Assembly: GCA_946554335.1 (NCBI GenBank)
Contig: CAMNSA010000002.1
Coordinates: forward strand, 124,001-188,000
DNA: 64,000 nt
Origin: an uncultured Neglectibacter sp.
GTDB taxonomy: Bacteria > Bacillota > Clostridia > Oscillospirales > Acutalibacteraceae
Reading direction: 5' to 3'
Under the pieces are notes generated by a model that was not told the DNA's origin, searched no databases, and saw only the letters and a list, made by a program, of their open reading frames with translations. The position numbers were made by a program, and so were the translations under genes. Below are positions 1 through 64,000 of this stretch, one piece after another (the stretch's first letter is position 1; each line of letters starts with the position of its first letter).

Positions 1-390
1 GCTCTTGGCATGAAAGATTTCCGAGGAGAAGAAGGAAAGCACGATCCCCACGGCGGCGATGGCAACGGCGGCTCCGATACAGTATTTTCCCAGCCTGGCT
101 TTGGGCCGGTCCTCAGAAAAGGCGATGTTGATGGCGTTTCCCGCTTTGGAATGGGCGGAATGAAGTCCCAATTCCAGATGGAGGCCGGAGTTGAAAACCA
201 GCTCTAACAGGCCGAAAAATCCGGGTACCGCGCACAGCAAAAACCAGGTGTCGCCGGACTGGATATGATAGGCAGGGAGCATGAAATAGTCATATACGGC
301 AAAAGCGATCAGGGTCAGCAGGACGCACAGCAAGTGCTGCTTCCATCTTGTTCCGGAGGTCTTTTTCGCGCCTTGTTTCTCTTTTCTCAT
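1..390 (-). CDS. Partial membrane protein (C-terminus beyond left edge), N-term MRKEKQGAKKTSGTRWKQHLLCVLLTLIAFAVYDYFMLPAYH
   Basis: Continuous minus-strand frame from ATG at 390 to the window edge with hydrophobic segments; not in the ORF track because it is open-ended. Confidence 0.7.
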   Translation of the reverse strand, partial: MRKEKQGAKKTSGTRWKQHLLCVLLTLIAFAVYDYFMLPAYHIQSGDTWFLLCAVPGFFGLLELVFNSGLHLELGLHSAHSKAGNAINIAFSEDRPKARLGKYCIGAAVAIAAVGIVLSFFSSEIFHAKS

Positions 391-635
391 AACGACTTCT
401 CCTTTGAGTTCGGCAAAAATGGAGCGGAGGTAAAAGGGCCATCCCCCACACCGTCCGAAATTCCTCCCCTAGTCTAGCATGGGTAAAAGCGATTCGCAAG
501 GGCTATAGCTTAAGAGTTTCTTAAAGGGCGGATTTTTAGCAAAGTATTCCCGAAAAGAAGAGTCTTATGAAAAAATTGGCAGACTAACTGGGATCAAAAA
601 GAGAAAGGCTAAAAGGCAAGAGAGGTGTTTTATCT

Positions 636-1328
636 ATGACGGTACTCAAGATCCTTCTCGCCTCCGGCGTCTCCCTTGTGATTCTTTTTATTCTTACAAA
701 GCTGATGGGAAATAAACAGATCTCTCAGATGAATCTGTTTGATTATATTACGGGCATTACCATTGGTTCTATCGCGGCGGAGCTGGCCACCGAGCTGGAA
801 GAGCCATTGAAACCGGCCGTTGCCATGATCCTCTATGGAGTCGTGACAGTGGCAATTTCTTTTTTGACCTCCAAATGCAATAAGGCCAGAGCTTTTTTTG
901 CCGGGAAGCCAATTATTCTCATGCGGGATGGAAAGCTCAGCCGGGAACAGATGAAAAAGTCGAAGCTGGATCTCAATGAGCTGCTGGCGATGGCACGCCT
1001 GGCAGGATATTTTGATTTGGGCGAGATCGACTCTGCCATATTTGAGCAAAACGGAAATGTAAGCTTTCTGCCGAAAGCAGGCTTCCGTCCGGCTACTCCC
1101 GAAGACATGAAGCTGCCGGTGAAGGGCGAGGGAATCCTTGCCAATGTCATTGTGGATTCCCAGGTGATGGAAGAGGAATTGAAGCTTTTCGGAAAAGATG
1201 AAAAATGGCTTTCAGAGCAGCTGAAAAAGGAAAAGCTCAAAGGCCCGGAGGAGGTATTTCTGGCCACGCTGGACCGGGAAGGGAAGCTGACTGTATTTCC
1301 GACCGGGAAGAAGGACGGGAACCGATAA
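636..1328 (+). CDS. DUF421/YetF-like membrane protein
   Basis: Three N-terminal TM helices followed by LMRDGKLSREQMKKSKLDLNELLAMARLAGYFDLGEIDSAIFEQNGNVSFLPK, typical of the DUF421 family. Confidence 0.88.
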   Translation: MTVLKILLASGVSLVILFILTKLMGNKQISQMNLFDYITGITIGSIAAELATELEEPLKPAVAMILYGVVTVAISFLTSKCNKARAFFAGKPIILMRDGKLSREQMKKSKLDLNELLAMARLAGYFDLGEIDSAIFEQNGNVSFLPKAGFRPATPEDMKLPVKGEGILANVIVDSQVMEEELKLFGKDEKWLSEQLKKEKLKGPEEVFLATLDREGKLTVFPTGKKDGNR

Positions 1329-1419
1329 ATCGGGAACCGATAAATCGGGAATCGATAAATCGGGAATCGATAAATCGGGAATCGATAAATCGGGAATCGA
1401 CAGATCGGAAAGCGACAAA
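1316..1419. repeat. 15-bp tandem repeat (CGGGAAYCGATAAAT) x about 6-7
   Basis: Units at 1316, 1331, 1346, 1361, 1376, 1391 (CGGGAATCGACAGAT) and a degenerate copy at 1406. Confidence 0.95.
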
Positions 1420-1502
1420 AAGCCCGGATAAAGAAACGCTTTATCCGGGAAAAAGAAGGGAGAGCCACTTCGCTTGATCTTATGAGATTGGATAAAAAAG
1501 GT

Positions 1503-3281
1503 TTATTTTACGGCTTCCGGAGCGGCGGACTTGGGCTCGGGAAGACTGTAAATACTTTGGTAGCTGGAAAAGGCCTCTGTAAAGCCCTGATTGCCTGAGC
1601 TTTTGATCTCATTGAGGTATTCATGGGTCTCCATGGCGGACTTCTGGATCTGGATGACGCAGACAGCCACATTGGAGCAATGATCGGAAACCCGTTCGTA
1701 GTTGGTGAGAATATCCGAGAGCACAAAGCCCAACTCAATGGTGCAGTGGCCGCTTTGCAGACGGCGGATGTGGCGGATCTTCAGCTCCTGTTTCAGGCCA
1801 TCGATGACCTGCTCCAGGGGTTCGACCTTCCCCGCAAGGGGCACATCGTTCTGCTCAAAGGCCTCTACCGTCAGGTTCAGGATATCCACTACGGCCTGAG
1901 TGATGACCTTCAGCTCTTCTCTGGCCTCATCCGAAAAGACCAGCTGCTTTTCCTCGATCTCCTGAGCCACCCGCAGCAGGTTGACGGCATGATCGCCGAT
2001 GCGCTCAAAATCGCCGATGGTATGAAGCAGCTCCGAAACCATATTGCTGTCGCTGTGGGTGAGTTCGCGGCTGCTGAGCTTTACCAGATAAGTGCCCAGC
2101 TTATCTTCAAAAAGGTCGATAGTCTCTTCCTGCCGGGTGAGAGAATCGGCCGTTTTCTGGTCGTAGTCCGAGATCAGGTCAATAGCGCCCAACAGGGAAT
2201 CTCTTGCGTATTTCGCCATTTTCACAGTGAGGTTTCTGCACTCGCTTACGGCAAAGGCGGGAGAGAGCAGCAGGCGCTGATCCAGAAGCTCTTCCTTGTC
2301 GTTTTTCTCCCGGATGGTGAGTTTTGACAGCTGCTCCAGCTGTTTGGTAAAGGGCAAAAAGATAATGGTGTTGATGATATTGAACAGCGTATGTACCACG
2401 GCGATGCCCAAAGCGCTGATGGGGGCGTCTGTAAAATCAAAATGGAAAATCGCGTTGAGCCCGTAAAAAACGGTGAGGCAAACCACAGTCCCGATGGCCT
2501 TGAAATAGAAGTTGACGGCGGCCACCCGCTTGGCGTTTTTGTTGGCGCCGATGCTGGAAATGATGGCGGTAACGCAGGTGCCGATACCCGCTCCGGTAAT
2601 GAGAGGAAGGGCCATGTTAAAGGTGATGCTGCCCGTCATGGACAGGGACTGCAAAATACCTACCGAGGCGGCGGAGCTCTGGATAACACCGGTGACGGCG
2701 GTGCCCAGCAAAACGCCGGCCACAGGGTTCTGGAACATGACAAGAACATCCTTAAACACCGGCATTTCCGCCAGCGGGCTCACGGAGGAGCTCATAAAGG
2801 TCATGCCTGTCATCAGAATGGAGAAGCCCAGCAGGATTGAGCCCACATCCCGCTTTTTCCCCTCCTTATGGATCATGATCAGCAGGATCCCCACGAGGGC
2901 AACCAGGGGAGAAAAGGACTCCGGCTTTAAAAGCCGCAGCAGGAAATTATCGCTCTGTATTCCCGCCGCGCTCAGGATCCAGGCGGTGAGGGTAGTCCCC
3001 ACGCTGGAGCCCATGATCACGCCTACGGTCTGACTTAACTGCATGATGCCTGAATTTACCAGACCCACCAACATGACAGTCATAGCGGAGGAGGACTGGA
3101 TGGCAATAGTGATAACGGCGCCCAACAGCAAGCTTTTCACTTTGTTGGAAGTCATCGAACGCAAAACGCGCTCCAGCTTGCCTCCCACCATTTTTTCCAG
3201 GCCGCCTGACATGACATTCATTCCGTAGAGGAAGAACGCCAGGCCTCCCAATAATGTGAAGAGGGAAAAAATATCCACCAA
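1503..3281 (-). CDS. Na/Pi cotransporter family protein with C-terminal PhoU domain
   Basis: GGLAFFLYGMNVMSGGLEKM, QSSSAMTVMLVG and VIQSSAASVGILQ motifs; C-terminal PhoU-like helical domain. Confidence 0.92.
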   Translation of the reverse strand: MVDIFSLFTLLGGLAFFLYGMNVMSGGLEKMVGGKLERVLRSMTSNKVKSLLLGAVITIAIQSSSAMTVMLVGLVNSGIMQLSQTVGVIMGSSVGTTLTAWILSAAGIQSDNFLLRLLKPESFSPLVALVGILLIMIHKEGKKRDVGSILLGFSILMTGMTFMSSSVSPLAEMPVFKDVLVMFQNPVAGVLLGTAVTGVIQSSAASVGILQSLSMTGSITFNMALPLITGAGIGTCVTAIISSIGANKNAKRVAAVNFYFKAIGTVVCLTVFYGLNAIFHFDFTDAPISALGIAVVHTLFNIINTIIFLPFTKQLEQLSKLTIREKNDKEELLDQRLLLSPAFAVSECRNLTVKMAKYARDSLLGAIDLISDYDQKTADSLTRQEETIDLFEDKLGTYLVKLSSRELTHSDSNMVSELLHTIGDFERIGDHAVNLLRVAQEIEEKQLVFSDEAREELKVITQAVVDILNLTVEAFEQNDVPLAGKVEPLEQVIDGLKQELKIRHIRRLQSGHCTIELGFVLSDILTNYERVSDHCSNVAVCVIQIQKSAMETHEYLNEIKSSGNQGFTEAFSSYQSIYSLPEPKSAAPEAVK

Positions 3282-3457
3282 CTGACCCTCCCAATTTTCT
3301 TTTACTGATTTTATACTACCATAGAACTAGAGGGTAATTCAATTCTTTTTTCAAAAAAGGAGAGAAAAGGAAGAAAAACACAGATCTCTGGCGCAGGTTG
3401 ACGAGGGCGGAAAAAGGAATATAATGAAAGGAAAGAAACGGTGGGGGAGGAAGCGTT

Positions 3458-4609
3458 TTGCCAAAGAAATTCGGAGCCGTGGTGGTGGCCGCGGGAAGCT
3501 CTTCCAGAATGGGCGGCGGCGTTTCCAAGGTGCTGCTGCCGCTGGGCGGAAAGCCTGTTTTGCAGCACTCTCTGGAAACGCTCTCAAAAAGCCGGTGGGT
3601 GGAAAAGCTGGCGGTGGTGTGCAGAGAAGAGGACAAAAACCAGATCGCCGGGCTGACGGCGGGGCTCTCCAAGCCCTGCGTGCTGGTAAACGGAGGAAAG
3701 CAGCGGCAGGATTCCGTATTAAACGGCGTCTTAGCCCTGGACGACTGTGAATATCTGCTCATTCACGATGGAGCCAGGCCCCTGATCACGGAGGAGCTGA
3801 TCCACAGGATCTGCAAGGACGCTTTGGAATATCAGGCCTGTTCCCCGGCGGTCCGGGCAAAGGACACCTACAAGCTTACAGATCCCCGGGGCTTTGTGAC
3901 ACAGACCCCTGAGCGAGACAGGCTGATGGCCGTACAGACGCCCCAGGCCTTTTTGAGATCTCTCTACTTGACCGCAGTACAGCAGGCAAATGAAAAGGGA
4001 ATATCCTTTACAGATGATTGCCAGCTGATAGAGGCTGCGGGGGGTAGGGTGCATCTTCTGGAGGGCGATTATCGGAATCTTAAGATCACCACCCCGGAGG
4101 ATCTTTTGGCGGCACAGGCTTATTGGAAGGGAGCGGGGCAAATGAGGGTCGGAAACGGATATGATGTACATCGGCTTGCACAGGGGAGAAAGCTGATCCT
4201 GGCCGGTGTGGAGGTCCCCTTTTCGTTGGGGCTTTTGGGCCATTCGGACGCGGACATTCTCACTCACGCGGTGGCGGACGCCCTGTTGGGGGCGGCGGCT
4301 CTGGGGGATATCGGGAAGCTGTTTCCCGATACGGACCCCCAATATACCGGCGCGGACAGTCTGGAGCTTTTAAAGCAGGTGTGCGAAAAGCTGCGGGAGG
4401 CGGGCTTTTCCATCGAGAATATTGACGCCACCCTCATCGCCCAGCGCCCGAAGATCGCCCCCTACATCCCGCAGATGCGGGAAAATCTGGCAGGAGCCTG
4501 TTCCCTGGAAGTGGGCAGGGTCAGCGTGAAAGCCACCACAGAAGAGGGCCTGGGATTTACCGGAGAGGGGTTGGGAATGGCGGCTCATGCCGTTTGCCTG
4601 ATCTCCTGA
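3458..4609 (+). CDS. ispDF: Bifunctional IspD/IspF (MEP cytidylyltransferase / MECDP synthase)
   Basis: N-term [13 protein letters not shown]...IHDGARPL (IspD); C-term [27 protein letters not shown]...[20 protein letters not shown] (IspF). Confidence 0.95.
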
Positions 4610-4639
4610 ATAAAATTTTGCTTTTTAAAACAGCAGGAC

Positions 4640-4697
4640 AGTTTGGAACCGCCTTTACCCGCATTTTTCGGGAGAGGCGGTTCCCCATTTCAAACTG
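4640..4697 (+). terminator. Hairpin GGAACCGCCT...AGGCGGTTCC
   Basis: 10-bp inverted repeat with a further CAGTTTG/CAAACTG outer pair after ispDF. Confidence 0.5.
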
Positions 4698-4752
4698 AAA
4701 CATAAGATAGAACAAGCGGCAGAATCGAATGTTTCAAAATGAGGTGATTTTT

Positions 4753-4986
4753 ATGGGCAAGCCTTTGCTCGTGGTGAGCTCTGTCACTTATGCGATGAAA
4801 AGCAAAGAGATTTTATCAAGATGGGGGATCCGCGCCTATGTAGAGCGGATCCCTAAAACAGAGGAAACAGGCTGCGGGTATGGGGTATATGTACCTCACC
4901 GCACAGAAGAGGCAGAAAAAATACTGCGGGATCATGGCATCCGGATTCTGAATAGGATCAGCGAGACGGATGATGAGGAGCTATGA
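4753..4986 (+). CDS. DUF3343 (putative Se/S carrier-like) protein
   Basis: Small protein with VSSVTYAMKSKEILSRWGIRAYVERIPK...GCGYGVYV; overlaps the next desulfurase-family ORF. Confidence 0.75.
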   Translation: MGKPLLVVSSVTYAMKSKEILSRWGIRAYVERIPKTEETGCGYGVYVPHRTEEAEKILRDHGIRILNRISETDDEEL

Positions 4987-6131
4987 TCTACCTGGATAAC
5001 AGCGCCACCACCTTTCCGAAGCCGCAATCTGTGCGGGAAGCGATGGGGAGAGCGCTGAGAGATTTTGGGGCCAACCCGGGCCGAAGCGGGTATGAGATGA
5101 GTGTGCGCACAACAGGAGCCGTCTATGACTGCCGCCGCTGTATCGCCGAGTTTTTCGGCGCCAAGGGCCCTGAGTGCGTCATTTTTCAGTCAAATTGCAC
5201 CCAGGCGCTGAACCTGGTTGTGAAGGGCACTTTACAGCCGGGAGACCATGTGGTCGTCTCTGACCTGGAGCACAACGCGGTGATGCGTCCCCTTACGGCG
5301 CTCAGAGAGCGGGGCGTCTCCTATACGGCAGCCGAGACCTTCCCGGGGGATAACGATACCACTTTGGATTCTTTTCGGAAGGCCATGACTTCTAAAACCA
5401 GATTGGTGGTGTGTACCCACGCCTCCAATGTGTTTGGAATTCGCCTGCCGGTGGAGCGGATCGCTGCACTGTGCCATCAATACGGGGCGAAAATCTGTGT
5501 GGACTGCGCGCAGACGGCGGGCCTTTTGCCTATTGATGTAGAACAAGGAGGACTGGATTTTGTCTGTACGGCAGGGCATAAGGGCCTGTACGGCCCTATG
5601 GGAACAGGACTTTTGATCCTGCGGGACCCGGAAAGCGCTCCGGCTCCCCTCATCGAAGGCGGGACCGGAACCCTGTCAAAAAGCTTTCTGATGCCGGAGG
5701 ACCCGCCGGAGCGCTTTGAGGCGGGCACCCTGAATGTTCCGGGGATCCTGGGGCTTCGAGCCGGTGTGGAATTTGTTAAGCGGAGAACTCCGGAAGTGAT
5801 CCTGCGCGGGGAGATGGAAAAGATCGGCTATCTTTACGATCGGCTTGCTGCCATGCCCTTTATCACCCTTTATACCGATCGCCCCAGGGAGCCCTACTTC
5901 GTGCCGGTGCTCTCCTTCAACGCGGCCGGGAAAACCAGCGAGGAAGTGGGAAGATTACTGGCAAAAACGGGGGTGGCTGTGCGAAGCGGACTGCACTGTG
6001 CGCCGCTGGCCCACCAGAAAATGGGCACGGAGGAAGGGACGGTGCGCGTCTCCCCCTCCGTTTTCACCCGGAGGGAGGAGTTGGATGGATTTTTGGCCCG
6101 ACTTTCCCGAGGGATCGCTTCGGGAAAATAG
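4983..6131 (+). CDS. Aminotransferase class V / cysteine desulfurase family protein (EF2568-like)
   Basis: MIYLDNSATTFPKPQSV...GHKGLYGPMGTGLL...VRSGLHCAPLAHQKMGT. Confidence 0.9.
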   Translation: MIYLDNSATTFPKPQSVREAMGRALRDFGANPGRSGYEMSVRTTGAVYDCRRCIAEFFGAKGPECVIFQSNCTQALNLVVKGTLQPGDHVVVSDLEHNAVMRPLTALRERGVSYTAAETFPGDNDTTLDSFRKAMTSKTRLVVCTHASNVFGIRLPVERIAALCHQYGAKICVDCAQTAGLLPIDVEQGGLDFVCTAGHKGLYGPMGTGLLILRDPESAPAPLIEGGTGTLSKSFLMPEDPPERFEAGTLNVPGILGLRAGVEFVKRRTPEVILRGEMEKIGYLYDRLAAMPFITLYTDRPREPYFVPVLSFNAAGKTSEEVGRLLAKTGVAVRSGLHCAPLAHQKMGTEEGTVRVSPSVFTRREELDGFLARLSRGIASGK

Positions 6132-6322
6132 CGAGGCGGGAAAACGGAAAAAACCTTTTATTCGGCGCATTTTTGTGCTACAATAAAATCACGGAAGCAA
6201 AAACTTGAAAAGGCAAGCGAAAAATGCTTTTCGGGGAGAATGTGCTCAGAAAGCCCTTCTTCCCGGAGAGCATAGGTATATCGCGCAGCGCTTTTCGCCG
6301 CAGAACTCCAAAGAGAAGGGTG

Positions 6323-7231
6323 ATGAAAATGGACGGTTTCGCGGACTATATCACCCGGACCGGACAGTTTATCCTGAATCTGGCCCGGCAATTTGCACTG
6401 AAAGACGCCATTGATGTCATCGTTGTCACGGTCTTGATCTACAGTGCCGTCAAGCTGGTTCGGGAGACAAGAGCCGGGCAGCTGGTGAAGGGCATTATCA
6501 TCTTAGTGGCAATTTTCCTGCTTTCCTCTCAGTTTGATCTTTTGATGCTCAACAGTATCCTGCGCACCTTTATTCAGTTCGCTTTCCTGGCCCTGCTCAT
6601 CATCTTCCAGCCGGAGATCCGCAAGGCGTTGGAGCAGATGGGGCGCAGTAAGGTAGGGCGCACTCTGGTCAACGCGGTGGGAGTAAAGGAAAAGGAAGGG
6701 GACAGGCTCCAGATGCGCCACGCCATTGAGGAGGTGGTGGAGGCCACCGCCGTGCTTCAGCAGCTGCGCATGGGGGCGCTGATCGTTTTTGAGCGCAGCA
6801 CCAAGCTGGGAGAGATCGTGGAGACCGGCACGGTGCTGGAGGCGGACCCATCCGCTCAGCTGATTGCCAATATTTTTTTTAACAAAGCGCCTTTGCACGA
6901 TGGGGCCATGGTGATCCGAAACGGAAGGATCTGCGCGGCGGGCTGTATCCTGCCGCTGACTGCCAGCGATTCCGTGAGCGTGGATCTGGGCACCCGCCAT
7001 CGGGCGGGCCTGGGAATGAGCGAGAATTCCGACGCGGCGGTCATTGTCGTCTCGGAGGAGACGGGGCAGATCTCCATTGCTCTCAACGGAAGATTGACGA
7101 GAAATTATAACCGTGTTACTTTGCGGGAGAAGCTGGAGGAGCTGCTGATCAGCAGCTCGGAGGGCGAGGCTTCAGGCCGGAAACGGATCCTTGATAAGCT
7201 GCGCCCGGGCTCTTCCAGAAAGGAGGAGTAA
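6323..7231 (+). CDS. cdaA: Diadenylate cyclase CdaA (DacA)
   Basis: Three TM helices and DisA_N motifs FNKAPLHDGAMVIRNGRI and LGTRHRAGLGMSENSDAAVIVVSEETG; RBS GAGAAGGG. Confidence 0.95.
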   Translation: MKMDGFADYITRTGQFILNLARQFALKDAIDVIVVTVLIYSAVKLVRETRAGQLVKGIIILVAIFLLSSQFDLLMLNSILRTFIQFAFLALLIIFQPEIRKALEQMGRSKVGRTLVNAVGVKEKEGDRLQMRHAIEEVVEATAVLQQLRMGALIVFERSTKLGEIVETGTVLEADPSAQLIANIFFNKAPLHDGAMVIRNGRICAAGCILPLTASDSVSVDLGTRHRAGLGMSENSDAAVIVVSEETGQISIALNGRLTRNYNRVTLREKLEELLISSSEGEASGRKRILDKLRPGSSRKEE

Positions 7232-7233
7232 AG

Positions 7234-8664
7234 ATGAGCGCAGAAAAGAAAACGCCCTCCACTCAGGGAGAGCCTTCGGAAAAGAAGGAACATAAGCTGT
7301 CGCTGGGAAATATCTTTTACCACAACACCTTTGTTTTCCTGTTTTCGCTGTTGACCGCTATCGTGGCCTGGTTTATCATGGCGGCGGGAAATGAGGGTTC
7401 TCCTTATGTGATTTATGATGTCCCCATTGAGATCAAGCTCTCCGCGGCGGCGGAAGAGGCGGGACTGCAGGTGTTTAACCGCTCTGCCGCCACGGCGGAC
7501 ATCTCTGTTTCCGGCAGCAGCATTGTGACTAATAAGCTGACGGTGGAGAACTTTGCAGTCACCGCTACTCTGAACCCTACCTCCACCAAGACGGTCACCG
7601 GGAATACCCTGCAGAAGATGTCCATTGCCGTTAAGGCGGAGAAGAAAAACTTCATCGCGGACTACAGCATCGCCGCGGTGAACCCCACTGAGATCACTGT
7701 GGAGTATGACCGCTACGCGGAGACTACCTTCCCCATTGAAAACAATGTGAAATACAGCGCGGATCCCAATTATTACGCCGGGGTGGCTGTTTTGTCCGAT
7801 GACCGGGTGACGATTTCCGGCCCGGAGTCGGCGGTAAACAAGATCAGCCGCGTTTCAGCGGATTACACGGTGAACGAGGTTTTGAAGGGGGACAAGACCC
7901 TTTCCTCCTGCGCGCTGACCCTCTATGACCAGAACGACCAGAAGATCACCGATTATACCGGCATGTATCTGACTATGAGCATAGAGACGGTGGGGGTAAC
8001 GATCCCGGTAAGCCCCAAGAAGACGGTGCCTATCGTGGTCAACACCATCAACGCGCCTAAAAACTTTTCCGCTTCCCGGATCACGGTAGAGCCTGCTGAG
8101 ATCTCCATCGCCGGTGCGCAGGAGACCTTAAAGGGCATCGACGAGATCGTGCTTTCTCATCCCGTCGATTTCTCAGAGCTCTCGCCCTATCAGAAGAATG
8201 AGTTCCAGATGGAGATCCCCATCCCCAGCGGAGTGAGGGACATCACCAATTTGGGGATCGGAAATGTGAGCACCGCCAAGGTGACGGTCAACCTCAACGG
8301 CTACGAGGAGGCCACAGTGATCACAGGAAACATCAGCCTGGTTAACACTCCTGCCGGGAAGTCAGCGGAGCTTACCACCCAGTCATTGGAGCTTAGACTG
8401 GCGGGCTCTCAGGCACAGGTGATCAAGCTGACGGGCGAGTCGGTGTCCTGTGTCGCTGACCTCTCCAATTTTACTCAGCAAAGCGGCGTGGTGGAGGTTC
8501 CTGTTGTCGTAACGGTTTCCGGAGGCGATTCCTGCTGGTGCGTAGGCACCTATACCGTATATGTGGAGCTGACGGAACGGAACAACATTCCGGCGTTGGC
8601 CAGGGCGGAAGAGGAGAGCAGCGGAAAGACGGCGAGCGGTGTGGCTGCCACGCCCCAGGAGTAA
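7234..8664 (+). CDS. cdaR: YbbR-domain protein CdaR
   Basis: Immediately downstream of cdaA; one TM and repeated YbbR-like beta domains. Confidence 0.9.
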   Translation: MSAEKKTPSTQGEPSEKKEHKLSLGNIFYHNTFVFLFSLLTAIVAWFIMAAGNEGSPYVIYDVPIEIKLSAAAEEAGLQVFNRSAATADISVSGSSIVTNKLTVENFAVTATLNPTSTKTVTGNTLQKMSIAVKAEKKNFIADYSIAAVNPTEITVEYDRYAETTFPIENNVKYSADPNYYAGVAVLSDDRVTISGPESAVNKISRVSADYTVNEVLKGDKTLSSCALTLYDQNDQKITDYTGMYLTMSIETVGVTIPVSPKKTVPIVVNTINAPKNFSASRITVEPAEISIAGAQETLKGIDEIVLSHPVDFSELSPYQKNEFQMEIPIPSGVRDITNLGIGNVSTAKVTVNLNGYEEATVITGNISLVNTPAGKSAELTTQSLELRLAGSQAQVIKLTGESVSCVADLSNFTQQSGVVEVPVVVTVSGGDSCWCVGTYTVYVELTERNNIPALARAEEESSGKTASGVAATPQE

Positions 8665-8710
8665 AACACCCGGGAGGCCTTCCTTCTGAAGCATCGGAGA
8701 AAAAGATCAT

Positions 8711-8752
8711 AAAAACCCGGCAGAGCTTTTTTAAAGCCCTGCCGGGTTTTTG
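8711..8752 (+). terminator. Bidirectional terminator between cdaR and V-ATPase operon
   Basis: AAAAACCCGGCAGAGCTTTTTTAAAGCCCTGCCGGGTTTTT. Confidence 0.85.
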
Positions 8753-8776
8753 TTGTTTTCAGGCGGATGTGAGGCG

Positions 8777-9436
8777 TCAGATCGTCTCGTAGCCGTGGGC
8801 TTCCTTGAGCATCATATCCTTGACCTTCATCAGCCGGATCTGGGTGGAGCGCTCGTTTTCATCCAGCTTCATGGTGATATATTTGATGTTCTCCTGCAAT
8901 TCGGGAATCATCACATGCTCCAGGGCGTTGACCCGGCGCCGGGTCTTTTCGATCTCCGCCGCCATCAGCTGACAGGCCTTCTCAGATTCTGCCAGCTTCA
9001 GCATATCGGGGAATATATCGGAAAGGGACTCGATGGCGTCGTCCAGATCGCTGGAGGTAAAGGAGAAGCCGTAGGAAAAGATATCGTTTTCATCCGGCGT
9101 TCTGGTGTGAAAGGTGAATTTCGGGATCTCCACGCTCATGACATTTTCCGTGTCCGTCTCCAGAGAGACCTTCTGCTTAGGGGCCAGCAAAGCGGTGTTC
9201 AGCACCTCGTCCTGAGTGCCGGCCCTGGCCAAGAGAAAGTTTTTGTTGGCGGCCTTGATCCCGGCCTCCACATGCTCTCTGAGCCTTTTGTTCTCCCGCA
9301 CCTTTTCCAGGAACTGCCGCATCAGCTCGTCCCGCTTATCCTTTAAAAGCTTGTGGCCCCGCATGGCCGTGACAAGCTTTTTCTTTAAGCGGGTAAGCTC
9401 CATTCTGGTGGGATTTACCTGTGTGCGTCCGGCCAC
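8777..9436 (-). CDS. ntpD: V-type ATP synthase subunit D
   Basis: NPTRMELTRLKKKLVTAMRGHKLLKDKRDELMRQF; operon context. Confidence 0.93.
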   Translation of the reverse strand: MAGRTQVNPTRMELTRLKKKLVTAMRGHKLLKDKRDELMRQFLEKVRENKRLREHVEAGIKAANKNFLLARAGTQDEVLNTALLAPKQKVSLETDTENVMSVEIPKFTFHTRTPDENDIFSYGFSFTSSDLDDAIESLSDIFPDMLKLAESEKACQLMAAEIEKTRRRVNALEHVMIPELQENIKYITMKLDENERSTQIRLMKVKDMMLKEAHGYETI

Positions 9437-9442
9437 GAGTCA

Positions 9443-10816
9443 TCACACCTTTCCGTAGTACTGGTCGAGAAGCTTGTCGTTGATGCGCTTGAGCTCGCCT
9501 CTGGGGAGGATGGACAAAAGCTTCCAGCCCAGGTCCAGGGTCTCTTCAATGTCCCGGTTGGTATTGTACCCCTGGGAGACATATTCGTTTTCAAAGGCGT
9601 CGGCAAATTTGGCGTACAGCTTGTCGATCTCAGTCAGCGCAGCCTCGCCCAGAACCACCATCAGCTCCTTCGCCTCCTTGCCTCTGGCATAGGCGGCGAA
9701 AAGCTGGTTCATGGTGCTTGCGTGATCGGGACGCGTTTTGCCCTCGCCGATTCCCTTATCCTTCAGACGGGACAGGGAGGGGAGCACGTCGATGGGAGGC
9801 GCCACATTCTTCCGGTACAGCTCGCGGCTCAGAATGATCTGCCCCTCGGTGATATAGCCGGTAAGGTCGGGAATGGGGTGAGTCTTGTCGTCCTCCGGCA
9901 TGGAGAGGATGGGGATCAGAGTGATGGAGCCGTTCTTTCCCTTCTGGCGTCCGGCTCTCTCATAGAGAGAGGCAAGGTCCGTGTACATATAGCCGGGATA
10001 GCCTCTGCGTCCGGGAACCTCCTTGCGGGCGGCGGAAACCTCTCGCAGGGCGTCGGCGTAGTTGGTGATATCCGTCAGGATGACCAGCACATGATAATTC
10101 TTCTCAAAGGCCAGGTACTCCGCAGCGGTCAAAGCCATTCGGGGCGTGGCGATGCGCTCAACGGCAGGATCGTTGGCCAGATTGACAAACATCACCGTGC
10201 GGTCGATGGCGCCGGTTTCCTGAAAGCTCTGAATAAAGTAGTCAGACTCTTCAAAGGTGATGCCCATGGCGGCAAAGACCACCACGAAGGGATCGTTTGT
10301 GCCGCGCACCTTGGCCTGGCGTGCGATCTGAGCGGCCAGCTGAGCATGGGGCAGGCCGCTGGCGGAGAAGATGGGCAGCTTCTGTCCGCGCACCAGGGTG
10401 TTCAGGCCGTCGATGGCGGAGATCCCTGTCTGGATGAATTCCTGAGGGTAATTTCTGGCGGCAGGATTCATAGGCAGGCCGTTGATATCCGCCCGTTTAT
10501 CCGGCAGGATATCAGGCCCCCCATCCATAGGGCGGCCCAGACCGTCAAAGACTCTGCCCAGCATATCCTCGCTGACCCCCAGCTCCATGGAACGGCCTAA
10601 AAAGCGCACCTTGCTGTTGGAGAGGTTGATGCCGGTGGAGTTCTCGAAAAGCTGTACCAGCGCGTTTCCCTCGTTGATCTCCAGCACCTTGCAGCGGCGT
10701 TTTTCCCCATTGAACAGCTCGATCTCAGCCAGCTCGTCATAGGTGACATTCTCCACATCCTTGACCAGCATCAGGGGACCTGCCACCTCTTGAATGGTTC
10801 TGTATTCCTTTGGCAT
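9443..10816 (-). CDS. ntpB: V-type ATP synthase subunit B
   Basis: [15 protein letters not shown]...[15 protein letters not shown]...[17 protein letters not shown]. Confidence 0.97.
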
Positions 10817-12588
10817 TAGAAGTCCTCCTTTTTCTGGGAAGCGTCAAAAATTTCCTGATCGATCTGGTGGGAGACCTTTTCAAAGGCTTCCCTGAGCTCC
10901 TTGGGATCCGTGTATTTAAAGCGGCCGATCTGCTCTCTCACAGGCAGGCTGATGAGAGCCTCAATATCGGCTCCGCCGTTTAACGCCTTCAGGGCTTTTT
11001 CGTAGTATTCCAGGATCAATGTCATCATATCGTGCTGCTTTTCCAAAGAGGTGTAGGTGTCCACCTCGTCAAAGGCGTTTTGGTGGAGGAAATCTTCCCG
11101 GATGGAGCGGGAGGCTTCCAGCTTCAGCCGGTCGGGGGCGGAGAGGGCGTCCATGCCCACCAGCTGCACGATCTCTTCCAGCTCGGCCTCCTCCTGCAAA
11201 AGGCGCATCAGGCGGGTCCTGAGGTCTACCCAGTCGCTGGCGACCTTAGCGTTGAACCAGGCTTCCATCGTGTCGAGGTACAGAGAATAGCTCGTCAGCC
11301 AGTTGATGGCCGGGAAATGGCGTTTGTAGGCCAACGAGGAATCCAGGCTCCAGAACACCTTGACGATGCGCAGGGTGGCTTGGGAGACCGGCTCGGAAAT
11401 ATCGCCGCCGGGAGGGGACACGGCGCCGATGACGGATAAGGCGCCTTCCCGTCCTTCGCTGCCCAGGGTGATGACCCGTCCGGCCCGCTCGTAGAATTGA
11501 GCCAGGCGGCTTCCCAGGTAGGCGGGATAGCCCTCTTCGCCGGGCATCTCTTCCAGACGGCCGGACATCTCTCGAAGGGCTTCCGCCCAGCGGGAGGTGG
11601 AGTCAGCCATCAAAGCCACCGAGTAGCCCATATCCCGGAAGTATTCCGCAATGGTGATGCCGGTGTAAATGGAGGCCTCGCGGGCCGCCACAGGCATATC
11701 GGAGGTGTTGGCGATGAGCACGGTGCGCTTCATCAGGGAATAGCCGGTTTTGGGGTCCACCAGTTCGGGAAACTCATTTAACACATCTGTCATTTCGTTG
11801 CCCCGCTCTCCGCAGCCGATATAGACCACGATATCGGCCTCAGCCCATTTGGCCAGCTGGTGCTGTACCACGGTTTTGCCGCTGCCGAAGGGGCCGGGCA
11901 CCGCGGCCACGCCGCCCTTGGCAATGGGGAAGAGAGTATCGATGACGCGCTGGCCGGTGATCAGGGGCATGTCCGGAGAGAGCTTGCGCACATAGGGGCG
12001 GCCTCTTCGGACCGGCCACTTTTGCATCAGTGTAATCTCCCGCTGAGCGCCGTCGGGAGTTTCCACCACCGCCACGGTGTCGGTGACGGTAAAGGAGCCG
12101 CTTTTGATCTCCTTGATCACGCCCAGAACGCCGGCGGGAACCATGATCTTGTGGCTTACGATCTCCGTTTCCTGTACGGCGCCGATGATGTCGCCGCCGG
12201 TGACTTCGGCTCCCGCCTGCACGCAGGGGATGAACTCCCAGGAGACGTCCCGCTTCAGAGAGGGAACCTCCACGCCGCGCTGCAGGTTGTTTCCAGAGAT
12301 CTTCATAATATCGTCCAGAGGACGCTGAATTCCGTCATAAATGCTGCTGATCAGGCCGGGGCCAAGCTCCACGCTCATGGGCTCTCCGGTGGATTCCACA
12401 GGAGTGCCGGGACCCAGGCCGGAGGTTTCCTCATAGACCTGAATGGAGGCCTCGTCGCCGTGGATCTCGATGATCTCGCCGATCAGACGCTTGTCACCCA
12501 CGCGCACCACATCGGACATATTAGCGTCGCGCATGCCCTTGGCGATGACGAGGGGGCCGGCTACTTTTTTGATCGTGCCTTTACTCAT
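10816..12588 (-). CDS. ntpA: V-type ATP synthase subunit A
   Basis: Walker [49 protein letters not shown]. Confidence 0.97.
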
Positions 12589-12632
12589 GCTTTCAAATCA
12601 CCCGTTTCTTTTATTTTCATAGGGCAGAAACA

Positions 12633-12953
12633 TTATTTCTCATTGAAGATGATATCGGAGCCCACTGCCTGCTCCACGGATTTCTTTACCATCTGGATCC
12701 CCATGCCGGTATTCCCGTGGACCCCGGGGATGGGGATCAGCGCGGGGAGAAGGCTTTCCCGGTAACGGTCCAGCTCTTCCGAAAGCTGCGAGGCCAAAGC
12801 CTCTGTGAGGTAGATGACCGCGTAGTCTCTTTCCGCAAGCTTTCGAAGCTCCTTCGCGCCCTCTTCCGCCGTGTCCACCGGGAAGGTCTCAAGCCCCAGG
12901 GCGGCAAAGCCGTAGATGCTGTCCCTGTCACCCAATACTGCTATCTTATACAT
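12633..12953 (-). CDS. ntpF: V-type ATP synthase subunit F
   Basis: MYKIAVLGDRDSIYGFAALGLETFPV; operon context. Confidence 0.9.
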   Translation of the reverse strand: MYKIAVLGDRDSIYGFAALGLETFPVDTAEEGAKELRKLAERDYAVIYLTEALASQLSEELDRYRESLLPALIPIPGVHGNTGMGIQMVKKSVEQAVGSDIIFNEK

Positions 12954-13908
12954 ACAACTCCCTCAGCCTTTCCCGGATCATGCCATCGTCCAGCTCGTTG
13001 AGCTTTCCGGAGAGGATGATCCGAACTACGGCGATCTCCCGCTGCCGGGCGATCACATAGGCAAACAGCGGCCCCACGGTAAAGGAATTGAACCGCTGGC
13101 TCTCGATCAGCTCCATCACCTTATCGTCACACCATTTTTCAAAGGCGGAATAGGATTTCTTCAGCAGGGAGACAGCTTCCTCATACTGGGTGGAACTGAG
13201 ATAGGAATAAAGGGCCTCGGTGTCCTTGCAGGCGGCTGAAATCAAAGCGTCCTGGTCCAAAGTGGAGCAGGGGGCCAGAGCTTCCTCCAGAAAGGCCCTG
13301 CTTTTCCGGGTCTTGGCGGAGCGCGCCGCGATCTTGATATCGGCGGCGGCAACGGTGAGCTCGGCGTACTGTGCCAACAGCGGATCTTTGCTTTCCCTGC
13401 CTTTTTCCAGAATGTCCAGGAGACAGGCCCGGTCCAAAAGGATATCGCAAAGCTGGCCGTCTCCGGTTTCCAGCAGAAGCCGGCTGGCTTCTTTTGCGGA
13501 GTCCGCCATGCTAGCGGGAAGAGCGGAAAAATCCTGCTCCCGCACCGCACGCATAAGCTCTTCCGGAGGGATCGCCGTGTCAGGCAGAAACACCTCGTGA
13601 GCCTCCACATCCGTCAGCACGGATTTAACGGCGGCCTTCAGATTGTTGTATTCCGCGGGGAGAAGCAGCACCTCAAAGGGGGTGAGATCCTGGGTGAGCT
13701 CCCGAATGAAAGCCCAGGTTTTCTCTTCCTCTGCCCGGAGAAGCTCCTGAGAGGAGGAAGAGCCGTCTCCCCAGCCCTTATCCTGCAGGGTGCGTACACA
13801 CTCCTCATAGGTCCTTGCGGCCATCAGCTGCTCCAGGTCCTGACGGGTAAAAAGGGACAGTTCCCGGGAACGGATACGGGCTACCGCGTAGATGTAGTCG
13901 TCACTCAT
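12946..13908 (-). CDS. ntpC: V-type ATPase subunit C
   Basis: YIYAVARIRSRELSLFTRQDLEQLMAARTYEEC...VGPLFAYVIARQREIAVVRIILSGKLN. Confidence 0.9.
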   Translation of the reverse strand: MSDDYIYAVARIRSRELSLFTRQDLEQLMAARTYEECVRTLQDKGWGDGSSSSQELLRAEEEKTWAFIRELTQDLTPFEVLLLPAEYNNLKAAVKSVLTDVEAHEVFLPDTAIPPEELMRAVREQDFSALPASMADSAKEASRLLLETGDGQLCDILLDRACLLDILEKGRESKDPLLAQYAELTVAAADIKIAARSAKTRKSRAFLEEALAPCSTLDQDALISAACKDTEALYSYLSSTQYEEAVSLLKKSYSAFEKWCDDKVMELIESQRFNSFTVGPLFAYVIARQREIAVVRIILSGKLNELDDGMIRERLRELYV

Positions 13909-13926
13909 GTGTTCTCCTCCCTGGGA

Positions 13927-14523
13927 TCAGCCTTCCGGAAACAGGATGGCGCCTACCGCGTCTCTCAGCTCCTCAAAGGCGCTTTCAAATATGGCACGGA
14001 ATGTGCCGTTGATATCGATCCCCCCGTACCGAAGCAGAAATCCGCCTTCGATGGAAACCGGCGTTTGAGAAACGGCGATCTGTGACTGGGGGACCGCCTG
14101 CTTCAAAGCCTCCGGAAAATCTGCCGGAAGCCGGGAAAGATCTTTGTCGTTCAGGAAAAGCTCTCCGGAGCCGGGAAGGGCGAACCGGGCTATCAGCTTG
14201 AGAAGGGTCCCGAAATATTCCGCTGCTTCCGCGTTTTCCAGAGCGGCGCGGGCGTCGTCGATCACCTGGGCGATCAACTGCTGCTTCTTTTGAAGCAGTC
14301 CGTTGCGCTTGTCCAGCGCGGCGGCGGAATGAGCCCTTTTGCGGATGTCCTCAGCCTGAAGCTCGCCGGACTTCAGCACCTCTTCCGCCTGCTGCGAGCC
14401 CTTTGCCTCCGCTTCCTTCAGAAGGGCGTCCACTTTTTCCTGCGCCTCTTTTTGGATCTGGGCGGCGGAATTCTCCGCCTCCTTTGTGATTTCATGAAGT
14501 ATTGCATCCAAACCGGTCATCAT
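13927..14523 (-). CDS. ntpE: V-type ATPase subunit E
   Basis: Helical stalk N-terminus and GGFLLRYGGIDINGTFRAIFE; operon position. Confidence 0.85.
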   Translation of the reverse strand: MMTGLDAILHEITKEAENSAAQIQKEAQEKVDALLKEAEAKGSQQAEEVLKSGELQAEDIRKRAHSAAALDKRNGLLQKKQQLIAQVIDDARAALENAEAAEYFGTLLKLIARFALPGSGELFLNDKDLSRLPADFPEALKQAVPQSQIAVSQTPVSIEGGFLLRYGGIDINGTFRAIFESAFEELRDAVGAILFPEG

Positions 14524-14557
14524 AACTCCTCCTTTCCGAGTTGCCCTAAGGCGTTTC

Positions 14558-15052
<495 letters not shown>

Positions 15053-17068
15053 TTACTTTTCCTCCGTAATCTTAAAGTGTTTTGTATTTGCGGTAAACGG
15101 TGTGAATTTACGCCCGTTTCCTTCATAGAATTTGCCGAAGAACTCCACGTACTGCAAGCGGTTGGTGTGCACATAGGCGCCCAGCAGGTTGATGGCCAGA
15201 TTGAGCACATGGCCGATGATGAACACCAGGGTGAAGAAGATCGCGCCCACCACTCCGCCGCCCAGCATAGAGCCCAGCTGATTGAACACGGTGGCGATCA
15301 CGCCCGTGGCAAGCCCCAGGGCCAAAAGCCGGGAATAGGAAAGAATATCGCTCAAATAGCTGGAAACCCCGTAAAGGCCGTAGAGTCCCTTCAAAAAGCG
15401 CTTGCCGGGATTCTTCGACTCACGCCCGGCGGTAAGCACGATCCCCACCGCGCCGATACCGGCAAAAACCGCGGACAGGGCGCCTACGATGGGGGGCAGT
15501 GTAAAGGTGAGGCCGGCCATATCCCGGAACATGTCCGTGGAAACAAGGAGCATCAAAAGCCCGCCTACCAGGAAATACCAGAAAATGACATCGTAGATGG
15601 CGTCTGCGATTTTTCCGCGCTTCGCCAGCTGATAAAACTGGACGCCAAGTCCGGTGAACAGATGGATCACGCCCAGCAGGAAAGAGAACATCAAAAGCCG
15701 CATGGGCTCGTCAAGGGGCGCGAACCACAGGGGCGGTACGGTGAAGTCGGAGTGGAAGAAGGTTTTGGCGATCACCGCCGGGGCGTCGCCGAAATAGCCT
15801 CCGAACAGCACTCCCCAAAAAGTGGTGGAAATGCCGCAGAACAGGAACATGGTCATCGTCTTTTTCAGGCCCTGCTCGATATTTTTGAATTTCCAGAGGA
15901 CTAGGCCGCAGCCCAGCACCATCAGAATGCCGTAAGCGGCGTCGGAAAGCATCATACCGAACAGAATGTAATAGAAAAACGACATGATAAAGGAGGGGTC
16001 CACCTCATGCTTTCCGGGAAGGCTGTAGCCCTCCACAACGCCCTCCACGGCGGAAGAGAAGAATCCGTTTTTCAGCTTGACGGGGATCTCCTCATCCTCT
16101 CCCGGCGTTTCGATCTCCACAAAAGCGCGGTACTGCGTTTCCAAAGCCTGTTCCAGCGCGGCGCAATCCTCCGCCGGAATATAGCCGCTGATAAAGAATA
16201 CCCGCGGGCTTTGCCACAGCTCTCCCAGCACCCGGTACTTGTCCGCGCGCATGGTGTAGTAGTCAGAGGTGAAAAGCAGCTGCTCTCGCAGCTCACGATA
16301 GGATCCGATCTCCTTTTTTGCCTCTTCGATCTCGGATCTCAGAGCTTCGATCTGCTTTTTGATCTCTTCCGCCCGCTCACAGGGGGGGAGCCTGACGGGA
16401 GTGGGGGGATAGGTGAATCCCATGGCCCGTAAAGCGTTTTCCACCTGCATACCGTATTTCCCGTAGCAGACGAGAAATACGCAGGTCTGCTGCGGCTGAG
16501 TGCTGAGGATCTCTATCTCAATAGAGGAGACCTCGGGCAGAGCCCCAGCAAGGCGAGTGCCCAGCTCTTCTTTGGTCAAAGCTTCCGGGAAAGAGCCGAT
16601 GAAAACGCTGGTGCTCCGGGTGCCCAGGGTCCGCATGGAAACATCCAGGTTCATCCAGGGGACAAGGGCGTCCAGCTGTGTGTTCAGGCGAATGATCTCG
16701 GCCTGGTCGTCAGAGATTTTTTTGTCCAGGGCGAGGATCTGTGAGGCTGTTTTTGCCAGTTTGACAGCATTTTTCGCCGTCTCCTCGTAATCGGACAGCC
16801 GGATGGGAGTACGCCCGGCCAAGACCTTCGGCAATCCCTTTTCCGGGGGCACGAGCTTGTCCAGCACCGCTACAGCCTCTTCGGCTGTCTGTGCGTTTTT
16901 TTCAAAGGCCTGCCTGGCGGAGGCAGTGTCGGTTTTGGAAAAAAGCGCTTCGGGTTCCTCTGCGGCATGGATCTCCACCGCGCCTCTGCGCTGCAAAAAT
17001 TCCAGGATCTTTTTTCGCTCATTCTTCAGGGCGCAAAGCTGGATCCGCTTCATCTCAAGCACTGCCAT
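15053..17068 (-). CDS. ntpI: V-type ATPase subunit I
   Basis: FGMMLSDAAYGILM...LSYSRLLALGLATGVIA; operon context. Confidence 0.95.
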   Translation of the reverse strand: MAVLEMKRIQLCALKNERKKILEFLQRRGAVEIHAAEEPEALFSKTDTASARQAFEKNAQTAEEAVAVLDKLVPPEKGLPKVLAGRTPIRLSDYEETAKNAVKLAKTASQILALDKKISDDQAEIIRLNTQLDALVPWMNLDVSMRTLGTRSTSVFIGSFPEALTKEELGTRLAGALPEVSSIEIEILSTQPQQTCVFLVCYGKYGMQVENALRAMGFTYPPTPVRLPPCERAEEIKKQIEALRSEIEEAKKEIGSYRELREQLLFTSDYYTMRADKYRVLGELWQSPRVFFISGYIPAEDCAALEQALETQYRAFVEIETPGEDEEIPVKLKNGFFSSAVEGVVEGYSLPGKHEVDPSFIMSFFYYILFGMMLSDAAYGILMVLGCGLVLWKFKNIEQGLKKTMTMFLFCGISTTFWGVLFGGYFGDAPAVIAKTFFHSDFTVPPLWFAPLDEPMRLLMFSFLLGVIHLFTGLGVQFYQLAKRGKIADAIYDVIFWYFLVGGLLMLLVSTDMFRDMAGLTFTLPPIVGALSAVFAGIGAVGIVLTAGRESKNPGKRFLKGLYGLYGVSSYLSDILSYSRLLALGLATGVIATVFNQLGSMLGGGVVGAIFFTLVFIIGHVLNLAINLLGAYVHTNRLQYVEFFGKFYEGNGRKFTPFTANTKHFKITEEK

Positions 17069-17148
17069 CTATACTCTCCTCCTTTCCCAAAGCGCCGGGA
17101 ACGGCGAAGCACCCGGTATCAGTTTGTTTTTCAAATCGCGGCCTCCTT

Positions 17149-17517
17149 TTAGCGTTCTCCCAATACGATTTTTTTGACGGCGGAAATAGCCTCATCCCGA
17201 TGAAGGGAGGCACGCTGTTCCAGAACGCGGAAGGTCTCTTCCGTCTCCTTCTGTGCCGCGTCCCGGATCTTTTCCCCGTCGGCCCGGGCTACGCCCAGCA
17301 GGATCTCGGTTTTCTTCTGGGCCTCCCGCACGGCGTTTGCCATAAGCTGCGCTCCTTTTTGAGAAGCTTCGGAAACGGCGCGTTCGCTTTCCTCCTGTGC
17401 CGATTTTACAAGCTGTGCAGCCTGCTGTTCCGCCTGGCTTACAGCCTGCATGGTCTCTTTTGCCAAAAAGCTCACCTCCCCGCAGATTCCTGAAACAAAA
17501 AATAGGATTTCCCACAT
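17149..17517 (-). CDS. V-type ATPase subunit G/H-like (stalk) protein; probable start near 17470
   Basis: Short Ala/Glu-rich coiled coil at the head of the V-ATPase operon. Confidence 0.75.
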   Translation of the reverse strand: MWEILFFVSGICGEVSFLAKETMQAVSQAEQQAAQLVKSAQEESERAVSEASQKGAQLMANAVREAQKKTEILLGVARADGEKIRDAAQKETEETFRVLEQRASLHRDEAISAVKKIVLGER

Positions 17518-17661
17518 TGAGAAAAAGCTGCGTTTTAGGCCCCCTGAAAAAATTGGGAACCTTTGGAATCCACAACACTTTTATTATAAAGGGAATGGAA
17601 ACTTTTGTCAAAAGAAAAAGAGGGAAAAATCCTAAATTTAGGACAATAGACGAAAAATGTA

Positions 17662-17703
17662 AAAAAACCGGTTCAGGAGATTTTCCTCCTGAACCGGTTT
17701 TTT
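17662..17703 (-). terminator. Hairpin terminator AAAAAACCGGTTCAGGAG-ATTTTC-CTCCTGAACCGGTTTTTT
   Basis: Perfect inverted repeat with A/T tracts on both sides, after the minus-strand 17717-18799 gene. Confidence 0.9.
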
Positions 17704-17716
17704 GCGCTGATTTCCA

Positions 17717-18799
17717 TTACTCTTCGCTTTCGGAAGAGGCAGAGCTGGTGCCCATCTTATTGCTGTCGGTCACAAGGCTCTTGACGGAAACGCTGCGGAT
17801 GGCCTTGTCGTTGACGGTGACGCCGGTAAAGGCGTCGGCCTGCTCTGTCACATAGTCGCTGAACTCTTCTGATTTCAAGCCGCTGAGAAGAGAGGTGAGG
17901 TTGGACTCGGTCTCGAGGAACTCTTCAAAATTGTCTGAGGCAGGAAGCTTGCGAATCACAAAATAGTTGGAGGTGGTCTCGGAGAAGAAGGCCTCGTTGT
18001 CCTTGGCGGAATTCAGGGCGTTGGAGATCGTGCTTTCCAGATAAGAGCTCTGGGAAGCGGCGGGCTCCCGATAGGTGGACTCCGTGCCGGAAGCAGAGGC
18101 GTAATCAGAGGCGGCCTCGCTCAAGGTAATTTCCCCTTTGTTGACTTTCTCCGCGTAGTCCTCCAGCTGCTTTTTCAGGTCCTCTTTTTCCTCATCGGTG
18201 AGATCGGTGGAGGCGTCGTCGTCGCCGGTTTTGGTCAGAGGAGCGGAGAAGGACTCCAGATAGGAATAGTTCTCTACAAAATAACTCTTCAGATCGTCCT
18301 TGGCGACCTCCTTCTCTCCGCCCTCGCCGTACATGGCGAGAAAGACCTTCTCATACTTGAAGGGATATACGGACGCCACCAGATGGAAGGACTCCTTGGC
18401 GATGCCCAGCTCTTCCAGGGAGGAGCCGGAATAGCTCCACATGGAAGCAGTGTTGCTTTCCAGCGTGGCCGTGTCCTCCTCCGTCATGGTAAGGCCCAGC
18501 TCCTGGAACTTGCTGTCAATATAGTAGTAAGCTTTTACCCGATTGAGCGCCCGCTCTTCGATCCAGTCTTTGGCGTCTTTCCCGTCGATGGTGCCCTTGA
18601 GGACCTCCGTGTCGGAGGAAAGCTTTCCGGCGGCCTCATAGTAGGCGTCGGAGAGAAAATACAGATAGCCTCCGATGGGCAGGGTGAGCTCGTCCTTTTC
18701 GGCTGCCCAGGTCTTATCCTCGTCGTAGCAGCCGGCAAGACCCGCGCAGAGCACAGCGGCCAGTACGGCGCACAGAATTTTCTTCAGAGTGCTTTTCAT
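17717..18799 (-). CDS. PrsA/SurA-like peptidylprolyl isomerase (foldase) lipoprotein
   Basis: Lipobox LAGCYDED; SurA_N-like region and degenerate parvulin-like region. Confidence 0.7.
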   Translation of the reverse strand: MKSTLKKILCAVLAAVLCAGLAGCYDEDKTWAAEKDELTLPIGGYLYFLSDAYYEAAGKLSSDTEVLKGTIDGKDAKDWIEERALNRVKAYYYIDSKFQELGLTMTEEDTATLESNTASMWSYSGSSLEELGIAKESFHLVASVYPFKYEKVFLAMYGEGGEKEVAKDDLKSYFVENYSYLESFSAPLTKTGDDDASTDLTDEEKEDLKKQLEDYAEKVNKGEITLSEAASDYASASGTESTYREPAASQSSYLESTISNALNSAKDNEAFFSETTSNYFVIRKLPASDNFEEFLETESNLTSLLSGLKSEEFSDYVTEQADAFTGVTVNDKAIRSVSVKSLVTDSNKMGTSSASSESEE

Positions 18800-18900
18800 G
18801 GATTATCCAGCCTTTCGAAAGTTTTTGCATGAAGCGAAAAACATTATACTCCATTGTAATAGGTTTGTCTACAAAAATCGTGAAAAAGTGAAGCTCCCTC

Positions 18901-21900
18901 TCACCCTTCCTCCGAAGGCGAGGCGGCACAGCGCGCGGCCTCTCCCATCAGCTTCAGCACCTCGTTAAGGGCGGAAACGGGCGCTTCATCTCCGATTTTT
19001 ACATTGATGTAGGGCCGGCTTCCGGCGCTTAAAAGGACCCGGCCGTTTAAGGCGGACAGCAGGCCGGAGATCTCCGAGAGCTCAAATTTCTTTTTGTACA
19101 GCAGAAGGTTTTCTCCCTGCTGCCTGACCTCCGTGATCCCCAAAGCAGAGGCGGTGTTGCGCAGCAGGGCAATGTCGATCAGCCCCGAAACGGCGGGGGG
19201 AGGGTCCCCGAACCGGTCGATGAGCTCGTCTGTCACATCCATAGCGTCCTCCCGACTGCGCACGGAGGCGATGCGCCGGTAAACCTCGAGGCGCAGGTTC
19301 AGGCTGTCGATATAGGATTCCGGAATATGGGCTTCCACCTGCAAGTCCAAAAGGCACTCGTCCTCCGTGGACTCCTGAGGCTCTTCGCCCTTCATCAGGC
19401 TCACCGCCTCGTTGAGCAGGCGGATATACATGTCGTACCCCACCGCCTCCATATGGCCGTGCTGCTCTCCGCCCAGAACATTTCCCGCGCCCCGGATCTC
19501 CAGGTCGCGCATGGCGATCTTAAATCCGGAACCGAACTCGGTGAATTCCCGGATGGCGGAAAGTCGCTTTTGGGAGATCTCGCTGAGAGATTTCTGGGGA
19601 GCGTAGGTGAGATAGGCATAGGCTCGGCGGCTGCTGCGTCCCACCCGGCCTCTGAGCTGGTGCAGCTGGGAAAGCCCCATGCGGTCGGCGTTTTCAATGA
19701 TCAGGGTGTTGGCGTTTTGCACATCCACGCCGGTTTCAATGATTGTGGTGCAGACCAGGATATCAATCTCGTGATCCAGAAGCCGCCTCCACACCTCGGA
19801 AAGCTCCTCCTCGTTCATTTTCCCGTGGCCCACGCCCACTCTGGCCTCCGGCAGGCTTTGGGAAAGGCGCGCCGCCGCCCGGTCAATGGAGGCCACATCG
19901 TTGTGCAGATAGTAGACCTGCCCGCCCCGCCGTAATTCTCTGCGGATGGCATCCAGGATCACGCCGTAATCAAATTCCATTACATAGGTCTGCACGGGGT
20001 GCCGGTCCAGCGGCGCCTCCTCGATGACGGACATGTCCCGGATCCCGGAGAGGGCCATGTTGAGGGTGCGGGGGATGGGAGTTGCGGAGAGAGTGAGCAC
20101 ATCGGCGCTTTTGCACAGCGACTTGAGCCGCTCCTTCTGGGCCACGCCGAAGCGCTGCTCCTCGTCGATGATCACCAGCCCCAGATCGTGAAACTTCACA
20201 TCCTTGGACACCAGACGGTGCGTGCCCACCACAATGTCGATGGAACCCCGGGAAAGCTTTTTTAAGATCTCCTCCTGCTGCTTGGGGGTGCGGAAGCGGG
20301 AGAGCAGCTCTGTATCGATCGGAAAGCCCTCCATCCGCCTGAGGATAGTCTGATAATGCTGCCAGGCCAAAATGGTGGTGGGCACCAAAAAGGCGCATTG
20401 CTTCCCGGCTGTGACGCATTTGAAGGCCGCCCTGAGGGCCACCTCTGTCTTGCCGAAGCCCACATCTCCGCACAGCAGGCGGTCCATGGGGGCAGAGCGC
20501 TCCATGTCGTCCTTGATCTCGTTGATGCAGCGAAGCTGGTCCTCTGTCTCCTCAAATTCAAAGCGCACCTCGAAATCGTGCTGCCATTCCCCGTCCGGCG
20601 GGAAGGCGAAGCCTTTTTCCTGCATGCGCTGGGCGTAGAGCTCAATGAGCTCTTTGGCAATGTTTTTTACCGCTGCCCGGACCTTGGCCTTCTGCCGCTG
20701 CCAGTCTGTTCCCCCCAGGCTGTGAAGCTTGAGGGCGGCGTCCTGCCTGGGACCAATGTATTTTGCCACCATGTCCAGCTGCGTCACCGGCACATACAGC
20801 GTGTCGCTTTTCGCGTAGCGCACCTTGATATAATCCTTGGTGATCCCGTTCATGGAAAGCTTGTGGATCCCCTCGAACACGCCGATGCCGTGGGCGGAAT
20901 GTACCACATAATCTCCGGGAGAAAGCTCGGAAAGGCTGGAGATCTCCTTCTGGTTCCTGTCCCGCTTCCGCTTGGCCTTCACCGGGGCGATCCTGCCGTG
21001 AGTGATGAGAGCGAAATTTGCTTCCGGCAGCTCGAAGCCCGCGGAGAGAGAGCCGCAGGTCACGGCCACCGTCCGCTTCGCGACCTGAGAGGGAGAATCC
21101 AGGAAAGCGGCGGGTAGTCCCGCGGACTTCAGGTCTTCCGCAAGGGTCTGTCCGGCGCGGGGTGTGGCGGAAAGCACCAGGCACGCCCTTCCCTGAGAGA
21201 GCAGAGCGGAAAGGTCCTCCCGCAATAGCCCGCTGTCCCCCGCCCAGGGAGAAAGCTGCTTTGCGGTCATGTTGACCAGCGTTTTCAAGGGGATCTCATA
21301 GCTGCCCCGCGCAAAGAGATCCAGAAAGACAGTCTGGCTTTCCTGGGCCTTTTGGAGGGCATATTCCCAGGTTTCGCAGTAGGTGTCAAGCCCCTTGCAC
21401 AGCACCCCTTCGGAAAGCAGGGCGGAGACATCCTCCCCCCACTGCAAAAGCGTGGTGCGCACCCGTTCCTTGAGTCGGTTCCCCTCCGAGAAAAACAGCA
21501 GATCCTCCTGTGAAAAATGGTCCAGCAAAGTGGCGGGGCGGTCGTAGATAAGAGAGATGAATTTATCGATAGAGCTCAAATGCAGCCCGTCCCGCAGCTT
21601 CTGGGCCTCTCCCAAAAGCACCTCCCGGGCCTTGGGAGCGGTTTTTCCCCGCAGGGTCTTTGACAGCTTTTCGATTTTCGCGGCCAGCTGGGCGGGGTGA
21701 TCCGCAATCACCTCCACGCAGGGGGCCAGGGTCACCGAATCCACCGTTTGGGTGCGCCGCTGCGTCTCCGGGTCAAAATAAGAGATGGAGTCGATCTCGT
21801 CTCCCCAGAATTCCACTCGCACGGGAGATTCGCCGCCCGGGGAGAAAAAGTCCACGATCCCGCCCCGGCGGCTGAATTGCCCGGCGCCCTCGATCTGATC

Positions 21901-22407
21901 CTCCCTGGTGTAGCCGCATTTGAGAAGCGCCTCGAGCAGCTCTTCCATGGAGAATTCCATGGCGGGGGTAAGAGTGAACAGACGCTCCTTGAGCTCTTCC
22001 GGCCCCAGGGTGTACTGCAAAGCGGAGTCGATGCAGGCGATGACACAGCTGCAGCCGCCGTTTTGAAGCCTGGAAAGCGCTTCCAGGCGAAGCCGTTCGT
22101 ACTCGTGGGAGACTCCGGCGCTGTCCCGCAGGCAGAAATCCCGGATGGGGTAAAGCACGGGCTGCTGCCCCAGGGCGGAAAGGTCCTCAAAAAAGCGCTG
22201 AGCCTCTCTTTCGTCAGCCGCCAGGATCAGCGCCCGCTTTCCGGTCGCCTCCAGCAAAGCGTGGATCAGGAGACATTTGTGTATGCCGGAAACGCCGGTC
22301 ACCGCGCCGGGAAGCGCGCCCGCTTGAGCGGACTTTTCCAGGCGGCGGTATTCGGCGTCCTCTCTCAGCGCGTGCAGAATAGCTCGCATCCAAATTCCTC
22401 CTGTCAC
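18901..22407 (-). CDS. mfd: Transcription-repair coupling factor
   Basis: [69 protein letters not shown] C-terminal domain. Confidence 0.98.
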   Translation of the reverse strand: [1168 protein letters not shown]

Positions 22408-22440
22408 GAAAATCTCTTGAGGCTGTCTGACGGAAAGTAT

Positions 22441-23046
22441 CTAATTATATAGATTCATGGCCTCGTCTGTCCTGCCCGCGGCGATGAGCTTTGCCGCCTC
22501 GCAGGCGTCGCCCAGCGCCTGGGAAAGCCGCTCCCCCTCTTCCCGGGTGAAGCGGGAAAGCACCCAGTCCGCCAGATTATAATCGGGATGGGGCTTTTCT
22601 CCGATGCCCAGCTTGATACGGGGGAACTGATCAGAGCCGCTCAGATAGATGATATTCTTCATGCCGTTGTGCCCGCCGTCGCTTCCCTTGCGGCGGATGC
22701 GCAGCTTGCCCACGGGCAGGTTGATGTCGTCAAACAGGATCAGCACCTGGGAGGGGGGGAGCTTGTAAAAATCCATGGCGGCCTTGACGGAGCGGCCGCT
22801 TTCATTCATAAAGGTGGAGGGCTTGAGCAGGAGGACATGCTTTCCTTCCAGCATCCCCTCTCCGCACAGCCCCTGAAAGCGCAGGCGGTTCACCTTGATC
22901 CCCAGCTTCTCGCTTAGGGCGTCTACGCCCAAAAATCCGGCGTTGTGCCGGGTGTTTTCATATTGCTTGCCCGGATTCCCCAAGCCCGCTATGAGAAAGG
23001 AAACAGGGCCGGAGGGGGCGGGCTTTTTCTTCCAAAAATCCAACAT
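22441..23046 (-). CDS. pth: Peptidyl-tRNA hydrolase
   Basis: LIAGLGNPGKQYENTRHNAGF; PSTFMNESGRSV; GSDGGHNGMKNI. Confidence 0.97.
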   Translation of the reverse strand: MLDFWKKKPAPSGPVSFLIAGLGNPGKQYENTRHNAGFLGVDALSEKLGIKVNRLRFQGLCGEGMLEGKHVLLLKPSTFMNESGRSVKAAMDFYKLPPSQVLILFDDINLPVGKLRIRRKGSDGGHNGMKNIIYLSGSDQFPRIKLGIGEKPHPDYNLADWVLSRFTREEGERLSQALGDACEAAKLIAAGRTDEAMNLYN

Positions 23047-23407
23047 AGATAGAAAGGGCTCCTTTCAAAAGGAAAGTACTAAAGGGCGGGAGAGGAGCCC
23101 CCCGCCCGCCTTGTGCCGACTTTCTATTATACACGGCGCCGTTTTTTTTTCAAGGGGAAAAGAACTTGTCCATAGGGAGAAATTTTCTCAAAGGCGTATC
23201 AAAGAGCTGATTCGGAAAAGATTTTTAAAGAAATCTCTCAAAAAAATGGAAATTCTCTCTTTTGCCTATGGAAGTTTTTGAAATTATTTGTTATAATTTC
23301 CCTTGACAGCCGTGAAAGGACAGGCTTTTGCCACCAAAACGGTTTCTTCTGCTGTCAACCCGGAAGCACTTCGGTCCGGTTGAAACATTTTTAGGAGGTT
23401 GTTACCA

Positions 23408-26044
23408 ATGAGCCACAAGTATGTTTACCTGTTCAGCGAGGGCGATGCGTCCATGCGGGAACTTCTTGGCGGCAAGGGCGCGAACCTTGCAGAGATGACC
23501 AAGATCGGCCTTCCCGTTCCTCAGGGCTTCACCATCAGCACGGAAGCCTGCACGCAGTATTACGAAGACGGAAGAAAAATCAATGATGAGATTCAGGCCC
23601 AGATCATGGAGTATGTGGGCAAGATGGAAGAGATCACCGGCAAAAAATTCGGCGATAAGGAAAATCCCCTTCTGGTCTCCGTGCGCTCCGGCGCCCGCGC
23701 CTCCATGCCCGGTATGATGGACACCATCCTGAATCTGGGACTGAATGAGGAAGTGGTAGAGGTCATGGCCCAGATGTCCGGCAATCCCCGTTGGGCTTAC
23801 GACTGCTACAGAAGATTCATTCAGATGTATTCCGACGTGGTCATGGAAGTGGGCAAGAAGTATTTTGAGCAGCTCATCGACGAGATGAAGGAGAAGAAGG
23901 GCGTCACGCAGGATACCGAATTGACTGCCGAAGATCTGAAGGAGCTGGCAAACCAGTTCAAGGCGGAGTACAAGTCCAAGATCGGCGAAGACTTCCCCAC
24001 GGATCCGGTAGAGCAGCTCATGGGCGCGGTCAAGGCCGTGTTCCGTTCCTGGGACAACCCCCGCGCCAATGTGTACCGTATGATGAACGAGATCCCCTAT
24101 TCCTGGGGCACCGCGGTCAACGTACAGATGATGGCCTTCGGCAACATGGGCGATGACTGCGGCACAGGCGTTGCCTTTACCCGCGATCCTGCTACCGGCG
24201 AGAAGAAGCTGATGGGCGAGTTCCTCACCAACGCTCAGGGCGAAGACGTGGTGGCCGGTGTGCGCACCCCTATGCCCATCGCTCAGATGGCCGAGAAGTT
24301 CCCCGAGGCCTTTGCTCAGTTCCAGGAGGTCTGTAAGACCCTGGAGGACCACTACAAGGATATGCAGGATATGGAGTTCACCGTAGAGCACGGCAAGCTT
24401 TACATGCTGCAGACCAGAAATGGCAAGCGTACCGCCACCGCCGCCATCAAGATCGCCTGCGATCTCATTGACGAGGGCATGAAGACGGAAGAGGACGCCC
24501 TGCTGATGATCGATCCCAAGCAGCTGGACGCCTTGCTGCATCCCCAGTTTGACCAGAAGGCTTTGAAGGCCGCCACTCCCGTGGCCAGCGCTCTGGCCGC
24601 CTCTCCCGGAGCCGCCTGCGGCAAGATCGTTTTCACCGCTGAGGACGCTGTAGAGCAGGGACAGAAGGGCGAGAAGGTCGTTCTGGTTCGTCTGGAAACC
24701 TCTCCTGAGGATATTGAGGGTATGCATTATGCTCAGGGTATTCTCACTGTGCGCGGCGGCATGACCAGCCACGCCGCTGTTGTGGCCCGCGGCATGGGCA
24801 CCTGCTGCGTTTCCGGCTGCGGCGCCATCAAGATGGACGAGGCCAACAAGAAGTTTGAGCTCAACGGCCGCACCTATCACGAGGGCGACTATCTCTCTTT
24901 GGACGGCACCACCGGCAATATTTACGGTGAGGCGATCCCCACTGTTCCTGCTTCCACTGAGGGCGGCTATTTCGGCCGTATTATGGAGCTTTCCGATAAG
25001 TACCGCCAGCTGGAGGTCCGCACCAATGCCGATACTCCCAAGGACGCTCAGCAGGCCGCTTCCTTCGGCGCTCAGGGCATCGGCCTGTGCCGTACCGAGC
25101 ACATGTTCTTCGATCCTGACCGTATCGCTGCCATCCGTGAGATGATCTGCTCTGATACGGTAGAGCAGAGAACGGCGGCTCTTGCCAAGCTGGAGCCCAT
25201 GCAGCAGGGCGACTTTGAGAAGCTGTATGAGGCCATGGAAGGCAAGCATGTAAACATCCGCTTCCTGGATCCCCCGCTGCACGAGTTCGTTCCCACCGAG
25301 GAAAAGGACATCGAGCTGCTGGCCAAGACCCAGGGCAAGACGGTGGACGACATCAAGGCGATCATCGCTTCTCTCCATGAGTTTAACCCCATGATGGGCC
25401 ACCGCGGCTGCCGTCTGGCTGTCACCTATCCTGAGATCGCTGCCATGCAGACCGAGGCCGTGATCAAGGCCGCCATCAATGTGAACAAAGCTCATCCCCA
25501 GTGGAACATCGTGCCTGAGATCATGATCCCCCTGGTAGGCGAAGTCAAGGAGCTGAAGTTCGTCAAGAAGACCGTCACCGAGACCGCTGACCGGATCATT
25601 GCCGAGGCCGGCTCCAACCTGAAGTACAAGGTGGGCACCATGATCGAGATCCCCCGTGCCGCTCTTACCGCCGACAAGATCGCGGAAGAGGCCGAGTTCT
25701 TCTCCTTCGGCACCAACGACCTGACTCAGATGACCTTTGGCTTCTCCAGAGACGACGCAGGCAAGTTCCTGGGCTCTTATTATGAGAATAAGATCTACGA
25801 GAACGATCCCTTTGCCCGTCTGGATCAGGAGGGCGTTGGCCAGCTGGTCAAGATGGCCTCCGAAAAGGGCAAGAGCGTTCGTCCCGACATCATTCTGGGT
25901 ATCTGCGGCGAGCACGGCGGCGACCCGACTACCATCGAGTTCTGCCACAATGTAGGCCTGACCTATGTTTCCTGCTCTCCCTTCCGTGTACCGATCGCCC
26001 GTCTGGCTGCTGCCCAGGCCGCGATCAAGAACCCCAGAAAGTAA
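23408..26044 (+). CDS. ppdK: Pyruvate, phosphate dikinase
   Basis: MSHKYVYLFSEGDASMRELLGGKGANLAEM; GGMTSHAAVVARGMGTCCV; GLCRTEHMFF. Confidence 0.97.
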   Translation: MSHKYVYLFSEGDASMRELLGGKGANLAEMTKIGLPVPQGFTISTEACTQYYEDGRKINDEIQAQIMEYVGKMEEITGKKFGDKENPLLVSVRSGARASMPGMMDTILNLGLNEEVVEVMAQMSGNPRWAYDCYRRFIQMYSDVVMEVGKKYFEQLIDEMKEKKGVTQDTELTAEDLKELANQFKAEYKSKIGEDFPTDPVEQLMGAVKAVFRSWDNPRANVYRMMNEIPYSWGTAVNVQMMAFGNMGDDCGTGVAFTRDPATGEKKLMGEFLTNAQGEDVVAGVRTPMPIAQMAEKFPEAFAQFQEVCKTLEDHYKDMQDMEFTVEHGKLYMLQTRNGKRTATAAIKIACDLIDEGMKTEEDALLMIDPKQLDALLHPQFDQKALKAATPVASALAASPGAACGKIVFTAEDAVEQGQKGEKVVLVRLETSPEDIEGMHYAQGILTVRGGMTSHAAVVARGMGTCCVSGCGAIKMDEANKKFELNGRTYHEGDYLSLDGTTGNIYGEAIPTVPASTEGGYFGRIMELSDKYRQLEVRTNADTPKDAQQAASFGAQGIGLCRTEHMFFDPDRIAAIREMICSDTVEQRTAALAKLEPMQQGDFEKLYEAMEGKHVNIRFLDPPLHEFVPTEEKDIELLAKTQGKTVDDIKAIIASLHEFNPMMGHRGCRLAVTYPEIAAMQTEAVIKAAINVNKAHPQWNIVPEIMIPLVGEVKELKFVKKTVTETADRIIAEAGSNLKYKVGTMIEIPRAALTADKIAEEAEFFSFGTNDLTQMTFGFSRDDAGKFLGSYYENKIYENDPFARLDQEGVGQLVKMASEKGKSVRPDIILGICGEHGGDPTTIEFCHNVGLTYVSCSPFRVPIARLAAAQAAIKNPRK

Positions 26045-26212
26045 TTTGAAATATCCGGAAAGCTTTCCGGAAAATTTACAGCTGAAAAAGCCTTGCGGAA
26101 GAAATTCCGCGAGGCTTTTTTGACAGGCAAACTTTGTTGGTGAGAGCTTGATCTGTTTTGTTGATAGCGGGTCCGGGACGGCTGTTCCTTTTCTCTGGAC
26201 GAGGAGGATGAG

Positions 26213-26347
26213 ATGGAGAATATTGTGGTGGAAAGGGGGATCGTCAACAGCACTTTGGCAGACCGGTTCAGTTCCAACTCCAACTGTACCAGAGGGCAGA
26301 TCGTCACCTTCCTCTATCGCGGCGCGGGAGAAAACGAAGCGGAATGA
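26213..26347 (+). pseudogene. SLH-domain remnant (44 aa): MENIVVERGIVNSTLADRFSSNSNCTRGQIVTFLYRGAGENEAE*
   Basis: Below the ORF-track size cutoff; matches the C-terminal half of an SLH repeat (..GIVNGT....F.P...CTRGQIVTFLYR..G). Confidence 0.75.
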
Positions 26348-26440
26348 TCGTCTGGAAAAGGATCCAGTAAAACCGGATCCTTTTCCCTTCAGTTGAGAAT
26401 TCCCAAAACCACCCTGACCGTCCTGCGAGCGCCGAAAAGG

Positions 26441-26469
26441 TTGACACAATGGAATTTTCCCGATATACT
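26441..26469 (+). promoter_or_regulatory. Consensus sigma-A promoter TTGACA-17-TATACT
   Basis: TTGACA 26441-26446, 17-nt spacer, TATACT 26464-26469, upstream of the PPTase gene. Confidence 0.75.
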
Positions 26470-26567
26470 GAGCCCGGATGGGCTCAAAGAAGCTTCTGTA
26501 CGCGCCCAGGAAGGGAAATACCCGGAAAAGCGCAAAGGGAAAAATCAGGACCTGTGGAGGAACCAAT

Positions 26568-27173
26568 TTGATTTATTATACAAAGTTCTCTCTTCCGGCT
26601 GCTCCAAAGGAGAAGAGCAGGCAGGAGAGACAGATCAGCAGGGCGCTGTTCCGCTTTGTCCTGTCCCGGCGGCTTCCGTTCTGTGGGAACGAGCCGTTGG
26701 AACAGCTTTTGGTTCGGGGAGAACACGGGAAGCCCTTTTTGAAGGGAAATCCCTTCTACTTCAACCTCTCTCATTCCGGCGGACTGGTCCTGTGCGCAGC
26801 GGAGGATGTGCCGGTGGGAGTGGATGTGGAAAAGCGCCGCTCCTTTTCTGAGAAGCTGATGGAGCGTATCTGCACCCCGGGAGAACGGGCTCTGGCGGAA
26901 AGTGGGGGCGACCGGGACAGAGCTCTTACCCAGCTTTGGACCATGAAGGAAAGCTATATGAAGTACACGGGGAAAGGCTTCGCCCAGGGGATCCTTTCCA
27001 CAGAGTTTTCCAGCCTGGGAGACCGCCCCGCACTGCGCTCCGGGGACGCCTTTTTCGTTTCCCGGGAGCTTTCCGGGGCATTTTTGACCCTGTGTACCGG
27101 GGAACCCGTGGAGCTTTTTCTGGAGCAGGTGAGCTCCAAGGAGCTGTCTCCTTTTTTGGAGGATAGAAGATAA
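26568..27173 (+). CDS. 4'-phosphopantetheinyl transferase (Sfp type)
   Basis: FYFNLSHSGGLVLCAAEDVPVGVDVEKRR...LWTMKESYMKYTGKGF; GGAGG RBS before TTG at 26568. Confidence 0.92.
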   Translation: MIYYTKFSLPAAPKEKSRQERQISRALFRFVLSRRLPFCGNEPLEQLLVRGEHGKPFLKGNPFYFNLSHSGGLVLCAAEDVPVGVDVEKRRSFSEKLMERICTPGERALAESGGDRDRALTQLWTMKESYMKYTGKGFAQGILSTEFSSLGDRPALRSGDAFFVSRELSGAFLTLCTGEPVELFLEQVSSKELSPFLEDRR

Positions 27174-27250
27174 GGACAGCTGTCCTGCATAAATCACCGA
27201 TCCCTCTCATATCTATCTACAACTTGATTCTCAGAGAGGAACGGTGAAAA

Positions 27251-27898
27251 ATGGTCGTATCGCTGAAAGCCAATAAAAAACGGATCCTTGCCTTTGTGCT
27301 GCTGGCGGCAGTGGTGGTGGGAGCATGGATCTTCCTGAAAGGAAGAGACACACAGGAGACAGAGAAGCAGACCTTCCCCGGAGGAAGCAATGAGGAGAGG
27401 GTCAGCTTTCTCAAGAGCTTTGGATGGGAGATCGACACAGACCCGGCCGAGACCAGAGAGGTGATGATCCCGGCAGAGTTTAACGATGTGTATACCACTT
27501 ATAATGTGATGCAGAAGGCTCAGGGATTCGACTTGAAGCCCTACGCGGGGCAGGTCTGTACCCAGTATAAGTATAAGGTGAATAACTACCCGGGAGAGAC
27601 GGAAGTATACGCCACTTTGCTGGTGTACGGAGAGATGATCATAGGCGGAGACCTTGCTTGTGCCGAGGTGGATGGCTTTATGCACGGCTTTGCTTCCGAC
27701 AGCGCCCGGTACGGCGAGACCGAAAACCGGGGAAGCGTTTCTCAAAAGAGCGGGGACGCTTCCTCTCAACTGATGGAAAGCAGCGCCTCCTCCGGCATCG
27801 TTTCCGAAATGGGAGAGGAGACCTCCGCTCCCGGGGAAAGCGCTGTGGAGTCCACAGCAGGAGAGGCCCTTTCCGAGGAAGCTTTCCCTACGGACTGA
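27251..27898 (+). CDS. DUF4830-like membrane-anchored protein
   Basis: N-terminal TM then RVSFLKSFGWEIDTDPAETREVMIPAEFNDVYTTYNVMQKAQGFDLKPYAGQ. Confidence 0.75.
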   Translation: MVVSLKANKKRILAFVLLAAVVVGAWIFLKGRDTQETEKQTFPGGSNEERVSFLKSFGWEIDTDPAETREVMIPAEFNDVYTTYNVMQKAQGFDLKPYAGQVCTQYKYKVNNYPGETEVYATLLVYGEMIIGGDLACAEVDGFMHGFASDSARYGETENRGSVSQKSGDASSQLMESSASSGIVSEMGEETSAPGESAVESTAGEALSEEAFPTD

Positions 27899-28008
27899 GG
27901 GAATTATCCTGAAAATACAAATTCTTGAGGGCGGAGCAGGCCTCTTCTTTGAAAACGGGAGGCCTGTTTTGCCGGAATTCCCGGGAAAAGAAAAAAGAGG
28001 AAAAAGAA

Positions 28009-28728
28009 ATGGAGCGACTGGACAAATTTCTCACTTCGCAAAATATCTGTACCAGGAAAGAGACCGCGCAGCTGGTCAAAAAAGGGCTGGTGACGGTAGA
28101 CGGCGTTTGCGCGAAAGACCCCGGCCAGAAGCTGGATCCGGAGCAAAGCCGGGTCACGGTGGAGGGAAAGGAAATTGCTTACCGCCGGCGTCTTTACCTG
28201 ATGATGAATAAGCCTCGAGGCGTTCTTTCCGCCTCTCAGGACAAGCAGAGGAAAACGGTGCTGGACCTGCTTCCGCCCGAGCTGTTCCGCAGAGGTCTTT
28301 TCCCGGCCGGCAGACTGGACAAGGACACCACGGGCCTGATGCTCATCACAGACGACGGCGAGCTTGCCCACCGGATGCTCTCCCCCAAAAGCCATGTGTA
28401 TAAGCGCTATGAGGCGAGGTTGTCAAAAAGGGTCTCCCAGGAGGATATCGCAGCCTTTGAAAAAGGGATTTCACAGGGAGGAGAAGCTTTTGCTCCGGCA
28501 CGGCTTTGGGCCGAGGACACCCCCAATGGGCCGGGCGCCATCGTCGAGATCCGGGAGGGGAAATTTCATCAGATCAAGCGGATGTTCGAGGCCAGAGACA
28601 ATCGGGTGCTCACACTGAAAAGACTCAAGATAGGGGGGCTCTCTCTGGACGATACACTAGGGGAAGGGGAGGTAAGGGTCCTCAGCGAGGCGGAAGTGAA
28701 ACAAATATTCGATGGCAAATTATACTAA
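28009..28728 (+). CDS. 16S rRNA pseudouridine synthase (RsuA family)
   Basis: S4 domain MERLDKFLTSQN...; FPAGRLDKDTTGLMLITDDGELAHRMLSP. Confidence 0.93.
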   Translation: MERLDKFLTSQNICTRKETAQLVKKGLVTVDGVCAKDPGQKLDPEQSRVTVEGKEIAYRRRLYLMMNKPRGVLSASQDKQRKTVLDLLPPELFRRGLFPAGRLDKDTTGLMLITDDGELAHRMLSPKSHVYKRYEARLSKRVSQEDIAAFEKGISQGGEAFAPARLWAEDTPNGPGAIVEIREGKFHQIKRMFEARDNRVLTLKRLKIGGLSLDDTLGEGEVRVLSEAEVKQIFDGKLY

Positions 28729-28887
28729 AAAATCTCTCAGAATTTGTGTTTTAGGGAAACTCCATAAACGGAAAGAAGAATCTTTGGATAAATAAAGACT
28801 ATCCATGGAGCCTTTTATCTGTTATACTGGGGACAATTTAAAAAACATGAGACTCGTTGTGCATGTTTCAAACAGGAGGAATAGTGA

Positions 28888-30000
28888 ATGGCAAGCGTAA
28901 CCCTAAAGAATATCTATAAAGTTTACTCTGGTGGCGTAACGGCTGTAACGGACTTTAACCTCGATATTGAGGATAAGGAGTTTATCATTCTGGTAGGACC
29001 TTCCGGCTGCGGTAAGTCCACCACTCTGAGAATGATCGCCGGTCTGGAAGAAATCAGCAAAGGCGAACTTTACATCGGCGATACTCTCGCCAATGATATC
29101 GCCCCCAAGGACAGAGACATCGCCATGGTGTTCCAGAACTATGCTCTGTATCCCCATATGACGGTATTTGACAACATGGCCTTCGGCCTGAAGCTGCGCA
29201 AGACTCCCAAGGATGAGATCAAGCGCCGTGTGGAAGAGGCTGCCCGTATCCTGGACATCTCCCATCTGCTGGACAGAAAGCCTGCCGCTTTGTCCGGCGG
29301 CCAGAGACAGCGTGTTGCCCTGGGCCGTGCTATTGTTCGTGACCCCAAGGTGTTCCTGCTGGACGAACCCCTCTCCAACCTGGACGCCAAGCTGCGCGCT
29401 CAGATGAGAACCGAGATCGCCAAGCTGCATAAGAGACTGGGCACCACCTTTATCTATGTTACTCATGACCAGACCGAGGCTATGACCATGGGCGACCGTA
29501 TTGTTGTTATGAAGGACGGCTTCATTCAGCAGGTCGATTCTCCCCAGAACCTGTATGATTATCCCGTTAACGAGTTTGTTGCGGGCTTCATGGGTTCTCC
29601 TCAGATGAACTTTATCGATGCCACTCTGGGCAAGGATGGCGCCGATTATACCCTGACCTTCGGCAATTGCACGATTAAGATCCCTGCCAATAAGGCAGAG
29701 GGCACGGAAATTGCTAACTATGTAGGCAAGGAAGTCGTTTTCGGTATCCGTCCCGAAGATGTGCATGATGAGCCCGAGTTCATTGAGAAGATCGGCGGCG
29801 CACATGCTACCGCTGATGTGGAAGTTACCGAATTGATGGGCGCTGAAACATATCTGTACCTCAACTGCGAAGGCCATGCGATCACCGCTCGTGTGGAGCC
29901 CACCTCCACCGCCAAGTCCGGCGACAAGGCGCAGATCGCCTTTGATCTGTCGAAGATGCACCTCTTTGACAAAGAGACTGAGAAGACTTTCCTGAACTAA
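28888..30000 (+). CDS. ugpC: Sugar ABC transporter ATP-binding protein (UgpC/MsmK type)
   Basis: GPSGCGKSTTLRMIAGLEEI; LSGGQRQRVALGRAIVRDPKVFLLDEPLSNLDAKLR; C-terminal TOBE. Confidence 0.95.
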   Translation: MASVTLKNIYKVYSGGVTAVTDFNLDIEDKEFIILVGPSGCGKSTTLRMIAGLEEISKGELYIGDTLANDIAPKDRDIAMVFQNYALYPHMTVFDNMAFGLKLRKTPKDEIKRRVEEAARILDISHLLDRKPAALSGGQRQRVALGRAIVRDPKVFLLDEPLSNLDAKLRAQMRTEIAKLHKRLGTTFIYVTHDQTEAMTMGDRIVVMKDGFIQQVDSPQNLYDYPVNEFVAGFMGSPQMNFIDATLGKDGADYTLTFGNCTIKIPANKAEGTEIANYVGKEVVFGIRPEDVHDEPEFIEKIGGAHATADVEVTELMGAETYLYLNCEGHAITARVEPTSTAKSGDKAQIAFDLSKMHLFDKETEKTFLN

Positions 30001-30022
30001 TTCTCCTGATTTGTAAAGCTTT

Positions 30023-30051
30023 ACAAAGGCGCTGGGTCCCAGCGCCTTTGT
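30023..30051 (+). terminator. Perfect hairpin ACAAAGGCGCTGGG-T-CCCAGCGCCTTTGT
   Basis: 14-bp perfect inverted repeat followed by a T-rich tract. Confidence 0.8.
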
Positions 30052-30277
30052 TCTTTTCTGTAAAGACAGGCTTTTTGCGTGAAAACTTTCGGAAAAGCAT
30101 AAAATCACTGGCTTTTTTCAAAAAAAGGTTGAATTTCCCTCGCCGATTCGCTAAAATAATGGTGTATAAGTTTCATTTTGTTGTTATTATGAGTCTGCCT
30201 CACACGGGAAGCGCCGTCTGAGGCTATACAGTATGTGGTTCGGCAGCGGATCTTGCTGCCGAGGAAAGGGGAAGCGC

Positions 30278-31363
30278 ATGTCTAACAGATTGTTTCAAGG
30301 GGTCATTCATCAGATGCGGGACGCGGTAGATCGGGTGATCGGTGTGATTGATGAATCCTCTGTTATCATTGCCTGCAGCGAGCTGGGCAGGATCGGAGAG
30401 GTATATGACAAGCTGACCGCGGAAGATATGGTTTCCTCTGAACTGTTTCAGACAGAGGAGTATACCTTCAAGTCTTTCGGGAGCCGTCCCAGGCCGGAAT
30501 ACGCGGTGTTCGTGGGCGGAACCGATTTTGAGGCCCAGAAGCTCGCAAGCGTTTTGGCCATTTCTCTCAGCAGCATCAAGCAGTATTATGACGAGAAATA
30601 TGACCGAGGTAATTTTATCAAGAATGTGATCCTGGACAATATCCTTCCCGGGGACATCTATTTGAAGAGTCACGAACTGCACTTTGATTCCGATGTGAGC
30701 CGGGTGTGTATGCTCATCAAGGTCATGGACAAAAATGATATCTCCGCCTATGATGTGCTTCAGAACCTGTTCCCGGACAAGAATAAGGATTTCATTGTCA
30801 ATATCAATGAGACCGATATCGCTCTGGTCAAGGAGATCAAGGCCAATATCGAGGAAAAGGATCTCGATAAGCTGGCGGGCTCTATTGTGGATACTCTTTC
30901 CGGCGAGTTTTATACCCACTGCATGGTTGGGATCGGCACTGTGGTAGGAGGCATCAAGGATCTGGCCCGCTCCTTTAAGGAGGCCCAGGTGGCTCTGGAG
31001 GTAGGAAAGGTCTTTGATACCGAAAAGCCGGTGGTCAGCTATAACAATCTGGGGATCGCTCGCCTGATCTATCAGCTGCCCACCACCCTGTGCGATATGT
31101 TCCTCAAGGAGGTCTTTAAGAAGGGCTCCATCGACTCTCTGGATCACGAGACGCTGTTTACCATCCAGCGCTTCTTCGAGAACAACCTGAATGTGTCTGA
31201 GACCTCCCGCAAGCTGTTTGTTCACCGCAATACGCTGGTGTACCGCCTGGAGAAGATCAAGAAGATCACCGGGCTGGATCTTCGGGAGTTTGAAGACGCC
31301 ATTGTGTTCAAGGTTGCTTTGATGGTGAAAAAGTATCTGTCCAGCAGCCCGGTGAAGTTTTAA
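30278..31363 (+). CDS. PucR/CdaR-family transcriptional regulator
   Basis: C-terminal HTH LFTIQRFFENNLNVSETSRKLFVHRNTLVYRLEKIKKITGLDLR. Confidence 0.9.
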   Translation: MSNRLFQGVIHQMRDAVDRVIGVIDESSVIIACSELGRIGEVYDKLTAEDMVSSELFQTEEYTFKSFGSRPRPEYAVFVGGTDFEAQKLASVLAISLSSIKQYYDEKYDRGNFIKNVILDNILPGDIYLKSHELHFDSDVSRVCMLIKVMDKNDISAYDVLQNLFPDKNKDFIVNINETDIALVKEIKANIEEKDLDKLAGSIVDTLSGEFYTHCMVGIGTVVGGIKDLARSFKEAQVALEVGKVFDTEKPVVSYNNLGIARLIYQLPTTLCDMFLKEVFKKGSIDSLDHETLFTIQRFFENNLNVSETSRKLFVHRNTLVYRLEKIKKITGLDLREFEDAIVFKVALMVKKYLSSSPVKF

Positions 31364-31525
31364 CGGCCGGAATGGCACAGATGTTACAAAATGATTACAA
31401 TTAAATTCTTTTAAAGAATAATAGCAACAGCGCCCATTGGTATAATACCCTATGCCGATGGGTGTTATTGTGTCATAACAGGCTGTTGCGGCCCAAGCGG
31501 AAAGGACAGACAGGAGGGATCCCTT

Positions 31526-32377
31526 TTGGTCGAATTTCGTAATGTATCAAAGGTCTATAATAACGGCACGGAAGCGCTGCACAATATTAACCTGAAGGTG
31601 GACAAGGGCGAGTTCGTGTTTATCGTAGGCTCCTCCGGGGCGGGGAAAAGCACATTCCTGAAGCTGATCATGTGCGAGGAGCGTCCCAATTCCGGCCAGG
31701 TAATCGTGGACGGCGTGGATGTGTCCCGGATCCGGAAGGGAAAGATTCCCTATATCCGCAGAAGGATGGGCATCGTGTTCCAGGATTTCCGCCTGATTGA
31801 TCATATGACGGTATACGACAATGTGGCCTTTGCCATGCATGTGGTGGGGGCCTCCTCCAAGACCATCAAAAAGCGCGTCCCCTATATTCTCAGCCTGGTA
31901 GGCCTGCAGCACAAGGCAAAGCACCATCCCAACGAGCTTTCCGGCGGCGAGCGCCAGAGAGTGGGTTTAGCGCGGGCGCTGGTGAACAACCCCACTATGA
32001 TCGTGGCTGACGAGCCTACCGGAAATATTGACCCGGCCCTCTCCTTTGAGATCGTAGATCTGTTAAGCGAGATCAACCGCCGGGGAACCACGGTGCTGAT
32101 GGTAACTCACGAGCACTCTCTGGTCAAGCACTTTCACAAGCGGATCATCCAGATCCACAGCGGCGAGATCGTGGCGGATACGGCTGCCATGCAGGAGGAT
32201 GTTCCCGAGGAGCAGGAGCCCGCGGTGGAAGAGGAGTATGGAGAGTATGAAGAGGGTTATAGCGAGGTAGAGGTCAACGAGGAGTACGAGTCCGAAGAGG
32301 CGGACGCTTCCTACGAGGAGGATGAAGAGAACTTCGATGAGGAAGAAGAGGACGAGGAAGGGAGCGTGGACGGCTGA
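31526..32377 (+). CDS. ftsE: Cell division ATP-binding protein FtsE with acidic C-terminal extension
   Basis: MVEFRNVSKVYNNGTEALHNINLKVDKGEFVFIVGSSGAGKSTFLKLI; LSGGERQRVGLARALVNNP; overlaps ftsX. Confidence 0.96.
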   Translation: MVEFRNVSKVYNNGTEALHNINLKVDKGEFVFIVGSSGAGKSTFLKLIMCEERPNSGQVIVDGVDVSRIRKGKIPYIRRRMGIVFQDFRLIDHMTVYDNVAFAMHVVGASSKTIKKRVPYILSLVGLQHKAKHHPNELSGGERQRVGLARALVNNPTMIVADEPTGNIDPALSFEIVDLLSEINRRGTTVLMVTHEHSLVKHFHKRIIQIHSGEIVADTAAMQEDVPEEQEPAVEEEYGEYEEGYSEVEVNEEYESEEADASYEEDEENFDEEEEDEEGSVDG

Positions 32378-33282
32378 TGCACAGTATCGGGTATCTTTTT
32401 AAAGAGGGCTTAAAAAGCCTTTGGAAAAACAGAACGATGAGTATCGCTTCTATTGCCGTGCTGATCTCCTGCCTGTTGATGACAGGCGTGGCGGGGCTGC
32501 TTTCCCTCAACCTTTCTATCACCATGAAGTCCATTGAGGACAACAACAGCGTGATGGTCTATCTGGATGAAAGTCTGCCCTCCCTTTCCGCCGTCAAGGT
32601 GGGAGAGGAGATCAAAAAGATCGAGAATATCGGGGAGTGTACCTTCATCCCCAAGGACGACGGGCTGCTTACCATGATGGACAATATGGACGGCACGCCG
32701 GAGCTTTTCAACGGTCTGCTGGGAGACGATAATCCCCTTCCGGACGCCTATCAGATCTCCTTGAGCGATCTGAGCCTTTACGATGAGACGATCAGCGAAG
32801 TGAAGGCGGTGGAGGGGGTCAAATCCATTTCTGATTTCCGGGACGTGGCCACAAAGCTCAGCAATCTGGACCGGCTGGTGCGCTATTGCAGTATCGCCAT
32901 CGTGGCAGTGCTCAGCGTGGTGTCCCTGTTCATCATATCCAACACGGTAAAGGTTACCATGTTCTCCCGGAGAATGGAGATCAGCATCATGAAGTCTGTG
33001 GGCGCGACCAACGGCTTTGTCAGGATCCCCTTTATCGTGGAGGGCCTGATGATCGGGATCCTTTCCGGCGCGATTTCCGCCACGGTGCTGCTGTTCGCCT
33101 ATGATAAAGCGGTGGAGGTTGTCTACAGCATCGTCCCGTTCCTCAGCGCTATGGATCTTTCTCCTTATACGCTGTTGATCTATTTGGGGTATATGGTGGC
33201 CGGAATGTTATTCGGCGTTATGGGCGGCGTAATCTCCATCAGCAAGTACTTGAAAAAAGAGGGAGAAAACGCCATCGTTTGA
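32377..33282 (+). CDS. ftsX: Permease-like cell division protein FtsX
   Basis: MHSIGYLFKEGLKSLWKNRTMSIASIAVL; four TM; directly after ftsE. Confidence 0.95.
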   Translation: MHSIGYLFKEGLKSLWKNRTMSIASIAVLISCLLMTGVAGLLSLNLSITMKSIEDNNSVMVYLDESLPSLSAVKVGEEIKKIENIGECTFIPKDDGLLTMMDNMDGTPELFNGLLGDDNPLPDAYQISLSDLSLYDETISEVKAVEGVKSISDFRDVATKLSNLDRLVRYCSIAIVAVLSVVSLFIISNTVKVTMFSRRMEISIMKSVGATNGFVRIPFIVEGLMIGILSGAISATVLLFAYDKAVEVVYSIVPFLSAMDLSPYTLLIYLGYMVAGMLFGVMGGVISISKYLKKEGENAIV

Positions 33283-33396
33283 TCCGCCGGTCTGGAACGG
33301 GATCTTTTTCCTTCCGCGCTTTTTCATTGACAACGACCCGGGTTTTCACTATAATAAGAAACATTCAGGCGCCCTTGGGCGCCTTATCAGTAAAGG

Positions 33397-33888
33397 ATGA
33401 GAGTTATGGCAGAGAAACAGTACTTTGTAACCGAAGAGGGATTGGAATCCCTGGAAAAGGAATTGGATTATTTAAAAACAGTAAGACGCAGGGAAGTGGC
33501 GGAAAAAATTAAAGTGGCCCTTTCCTTCGGCGATCTTTCTGAAAACAGCGAATATGACGAGGCCAAAAATGATCAGGCTATGATGGAGGCCCGGATCGCC
33601 GATGTGGAGGTCATGCTGAAAAACGCCGTGGTCATCGACGAGAGCGAGCTGAGCAAGGAGACCGTGCATATCGGTTCCAAAATTGAAGTAAATGTCACCG
33701 GGGCGGATGGAAAAAAATCCAAGCGGGAATTCAAGATCGTGGGGTCAAACGAGGCGGACCCCCGAAATGGGAAGATCTCGGACGAATCCGCGGTAGGAAA
33801 GGCCTTGATCGGTCATAAATCCGGTCAGACCGTTCAAGTGGAAACGCCCGCGGGCATGTCCAAATACAAGATCGTCACCATCGCTTGA
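33397..33888 (+). CDS. greA: Transcription elongation factor GreA; probable start ATG at 33406
   Basis: YFVTEEGLESLEKELDYLKTVRRREVAEKIKVALSFGDLSENSEYDEAKNDQ. Confidence 0.97.
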   Translation: MRVMAEKQYFVTEEGLESLEKELDYLKTVRRREVAEKIKVALSFGDLSENSEYDEAKNDQAMMEARIADVEVMLKNAVVIDESELSKETVHIGSKIEVNVTGADGKKSKREFKIVGSNEADPRNGKISDESAVGKALIGHKSGQTVQVETPAGMSKYKIVTIA

Positions 33889-33895
33889 CGCGGAT

Positions 33896-33931
33896 AAAAG
33901 GAGCCTCCCAAAGTGCGGTGCTCCTTTTTTA
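33896..33931 (+). terminator. AAAGGAGC...GCTCCTTTTTT hairpin after greA
   Basis: Inverted repeat followed by T tract. Confidence 0.8.
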
Positions 33932-33962
33932 AATGATTTTTATAAGGGGAAAGAGGATCAGT

Positions 33963-35468
33963 ATGGTGCAACAGCAAAATGCAGGCCCACAGAATACGGG
34001 AGAAGATTTAAACGAAATTCTGCGTGTGCGCAGAGAGAAGCTTGCGGCGCTGCAGGAGGCGGGAGAGGACCCCTTCCGGCAGACGCGTTTCCTCTGGGAC
34101 GCTACCAGCGGGCAGATCAAGGAGAATTTTGACGAGATGGAAGGGAAACCCGTCAAGGTGGCCGGACGGCTGATGTCCAAGCGGGGAATGGGAAAGGTGT
34201 CCTTCTGCGACTTGCAGGATCGGGACGGCAAGATCCAGCTTTACGCCCGGCAGGACGAGATGGACGAGGCGGTCTATAAGAAGTTCAAGAAATATGACAT
34301 CGGCGATATCGTGGGAGTCGAGGGAGAGGTTTTCCGCACCCAGCGCGGGGAAATGAGCGTTCGGGCAAAGAATATCACCCTGCTCTCCAAGTCCCTTCTG
34401 CCGCTGCCGGAGAAGTTCCACGGCCTTCAGAACAAGGACCTGCGCTACCGTCAGAGATATGTGGACCTCATCGTCAACCCGGAGGTAAAGCGGAACTTTG
34501 TCCTGCGCGCTCAGTTTATCAAGCATGTGCGGGATTTTCTGGATGATCGGGGCTTTATCGAGGTGGAAACCCCGGTGCTCAACACCATTCAGGGCGGCGC
34601 TACCGCCCGACCTTTTGTGACCCACCACAACACCCTGGACATCGACATGTATCTGCGTATCGCAACTGAGCTTCCTTTAAAGCGGCTCATTGTGGGTGGG
34701 ATGGATCGGGTCTATGACCTGGGCAGGATCTTCCGCAATGAGGGCATGGACCCGAAGCATAACCCGGAGTTTACCACGGTTGAGCTTTATCAGGCCTATG
34801 CCGATTTCAACGACATGATGGATCTCTTTGAGGATCTGCTCTCTTCGGCGGCCCAGAAGCTGCTGGGGACCTATGAGCTGGAGTGGCTCGGGAAGCAGGT
34901 GAACCTTACCCCCGGCTGGCGCCGCATGCCCATGCACGAGGCGGTGAGGGAATACTGCGGGATCGATTTCATGGCGATCACCTCCGACGAGGAGGCTGTG
35001 AAGGCTGCGAAGGAGATCGGCGTGGAGCTTCCGGAGAACAAGGAGCCCACCTGGGGCAACGCCCTGTATGAGTGCTTTGACCAGCGGGTGGAGGAAAAGC
35101 TTGTTGATCCCACCTTCATCACCATGCATCCGGTGGATGTGTCGCCGCTTGCCAAGCGCTCTCCCAAGGACTCCAGGCTCACAGAGCGGTTCGAGCTGTT
35201 TATCTGCGGCTCCGAGATGGGCAACGCCTTTTCTGAGCTCAACGACCCCATCGACCAGCGCAGCCGCTTCCAGAAAGAGGTGGAGGCCAGAGCCAAGGGC
35301 GACGACGAGGCCGGCATGATGGACGAGGATTTCCTCACGGCTTTGGAATACGGGATGCCTCCCACGGGAGGTCTCGGAATTGGGATCGATAGATGCGTGA
35401 TGCTTCTCACCGGCGCAGATTCCATCCGGGACGTGATCGCCTTCCCCACGATGAAACCTCTCGATTAA
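33963..35468 (+). CDS. lysS: Lysyl-tRNA synthetase (class II)
   Basis: NEILRVRREKLAALQEAGEDPF; RMSKRGMGKVSFCDLQDRDGKIQLY; GGLGIGIDRCVMLLTGADSIRDVIAFPTMKP. Confidence 0.97.
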   Translation: MVQQQNAGPQNTGEDLNEILRVRREKLAALQEAGEDPFRQTRFLWDATSGQIKENFDEMEGKPVKVAGRLMSKRGMGKVSFCDLQDRDGKIQLYARQDEMDEAVYKKFKKYDIGDIVGVEGEVFRTQRGEMSVRAKNITLLSKSLLPLPEKFHGLQNKDLRYRQRYVDLIVNPEVKRNFVLRAQFIKHVRDFLDDRGFIEVETPVLNTIQGGATARPFVTHHNTLDIDMYLRIATELPLKRLIVGGMDRVYDLGRIFRNEGMDPKHNPEFTTVELYQAYADFNDMMDLFEDLLSSAAQKLLGTYELEWLGKQVNLTPGWRRMPMHEAVREYCGIDFMAITSDEEAVKAAKEIGVELPENKEPTWGNALYECFDQRVEEKLVDPTFITMHPVDVSPLAKRSPKDSRLTERFELFICGSEMGNAFSELNDPIDQRSRFQKEVEARAKGDDEAGMMDEDFLTALEYGMPPTGGLGIGIDRCVMLLTGADSIRDVIAFPTMKPLD

Positions 35469-35521
35469 CAGCCCCCTTGCGGCACAATGGTTTTCGGGGA
35501 TTTCAGGGGATAAATCGGGAG

Positions 35522-35548
35522 ATTTTACACCTAATTTACACCTTTTCA
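35522..35548. repeat. Candidate att direct repeat, left end: ATTTTACACCTAATTTACACCTTTTCA
   Basis: Identical to the right-end repeat apart from one inserted G. Confidence 0.75.
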
Positions 35549-35731
35549 ATGAACAAGAGCCCACAATAACAAACTCTGAAAAGACACTTTTGCAAGTAGC
35601 AAGGGTGTTTTTTCTTACGCATTTTTAGCACCTCACAATATGTGAGGCATACATAAGCATTTGTGTTTATAAGAATGCTGCCGACAGACAACAGTGTTAT
35701 AAGCATGAAATCTTAGAATAAACAAAAGGAG

Positions 35732-35765
35732 GAGATGACGAATATAGTCATCTCTGCCTTATTTT
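35732..35765 (+). terminator. GAGATGAC-GAATATA-GTCATCTC hairpin with T tract
   Basis: 8-bp perfect inverted repeat followed by TGCCTTATTTTTTT. Confidence 0.7.
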
Positions 35766-35870
35766 TTTGCGCAAAAAAATGAGAGCAAACCAACAAAGGC
35801 TCACTCTCATATAATATTAAGATATTTATACACCCACATATATCCACTTTAGTGGTGATGTCAAATGATT

Positions 35871-36293
35871 TTATAGAAAATCATTTTCCTCCATTCGTTC
35901 CAGGTAGACTCGCTCAATATTTTCAATAGCGAGAACACATCGGTTGTTACGATAGTCCTTATGTTCCCGGCAGTAATCCTCATAAAAATCTATAACGGCG
36001 AGAATTTCAATAAAGTCCTCTCGCGTATGCTTCAGTCCACGCATCAGCTCAAGATTAAAGGATAGGATTTGCGCTCTGTGGGCATCTGCATTGCGTTCAT
36101 CATCAACCTTTATGTGACCGTCAAGCCGTTTCTCCACTGTGTTTAGTTTCTCAATTACATCTCCATTGAGACCCCTGCCGATTGCCCGCATGATAGCAGA
36201 CCACGGGTCTACCTTGATTGGAGCAATTTGGACGAGCGTTAGCAAGAGTAATATACCACCACCACTCCAACTTAAAATCTCTGCGATACTCAT
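35871..36293 (-). CDS. Phage holin-region protein with N-terminal TM and coiled coil
   Basis: MSIAEILSWSGGGILLLLTLVQIAPIKVDPWSAIMRAIGRGLNGDVIEKLNTVEKRLDGHI; adjacent to holin-like gene. Confidence 0.6.
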   Translation of the reverse strand: MSIAEILSWSGGGILLLLTLVQIAPIKVDPWSAIMRAIGRGLNGDVIEKLNTVEKRLDGHIKVDDERNADAHRAQILSFNLELMRGLKHTREDFIEILAVIDFYEDYCREHKDYRNNRCVLAIENIERVYLERMEENDFL

Positions 36294-36311
36294 ACTGCAC
36301 CTCCTGAAAAG

Positions 36312-36674
36312 TTATTTGATATCCTTCTTTTCTTCAGCGGCAACAGTTTTGTTCGCATTCAAAACTTTGCTCATGTCACACATATTGTCGATGAGTTCGC
36401 CGATTTTCTCATAATCTTTTTCATCCAAGTCATAGTCGATTGTGTCAGCAGATGCTTTTAGCATTGCCATGACATATGTTTTCTTATCTGCTCCGACCTC
36501 CATCTTGCCTTCAACCTCTGACATGAGGTCAATAACAAGACCCACAACTTTCGGCCAATTCTTTTCTTTTACAGCCTTGCGGACATATTCTACCAGCTTG
36601 ATAGCCAGAGGAATAGCGGTTGCAAGACCTGCGAGGACAGAAACAATAAGTTGCAGATACTGTTCCATACCCAT
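36312..36674 (-). CDS. Phage holin-like protein
   Basis: N-terminal TM segment QYLQLIVSVLAGLATAIPLAIKLVEYVRKAVKEKNW; phage context. Confidence 0.6.
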   Translation of the reverse strand: MGMEQYLQLIVSVLAGLATAIPLAIKLVEYVRKAVKEKNWPKVVGLVIDLMSEVEGKMEVGADKKTYVMAMLKASADTIDYDLDEKDYEKIGELIDNMCDMSKVLNANKTVAAEEKKDIK

Positions 36675-36679
36675 TCCGG

Positions 36680-37078
36680 ATTGCCATCATCGTTTTCTGC
36701 TTCCGTGCTCCCAATGACTGTGTCCCCAAGTGTAGCTGTGACGGTAGACCCAGTAGGCGCACTGACAACAACCTGTGGAGTCATAAAACCGCCAAGCTGT
36801 GTTTTGACATAATTCACCAGATTTCCAAGAGTCATCCTGTTTCCTGTTTTATTCGATGTATCTCTGATAGCAATACAGTCAGCAGACACTGCATTTGAAT
36901 AAGATAGGGTAGAAGACCCGCTGATAAGGTTGTACAGCCGGTCATCCAAAATGTCTCCCTGTTCAATTACGGCAACATGGTCTACACCAAGTTTATTATA
37001 TAACTCGTCGTGACCAATCAGAGCATATGTGCCGTCGTTACCAGAAGAAACGCCACCCTTGATAAATGCCGCATTAAA
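36680..37078 (-). pseudogene. Truncated phage tail/structural gene fragment
   Basis: Minus-strand frame open from about 37078: FNAAFIKGGVSSGNDGTYALIGHDELYNKLGVDHVAVIEQGDILDDRLYNLISGSSTL...VVVSAPTGSTVTATLGDTVIGSTEAENDDGNPEW, then runs out of frame into the holin gene. Confidence 0.75.
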
Positions 37079-37079
37079 G

Positions 37080-37301
37080 TATATTACAAAAGATACCGAT
37101 GCAGTGGTTTCTTATAAGCTATATGAGCCGTTCAAAACAATGGGCAGCGTAAGTGCAGAAGCAAAGTTGCTTGAATTTGATAAGCCAGAGTGGTTTGCGC
37201 GAGTTGCAGAGTTTTCAAGTAATACAGAGGTATATCCGCTAACCAACGGAAAGGTAAGGCTTACATTTACCTTTCACGGCTTGACTGCTCCAATTGAGTG
37301 A
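37080..37301 (+). pseudogene. 5'-truncated phage early-region gene fragment
   Basis: YITKDTDAVVSYKLYEPFKTMGSVSAEAKLLEFDKPEWF...; predicted N-term MPSLPEETPPLINAALK of ORF 37029-37301 is antisense to the tail fragment. Confidence 0.6.
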
Positions 37302-37675
37302 GGAGGTACGGTGTGGAAGAGAAATCTTGCAAAGACCTTGTAATGGAAGTTGTCGAAGAAGCATCCAAACGATTTGGCAGTTCATTCGTTGTTACAGAAG
37401 AATCTATAGGTAAGCTATCTGATATTTGTGATGCAGTAGATAATTTAGCAGACGATAATTTCTGCGACTATATTGATATCGATGTTGACGAGTACACAAA
37501 AAAACTGACGATTGGAATTACCTGTGATGATTTAGAAATGCACGGTGGAAGAACAAACGAGTTCTTTACCCTGATTAAGATGGTAGACTCATTTTGCTTC
37601 TCCACAACATCCGATGGTGCATTGAAGGTGGAATTCAACATTTTCTGGATATGGGAGGGAACTCGTGAATGCTAA
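37298..37675 (+). CDS. Hypothetical phage protein
   Basis: Acidic 125 aa ORF in a tightly packed early operon. Confidence 0.7.
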   Translation: MRRYGVEEKSCKDLVMEVVEEASKRFGSSFVVTEESIGKLSDICDAVDNLADDNFCDYIDIDVDEYTKKLTIGITCDDLEMHGGRTNEFFTLIKMVDSFCFSTTSDGALKVEFNIFWIWEGTREC

Positions 37676-37895
37676 CAGACGCGGGCGATTGAATGATGCG
37701 CTCAAAATGTTATCAAGCGCTGCTGTTATTGTAGAAAATGTATGTGACAAAGAGGAAGATTGCTTGGACAATTATCCGGAAAATCTGCAAAGTACAGAGC
37801 GATTTGGGAAAATTGAAGATGCCGTTGATAACCTTAATGAGGCACTTGAAAAAATAGACGATGCAAAAGGATATATTGAATCAGCGATAAGATGA
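37665..37895 (+). CDS. Small helical phage protein
   Basis: MLSSAAVIVENVCDKEEDCLDNYPENLQSTERFGKIEDAVDNLNEALEKIDDAKGYIESA, a recurrent phage early-region style protein. Confidence 0.75.
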   Translation: MNANRRGRLNDALKMLSSAAVIVENVCDKEEDCLDNYPENLQSTERFGKIEDAVDNLNEALEKIDDAKGYIESAIR

Positions 37896-37906
37896 GGTGT
37901 TAGGTA

Positions 37907-38482
37907 ATGTGGTCTGTGTTGGTTGCCGTATTAGGAAGCGTATATTTGGCTGGAAAGATGTCAGCAGAAAAAGGCGCTTCACAAGAGGCGGCTTCAAAAC
38001 GTGAAGAGTGGAATCGTGCACTCAACGAGTGGTGTGCGAAAATTACAGATGAAGACCTTGAAAATAGGCTTGAACTGTATATACGCGACAATCCGTTTGA
38101 GGCGTCTCAAAAAGCTAAGTATTTGTGCAACTGCATACCAAAAGACCAAGACAATATAACGACATATCTTAGAATCCTTTTGGCAGAACATGGCAAAATT
38201 AAAAAAACAGATGCAATCTTTGGGATAGATACTCCGTTATATACTCCAAAGCCGGCTGGTGCAGCAGAACAAAAGTATAAAGAATTTTTTGAGTTTGTTG
38301 CATGGTTAAATAGTAGTCTCAATGAACATGGGGCAGATACTGGTCAAGTTTTCTTTATTCCATCATATCCAAAGCCAGAATCAAAGAAATATTACGATAT
38401 GCCAGAGGCTGGAGAATTATTAGAATGTGGAACATATGTATGGGCTCCTCAGAGAATTGCGGTATATCTTGATAAAAAGTAA
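37907..38482 (+). CDS. Hypothetical phage protein with N-terminal hydrophobic segment
   Basis: 191 aa ORF starting MWSVLVAVLGSVYLAGKMSAEKGA. Confidence 0.65.
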   Translation: MWSVLVAVLGSVYLAGKMSAEKGASQEAASKREEWNRALNEWCAKITDEDLENRLELYIRDNPFEASQKAKYLCNCIPKDQDNITTYLRILLAEHGKIKKTDAIFGIDTPLYTPKPAGAAEQKYKEFFEFVAWLNSSLNEHGADTGQVFFIPSYPKPESKKYYDMPEAGELLECGTYVWAPQRIAVYLDKK

Positions 38483-38513
38483 AGCGGGGTGATTTAACCC
38501 CGCTACTTTAATC
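38478..38513. terminator. Convergent bidirectional terminator AAAGTAAAGCGGGGTGATTTAACCCCGCTACTTT
   Basis: Inverted repeat between converging + and - genes. Confidence 0.75.
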
Positions 38514-39308
38514 TTCAAAAAGATAATCTGGCAAATTAACTCTACAATTCATAATAACCTTGCCACACGACCTAACATCGCTTCCGCTATCTGGCGACAC
38601 GAACACATTCGTGTGTTTTAACTTAGGATTTGCGGATACAAGAATAAGATTACCGTTTTCATCGAGATAATACATCTTACAGTACATGGCTCCATCAACA
38701 CAAAAAATACCGACATCGCCAATACGCAACTCTGCGTCTTTGTCTACATAGACCATGTCTCCATCGTGTATGTATGGATACATACTGTTTCCTTGAATGT
38801 TGACGGCATAATCAGCTTGAGCCGGTACATCGTCATTAACAAGCATCATTTCAAAATCTGTTCCATCCAGTGGCATTGACGAACCGGCAGCGGACGGAGT
38901 GGTATAATGCGGTATATACCTGTCCTTGTGTTTTGGCTTTTGGACATCGGTGATGCTTACGATTCGTTCCGCACTTGTTTTTTCGACTCGCTCTCGCTCA
39001 ATGGCGCAGACTGTTCTAACCGTTTTCTGACCAAATGCGTCAAGTGATTTGTAGTTTTCAAGCAGTGTCGCTTCAGATTTAGAGCTTATAAAACTACGCT
39101 TTGGTAAATCATTCTCAAGCCCAAGAATAGTATCTGCTGATACCATCAGAGTTTTGCTGAGAGAGATTATGGCATCCATGGATGGCTTTTTCTCCCCGCG
39201 TTCCCAATACTGGATGGTAACTGTAGATACACCAATAGCCTCACTTAATTCTTTTTGCGTAAGACCACATGCAAGTCGTAAGGCTTTTAATCTTTGTGCA
39301 AACTTCAT
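38508..39308 (-). CDS. CI-like phage repressor (XRE HTH + S24 peptidase)
   Basis: LRLACGLTQKELSEAIGVSTVTIQYWERGEKKPS; NIQGNSMYPYIHDGDMVYVDKDAELRIGDVGIFCVDGAMYCKMYYL. Confidence 0.95.
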   Translation of the reverse strand: MKFAQRLKALRLACGLTQKELSEAIGVSTVTIQYWERGEKKPSMDAIISLSKTLMVSADTILGLENDLPKRSFISSKSEATLLENYKSLDAFGQKTVRTVCAIERERVEKTSAERIVSITDVQKPKHKDRYIPHYTTPSAAGSSMPLDGTDFEMMLVNDDVPAQADYAVNIQGNSMYPYIHDGDMVYVDKDAELRIGDVGIFCVDGAMYCKMYYLDENGNLILVSANPKLKHTNVFVSPDSGSDVRSCGKVIMNCRVNLPDYLFED

Positions 39309-39346
39309 GGTTTACCTCCGAAAATTTATCTCTCGCTGCTGTTGAC

Positions 39347-39368
39347 ATGGTAGCTGTTTTATGGTAGC
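39347..39368. promoter_or_regulatory. Candidate repressor operator: direct repeat ATGGTAGC ... ATGGTAGC (14-bp period)
   Basis: 39347-39354 and 39361-39368, upstream of the repressor start; flanked by GCTGTT...AACAGC. Confidence 0.4.
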
Positions 39369-39398
39369 ATTAACAGCACAACCTTGGTTTGTGAGAAC

Positions 39399-39427
39399 AT
39401 CATAGCACAAACTACATTTTGTGTCAA
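39399..39427 (-). promoter_or_regulatory. Sigma-A promoter for repressor: TTGACA-17-TATGAT
   Basis: Minus-strand TTGACACAAAATGTAGTTTGTGCTATGAT. Confidence 0.75.
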
Positions 39428-39587
39428 TATCTAAAAAAGGTGCACTGTCCCAGACAACAAACGAAGAGAACAGTGCACCCACAGCCGGTAAAATACAGGC
39501 CGGAGTTAATAGCGACACCACTCGCCAGTAACTCACCTGTAGTATACCACGGCACAAAAAATAAATCAATGGAGGTTTTACTACAGG

Positions 39588-39911
39588 ATGAAAAACAAAA
39601 TGTCGGTCAGAGAACTGAAAGCTTACTGTACCGACCATGCAGTTAACGAGGTTCTTTTCAGTACAGAAAACCAAAGATGGTATCAAACTTCTGACCCTTG
39701 TAAGGTACAAATGCACTTCAAAATTATGTTGATTAGCGAAACTCCGAATTTAGTTTATTTGAAATCTGATGTAGGCTCAATCTGCTTTGACAGGGTTAGA
39801 TTTGTTGAAGTTGATACTGATATTACAGTGCTTGGCACAGTTCTGTATTTATATTGTGGTGGCAAAAGTGCTGCAAGCCCAGAGATTACATACACCCTTA
39901 TTATCAGATAA
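39588..39911 (+). CDS. Hypothetical phage protein
   Basis: 107 aa ORF in early region. Confidence 0.6.
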   Translation: MKNKMSVRELKAYCTDHAVNEVLFSTENQRWYQTSDPCKVQMHFKIMLISETPNLVYLKSDVGSICFDRVRFVEVDTDITVLGTVLYLYCGGKSAASPEITYTLIIR

Positions 39912-39938
39912 TTTTTTCATTTCGGCTATTTAATTAAC

Positions 39939-39967
39939 TTGACATGGAGAAAACCATATGCTATACT
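39939..39967 (+). promoter_or_regulatory. Sigma-A promoter TTGACA-17-TATACT upstream of mazF-like gene
   Basis: TTGACA 39939-39944, TATACT 39962-39967. Confidence 0.75.
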
Positions 39968-40005
39968 CCGAGCATCAACATAATTATTTTGAAGGAGTAA
40001 GTAGA

Positions 40006-40440
40006 TTGAGTTTTCGTAAGAGCGGACACACACCTCAAATCGGAGAGGTATACATGATGAAGTTTACTGGCAGCGGTAACGAGCAGAGTGGTTGGCGTCC
40101 AGGGCTTGTGTTCCAGAATAATGTTGGTAATTCGTATAGCCCAAATATTATCGCTATCCCGCTAACTACGTCTATTAAAAAAGCTAACCAGCCAACGCAT
40201 GTTGTTGTATATGCAAACGACAGTGGTCTCTTGAAGGATAGCATGGTTTTGTGTGAGAATCCAGAGCGTATGTCCAAAGCAAATATCGGCAAGTATATCA
40301 CGACGCTGTCCGATAAGTATATGAAGCAAATCGCCGAAGCGAACATACTCGCCTCCAGCGCAATCGCGTATCTGGATATGAGCGCGCTCCAGGTGATATG
40401 GGAAAAGGCTATTGCCTTAAACGCCGTCGTACCGGCGTAA
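40006..40440 (+). CDS. MazF/PemK-like toxin-family protein
   Basis: IGEVYMMKFTGSGNEQSGWRPGLVFQNNVGNSYSPNIIAIPLTTSIKKANQPTHVVV; RBS GAAGGAG before TTG at 40006 (the 39958 ATG lies inside the promoter). Confidence 0.88.
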   Translation: MSFRKSGHTPQIGEVYMMKFTGSGNEQSGWRPGLVFQNNVGNSYSPNIIAIPLTTSIKKANQPTHVVVYANDSGLLKDSMVLCENPERMSKANIGKYITTLSDKYMKQIAEANILASSAIAYLDMSALQVIWEKAIALNAVVPA

Positions 40441-40464
40441 CTACATACTATATGGAGGTGCGCT

Positions 40465-41424
40465 ATGTACAACGAAGAGTTGAAGAAAAGGTTTATATCT
40501 GAGTATACGCAAAGTATGTATACTGCAAAGGTTGCCACTACAATCTTTTCTGCGTTAGAAGAGTATGAGAATGAATGGGGCAATGATTTATGCACCCAGA
40601 GTGCAGAAACGCTGCAGCCTGTGATTAACGAGGTAACAGGGCTGCGTTCGCGTAGCCAGAGTACGTCTTTGACGGTGTTGCGAGAATATGTGAAGTGGTG
40701 TATCACCATGAAAATACCGGGAGCATGTGATGGTATGCTCCACATAAAGGCAGTTGGGTTGGATAAGATAAAGAAGCAAATGGTTTCCAGCCCGCTTCAT
40801 CTACAAAAATATTTGAATGACATTTTTGAACCGGAAAACGAAGAAACTGTGGACGTTATATACAGGTGCTATTATTGGATGGCGTTTTCTGGAATTAAAG
40901 AAGACGATACACTGCTTGTAAAAGCGGCTGATATTGACTTGCAGAATATGCAAATCCACTATGCTGGCATTGATTACCCCATTTATAGGGAGGCAATCCC
41001 TGCTTTTCGAGCAGCTATAGAGTTAAAAAGCTTTTGCTATAAACACCCGAATTACACTAAGCTGATACGCAAAGAAAGGGTTCCTGGAGATACAATAATG
41101 CGAGGTATACGGGCTGTAACGAAGACCATGACAATCCGAGTCACATTATCTCAGCGCTCATCTGATGCTATTAAAGCTGGTAAGACAGACCTACATTTGA
41201 GTTTCTACAGAATATGGATGTCCGGTCTGTTTTATAGAACATATGAAAACGAGCGTGCCGGGTTACCAGTTAACTTTTCCGATGTGGCATCTGACTTTAT
41301 GTCTGGTAAAGAATACACTATAAACGGCGTGAACCAGAGAATAAAGGTTTCGCACAAACAGAATAGAATAGAAAAAAATTATATGGAAGATTACGAACGA
41401 TGGAAACTTGCGTTTTCAATTTGA
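40465..41424 (+). CDS. Tyrosine-recombinase-fold-like phage protein lacking obvious catalytic residues
   Basis: SAM-like N-terminal half; YWMAFSGIKEDDTLLVKAADIDLQNMQI resembles the Int box I region but with K for the catalytic R. Confidence 0.55.
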   Translation: MYNEELKKRFISEYTQSMYTAKVATTIFSALEEYENEWGNDLCTQSAETLQPVINEVTGLRSRSQSTSLTVLREYVKWCITMKIPGACDGMLHIKAVGLDKIKKQMVSSPLHLQKYLNDIFEPENEETVDVIYRCYYWMAFSGIKEDDTLLVKAADIDLQNMQIHYAGIDYPIYREAIPAFRAAIELKSFCYKHPNYTKLIRKERVPGDTIMRGIRAVTKTMTIRVTLSQRSSDAIKAGKTDLHLSFYRIWMSGLFYRTYENERAGLPVNFSDVASDFMSGKEYTINGVNQRIKVSHKQNRIEKNYMEDYERWKLAFSI

Positions 41425-41437
41425 CTTTGGTAACAGA

Positions 41438-41464
41438 GAGAACCCGACTAATCGGGTTTCTCTT
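41438..41464 (+). terminator. AGAGAACCCGA-CTAA-TCGGGTTTCTCTTTT
   Basis: Hairpin plus T tract. Confidence 0.75.
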
Positions 41465-41512
41465 TTACATATATCAACATAATTAAATAAAATACAGAAA
41501 GGAGAGTTGAAT

Positions 41513-41776
41513 ATGGCTTTCAAGAAAACACTTGACCTGCTGCAAGAAAAAGAAAAGCGTTTGGCTGAACTGACAAGTCAGTCAGAGAGTGCTGTCGAGA
41601 TGGTTCGTAAGACAATGGATAATCTTACATCTGTCAACGACAGTATCAAGCAAACGGTGGAAGAAATCGATACATATGTGCAGCGTTTAAGTGAGACAAG
41701 AGATTGCCTTAACACCACTCACGACAAGAACGAAAGAATTATGCAGAATTTTGCAAAGCTACTGTGTGTGGAGTAA
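41513..41776 (+). CDS. Small coiled-coil phage protein
   Basis: AFKKTLDLLQEKEKRLAELTSQSESAVEMVRKTMDNLTSVND; RBS GAAAGGAG. Confidence 0.7.
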   Translation: MAFKKTLDLLQEKEKRLAELTSQSESAVEMVRKTMDNLTSVNDSIKQTVEEIDTYVQRLSETRDCLNTTHDKNERIMQNFAKLLCVE

Positions 41777-41788
41777 GGAGGTTTTTGA

Positions 41789-42367
41789 TTGAGTGAGTTA
41801 AAGAATCGGTTCCTTTCTATATATAAGGAACTGGTTACACGAGATGGTGCAGATGCGTTTTTGACCTGGCTTGATGAATCGGATTTCTTTGTTGCTCCAG
41901 CATCAACGCGATTTCATGGTTGTCACGAAGAAGGTTTGCTTGAACATTCTTTGAATGTATATGACTGCTTAAAGAAAAATGTTGAGCGAGCTAATCTGCA
42001 AGACACCTATTCGCCTGAAACAATAGCCGTAGTATCTTTGCTTCACGATATCTGCAAAGTGAACTACTATAAAAAAGGCTTTAGGAATGTAAAAGACGAT
42101 GAGACTGGACAATGGTATAAGAAAGAGGTTTATGAGGTTGATGAGAAATTCCCATGTGGGGAACACGCAGATAAGTCAATCATCATCATTCAGAACTTCA
42201 TGCGTCTTGAGCCAGAAGAAATTTTAGCTATCAGAGCACACATGGGCGGTTGGGACACAGCGGTAAAGGGCGGGAACGCTTTTGTTGGAAAAATTTTCGA
42301 TAGAAGTAAACTTGCCGTACTCCTGCATCTTGCCGATATGGAAGCCACATATTTACTGGAGGGATGA
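41789..42367 (+). CDS. HD-domain hydrolase
   Basis: FHGCHEEGLLEHSLNVYDCL...VVSLLHDICKVNYY (H...HD). Confidence 0.85.
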   Translation: MSELKNRFLSIYKELVTRDGADAFLTWLDESDFFVAPASTRFHGCHEEGLLEHSLNVYDCLKKNVERANLQDTYSPETIAVVSLLHDICKVNYYKKGFRNVKDDETGQWYKKEVYEVDEKFPCGEHADKSIIIIQNFMRLEPEEILAIRAHMGGWDTAVKGGNAFVGKIFDRSKLAVLLHLADMEATYLLEG

Positions 42368-42368
42368 A

Positions 42369-42518
42369 ATGGCGGAAGAAATGAATATCTACCAGAAGCT
42401 TGCGAAAGTTCGCAAGCAGGTAGAGGTTATCCAGCGCAACAAGTCTGGGTACGGGTACAAATATGTCAGCGAGGACGAAATCCTCGCCAAAGTGTCTGGG
42501 TTCATAAAGAAGCAATAG
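42369..42518 (+). pseudogene. 3'-truncated ERF-family recombination (single-strand annealing) gene fragment
   Basis: MAEEMNIYQKLAKVRKQVEVIQRNKSGYGYKYVSEDEILAKVSGFIKKQ* matches the N-terminus of ERF proteins, then stops. Confidence 0.8.
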
Positions 42519-43261
42519 AAAAGCTGAAAAAATATAGCGGTTTTGACGGGACTGTGCCATCACATCGTAAATTAGCGGCGACAGAAGTTGCAAAAAGGTT
42601 TTCTCCACCCAAAAAGGCGCAAAAACAGTCCAAGGCAACCATATTACCAGATGATTATATGGAAAGATACGAAAAAAGAGATGACAAGCTCGCAGTTTGG
42701 GGGCAAGAAGGCATCTCCAGAGCATCTATGGACAAATTCCAGGTTTATTACGACAGTTTTTCAGACCGCTTGGTGTATCCGATACGAAATCCAGATGGAA
42801 AAATCGTCAACATCGGTGGTAGAACACTCGACCCAGCCTGGAAAGAGAAACAATTGAGAAAATATACCTACTTTTTCCCTTGGGGAGAGTTAAAAACATT
42901 ATATGGGCTTGCTGAAAACATTGATAGCATTAAAAAACAGCGTGAAATTATCCTGTTTGAAGGTTGTAAGTCTGTTTTGCTTGCAGATACATACGGGGTA
43001 CACAATACTGGAGCAATTTTAACTTCGCATTTGAACCCAAACCAGATGAAACTGCTTGTTGGGCTTGGTTGTAGGGTGGTTTTTGCACTTGACAAGGATG
43101 TTTCTATCCGAGAAGACCACAATATCAAGCGTTTGAAGCAGTTTGTAAATGTGGAATATATCTGGGATAAAGAAAATCTACTTGATGACAAAGATAGCCC
43201 AGTTGATAAAGGGAAAGAGGTATGGGAAAAGCTCTATGAGGGGAGGTTATCATGGCACTGA
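42503..43261 (+). pseudogene. 5'-truncated phage DnaG-type primase (toprim region retained)
   Basis: DKFQVYYDSFSDRLVYPIRNPDGKIVNIGGRTLD...IILFEGCKSVLLADTYG...VVFALDKDV; zinc-finger N-terminus absent. Confidence 0.8.
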
Positions 43262-44445
43262 GTGACCAATACACAATTTATCACTTGCATAGTGACCTAT
43301 CCAATGGCGTTACGAACATTGATTCAGTTACTAAATATGGAGAATACATAGCACGGGCAAAAGAATGCGGCATGAAAGCACTTGCTTTTTCAGAACACGG
43401 CTCTGTTTTTGAGTGGTGGCACAAGAAAAAGGAAATAGAAGCTGCTGGAATGAAGTACATCCACGCAGTAGAAGCATACCTTACAGTTGGTCTTGACGAA
43501 AAAATCAGGGACAACTATCACTGTGTGCTTATCGCCAAAAATTATGATGGGTTTCTCGAACTGAATAAGCTTATATCTGGAAGTTTTTGTAGAACAGACA
43601 ACCATTTTTACTATGTTCCGCGTATTACATTTGCAGAGCTGTTCAATACCTCTGACAATATCATAGTAACAACGGCTTGCATCGGAGGCGTTTTTGGTAA
43701 GGGCGAAGACAGAGCGCAGCAGATGTTCTTGGATTTCTTAGAGAAAAACAAACACAGGTGCTTTCTTGAGGTCGGTCACCACATTGATGACAAGCAGGTG
43801 GTATATAACCAAAAACTTTTTGAGCTGAGTAAGAAAACTGGAATACCGCTGATAGCCGGAACGGACACCCATGTGCTTAATGAAGAACATGAAAAGGGCA
43901 GAAGTATCCTGCAGGCGTCCAAAAACATCATGTTTGATGGCGAAGAACGGTGGGATTTGAAATTCAAAACCTATGACGAGCTGGTATCCGCATATCGAAA
44001 GCAAAAGTCTCTTCCGGAAGATGTGTTTATGCAGGCAATCGCCAACACAAATGCGATGGCAGATATGGTTGAGCCATTTAATCTCGACCAGGGAACCAAG
44101 TACCCACATATTTATGAAAACCCAGAGCAGACATTTTATCAGAAGGTTCAAGACGCTGTTGAACACCACCCATACGCACTAAAGAATCACAGCAAAGAAG
44201 AATTGCAAGATGTTATCAACGAAGAGTTTGAGGTGTATTTTGCATTTAATACTCGTATCAATGAGTGCAAGAACCACCACGGATTTATAGGGACAGACCA
44301 CTGCCCGGTGTGCGGCGAACCGGTGTTCGATACATACCAACGCATTGTCGGATATCTGGTTCCGTCCAGAGCCTACTCAAAGGATAGATTCCGCGAGTTT
44401 AATACCCGCCAATGGTATAGCTATGCGGAGGCGATGAGCGAATGA
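43252..44445 (+). CDS. In-frame chimera: DNA polymerase III alpha PHP domain fused to NrdD C-terminal zinc region
   Basis: N-term YTIYHLHSDLSNG...LAFSEHGSVFEWW...; C-term YFAFNTRINECKNHHGFIGTDHCPVCGEPVFDTYQRIVGYLVPSRAYSKDRFREFNTRQWY is anaerobic RNR C-terminus-like. Confidence 0.8.
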   Translation: MALSDQYTIYHLHSDLSNGVTNIDSVTKYGEYIARAKECGMKALAFSEHGSVFEWWHKKKEIEAAGMKYIHAVEAYLTVGLDEKIRDNYHCVLIAKNYDGFLELNKLISGSFCRTDNHFYYVPRITFAELFNTSDNIIVTTACIGGVFGKGEDRAQQMFLDFLEKNKHRCFLEVGHHIDDKQVVYNQKLFELSKKTGIPLIAGTDTHVLNEEHEKGRSILQASKNIMFDGEERWDLKFKTYDELVSAYRKQKSLPEDVFMQAIANTNAMADMVEPFNLDQGTKYPHIYENPEQTFYQKVQDAVEHHPYALKNHSKEELQDVINEEFEVYFAFNTRINECKNHHGFIGTDHCPVCGEPVFDTYQRIVGYLVPSRAYSKDRFREFNTRQWYSYAEAMSE

Positions 44446-44927
44446 GAATAAAGACAATCGTTGACGAGGACTTCACTAACTACAAAAAAGCGTCTATGTT
44501 TATTGGTACAATTTCATGCGGAGGCAAATGCTGTATTGAGGCTGGAATACCATTGTCAGTATGCCAGAATGATGGGTGGCGCTCATGCGCCCCCATCGCA
44601 ATGTCAGATAGACAAATTTGCATGAGATATATGGCAAATCCATTAACAAATGCAATTGTAATCGGTGGACTTGAACCGTTTGAACAAGCAAAGGAAGTGC
44701 GCAAGCTTGTCTGGATGTTACGAAATGTATTTATGTGCGATGACGATGTAGTTATCTATACTGGATACACACCAGACGAGATAGAAGAAGAGGTAAAACT
44801 TCTTTCTGAATTTAAGAACATCATTATTAAGTATGGCAGATATGTGCCAAACGCAAAGACACGATATGATGATGTGCTTGGTGTAAATCTGGTGTCCGAT
44901 AATCAATACGCTGTAAAAATTAGCTGA
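44442..44927 (+). CDS. NrdG-like anaerobic RNR activating protein / 4Fe-4S binding protein
   Basis: MFIGTISCGGKCCIEAGIPLSVCQNDGW...NPLTNAIVIGGLEPFEQAKEVRKLV. Confidence 0.85.
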   Translation: MRIKTIVDEDFTNYKKASMFIGTISCGGKCCIEAGIPLSVCQNDGWRSCAPIAMSDRQICMRYMANPLTNAIVIGGLEPFEQAKEVRKLVWMLRNVFMCDDDVVIYTGYTPDEIEEEVKLLSEFKNIIIKYGRYVPNAKTRYDDVLGVNLVSDNQYAVKIS

Positions 44928-44943
44928 GGAGATAAAGTATAAA

Positions 44944-45153
44944 ATGAGCCAAAACGGAGTCAAAATCGAATTAAATCCAGATAAAGAATATGTCGCAGAA
45001 ATCAGACGCAAGCTGAAAGACAACTCTGGATACTGCCCATGTTCACTAATTAAGAACAAAGACACGAAATGTATGTGCAAAGAGTTCGTGGAAATGGACG
45101 AAGGGATGTGCCACTGCGGGCTTTACATAAAAACTAAGGTTTATGGAGGATAA
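44944..45153 (+). CDS. Ferredoxin:thioredoxin reductase beta-like small protein
   Basis: GYCPCSLIKNKDTKCMCKEFVEMDEGMCHCGLYIK has the CPC/CxC/CHC pattern of FTR catalytic subunits. Confidence 0.75.
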   Translation: MSQNGVKIELNPDKEYVAEIRRKLKDNSGYCPCSLIKNKDTKCMCKEFVEMDEGMCHCGLYIKTKVYGG

Positions 45154-45155
45154 AG

Positions 45156-45704
45156 ATGCTGGTAGTAAATATGTTCGGTGCACCCGGCGCTGGTAAATCA
45201 ACCGGCGCCGCCTACATCTTCTCAAAGCTGAAAATGGCGGGAGTCAATGTTGAACTTGTAACTGAGTTTGCAAAGGATAAGGTTTGGGAGGGCAGCAAGG
45301 CTGTCTTTGATAACCAAGCATACATTTTTGGAAAGCAGTATTTTCGTATCAGTAGGTTGCAGGGAAAGGTTGATGTAATTATCACAGACTCTCCCATTTT
45401 ATTGTCGAGCTTCTATGCACACGACGATGTTCTTGGCAACGAGTTCGATAAGCTCTGCACAAAAGTGTTCAGGTCTTACAACTCAATGAATGTCTTTATT
45501 GACAGAGTAAAACCATATAACCCATCTGGACGATTCCAAAACGAGGCAGAAAGCGATGAATTGGCAAGAGTGATGCAGGATTTCCTTGAAGAGCACAACG
45601 TCACCTGTGTACACTACGATGGTTCTATCGAGGGCTATGATACTCTTGTTACCAACATCTTTGAAAGAATGAAGTACCCTGGCAGAAGCTGCGGGGTAAG
45701 GTAA
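45156..45704 (+). CDS. P-loop ATP-binding protein (kinase-like)
   Basis: Walker A GAPGAGKSTGAAYIFSKL; DVIITDSPILL. Confidence 0.8.
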   Translation: MLVVNMFGAPGAGKSTGAAYIFSKLKMAGVNVELVTEFAKDKVWEGSKAVFDNQAYIFGKQYFRISRLQGKVDVIITDSPILLSSFYAHDDVLGNEFDKLCTKVFRSYNSMNVFIDRVKPYNPSGRFQNEAESDELARVMQDFLEEHNVTCVHYDGSIEGYDTLVTNIFERMKYPGRSCGVR

Positions 45705-45719
45705 GAAAGGAGATTTACC

Positions 45720-45947
45720 ATGCTGAATACAGCCAAGAATACTACCGAGACCATCTACGAATATAACGAATATGGCAAAATGTCAAAGAAGACGGTTATC
45801 GAGACCTGCGATAATGATAACACCGAGATTGAAACAGGCATCGAGCTTGAGAGCACCTTTGGGATGTCTCCTCTTGAAATTTTCCTGACAGCGACCACTG
45901 GTGCCCTTGTTGGCAACTTGCTGTACCGTGTTATCCGCAAAGATTGA
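45720..45947 (+). CDS. Small phage protein with ETIYEYNEYGKMSKKTVIET motif
   Basis: Shares motif with the next ORF. Confidence 0.65.
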   Translation: MLNTAKNTTETIYEYNEYGKMSKKTVIETCDNDNTEIETGIELESTFGMSPLEIFLTATTGALVGNLLYRVIRKD

Positions 45948-45955
45948 GGTGTGCT

Positions 45956-46132
45956 ATGGTGAAGAGAACAATTAAAGAAACTGTCCGTGAGTATGATGAC
46001 AGTGGCAATCTTCTAAAAGAAACAATCACAGAAACAACGGAAGATGATGACACCATATACTTTCCTATGTATACAACAACGCCTGTACCAAATCCATGGT
46101 GGGCAAATCCGTCATGTACAATCACACAATGA
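45956..46132 (+). CDS. Small phage protein with ETVREYDDSGNLLKETITET motif
   Basis: Shares motif with the preceding ORF. Confidence 0.6.
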   Translation: MVKRTIKETVREYDDSGNLLKETITETTEDDDTIYFPMYTTTPVPNPWWANPSCTITQ

Positions 46133-46144
46133 GGAGATACAAAA

Positions 46145-46672
46145 ATGCAACGAGTGGGAAAATTTGAAAAAGTAAGTTTTGAGCAGTTCGGAGAAGCTAT
46201 GAAAGAGCTGTTTCATACAGAATATACGGACGAGCTTATCCAGAAGGCATACGACGAACTTGAACTACCTAAGAGAGCTACAAGTGGCAGTGCTGGATAC
46301 GATTTCAAGGCTCCGTTCACATTTACCCTTAAACCCGGTCAAACCATCAAAGTCCCAACAGGTATCCGTGTGAAGATTGATGAAGGGTGGTGGCTTGGGT
46401 GCCTGCCACGCAGCGGTCTTGGTTTCAAGTATCGCTTGCAGCTTAATAATACAATGGGCGTTATCGACAGCGACTACTATTTCTCAGATAACGAAGGTCA
46501 CATTTTTGCTAAAGTCACCAACGACAGTAACGAGGGAAAGGAAGTAACCGTAGAAGCTGGTAGTGGCTTCGTACAAGCTATTTTCATTCCTTATGGAATT
46601 ACATACTCCGATGAAGCTAACGGCATCAGAAACGGCGGTATGGGCTCCACAGACGGTGCAAAATCTAAATAA
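46145..46672 (+). CDS. dut: dUTP diphosphatase
   Basis: KRATSGSAGYDFKAP, LPRSGLGFKYRLQLNNTMGVIDSDYY, GSGFVQAIFIPYG. Confidence 0.93.
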   Translation: MQRVGKFEKVSFEQFGEAMKELFHTEYTDELIQKAYDELELPKRATSGSAGYDFKAPFTFTLKPGQTIKVPTGIRVKIDEGWWLGCLPRSGLGFKYRLQLNNTMGVIDSDYYFSDNEGHIFAKVTNDSNEGKEVTVEAGSGFVQAIFIPYGITYSDEANGIRNGGMGSTDGAKSK

Positions 46673-46703
46673 TAGGAAAAGCCTTTAATGCTAAGAGGCG
46701 AGG

Positions 46704-46733
46704 AAGGGCTGGCTTATTGCCAGCCCTTTTTTA
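46704..46733 (+). terminator. AAGGGCTGGC-TTATT-GCCAGCCCTTTTTT
   Basis: Perfect hairpin plus T tract. Confidence 0.9.
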
Positions 46734-46754
46734 TTTTCAAAAAGAGGTGGTGTT

Positions 46755-46961
46755 TTGAGTGCAACAATTCAAATCCCGTTCTGGGAACGGTATACATTAA
46801 GCATAGAAGAGGCCGCGGCATACTTCCGAATCGGTGAAAACAAGCTGCGAAAAATAGTCAACGAAAACGACAGCGCAGATTACATATTGTGGAACGGCAA
46901 TAGACCTCAAATCAAACGTAAGAAGTTCGAGGATTTTATTGACCGACACAATTTAATATAA
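46755..46961 (+). CDS. Excisionase-like HTH protein
   Basis: [27 protein letters not shown]...[15 protein letters not shown], directly upstream of integrase. Confidence 0.85.
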
Positions 46962-47036
46962 AAACCTTGAAAAAAGGAGCCCATTATACTATAATATACA
47001 AGTTATATTGTGGGCTCTTATCGGAAGGAGAAACCA

Positions 47037-48308
47037 ATGTCCGAAAAGAGACGCGATAGCAAAGGTAGAATTCTCCGTCAAGGAGAGCTACAAAGAAACG
47101 ATGGGAAGTATGAGTACCGATATATCGATGTAAAGGGTGAGCGCCGAAGCATTTATAGTTGGAAGTTAGTTGACACCGACAAAGTTCCGAATGGAAAAAG
47201 AAATTGTCGGGCACTAAGAGATATGGCAAAAGAGGTCAATAGAGATGTAGATGATGGCATCAATTCCTACGATGGCTATCGTACAACGCTTAACAGATTT
47301 TTTGATGACTACATTGAGACTAAGTACGAGCTGAAGCCAACAACGCGCACTAATTATAAATACATGTATGATAAATATGTGCGTAACGAGATAGGGAACA
47401 AGGACATAGCCGCTATTAAATATAGTGACATAAAGAAGTTCTATATCCATCTCATCAGGGATGTAGGATTTAAGCCAAACAGTATGGAGATAATCCAAAC
47501 CATCATACATCCGGTATTTTCTATAGCTGTTAGAGATGGTCTAATTCGCATTAACCCAACAGACGGCGCAATGGCAGAAATAAAAAGGAGCCACGATTGG
47601 GAGAAGCCAAAACGACACGCTCTGACAGAAGCAGAACAGTCTGCGTTTGTGAACTTCATAAAAAGCCACAGGACATACAAACATTGGCTACCAATATTTA
47701 CAGTCCTTCTTGGTACTGGATGCCGTGTTGGAGAAGTTGTGGGGCTGCGGTGGAGAGACTGTGATTTCAAAGAAAAGATTATTACCATAGACCATAGCCT
47801 TATTTATCGAGTACGAGAAGATGATGGCAAATGCGGATTCCATATCTCAACTCCAAAAACAAAAGCCGGTATACGAATCATTCCTATGTTTGAGGCAGTA
47901 AGACAAACGCTTATTGAAGAACGCATCAGGCAAATGCAAACAGGCTTCAATCAAACGGAGATAGATGGGTACAGCGGTTTCATATTTTCCAACCGATATG
48001 GTGATTGTATGTCGCCACATTGTATTAACAGAGCTATAGACAGAATTGTTCGGGATTATAATATTGAAGAAAGCGAGAAAGCAAAAAAGGAAAATCGCAA
48101 GCCAATACTGCTGCCGCATTTTTCAGTACACAATCTCAGGCACACATTCTGTACTCGGTTCTGCGAAAACGAAACAAACCTTAAGGTTATCCAGGAAATT
48201 ATGGGTCACGCAGACATCACGACCACAATGGATATCTACAACGAAGCTACTAAAGAAAAGAAAATTGAGAGTTTCGCAAACCTTGAGGGCAAGGTGAAAA
48301 TCAGCTAA
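47037..48308 (+). CDS. int: Tyrosine integrase (phage/Tn916-like)
   Basis: LLGTGCRVGEVVGLRWRDCDF; HNLRHTFCTRFCE; GHADITTTMDIYNE. Confidence 0.97.
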   Translation: MSEKRRDSKGRILRQGELQRNDGKYEYRYIDVKGERRSIYSWKLVDTDKVPNGKRNCRALRDMAKEVNRDVDDGINSYDGYRTTLNRFFDDYIETKYELKPTTRTNYKYMYDKYVRNEIGNKDIAAIKYSDIKKFYIHLIRDVGFKPNSMEIIQTIIHPVFSIAVRDGLIRINPTDGAMAEIKRSHDWEKPKRHALTEAEQSAFVNFIKSHRTYKHWLPIFTVLLGTGCRVGEVVGLRWRDCDFKEKIITIDHSLIYRVREDDGKCGFHISTPKTKAGIRIIPMFEAVRQTLIEERIRQMQTGFNQTEIDGYSGFIFSNRYGDCMSPHCINRAIDRIVRDYNIEESEKAKKENRKPILLPHFSVHNLRHTFCTRFCENETNLKVIQEIMGHADITTTMDIYNEATKEKKIESFANLEGKVKIS

Positions 48309-48310
48309 GT

Positions 48311-48338
48311 ATTTTACACCTGAATTTACACCTTTTCA
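48311..48338. repeat. Candidate att direct repeat, right end: ATTTTACACCTGAATTTACACCTTTTCA
   Basis: Near-identical to 35522-35548, 3 nt after the int stop codon. Confidence 0.75.
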
Positions 48339-48669
48339 GAGCAAAGTTATGAGAAGTTATAAGAATTATTGAGTGTGAAGGTGTTCAAGATGTGTTGTGA
48401 GACAAGGGTTTTAAGAACATTTAAGAACTTATATAGAATCCGTACTCACATCCCGACAATGAAGCCTGTGGACAATTAGCCCCAGCATTTACGCGGGTTA
48501 CGAAATGGGCAGTTCCACAGTGGAATTGCCCATTTTCAGTATACTGCCAGAAATGCCGTGAAAAAACAATCCTTTATAAGGCTTCCATTTTCTGGTATAC
48601 TTTACAAAGAGGTCTGCTGCGTGATGGTGCAGACAGTGGTATTATTTTGCAACAAAAAGGAGAATAGGT

Positions 48670-49536
48670 ATGGCAGAAATGATAGGGATAAACAAGAAAC
48701 CGAGCATTATGGTAAATCCGGTGATTGGGAAAATGCAGAAACATTTTGTGCAGGCGGAGCCAGGCGAGAAAACGGCAACTTATGGGGGTGTCGCACTGAA
48801 AACAGCCTACATGCTTCTTCTGACAGTTGCGGGTGTTGTGCTGTATTTTCTCCTGCACAGTGTGCTGGTCACCGGCGCCCACGCTTTTCAGGAGGGCACC
48901 ATTCACCTGCATGAAGAGTTTTTCGATGTCACCACCAATATGGCGGAAGCTACCGTGCTGATTTTTGCCGGTTTCCTGGTATTGATTATGCCGATGTTCG
49001 CATGGGGTATTCGGTCGCTGATCCCGGTGGTGGGCACGCTATATGGCTTGGCGCAGGGCGTTTTGATCGGCTTTATGACTAACTGCCTGGGTGTGGACTA
49101 CAAATGGATCGCGCTGTTGGCAATGGTGCTGACTCTGGCGCTGGTATCGGTTATGCTGTTTTTGTACGCCAAACGGATCGTTAGGGTCAACAAGAAGTTC
49201 AAAGCAGTAATTACGATTCTGTTTTTCACTGCGGCTTTCGGTGGTGTTATCACCTTCGTGCTGGGACTGATCCCCGGTCTCAGCAGCATTATGGATGGTT
49301 TGCAGGTAATCATGCAGGAGCCTGCGATCGGTTTGATTAGCGGCGTCCTGTTTATTATAATTGGCGCTCTGTTCCTGCTGGCAGATTTTGATTCTATCGA
49401 GCATTGCGTGGAGAACCGCATGGCTAAGAAGTATGAATGGATGGCAGCGTGGGGGTTGGCTTACACGGTGATTTATCTGTACCTAAAGATCTTCAATCTG
49501 ATCATCAGACTAACAGGTAAAAAAGAGAGCGAATAG
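48670..49536 (+). CDS. Bax inhibitor-1/YccA-like membrane protein
   Basis: Seven predicted TM segments; LFLLADFDSIEHCVENRMAKKYEWMAAWGLAYTVIYLYLKIFNLI. Confidence 0.85.
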   Translation: MAEMIGINKKPSIMVNPVIGKMQKHFVQAEPGEKTATYGGVALKTAYMLLLTVAGVVLYFLLHSVLVTGAHAFQEGTIHLHEEFFDVTTNMAEATVLIFAGFLVLIMPMFAWGIRSLIPVVGTLYGLAQGVLIGFMTNCLGVDYKWIALLAMVLTLALVSVMLFLYAKRIVRVNKKFKAVITILFFTAAFGGVITFVLGLIPGLSSIMDGLQVIMQEPAIGLISGVLFIIIGALFLLADFDSIEHCVENRMAKKYEWMAAWGLAYTVIYLYLKIFNLIIRLTGKKESE

Positions 49537-49779
49537 GGAATGCTTTCATAACCCTCACCACGCAGACTCTCTCAAACAAAAAGCGAAAAAAGCAGGGATA
49601 TGCTATCTTTTGCCGGGTTCTGTGAATCAAAATTTGATTCGGAAAAGAAGGTTGCGGCGAATGAAATCGAAACTGTTTTTAGGGTTTACAAAAAATGTGT
49701 GTCGTATTAGCGCGCCTTGTCCCCAGAGGGCGAGCGTGTCCCGGTAGGGCGTCGTCGCGAGTTGACCGAATTGGAAAAT

Positions 49780-49890
49780 GAGAGCTGGCAGCGAAGCTGA
49801 CTGGGAGATGGAGCTTTTTCCTTAGAACCTTTGATCCCCTCAGTCACGGCAAGCCGTGACAGCTCCCCTTACATAAAAGGGGAGCTAGGA
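49780..49890. repeat. Imperfect palindromic repeat element (REP/MITE-like)
   Basis: GAGAGCTGGCAGCGAAGCTGACTGGGAG and inverted partner CCCCTCAGTCACGGCAAGCCGTGACAGCTCCCC. Confidence 0.6.
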
Positions 49891-50078
49891 CCAAGGACGG
49901 GCTAACCGGAAACTGCAGAACGGCTTACAGGAGCATATAGGCGTAAATTGTCCCTGACAGCAGTGATCCACAAAAGGTTCTCACCATGAATTGTACTGAA
50001 CTGTGCCCCACGATTTGACATTTCCTTTGCGATATCAATAATACCAATACCCAGAACGGGTGAGCACCTACCGACAGT

Positions 50079-50106
50079 CAGGCTGAAAAGCCTGGCTGTC
50101 TTTTTT
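50079..50106 (+). terminator. Hairpin GACAGTCAGGCT-GAAA-AGCCTGGCTGTC followed by TTTTTTA
   Basis: Stem plus T tract in non-coding region. Confidence 0.65.
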
Positions 50107-50191
50107 ATTGGTATAATAAGAGCGGGCCGCCTGTGTTTGCAGGCGGCCTGCTTTCGTAAAAACTGCCGTCGCTTTCCGGCGGCAGTTTTGG

Positions 50192-50536
50192 TCAGGGATT
50201 TGGAAGCAATTTCATGCACTCGTCTATAATGTTCTCTATAATTTTAAGTTGTGAGGGGGAGAGGGAGCGCAGTTTATCTGAGAGGATAAGAAGGTCTTTA
50301 TCTATAATCTCCCCTGTTAGAAGATAGTCGGCGCTGACCTCTAGGGCTGAAGAAATCTTCAGGAGATTTTCGGGGCGCATGGCTCTTTTCCCAGCTTCCG
50401 CATAAGAGACAAATTGCGGTGTCATATCGCCCTTCTCGGCAAGTGCCTCTTGAGTCAACCCAAGCTGTTTTCGGCGTTCTGCGATCCTGTTTCCGATCTT
50501 TATCAGCTTCAGTTCTGTATCTGCCATTCTTTTCAC
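50192..50536 (-). CDS. XRE-family transcriptional regulator
   Basis: KIGNRIAERRKQLGLTQEALAEKGDMTPQFVSYAEAGKRAMRPENLLKISSALEVSADYLLTG. Confidence 0.93.
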   Translation of the reverse strand: MKRMADTELKLIKIGNRIAERRKQLGLTQEALAEKGDMTPQFVSYAEAGKRAMRPENLLKISSALEVSADYLLTGEIIDKDLLILSDKLRSLSPSQLKIIENIIDECMKLLPNP

Positions 50537-50555
50537 CTACCTTGTTGTTAAATTC

Positions 50556-50620
50556 TATCCACAACAGGCGATAATATTAAGCGTGTATTGTTGACTTAAA
50601 TCCACAATACGCGATATAAT
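50556..50620. promoter_or_regulatory. Divergent promoter/operator region: TATCCACAACAGGCGATAATAT and AATCCACAATACGCGATATAAT; TTGACT-18-TATAAT
   Basis: Two related direct copies (50556-50577, 50599-50620) plus a GCGTGTATTGT / ACAATACGCG inverted pair overlapping a + strand sigma-A promoter. Confidence 0.65.
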
Positions 50621-50660
50621 AAGATCAATCTCTCTGCGGGATATTTTAAAAAGGCGTGTT

Positions 50661-51164
50661 TTGGTGGTGACAGGAATGACTGAGGCGGAAAAAAGACAAG
50701 GGCGCTGCTGCTTTACCGGTCATAGACAGCAGAAGCTGTATCGGGAAGAGAGCGGCATCAGGAAAGATTTGGAGGACGCTATCGAGAAAGCCATATCAGA
50801 CGGATATCACACATTTATTACCGGAATGGCTTATGGAGTAGATATTTGGGCGGGGGAGATCCTCCTGCGGCTCAGAGAAATTGATTCTACTCTCCGTTTG
50901 ATTGCTGCGGTACCATTTCCCGATTTCAACGCCCGATGGTCAATCGACTGGAAGTACCGATATGAGGCTTTGCTTGAGAAGGCTGATTTGATTCAATTTG
51001 TCTGCTCTTCCTACAGTGCGGGAGCGTATCAACGCCGGAACAAGTGGATGGTAGATCACTCAGATCGTGTCATAGCCGTGTTCAATGGGGAAAAGAGCGG
51101 AACAAAGAATACGATAGATTATGCCCGGAAATGCGGAGTACAAATAGTTATGATTAAGGCATAA
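50661..51164 (+). CDS. SLOG-family (DUF1273/YpsA-like) protein
   Basis: CCFTGHRQQKLYREE...FITGMAYGVDIWAGEILL...AAVPFPDFNARW...VIAVFNGEKSGTKNTIDYARKCGVQIVMI. Confidence 0.88.
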   Translation: MVVTGMTEAEKRQGRCCFTGHRQQKLYREESGIRKDLEDAIEKAISDGYHTFITGMAYGVDIWAGEILLRLREIDSTLRLIAAVPFPDFNARWSIDWKYRYEALLEKADLIQFVCSSYSAGAYQRRNKWMVDHSDRVIAVFNGEKSGTKNTIDYARKCGVQIVMIKA

Positions 51165-51478
51165 CCAGGCCATATGCTAAGTGTCCGGAGGCGGAGAAGA
51201 GAATAAGCGCACTAAAGCCCGCTGATTTCCCGGCGAGCTTTAGTATCTTTGAAAGTCTGTCATATTCCTTTTACTGATTGCATTTTTCGATCATTTCTCG
51301 GCATTGGTATTGAATTGACTGAGGAAAATAAAGTATAATGAGTGTGGGTCCTCTCTCCTGCCTGTTAAACGGCTTGACGAGGTGCTCCCGTATTTTCTGG
51401 AAATGGGTATTATCGGGCTTATGAAATGAGGAGCAGATTTGCTTTTGCTTTTCTTAAAGGCGGATGGAGGGAATAACG

Positions 51479-52843
51479 ATGAATGAAAAAAAGCCCAAAA
51501 AGGTGAGAGGAGTTCGAATCAGCGCAATCAATATGGTGATGATCTCCATATCCTGTGTACTGTACATTTTCTTGATCCTGGCCACGATCTATATTTCAAG
51601 GCAGTATAACGATGTGCATGGCTCTATGGATCAATATATTGCCTTTGAAGAAAACAAAGCGTCCCTTACAGACGGCTCCGCTTATTTGACAGAGCAGGTG
51701 CGCCTTTATGCGGTGACATTGGATCCGCAGTACATGGAGAACTACTTTACCGAAGCGAATGAAACCAGGCGCAGAGAGACGGCGCTGGAGCGTCTGAAGG
51801 AGGTCTACGAGGGAGATCAGGCCTATGGATACCTGACGGAAGCGTTGGAGCGCTCCAACGATCTGATGATCGACGAGATCTATGCTATCCGGCTGATCTC
51901 AGAGGCAAAGGAGCTTTCGGAAAAGGACCTGCCGGCAAGGGTACAGGAAACGGTTTTGTCCGCGTCGGATCAGGCTCTGAGTGGTGAGGAAAAGATCCAA
52001 AAAGCGAGAGAACTGGTCTTTGGCGACGCCTATCAGGCGGCCAAAACCGGGATCCGGGACAGCGTGGAAAGCTCCCTTGCGAGTATTCAGAAGACGACTC
52101 ACGAGAAAATGCTGGGAGACGCCGAGCGGCTGGGCGCCACCATGTCCATGCAGCGGTGGCTTGTCAGCATCCTGTTCGCGGAGACGATCGTCACTTTTCT
52201 TCTGGTGATCCTACTGATCATCAAACCGCTTCAGATCTACATCAGCTGCATCAAAGAAGAAAAAATGATGAAGATCACCGGCTCTTACGAGTTTAAATAC
52301 CTGGCGCTTACCTATAATGATGTTTTTGAACTGAAAAACGCCAACGAGATTATGCTGCGTCACCGTGCGGAGCATGACCCGCTGACCGGCCTGATAAACC
52401 GGGGCGGTTTTGAACAGCTGAAGAATGTGCTTCAGATCAAGGGCGGAGAGCTGGGGTTCCTCATCGTGGATGTGGATAAGTTCAAGCTGATCAACGACGG
52501 GTATGGCCACGAGGTGGGGGATCAAGTGCTGAAAAAGGTGGCGAGAGCCCTGGAGAGTAATTTCCGTGTCTCCGATCATGCGGTACGGCTGGGCGGAGAT
52601 GAATTTGCGGTGGTCCTCACCGATATGACAAAGGACATGGGAGAGGTGGTAACGCAGAAGATCGGAGAGATCAACGATTTCCTGACGCACCCGGACGACG
52701 GACTTCCCCCGGTTTCTTTAAGCGTAGGCGGCGCATTCTCGGAAAACGGCTTTACCGACGACCTTTATCAAAGGGCGGACGCCGCTTTATATCAGGTCAA
52801 GAAAAATGGAAGGTGCGGCTGTCGGATTCAGTCCTCCGATTAG
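51479..52843 (+). CDS. Membrane diguanylate cyclase (GGDEF)
   Basis: Two TM segments flanking an extracytoplasmic helical region; HDPLTGLINRGGFEQL...VRLGGDEFAVVLTD. Confidence 0.93.
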   Translation: MNEKKPKKVRGVRISAINMVMISISCVLYIFLILATIYISRQYNDVHGSMDQYIAFEENKASLTDGSAYLTEQVRLYAVTLDPQYMENYFTEANETRRRETALERLKEVYEGDQAYGYLTEALERSNDLMIDEIYAIRLISEAKELSEKDLPARVQETVLSASDQALSGEEKIQKARELVFGDAYQAAKTGIRDSVESSLASIQKTTHEKMLGDAERLGATMSMQRWLVSILFAETIVTFLLVILLIIKPLQIYISCIKEEKMMKITGSYEFKYLALTYNDVFELKNANEIMLRHRAEHDPLTGLINRGGFEQLKNVLQIKGGELGFLIVDVDKFKLINDGYGHEVGDQVLKKVARALESNFRVSDHAVRLGGDEFAVVLTDMTKDMGEVVTQKIGEINDFLTHPDDGLPPVSLSVGGAFSENGFTDDLYQRADAALYQVKKNGRCGCRIQSSD

Positions 52844-52899
52844 CTTTCCACAGCATTTCAGTGGAATTCATTTACTGAATACAGCATGAGGTGATAAAA

Positions 52900-53913
52900 A
52901 TGAAAAAACTGCTTTGCGTTCTTTTGGCGGCGTTACTGTGCGGGGCTCTTGCCGCCTGCTCAGGCGCTTCCGGAGGGGAGAAGGGAAATGGAGCCTATGA
53001 CTCCGGACTTTATGATTCGGACGCCGTGCTGGAGGAAACGCCGACGAACGAGGGGACGGGCCTTCAGGTGAAGGAGTCTGAACGAAAACTGATTTACACC
53101 TCTGAAATTTCTGCGGAAACGAAGGATTTTGATACGGCGAGGTCTGATGTGGACGCGCTGATCTCGAAATACGACGCCTATCTCGAATCCTCTTCTTTTT
53201 CCGGTTACAGCAGGGGAGACGAGCAGACGGATCGCTCGCTGGATTACACCATTCGAATTCCTTCGGAAGCTCTTTCCGAGTTCCTGGGGGAGCTGGAAAA
53301 TACAGTGCGCGTGACCTCCAGCAATACTTATATGGAGGATGTTACCGGGAATTATGTGGACACGCAGTCGAGGCTCAATGCTTTGAAGCAGGAGGAGGCC
53401 TGGCTGCTGGAGCTTGTGGAGGCGGCGGAAAATCTGGAGGAGCTCCTTCAGCTGGAAGACCGTCTTTCCAGTGTTCGCTATGAAATTGAGAGCATGACTT
53501 CTCAGCTGCAAATATATGACGATGAGATCGCCTATTCCACTGTGAACCTGTCCCTGCGGGATGTGACGGAATACACCATTCGTCCCTCCTTCGGCTCTCG
53601 TTCCTGGGAAGCCTTTACAGGGGGATGGAGCAGCTTTATCAATGCGCTGCAGGGGATCGTGATCGCCCTGCTGTGGCTGCTGCCGTTCCTGTTGATCGGG
53701 GGCGTCATTGTATTCCTTGCGGTGTTCTTTACGCGCCGCACGAGAAGGAGGCGCCGTGAGAGGTTCCCCGTTCCGCCTGCGGGACCTGCCCCCATGGGAC
53801 CTGTTTCTGTAGGACCTGTCCCCACGGGATCCGCCCCCGCCTTCACACCTTCCCCCAAAACCGGACAGCCGGCCGCTCAGCCTCCCAGGGAAGAACAGAA
53901 GGAGAAAAAGTAA
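52900..53913 (+). CDS. DUF4349 lipoprotein
   Basis: Lipobox LAACSGAS; ERKLIYTSEISAETKDFDTA...YVDTQSRLNALKQEEAWLLELVEAAENLEELLQLEDRLSSVRYEIES. Confidence 0.9.
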   Translation: MKKLLCVLLAALLCGALAACSGASGGEKGNGAYDSGLYDSDAVLEETPTNEGTGLQVKESERKLIYTSEISAETKDFDTARSDVDALISKYDAYLESSSFSGYSRGDEQTDRSLDYTIRIPSEALSEFLGELENTVRVTSSNTYMEDVTGNYVDTQSRLNALKQEEAWLLELVEAAENLEELLQLEDRLSSVRYEIESMTSQLQIYDDEIAYSTVNLSLRDVTEYTIRPSFGSRSWEAFTGGWSSFINALQGIVIALLWLLPFLLIGGVIVFLAVFFTRRTRRRRRERFPVPPAGPAPMGPVSVGPVPTGSAPAFTPSPKTGQPAAQPPREEQKEKK

Positions 53914-53990
53914 GCGCTGTACCCCGGGAGAAACTGAGCGGAGAAAGCCCAGATCGCCGGGGATCCATTTCTTAAAAATCACCTTCAGGC

Positions 53991-54028
53991 AATACCCACC
54001 CCCTCGCGGCCGCGAGGGGGTGGGTATT
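53991..54028. terminator. Perfect 38-bp palindrome AATACCCACCCCCTCGCGGCCGCGAGGGGGTGGGTATT
   Basis: Both 19-nt halves exact reverse complements, in intergenic region. Confidence 0.75.
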
Positions 54029-54258
54029 CTTCTGCGCGGGAGGAGCCGTCGGCCGGTTCCGGCACATTTCCCGCGCCGGGGAGAAGAGGAAAAGAGGCCG
54101 AAGAGCCTCGCCTAAAAAAGCGGAAGGAAAGGGAGCTTTCCCATTGTGATCTGCAAAAATTACAAAAATTTTGATTAGTTGAATTAGTTTTTCACTTATG
54201 ATATAATTTCAAATAGAAAAATAATCAGCTTTGAAAAGTTGGAAAGAGGAGGAATTTT

Positions 54259-55857
54259 ATGTATCCGAGAAAACTGACGAGATCGGTGATCTCCAACCCG
54301 GACTACCCTGTGGTCGAGACGCCCAAGGGAAAGCTCAGGGGCCTGTGGGAGGAGGGCGTATTTCTCTTCCGAGGCGTCCAGTACGCCACGGCGAAGCGCT
54401 TTCATCTGCCGCAGGAGGTCCCCGCCTGGGAGGGAACCAAGGAGGCCATCATTTACGGGCCTGTGTGTGTTGAGATGCACACCCCCATCGCCCATGATCA
54501 GTACAATGTTCCGCACTATCACTACATCCAGGACGAGGAATGCCATTATCTGAACATCTGGACAAAGCATATTGAAAAGGGCGCGAAGAAGCCTGTCATG
54601 GTGTGGATCCACGGCGGCGGATTTTCCACCGGTTCTTCCATTGAGCTCTACGCTTACGACGGCCACGAGCTGTGCGATTTCGGAGACGTGGTGGTGGTGT
54701 CTTTAAACCATCGCCTCAACTGCATCGGCTATCTGGACCTGAGCGCGGTGGACGAAAAGGAGTATAAGTACACGGGGAACCTGGGCCAGGCCGATCTGGT
54801 GGCTGCCCTGCGCTGGATCCGGGACAATATCGAGGCTTTCGGCGGAGACCCAGACAATGTGACGATCATGGGCCAGTCCGGAGGCGGGGGAAAGGTAAAC
54901 GCCCTGCTGCAGACCCCCAGCGCTGCCGGGCTTTTCCACAAAGCGGTGATCCAAAGCGGTGTGTTTGAGGGCGGAAAGGACCTGCTTCCCGAAGAGTCTC
55001 GGGAAATCGGCAAAAAAGTGGTGGAAGCCCTGAATCTGAAGGATATCCGGGAAATCGAGACGATCCCTTACTACTTGCTGGCCCGTGCCGCCCAAAAGGT
55101 CGGCGGGGAGATGGCTGGCGGAAGGATCCGCTTTGCACCCGTTAAGGACGATGATTTCTTCTTCGGCTCCTGTGAGCTCAACCCCTGTATCGAGGGCACG
55201 AAAAACGTACCTGTGCTCATCGGCTCTGTCCTGGGCGAGTTCGATCAGAATTTCAACCAAGTCTATGCTCCCGGCAGCAAGAACAGTTGGTCGGAGGACC
55301 AGGTGTGGTCGCTTCTCCGACAGGTTTACGGCGATCAGGCCGAGGCCGTTGTAGCAGCTCAGCAAAAGGCTTATCCGGGCGCGCCCATTGTGGATAGCCT
55401 CTTCATCAACCGGGGCGGCCGGGTGGCGGCCAGAGACTGGTGCCGCCGAAGGGAAAAGGAGGGCTGCGCCCCTGCCTATAACTGGTTGTTTACCCTGGAA
55501 TCTCCCTTTAATGGCGGTACGATAGCCTGGCACAATGTAGAGGAGGCCTATATGTTCCATAACGCCTGTTATCTGGAGGCGTCCTACATTCCCGGTGTTT
55601 CCGAGCGGCTGCAGGATATTATGACCGGGGCCTGGGTCCAGTTTGCCCGGACAGGAGATCCTAATTTTGTCGGAATGCCGCTCTGGCATCCGGCCACTGA
55701 GGAAAACGGGGCCTGTATGATTTTTGACAGGGTGGTGCGGGAAGAGTGTCACCACGACGACGCACTGATGGAGCTGCTGCCCCAAAAGGCCATCATGAGC
55801 AAAAACGCCCGGCATCCGCTGTCCACCTTTGGCGGCGGCCCCAGACAAAGCCTGTAA
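54259..55857 (+). CDS. Type-B carboxylesterase
   Basis: PVMVWIHGGGFSTGSS; MGQSGGGGKVNALLQTPSAAGLF; RTGDPNF. Confidence 0.93.
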   Translation: MYPRKLTRSVISNPDYPVVETPKGKLRGLWEEGVFLFRGVQYATAKRFHLPQEVPAWEGTKEAIIYGPVCVEMHTPIAHDQYNVPHYHYIQDEECHYLNIWTKHIEKGAKKPVMVWIHGGGFSTGSSIELYAYDGHELCDFGDVVVVSLNHRLNCIGYLDLSAVDEKEYKYTGNLGQADLVAALRWIRDNIEAFGGDPDNVTIMGQSGGGGKVNALLQTPSAAGLFHKAVIQSGVFEGGKDLLPEESREIGKKVVEALNLKDIREIETIPYYLLARAAQKVGGEMAGGRIRFAPVKDDDFFFGSCELNPCIEGTKNVPVLIGSVLGEFDQNFNQVYAPGSKNSWSEDQVWSLLRQVYGDQAEAVVAAQQKAYPGAPIVDSLFINRGGRVAARDWCRRREKEGCAPAYNWLFTLESPFNGGTIAWHNVEEAYMFHNACYLEASYIPGVSERLQDIMTGAWVQFARTGDPNFVGMPLWHPATEENGACMIFDRVVREECHHDDALMELLPQKAIMSKNARHPLSTFGGGPRQSL

Positions 55858-55870
55858 GGAGGAATTCAAT

Positions 55871-57487
55871 ATGTATATGCAGAAGATGACCGAGCAGGTC
55901 GTTTGTACCTATGATGATCCCGTTGTCGAGACGAAACACGGTAAGCTTCGGGGGGTAAAGACCCAGGGAACTTATATTTTCCGGGGGATTCGTTATGCCG
56001 AAGCAAAGCGCTTTCACTTCCCCACAGAGGTGGAGCCCTGGGAGGGCGTTCGAGAGGCCTTTCAATTCGGCCATGTATGCTGCGAGCTGAACACGCCTAT
56101 CCCGCACGATCAATATACGGTTCCGCACTTTTTCTATCCCCAGAATGAAAACTGTCAGTATCTGAATGTCTGGACACAGCGTCTGGACAAAACGGCTAAG
56201 CGGCCTGTGATGGTCTGGCTTCACGGCGGCGGCTGGTTTTCCGGTTCCTCTGTAGAGCTTCTGGCCTACGACGGCGAGAACCTTTCCAAAACGGACGATG
56301 TGGTGGTAGTTTCCATCAATCATCGCCTGAATGTGCTGGGCTATCTGGATCTTTCTCAGTATGGCGAGCAGTATCGGGATTCTGCCAACGCGGGCCTTGG
56401 TGACCTTGTGATGGCCCTGAAATGGATCCATGAGAATATTGCTCAGTTTGGCGGAGATCCGGAGAATGTGACTATCTTTGGACAGTCCGGAGGCGGCGGA
56501 AAGGTAGTCGCCCTGATGCAGACTCCGGCGGCGGACAACTATTACCAGAAGGCGATTATCCAGTCCGGCGGCCCGACGGCTCAGGGCAGGGAGAATACGG
56601 AGAACGCGCGGAAGGTCTCCCAGCGCTGCGCCCAGCTGATCCTCCAGTACCTCAGGATAGCTCCGGAAAATGTGGAGCAGGTCGAGACGGTGGACTGGTA
56701 TGATCTGGCCCAGGCCACGATGAATGCCATCTGGACTATCCAGAACAGGGAGGGAGGAAAGGTGAGTTGGGGTCCCCATCCCGATGGCGCCTATTATCTG
56801 GGTCATCCGCTGGATTACGGCTGGCGCCAGGAGAGCCTTTCAAAGCCTATGCTGGTGGGGTCCGTGCTGGGAGAATTCTCCGGAAACTTCAATCAGAAAA
56901 TCGGCGATGGCATCAAGAATAAGTGGGACGCTGCAGCCATTGACACCTACCGAAAGGAAAAATTCGGGGAAAAAGCGGATACCATGGCAAAGCTGTTTGC
57001 TTCCGCCTATCCGGACCGCAATCCGGCGGATGTGCTGTTCCTGGATACCGGCCTGCGTAAGGGATGCCTGAATTTCTGCCGGAAACGGGCTCAGGCGGGC
57101 GGCCCTACCTGGAACTGGCTCTTTAATCTGGAGTCTCCCTTCAACTATGGGACCATGGCCTGGCACAATGCGGAGGAACCTTATGTATTCCGGAATTCCG
57201 CCTATATCGAGGCGCAGTATATCCCGGTAGTATCAGAGCGGCTGGAGGATGAGATGGCAGGAGCCTGGGTGCAGTTTGCAAGGACCGGCGACCCAAATTT
57301 TGAAAAGCTCCCTCAGTGGCCTAAGGCCAGCGCGGATTCTGTTCCTACGATGTGCTTCGACGAGGTCACCGACCTGCGTGTGGATCACGACAGGACGCTG
57401 ATGGAGGCATATCCGCAGCCGGAGAGAAAGGGTTTCCCAGGAAGCGGAAAAATGTTCGCCATGTTTGGCGTTAAGCCGGAAGAATAA
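55871..57487 (+). CDS. Type-B carboxylesterase (tandem paralog)
   Basis: PVMVWLHGGGWFSGSS; FGQSGGGGKVVALMQTPAADNYY; RTGDPNF. Confidence 0.93.
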   Translation: MYMQKMTEQVVCTYDDPVVETKHGKLRGVKTQGTYIFRGIRYAEAKRFHFPTEVEPWEGVREAFQFGHVCCELNTPIPHDQYTVPHFFYPQNENCQYLNVWTQRLDKTAKRPVMVWLHGGGWFSGSSVELLAYDGENLSKTDDVVVVSINHRLNVLGYLDLSQYGEQYRDSANAGLGDLVMALKWIHENIAQFGGDPENVTIFGQSGGGGKVVALMQTPAADNYYQKAIIQSGGPTAQGRENTENARKVSQRCAQLILQYLRIAPENVEQVETVDWYDLAQATMNAIWTIQNREGGKVSWGPHPDGAYYLGHPLDYGWRQESLSKPMLVGSVLGEFSGNFNQKIGDGIKNKWDAAAIDTYRKEKFGEKADTMAKLFASAYPDRNPADVLFLDTGLRKGCLNFCRKRAQAGGPTWNWLFNLESPFNYGTMAWHNAEEPYVFRNSAYIEAQYIPVVSERLEDEMAGAWVQFARTGDPNFEKLPQWPKASADSVPTMCFDEVTDLRVDHDRTLMEAYPQPERKGFPGSGKMFAMFGVKPEE

Positions 57488-57504
57488 AATTCCTTGTCTA
57501 AGAC

Positions 57505-57540
57505 AGTGCCCGTGCTTTGTATCCGCAAAGCACGGGCACT
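57505..57540 (+). terminator. AGTGCCCGTGCTTTG-TATCCG-CAAAGCACGGGCACT
   Basis: 15-bp perfect inverted repeat followed by TTTTCT. Confidence 0.9.
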
Positions 57541-57701
57541 TTTCTAAACGGAGAATGACCTTCCTCCCTTGAAAAAGAGGATATGCTATGCTACAATGGC
57601 CTCACGGAATTCGGGCAAATCAGAAAAGTCAGCACCGCGCAGCGCCTGGAAGCGGTATGTAAAAAAGCTTTCAAAAGCTCCGGGAGGGGAATGGGAAAGT
57701 G

Positions 57702-58316
57702 ATGGAAACCTTGAGGAAATCTGTCGCCGCGGGAGCGGCGATCAGCATCGGCGCCACGATCTATCTGGTCAGCGAAAGCAAGCTTGCCGGAGCTCTTTTG
57801 TTTACGATCGGCCTGTTTGTGATCTGTTCCTTCGGCATGAATCTGTTTACCGGGAAGATCGGGTATGTGCTGGAAAACAGGAACCGCCCCAACTGTCTGG
57901 TAATCTGGCTTGGAAATTTTTTGGGTTGTATTCTGTCGTCTTCACTGATTCGCCTTGCGAAGCCCTCCCTTCAGGAAATCGCCGGGAAGCTGGTGGAAGC
58001 AAAACTGGGGCTCCCCTGGTACTCTGTTTTGATCCTGGGCTTTTTCTGCGGAATCTTAATGTATCTGGCTGTGGAGAATTTTCGGAGCAGCACAAATGAT
58101 TTCGGAAAGATCATCGGACTGTTCCTATGCGTTTCCGTGTTTATTCTCTGCGGCTTTGAGCACAGCATCGCGGACATGTCCTACTGTGTATTCGGCATTT
58201 CCTCTTTCCGGGAGCTTCCGGCGATCCTGCTGTTCCTTTTGGCAGTGTCCGCTGCAAATGCTCTTGGATCCCTGGCCGTGCGTTTTTTAACGGTACAGCG
58301 AGAGAAAAAGAAATGA
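57702..58316 (+). CDS. Formate/nitrite transporter (FNT) family protein
   Basis: AAGAAISIGATIYL, LGNFLGCILSS, NALGSLAV. Confidence 0.85.
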   Translation: METLRKSVAAGAAISIGATIYLVSESKLAGALLFTIGLFVICSFGMNLFTGKIGYVLENRNRPNCLVIWLGNFLGCILSSSLIRLAKPSLQEIAGKLVEAKLGLPWYSVLILGFFCGILMYLAVENFRSSTNDFGKIIGLFLCVSVFILCGFEHSIADMSYCVFGISSFRELPAILLFLLAVSAANALGSLAVRFLTVQREKKK

Positions 58317-58382
58317 CGAACGGTCCACGCTTATCATTTTTTCGAAAAAAGAAAAATTTAAGGAAGTAAAGGAGAGGTCATT

Positions 58383-60452
58383 ATGGAGCAGCTTGCCGAT
58401 CTCGTCAATCCTTATATCGGAACCATCTCGCACATGCTCACCTCCACCCGCCCGGAGGTCATGCTGCCCTACGGCATGGCCCGGTGCACCCCCATCGTCA
58501 CAGATTGCGGGGACTATTACTGCAACGACAGGATCATGGGATATCCTCTGGGCAGCGGTGCTGTGATGCCGGGCCGGGACGGGGACTTTGCCAACACCTT
58601 CGATCACAGCCGGGAGGATTTTCGCTGTTATTTTCTCCGTCAGGAGCTGGATCGTTATGACATCACGGCGGAATCCACCGTGACCGCTCACTGCTACCTG
58701 CACAGATTTACAAACGCCGATCAGCTGCGCATCTCTTTCCCCGGCGGCACTGCCGAAAGGCGGGGGGACGCCGTCCTCATCAAGCTGCGGACGAACCCTG
58801 CCCGGCCGGATGACCCCAGAGATCCGATCTTCCAGTATCTCCGCGTTACTCTGGACTGCCCTTTGGAGGTCATAGGGGAGGAGAAAGAGGCCTGGGTTCT
58901 GAAAGCTCCGGAAACCGTAACGGTCCGGTGCGCAGTTTCCTTTATCTCTTTTGAAAAGGCGGCCCAAAGCGAGAAAAGGGAGCTTGCCGGAGAATCCTTT
59001 GAGGGGCTGGCCATGAAGCTAAAGGAGATCTGGAACCGCCAGCTTGGGAAAGCAAAGATCTCCGGCAACACGCCGGAGAAGCGGCGGGTGTATTATACCG
59101 CCCTTTACCGGGCCTTTATGCGCATGACGGACTATACGGAATACGGGGAGTATTACAGCGCCTATGACGGTAAGGTTCACGAGGGTGTTTTCTATACCGG
59201 CGACGGACTGTGGGACACCTTCCGCTGTATGCACCCGCTCCAGCTTTTGGTGGACCGGGACCGGCATAAGGACATTTTGGACAGCTATAACAAAATGTAC
59301 CGGCAAAGCGGCCTGATGCCCTCCTTCCCCGGCCACGAGGGAGATCGGCCTGTCATGCTGGGGTTCCACGCCGCTTCCCTTTTCGCGGACGCCTATTGTA
59401 AGGGTATTGAGGCGGATTACGAGACGGCCTATGAAGGAATCCGAAAAAACGCCATGGAGGAGAGTATGTTCCCCTGGTGCTGTAACCGCCCTCTGGAAGC
59501 CCCGGATGTCTGCTATCAGGAAAAGGGCTTTTTCCCGGCTCTGGCCGAAGGGGAGAAGGAGACCTGTAAAAACGCTCACCCCTTTGAGCGGCGGCAGGCT
59601 ATTGCCGTCACTTTGGAGCACGCCTACGACGACTGGTGCGTAAGCCGGTTGGCGGCCGCCCTTGGAAAAACAGAGGACGCGGCCCTTTTTGAAAAGCGGG
59701 GCGAAAACTATAAAAATCTCTATCACCCGGAGCTTGGGTGGATGGCGCCCAGGGATAAAGACGGAAACTGGATAGAGAATTTTAACCCGAAATTTGCCGG
59801 CGGCATGGGAGGCCGGGATTACACGGCGGAAAACAATACCTGGACCTATACCTGGTCGGTTTTCCACGATCCGGAGGGCCTGGCAGAGCTGATGGGCGGC
59901 AAAAAGACCGCGGCGGAAAAGCTGGATCAGCTTTTCCGGGAAGGCTTTACCTGGCCGGAGAGCAAATTCGGTTATCTGGGCCAGTTCCCCGACGCCACCG
60001 GCCTGATGGGTCAGTTTGCCATGGGAAACGAGCCCTCCTTCCACATTCCCTATCTCTATGACTATTTTGGCTTCCCCTGGAAGGCCCAGAAGAAATTGAG
60101 AGAACTGATGGACATTTGGTTCACCGATTCCCCTACCGGTATTTGCGGGGACGAGGATGGCGGAGCCATGTCCAGCTGGCTGGTTTTCTCCGCGCTGGGC
60201 TTCTACCCGGTGTGTCCTGGAAAGACGGAGTATGCCATCGGCACCCCGCTCTTTGATCGTGCGGAGATCCAGGTGGGAGACGGGAAAAGCTTTACTGTGA
60301 TCAGCGAGGGGGCTGGGGATGGCAAACGGTATATCCAGTCCATGACCCTCAATGGAGAGATTTTCACGCGGCCTTTCCTGTCCCATGAGCAGATCCTTTC
60401 CGGAGGCACTTTGGTGCTCAAAATGGGAACGCGGCCCGTGGAGGCGGAATAA
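58383..60452 (+). CDS. Glycoside hydrolase family 92 (alpha-mannosidase-like)
   Basis: VNPYIGT, LWDTFRCMHPLQLLVDRD, GNEPSFHIPYLYDYFG, GICGDEDGGAMSSWLVFSALGFYPVCPG. Confidence 0.93.
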   Translation: MEQLADLVNPYIGTISHMLTSTRPEVMLPYGMARCTPIVTDCGDYYCNDRIMGYPLGSGAVMPGRDGDFANTFDHSREDFRCYFLRQELDRYDITAESTVTAHCYLHRFTNADQLRISFPGGTAERRGDAVLIKLRTNPARPDDPRDPIFQYLRVTLDCPLEVIGEEKEAWVLKAPETVTVRCAVSFISFEKAAQSEKRELAGESFEGLAMKLKEIWNRQLGKAKISGNTPEKRRVYYTALYRAFMRMTDYTEYGEYYSAYDGKVHEGVFYTGDGLWDTFRCMHPLQLLVDRDRHKDILDSYNKMYRQSGLMPSFPGHEGDRPVMLGFHAASLFADAYCKGIEADYETAYEGIRKNAMEESMFPWCCNRPLEAPDVCYQEKGFFPALAEGEKETCKNAHPFERRQAIAVTLEHAYDDWCVSRLAAALGKTEDAALFEKRGENYKNLYHPELGWMAPRDKDGNWIENFNPKFAGGMGGRDYTAENNTWTYTWSVFHDPEGLAELMGGKKTAAEKLDQLFREGFTWPESKFGYLGQFPDATGLMGQFAMGNEPSFHIPYLYDYFGFPWKAQKKLRELMDIWFTDSPTGICGDEDGGAMSSWLVFSALGFYPVCPGKTEYAIGTPLFDRAEIQVGDGKSFTVISEGAGDGKRYIQSMTLNGEIFTRPFLSHEQILSGGTLVLKMGTRPVEAE

Positions 60453-60492
60453 ACTCCTTTGAAAGCGGCGGAGAAGTGAAAATACTTGCAGA

Positions 60493-60535
60493 GAAGGATC
60501 CGTCCCGGAAGAATTTCTTCCGGGACGGATCCTTC
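60493..60535 (+). terminator. 21+1+21 near-perfect palindrome GAAGGATCCGTCCCGGAAGAA-T-TTCTTCCGGGACGGATCCTTC
   Basis: Exact inverted repeat followed by TTT, after the GH92 gene. Confidence 0.85.
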
Positions 60536-60551
60536 TTTACGGAAATGAAAA

Positions 60552-60592
60552 AACGGCCCGGAGAAAACGCCTTTGCGTCTTTTCCGGGCCGG
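60552..60592 (-). terminator. prfC terminator CGGCCCGGA...TCCGGGCCG
   Basis: Inverted repeat followed on the minus strand by TTTTTTC. Confidence 0.8.
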
Positions 60593-60610
60593 AAATCCAT
60601 TGCGTTTTCT

Positions 60611-62206
60611 TTAGGTGCGGCTGAACTCGGAAAGCAGAAGCCCCTCGTTGTGCTCCAGCGCCCAGTTGATGCTCCACTGGTTGGAGAACAGGAGAAGATA
60701 TCTCCCTTTGGTGTCCTGTACCTTTTTGGTATCAGAGGTCAAATTGAGCTTTTTCAGGTCGATTTCCTCATTGTCGATCCAGCGGATAAACTGGAAGGGC
60801 AGGGTCTGCATGGAGAGGTCCACATGATATTCGTTTTCCATGCGGTACTGGAAAACATCAAATTGCAGAGAACCCACCACGCCCACGATGATTTCCTCCA
60901 TGCCGGAATCGATCTCCTGGAAGATCTGGATGGCGCCCTCCTGGGCGATCTGGGTCGCGCCCTTTACAAATTGCTTGCGCTTCATGGTGTCCTTCTGCCT
61001 CACCAGGCTGAAAAGCTCAGGAGCGAAGGTGGGGATCCCTTCAAAGCGCAGCTTTTCCCCCGGAGAGCAGAGGGTATCTCCGATGGAGAAGACGCCGGGA
61101 TCAAATACGCCGATAATATCTCCCGCGTAGGCTTCCTCCACGATCTCACGGCTTTGAGCCATCAGCTGCTGGGGCTGGGAGAGCTTCAGCCTCCGACCGC
61201 CCTGCACATGCTCTACCTCCATGCCCTTTTCAAACTTTCCGCTGCAAATGCGGATGAAGGCGATCCTGTCCCGGTGGGCCTTGTTCATGTTGGCCTGGAT
61301 CTTGAAAACAAAGGCGGAAAAGGCGGGATCGAAGGGGTCTACCACACCCTCAGAGGTGCTGCGGGCAAGAGGGGGAGTGGTGAGGCGCAGAAAGCTTTCC
61401 AGAAAGGGTTCCACGCCGAAATTGGTGAGGGCCGAGCCGAAAAAGACGGGGGAGAGCTTCCCGTGGCGCACCTTTTCCAGATCGAACTCATATCCGGCGC
61501 CGTCCAACAGCTCCACATCCTCGCAGAGCTGGTCGTACAGGATGGGGCCGATCAGTTCCTTTAAAGCCTCGTCTCCCACGGAGTAATCGGTCTCCTTTGC
61601 CTCCCGGCGGCCCGCATTTGCTCCCTCCGGCTCAAAGGTCAGTACCTTGTCCTGCTTTCGGTCGTATACCCCTTTGAACTCCCTTCCGGAGCCAATAGGC
61701 CAGTTCATGGGATAAGTGCCGATCCCCAGTTCCTTTTCGATCTCGTCCAGGAGATCATAGGGGTTTTGAGATTCCCGGTCCATCTTGTTGATAAAGGTGA
61801 AGATGGGGATATCCCGCATGACGCACACCTTGAAAAGCTTCCTGGTCTGCGCCTCCACGCCCTTGGAGGCGTCGATGACCATTACGGCGGAGTCAGCCGC
61901 CATCAGGGTGCGGTAGGTGTCCTCGGAAAAGTCCTGATGCCCGGGAGTGTCCAGAATATTGATGCAGAAGCCGTCATATTGAAATTGCATGACAGAGGAG
62001 GTGACGGAGATCCCTCTTTGCTTCTCAATTTCCATCCAATCGGAAACGGCGTGGCGAGAATTTCTCTTCCCTTTCACCATGCCGGCCAAGGCTATGGCGC
62101 CGCCGTACAGCAGAAATTTTTCTGTTAAGGTGGTTTTTCCGGCGTCCGGGTGAGAGATGATGGCAAAGGTGCGCCGGCGCTGGATCTCGTTTTGATAATC
62201 TGGCAA
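60611..62206 (-). CDS. prfC: Peptide chain release factor 3 (start assigned to TTG at 62206)
   Basis: RRRTFAIISHPDAGKTTLTEKFLLYGGAIALAGMVKGKRN; homologous region begins at LPDYQNEIQ, so the ORF-track N-terminus to 62455 is probably untranslated. Confidence 0.95.
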   Translation of the reverse strand: MPDYQNEIQRRRTFAIISHPDAGKTTLTEKFLLYGGAIALAGMVKGKRNSRHAVSDWMEIEKQRGISVTSSVMQFQYDGFCINILDTPGHQDFSEDTYRTLMAADSAVMVIDASKGVEAQTRKLFKVCVMRDIPIFTFINKMDRESQNPYDLLDEIEKELGIGTYPMNWPIGSGREFKGVYDRKQDKVLTFEPEGANAGRREAKETDYSVGDEALKELIGPILYDQLCEDVELLDGAGYEFDLEKVRHGKLSPVFFGSALTNFGVEPFLESFLRLTTPPLARSTSEGVVDPFDPAFSAFVFKIQANMNKAHRDRIAFIRICSGKFEKGMEVEHVQGGRRLKLSQPQQLMAQSREIVEEAYAGDIIGVFDPGVFSIGDTLCSPGEKLRFEGIPTFAPELFSLVRQKDTMKRKQFVKGATQIAQEGAIQIFQEIDSGMEEIIVGVVGSLQFDVFQYRMENEYHVDLSMQTLPFQFIRWIDNEEIDLKKLNLTSDTKKVQDTKGRYLLLFSNQWSINWALEHNEGLLLSEFSRT

Positions 62207-62445
62207 TGAAAACAGCTTCCTTTCTTGCTGAAATGGGCTGAAAGCCAAATGTAAGGCTTCTTTGACAGGCAATAAATTATAGCATGAGACTTTGGAAAAT
62301 TCAAGATTTGCGGCCAGGCTTTGACAGATTTCGGCGGGGAACTGTGATAGGTTGTAGGGAGAAATCAACAGGGGAAAGGCTTCTGCCGGAAGCCTTAGGC
62401 AATAGGCGTCAGCAAATCGCCTATTGGAGCGCTGTCCCCGAAAGG

Positions 62446-63771
62446 ATGATCCCATTGCAGCGGTCCTATAGAAGAGTTTTCGGAGCGATCTCCCTTTTTA
62501 TTCTTTTTTGGGTCTTGTCGCAGCCAGTGGAAGCGCAGGAAAGCGGCAGACGGCAGGAGGTCAAGGGCTGGAGCCTTTCCTGCCGCCGGGAGGCAGATCT
62601 CAAGGAGGAAGGGTCGCGTGTTTTTGAAGTGAGCATAGAGGTGGAGGCAAAGCGGGAGAAAAAAGAGAACACGCTTTCCCGAATTTCCGCCGCCGAGCTT
62701 TCTTCAAATGCGGAAAAGCCTGAGAAAGAAGAAAAGGATGGCCGGGAGAAAAGGGGAGAACAGCCTCTTTCTGTCACTGTGCGTGAAACGCTGGACCCCC
62801 GTTTTTCCCTTTTGCCGTCGGAGGAGAGAAAGCTTAAAAGCGCCGGAGCGCAGATCGGGGAAAAGCCGGATGGATCTGTCTCCATCAGCTGGGAGGCAGC
62901 CTTTTCCGGGGAGGAGGAAACGCCTTGGAGCGCAGTCTTTTCCGTGCAGGCAAGAAAGGATTTTCCCGGGGGAAACGAGGTGCCGCTTTTCTCAGAGGAA
63001 AGCGGCGTGTATCAGAATGGCCGTCCCCTTTGGGAATTTTCCGAGTGCCTTTTGAACGTGCCTTTTTCTCTCCCGCTGTCCCCCTGTTCCCTCACTCTGT
63101 TTTTGGGGGAGAAGATCCCCAAAACCGTGAAAGGGAAAACATTGGAGGACCTGATGCTGTCAGGCAGCCCGGTAAATTGGTATGGGAAAGGGGAGACAGG
63201 GACGCTCTCGGTTTTTTGGAAAAAGCCTGATTCCACCCCGGTAGGGACTCTTTCTCAGCTGGGAGAGATCCGTCCGGTGGGGGATACGCAGTACGCCTTT
63301 TCCCTTTCCTATACGCCGTATGAGACAGGTAAAAAGGGGCTGGGGACCCCGGTGAAGGAGACGGAGGCCTCCTCCCTCCTGCGGGTGAATGTGGTAGAGG
63401 GGAGCCTAACCGTGCAGGCCGTGAGCGAAGGTAAAGGGGGGGCGCCCCCACTGTTCCTTTTGGAGTCAGATCAGCTTTCTCTTTACCGCTTGGGAGAATA
63501 CCGGAAAACCACGGCGGGCAGGACACTGTATCAGGCGGATTTTTCCGGACTCCCCTTTGACAAGTACCGGGTCACTCAGCTTTCCCCCGACTATGAAGAG
63601 GTCTCCGAGGAATATTGGGTGGGAGCCTGCCCCGGAAATGACACGGTAGACTTTCAAAGAGCCAGTGTGAAAACCTGGATGGAGCTTACCCCGAAGAAAA
63701 AGGGAACGGGCTTTGAAACCGGAATGAAAAGGGAAGCCTTTCATCTGTTTCCCCGGGACACTCTGTATTGA
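62446..63771 (+). CDS. Secreted protein with signal peptide and SpaA/prealbumin-like segment
   Basis: MIPLQRSYRRVFGAISLFILFWVLSQPVEAQ; GSLTVQAVSEGKGGAPPLFLLESDQLSLYR; next to SipW-like peptidase. Confidence 0.6.
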   Translation: MIPLQRSYRRVFGAISLFILFWVLSQPVEAQESGRRQEVKGWSLSCRREADLKEEGSRVFEVSIEVEAKREKKENTLSRISAAELSSNAEKPEKEEKDGREKRGEQPLSVTVRETLDPRFSLLPSEERKLKSAGAQIGEKPDGSVSISWEAAFSGEEETPWSAVFSVQARKDFPGGNEVPLFSEESGVYQNGRPLWEFSECLLNVPFSLPLSPCSLTLFLGEKIPKTVKGKTLEDLMLSGSPVNWYGKGETGTLSVFWKKPDSTPVGTLSQLGEIRPVGDTQYAFSLSYTPYETGKKGLGTPVKETEASSLLRVNVVEGSLTVQAVSEGKGGAPPLFLLESDQLSLYRLGEYRKTTAGRTLYQADFSGLPFDKYRVTQLSPDYEEVSEEYWVGACPGNDTVDFQRASVKTWMELTPKKKGTGFETGMKREAFHLFPRDTLY

Positions 63772-64000
63772 AGGGGCGGGACTTGTTCTGCCGGATTCCC
63801 CTGTGGATGTTCACCCTGTTGGGGGCCGTCCTTTTGCTGACGCGGCTTTTGGGGATTCGGATCTACGCGGTGGCAAGCGGCAGCATGGAGCCCGCCTATC
63901 AGGTGGGCGGCCTGATTTTCGTCCGGAAAACAGAGCCGGAAAAGATCCGGGAAGGAGACTGCATCACCTATCTGTTTCAGGAGAAGACCATTACCCATCG
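63768..64000 (+). CDS. Signal peptidase I (SipW-like), truncated by window end
   Basis: TLLGAVLLLTRLLGIRIYAVASGSMEPAYQVGGLIFVRKTEPEKIREGDCITYLF. Confidence 0.85.
   Translation, partial: MKGRDLFCRIPLWMFTLLGAVLLLTRLLGIRIYAVASGSMEPAYQVGGLIFVRKTEPEKIREGDCITYLFQEKTITH

Follow-up and report, generated by a model that had tools for sequence, protein, structure and literature searches.

An open dnaE-nrdD reading frame in a defective prophage of an uncultured Neglectibacter species is most likely a deletion-born gene fusion

Introduction

How does an open reading frame come to begin as the alpha subunit of DNA polymerase III and to end as an anaerobic ribonucleotide reductase (RNR), and is its product likely to do anything in the cell? 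Such a frame lies at 43252..44445 (plus strand) of the window, by which we mean the whole 64,000-nucleotide stretch analysed here (assembly GCA_946554335.1 of an uncultured Neglectibacter sp., contig CAMNSA010000002.1, positions 124,001 to 188,000). A first-pass annotation, made from the letters alone, had described it as a chimera of a DnaE PHP region and an NrdD C-terminus, and had left the choice between a deletion scar and a newly formed protein.

Results

Two halves of one reading frame

The frame encodes 397 amino acids without interruption and is matched by two protein families, thus the open in-frame chimera is real at the level of the sequence. Its first 329 residues (43252..44238, plus strand) are the PHP region of a phage DnaE, as judged by the identity to relatives and by the Pfam PHP match in this half (E 6.5e-22). 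Residues 6-328 correspond to positions 43-374 of 1190 in the phage DNA polymerase profile phrog_405 (E 3e-70), and NCBIfam agrees, which bears out the earlier assignment of the N-terminal ~325 residues to the PHP region of polymerase III alpha. The residues invariant among the relatives (HLHSD, SEHG, HAVEAYL, GTDTHVL) are all present, and the identity to the best intact phage DnaEs (L004, L053, L021 and L022) is 75-78%. The polymerase catalytic domain with its acidic residues is absent, the phrog_405 match ending at position 374.

The second part (44239..44442, plus strand; residues 329-397) is the zinc-ribbon and glycyl-radical end of a phage NrdD, with the zinc ribbon C339xxxH..C351xxC354 and the loop RIVG(367)YLV. 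A failure of this part to match NrdD would have told against the first-pass annotation, but it did match: residues 326-391 align with positions 911-975 of 978 in the phage anaerobic RNR profile phrog_25611 (E 4e-14), and the tail aligns with residues 584-645 of 651 of Thermotoga maritima NrdD (PDB 4coi, E 6.5e-15). By this alignment C339, H343, C351 and C354 correspond to the Thermotoga zinc-ribbon motif CxxxHx6CxxC, and Gly367 to Gly621, the glycyl-radical site of the Thermotoga enzyme (PMC4493059). The tail is 94-96% identical to its best relatives (96% to L019 and L020). The NrdD catalytic barrel with its radical cysteine is absent, since phrog_25611 is matched over positions 911-975 only.

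The same two-way split was obtained from Pfam and NCBIfam. When the halves were searched apart, as the first-pass annotation had advised, each found its own relatives, never both joined in one entry, and therefore the composite nature of the chimera is not a matter of chance resemblance. The sequence spanning the junction reads ...EEFEVYFAFNTR..., and the stop codon overlaps the start of the following nrdG-like gene as ATGA, just as had been noticed before. In an AlphaFold2 model built on an alignment of PHP relatives the PHP region folds well; residues 335-397 have pLDDT below 50, a value uninformative on the tail because that alignment held no tail rows. MAFFT alignments mixing PHP and tail rows came out misaligned and were left out of the results.

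Breakpoint and parent genes

The fusion point was set by column-by-column comparison with 11 dnaE and 10 nrdD relatives. The window follows dnaE up to 44235 and nrdD from 44239, and the codon in between (breakpoint 2, 44236-44238, plus strand), a TAT encoding Tyr329, fits both parents, which makes a microhomology of 3 nt; the previous estimate of about 44239 was almost exact. A repeat scan of 41700-45200 detected no long repeat at the junctions, a weak result when taken alone because one repeat copy would remain after the event. Deletion between long repeats is nevertheless not supported, since the junctions have only 2-3 nt in common with both parents.

Gene order was read in eight relatives (L004, L005, L006, L021, L022, L053, L055 and L016), as far as each stretch extends. 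The order on one strand is MazF-like, MrpR-like, HD protein, erf, primase, dnaE, several genes, nrdD, nrdG and a small protein resembling ferredoxin-thioredoxin reductase (FTR), while dUTPase, excisionase and integrase come next in other related phages. In all of the eight but L005 primase-dnaE followed by nrdD-nrdG was seen on one strand. Intact dnaE encodes about 1070 aa (mostly 1050-1085 aa in these seven, 1049-1123 aa in most of the phage relatives) and nrdD about 640-655 aa, and the two break positions lie 6-9 kb apart in the intact relatives, in the same gene order and strand. Uncut PHP halves always run into a longer polymerase (at least 806 aa), and uncut NrdD tails have at least 400 aa of NrdD before them; every NrdD tail in the relatives either adjoins the catalytic part that belongs to it or is truncated where the contig or the fetched stretch ends. 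Furthermore, two genomes of the host genus, G008 and G011, have on one contig a relative of the polymerase gene with an unsplit nrdD 6-7 kb from it; these regions are probably less damaged prophages. Both the primase overlap upstream and the ATGA overlap with nrdG downstream are seen in intact relatives, so neither is evidence of design.

A family with this domain order would have made the chimera a normal protein, and such a family was looked for in genomes, phage records and virus contigs; none was found. Of the 29 genomes sampled from the genus, this one alone has the fusion; it is absent from 398 family genomes searched by the tail, from 396 order genomes and from 50,697 phage records, and exact or degenerate junction patterns did not recover it from virus contigs. 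Virus contigs, phage records and bacterial genomes contain relatives of each half, none with both joined. All relatives in which the relevant part is uncut are unfused, with no fused case in the genus, family and order samples, and on this comparison the unfused state would be the ancestral one. Since many relatives have intact dnaE and nrdD arranged in this order and orientation, and the join is of 3 nt, a deletion scar is strongly supported as the origin of the frame, and at least two further deletion junctions nearby agree with it.

The prophage remnant

The chimera is located in a prophage remnant of 13 kb at the 3' end of lysS (35468..48479), with lysS-like sequences at both ends: the left edge is the lysS stop (35468), and a second lysS-3'-like sequence (ATCCCGACAATGAAGCCTGTGGACAATTAG) at about 48450-48479 forms the right edge. 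A matching attP-like sequence, TCCCCAC(A/C)ATGAAACC, adjoins the integrase in the related phages G424 and G425. A tRNA attachment site was considered and dismissed: there is none in the window, and the site is the lysS 3' end. The excisionase-like gene and the tyrosine integrase are intact (46755..48308, plus strand; phrog_16129 and phrog_1), and the integrases of G424, G425 and G426 are 68-71% identical to that of the remnant.

At least three deletions separate the remnant from its parent phage, and one of them took the virion genes. At breakpoint 1 (42504..42505, plus strand) erf is joined out of frame to the middle of the primase gene with an overlap of about 2 nt. The truncated erf (42366..42518, plus strand), encoding a single-strand annealing protein, has about 46 native residues followed by a frameshift and a stop, and phrog_155 matches it over the domain start (E 6e-10). 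The primase gene (42506..43261, plus strand) lacks its first ~75 codons and covers phrog_47 profile positions 127-333, the primase ORF being 333 codons long in relatives. At breakpoint 3 (37066..37068) a minus-strand tail gene runs into a plus-strand phage gene of which the 3' part, the last 75 or so codons, is kept. The flanks of this junction are about 73 kb apart in the coordinates of G424, a related genome of 114 kb which is probably circular because its two ends are identical in sequence, and that 73-kb interval encodes terminase, portal and tape-measure proteins. Profile searches recognised no terminase, portal or tape measure in 35468-48479. With attachment-site boundaries and an integrase present and the virion genes lost, the element is a defective prophage of about 13 kb.

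Two of the junctions fuse genes of the same strand, and one of the two is in frame (dnaE/nrdD), the other out of frame (erf/primase). This matches chance, and no selection is needed to account for the open frame.

It might be argued that the true prophage is intact and that phage segments lying far apart in it became linked in vitro or in silico, a suspicion encouraged by the single genome carrying the fusion. However, short-read assemblers join at long shared words, and the junctions have only 2-3 nt in common; three independent junctions occur in one collinear element with proper attachment sites at its ends; and the genome, 99.4% complete in 37 contigs, contains neither the PHP part nor the phage-type NrdD tail a second time. 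A library or assembly artefact is consequently very unlikely.

The integrase, excisionase, repressor, MazF-like, MrpR-like, nrdG and dUTPase genes of the remnant are intact, and this set of regulators together with the attachment sites would also suit a phage satellite of 13 kb that is spread by an intact relative and whose truncated genes are normal content. However, the genomes, virus contigs and phage records searched did not show these junctions a second time, no packaging or capsid-remodelling gene is recognisable, and we consider a satellite highly improbable.

Neighbouring phage genes and the NrdD of the host

The nrdG-like activase gene next to the chimera (44442..44927, plus strand) is intact, encoding 161 aa with full-length matches in relatives and a Fer4_12 match (E 9e-7). 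Its family has a CX3C pair, and the third cysteine is shifted to a CQN motif several residues on, a pattern kept in 13 of 13 aligned members, the usual form being CX3CX2C. The next gene (44944-45153) encodes a protein of 69 aa with weak likeness (E 2.6e-4) to the catalytic chain of ferredoxin-thioredoxin reductase, and it is regularly found downstream of nrdDG in related phages; it may perhaps be the electron donor for the phage RNR. On the other side of the chimera, 39958-41424 encodes a MazF-like protein and then a protein with an MrpR N-terminal core-binding domain (phrog integrase-like), and this pair is conserved together in L004, L006, L009 and L053.

The host's own NrdD is split on host contig G000:C3 into a large chain (L105:1684-4098, minus strand) of 804 aa, which ends after the zinc ribbon and has no glycyl-radical loop, and a small ORF (L105:1397-1630, minus strand), which has a ribosome-binding site to itself, carries the motif RRITGYLVG and encodes about 60-77 aa. 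The genus was sampled in 29 genomes, and in every one the PF13597 match on the host-type NrdD reaches only position 530/531, the last 30 or so positions being matched separately. Three of the 29 have an unsplit NrdD as well, beside a phage-type polymerase in two cases. Across the 17 loci that were read, the core EGRDFERIRRITGYLVGTxDRWNNAKRAEExDRVKH hardly varies, and the split appears to be present in several other genera of the family. Additionally, five genomes from other families of the class (L136 to L140) have an intact nrdD and, after it, a distinct ORF (roughly 80-115 aa) which repeats the glycyl-radical segment; these small ORFs resemble a spare part for NrdD, by analogy with YfiD for pyruvate formate-lyase. 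In the literature searched we found no paper on a split NrdD or on nrdD with a repeat ORF, which does not prove that none exists.

Discussion

With high confidence we regard the frame as a gene fusion born by deletion in a prophage, most likely an inert passenger. The starting point would have been a lysogen with a phage of roughly 100 kb. Illegitimate recombination may then have linked the Tyr329 codon of dnaE with its Tyr counterpart close to the 3' end of nrdD; dnaE would thereby have lost its polymerase part and nrdD its catalytic barrel, the genes between them would have gone too, and the frame would have been kept by chance. The start signal, the primase overlap and the ATGA overlap with nrdG would all be inherited from the parent genes, and two or more additional deletions, including that of the entire block of virion genes, would have left the defective prophage. 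The description as a newly formed protein is literally true, but a function for it is not supported.

A functional product has nevertheless to be weighed. The PHP part might work as a nuclease or phosphoesterase, and the tail, in the manner of YfiD/GrcA, might serve as a spare glycyl-radical part that NrdG activates: the chimera would be expressed, and its charged tail would supply the glycyl radical in trans to an anaerobic RNR in the split-NrdD host lineage. The break falls at the boundary of the zinc/glycyl-radical module, Gly367 is retained, the adjoining nrdG activase gene is intact, the PHP domain is predicted to fold, and the glycyl-radical site of the host NrdD is on a separate peptide, which makes use in trans plausible in this lineage. 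The host-type split and the spare segments thus render such a scheme conceivable, but they give no direct support for the chimera. On the other side, a second example was not found in the samples searched, the NrdD tails of relatives sit on their own catalytic part or are cut by a contig or stretch end, the sister junction (erf/primase) is out of frame, neither the polymerase domain nor the catalytic barrel of the RNR is left, the tail has pLDDT below 50 (in a model whose alignment lacked tail rows), and its sequence is phage-type, unlike the host tail. Taken together these points make a functional chimera highly improbable, and we give equally scant credence to its particular form, the supply of a radical in trans.

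The chimera is thus likely non-functional; at best it would most likely amount to a PHP domain that might fold and cleave phosphoesters, its tail being left without a target. Against the passenger view it should be mentioned that the remaining genes of the remnant are without stop codons and that the PHP residues invariant in the relatives are kept, which means that either the decay is recent or part of the element is maintained.

The locus offers a base-resolved case in which a prophage deletion yields an open chimeric gene with two recognisable domains. Such ORFs are raw material discussed for gene birth by deletion, and annotators should be warned not to take them for new enzyme architectures. 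The genus-wide split of the class III ribonucleotide reductase is likely a more valuable lead than the chimera itself.

Compared with the known systems, residues 1-329 of the chimera are the PHP region of the phage DNA polymerase III alpha (phrog_405), up to 78% identical, with all polymerase domains absent. Relative to the class III RNR NrdD of Thermotoga maritima (PDB 4coi) the zinc ribbon and the glycyl-radical loop are kept, whereas the catalytic barrel, the active-site cysteines and the allosteric sites are not. YfiD/GrcA, a spare glycyl-radical part for pyruvate formate-lyase (PMC8683613), may be likened to it in that a glycyl-radical domain stands free, with a gene separate from that of the main enzyme; it is known for pyruvate formate-lyase, not for NrdD, and the chimera adds a PHP domain.

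Deletions of this kind are known from defective prophages, and cryptic or 'grounded' prophages have been reviewed (PMC6379469). Like them, the remnant has lost virion and replication genes by deletion and kept its repressor and integration genes; its distinction is the parent, a phage of roughly 114 kb which integrates at lysS and encodes a DnaE and an anaerobic RNR of its own. The fusion itself belongs to a described class, the 'deletion-born fusions' (Kaul et al. 2026, preprint, PMC12803068), one example being yjcO-lysU from the long-term E. coli experiment; the documented cases also lost catalytic domains and look inert. As in that class, a deletion has joined two distant gene fragments, which are apart, intact and in the same order and strand in relatives, into one frame open across the junction, the catalytic parts are gone and the product is probably inert. 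Unlike the other members, the chimera, known from one genome only, has two prophage genes as parents, and it combines a complete PHP region with a complete zinc/glycyl-radical tail.
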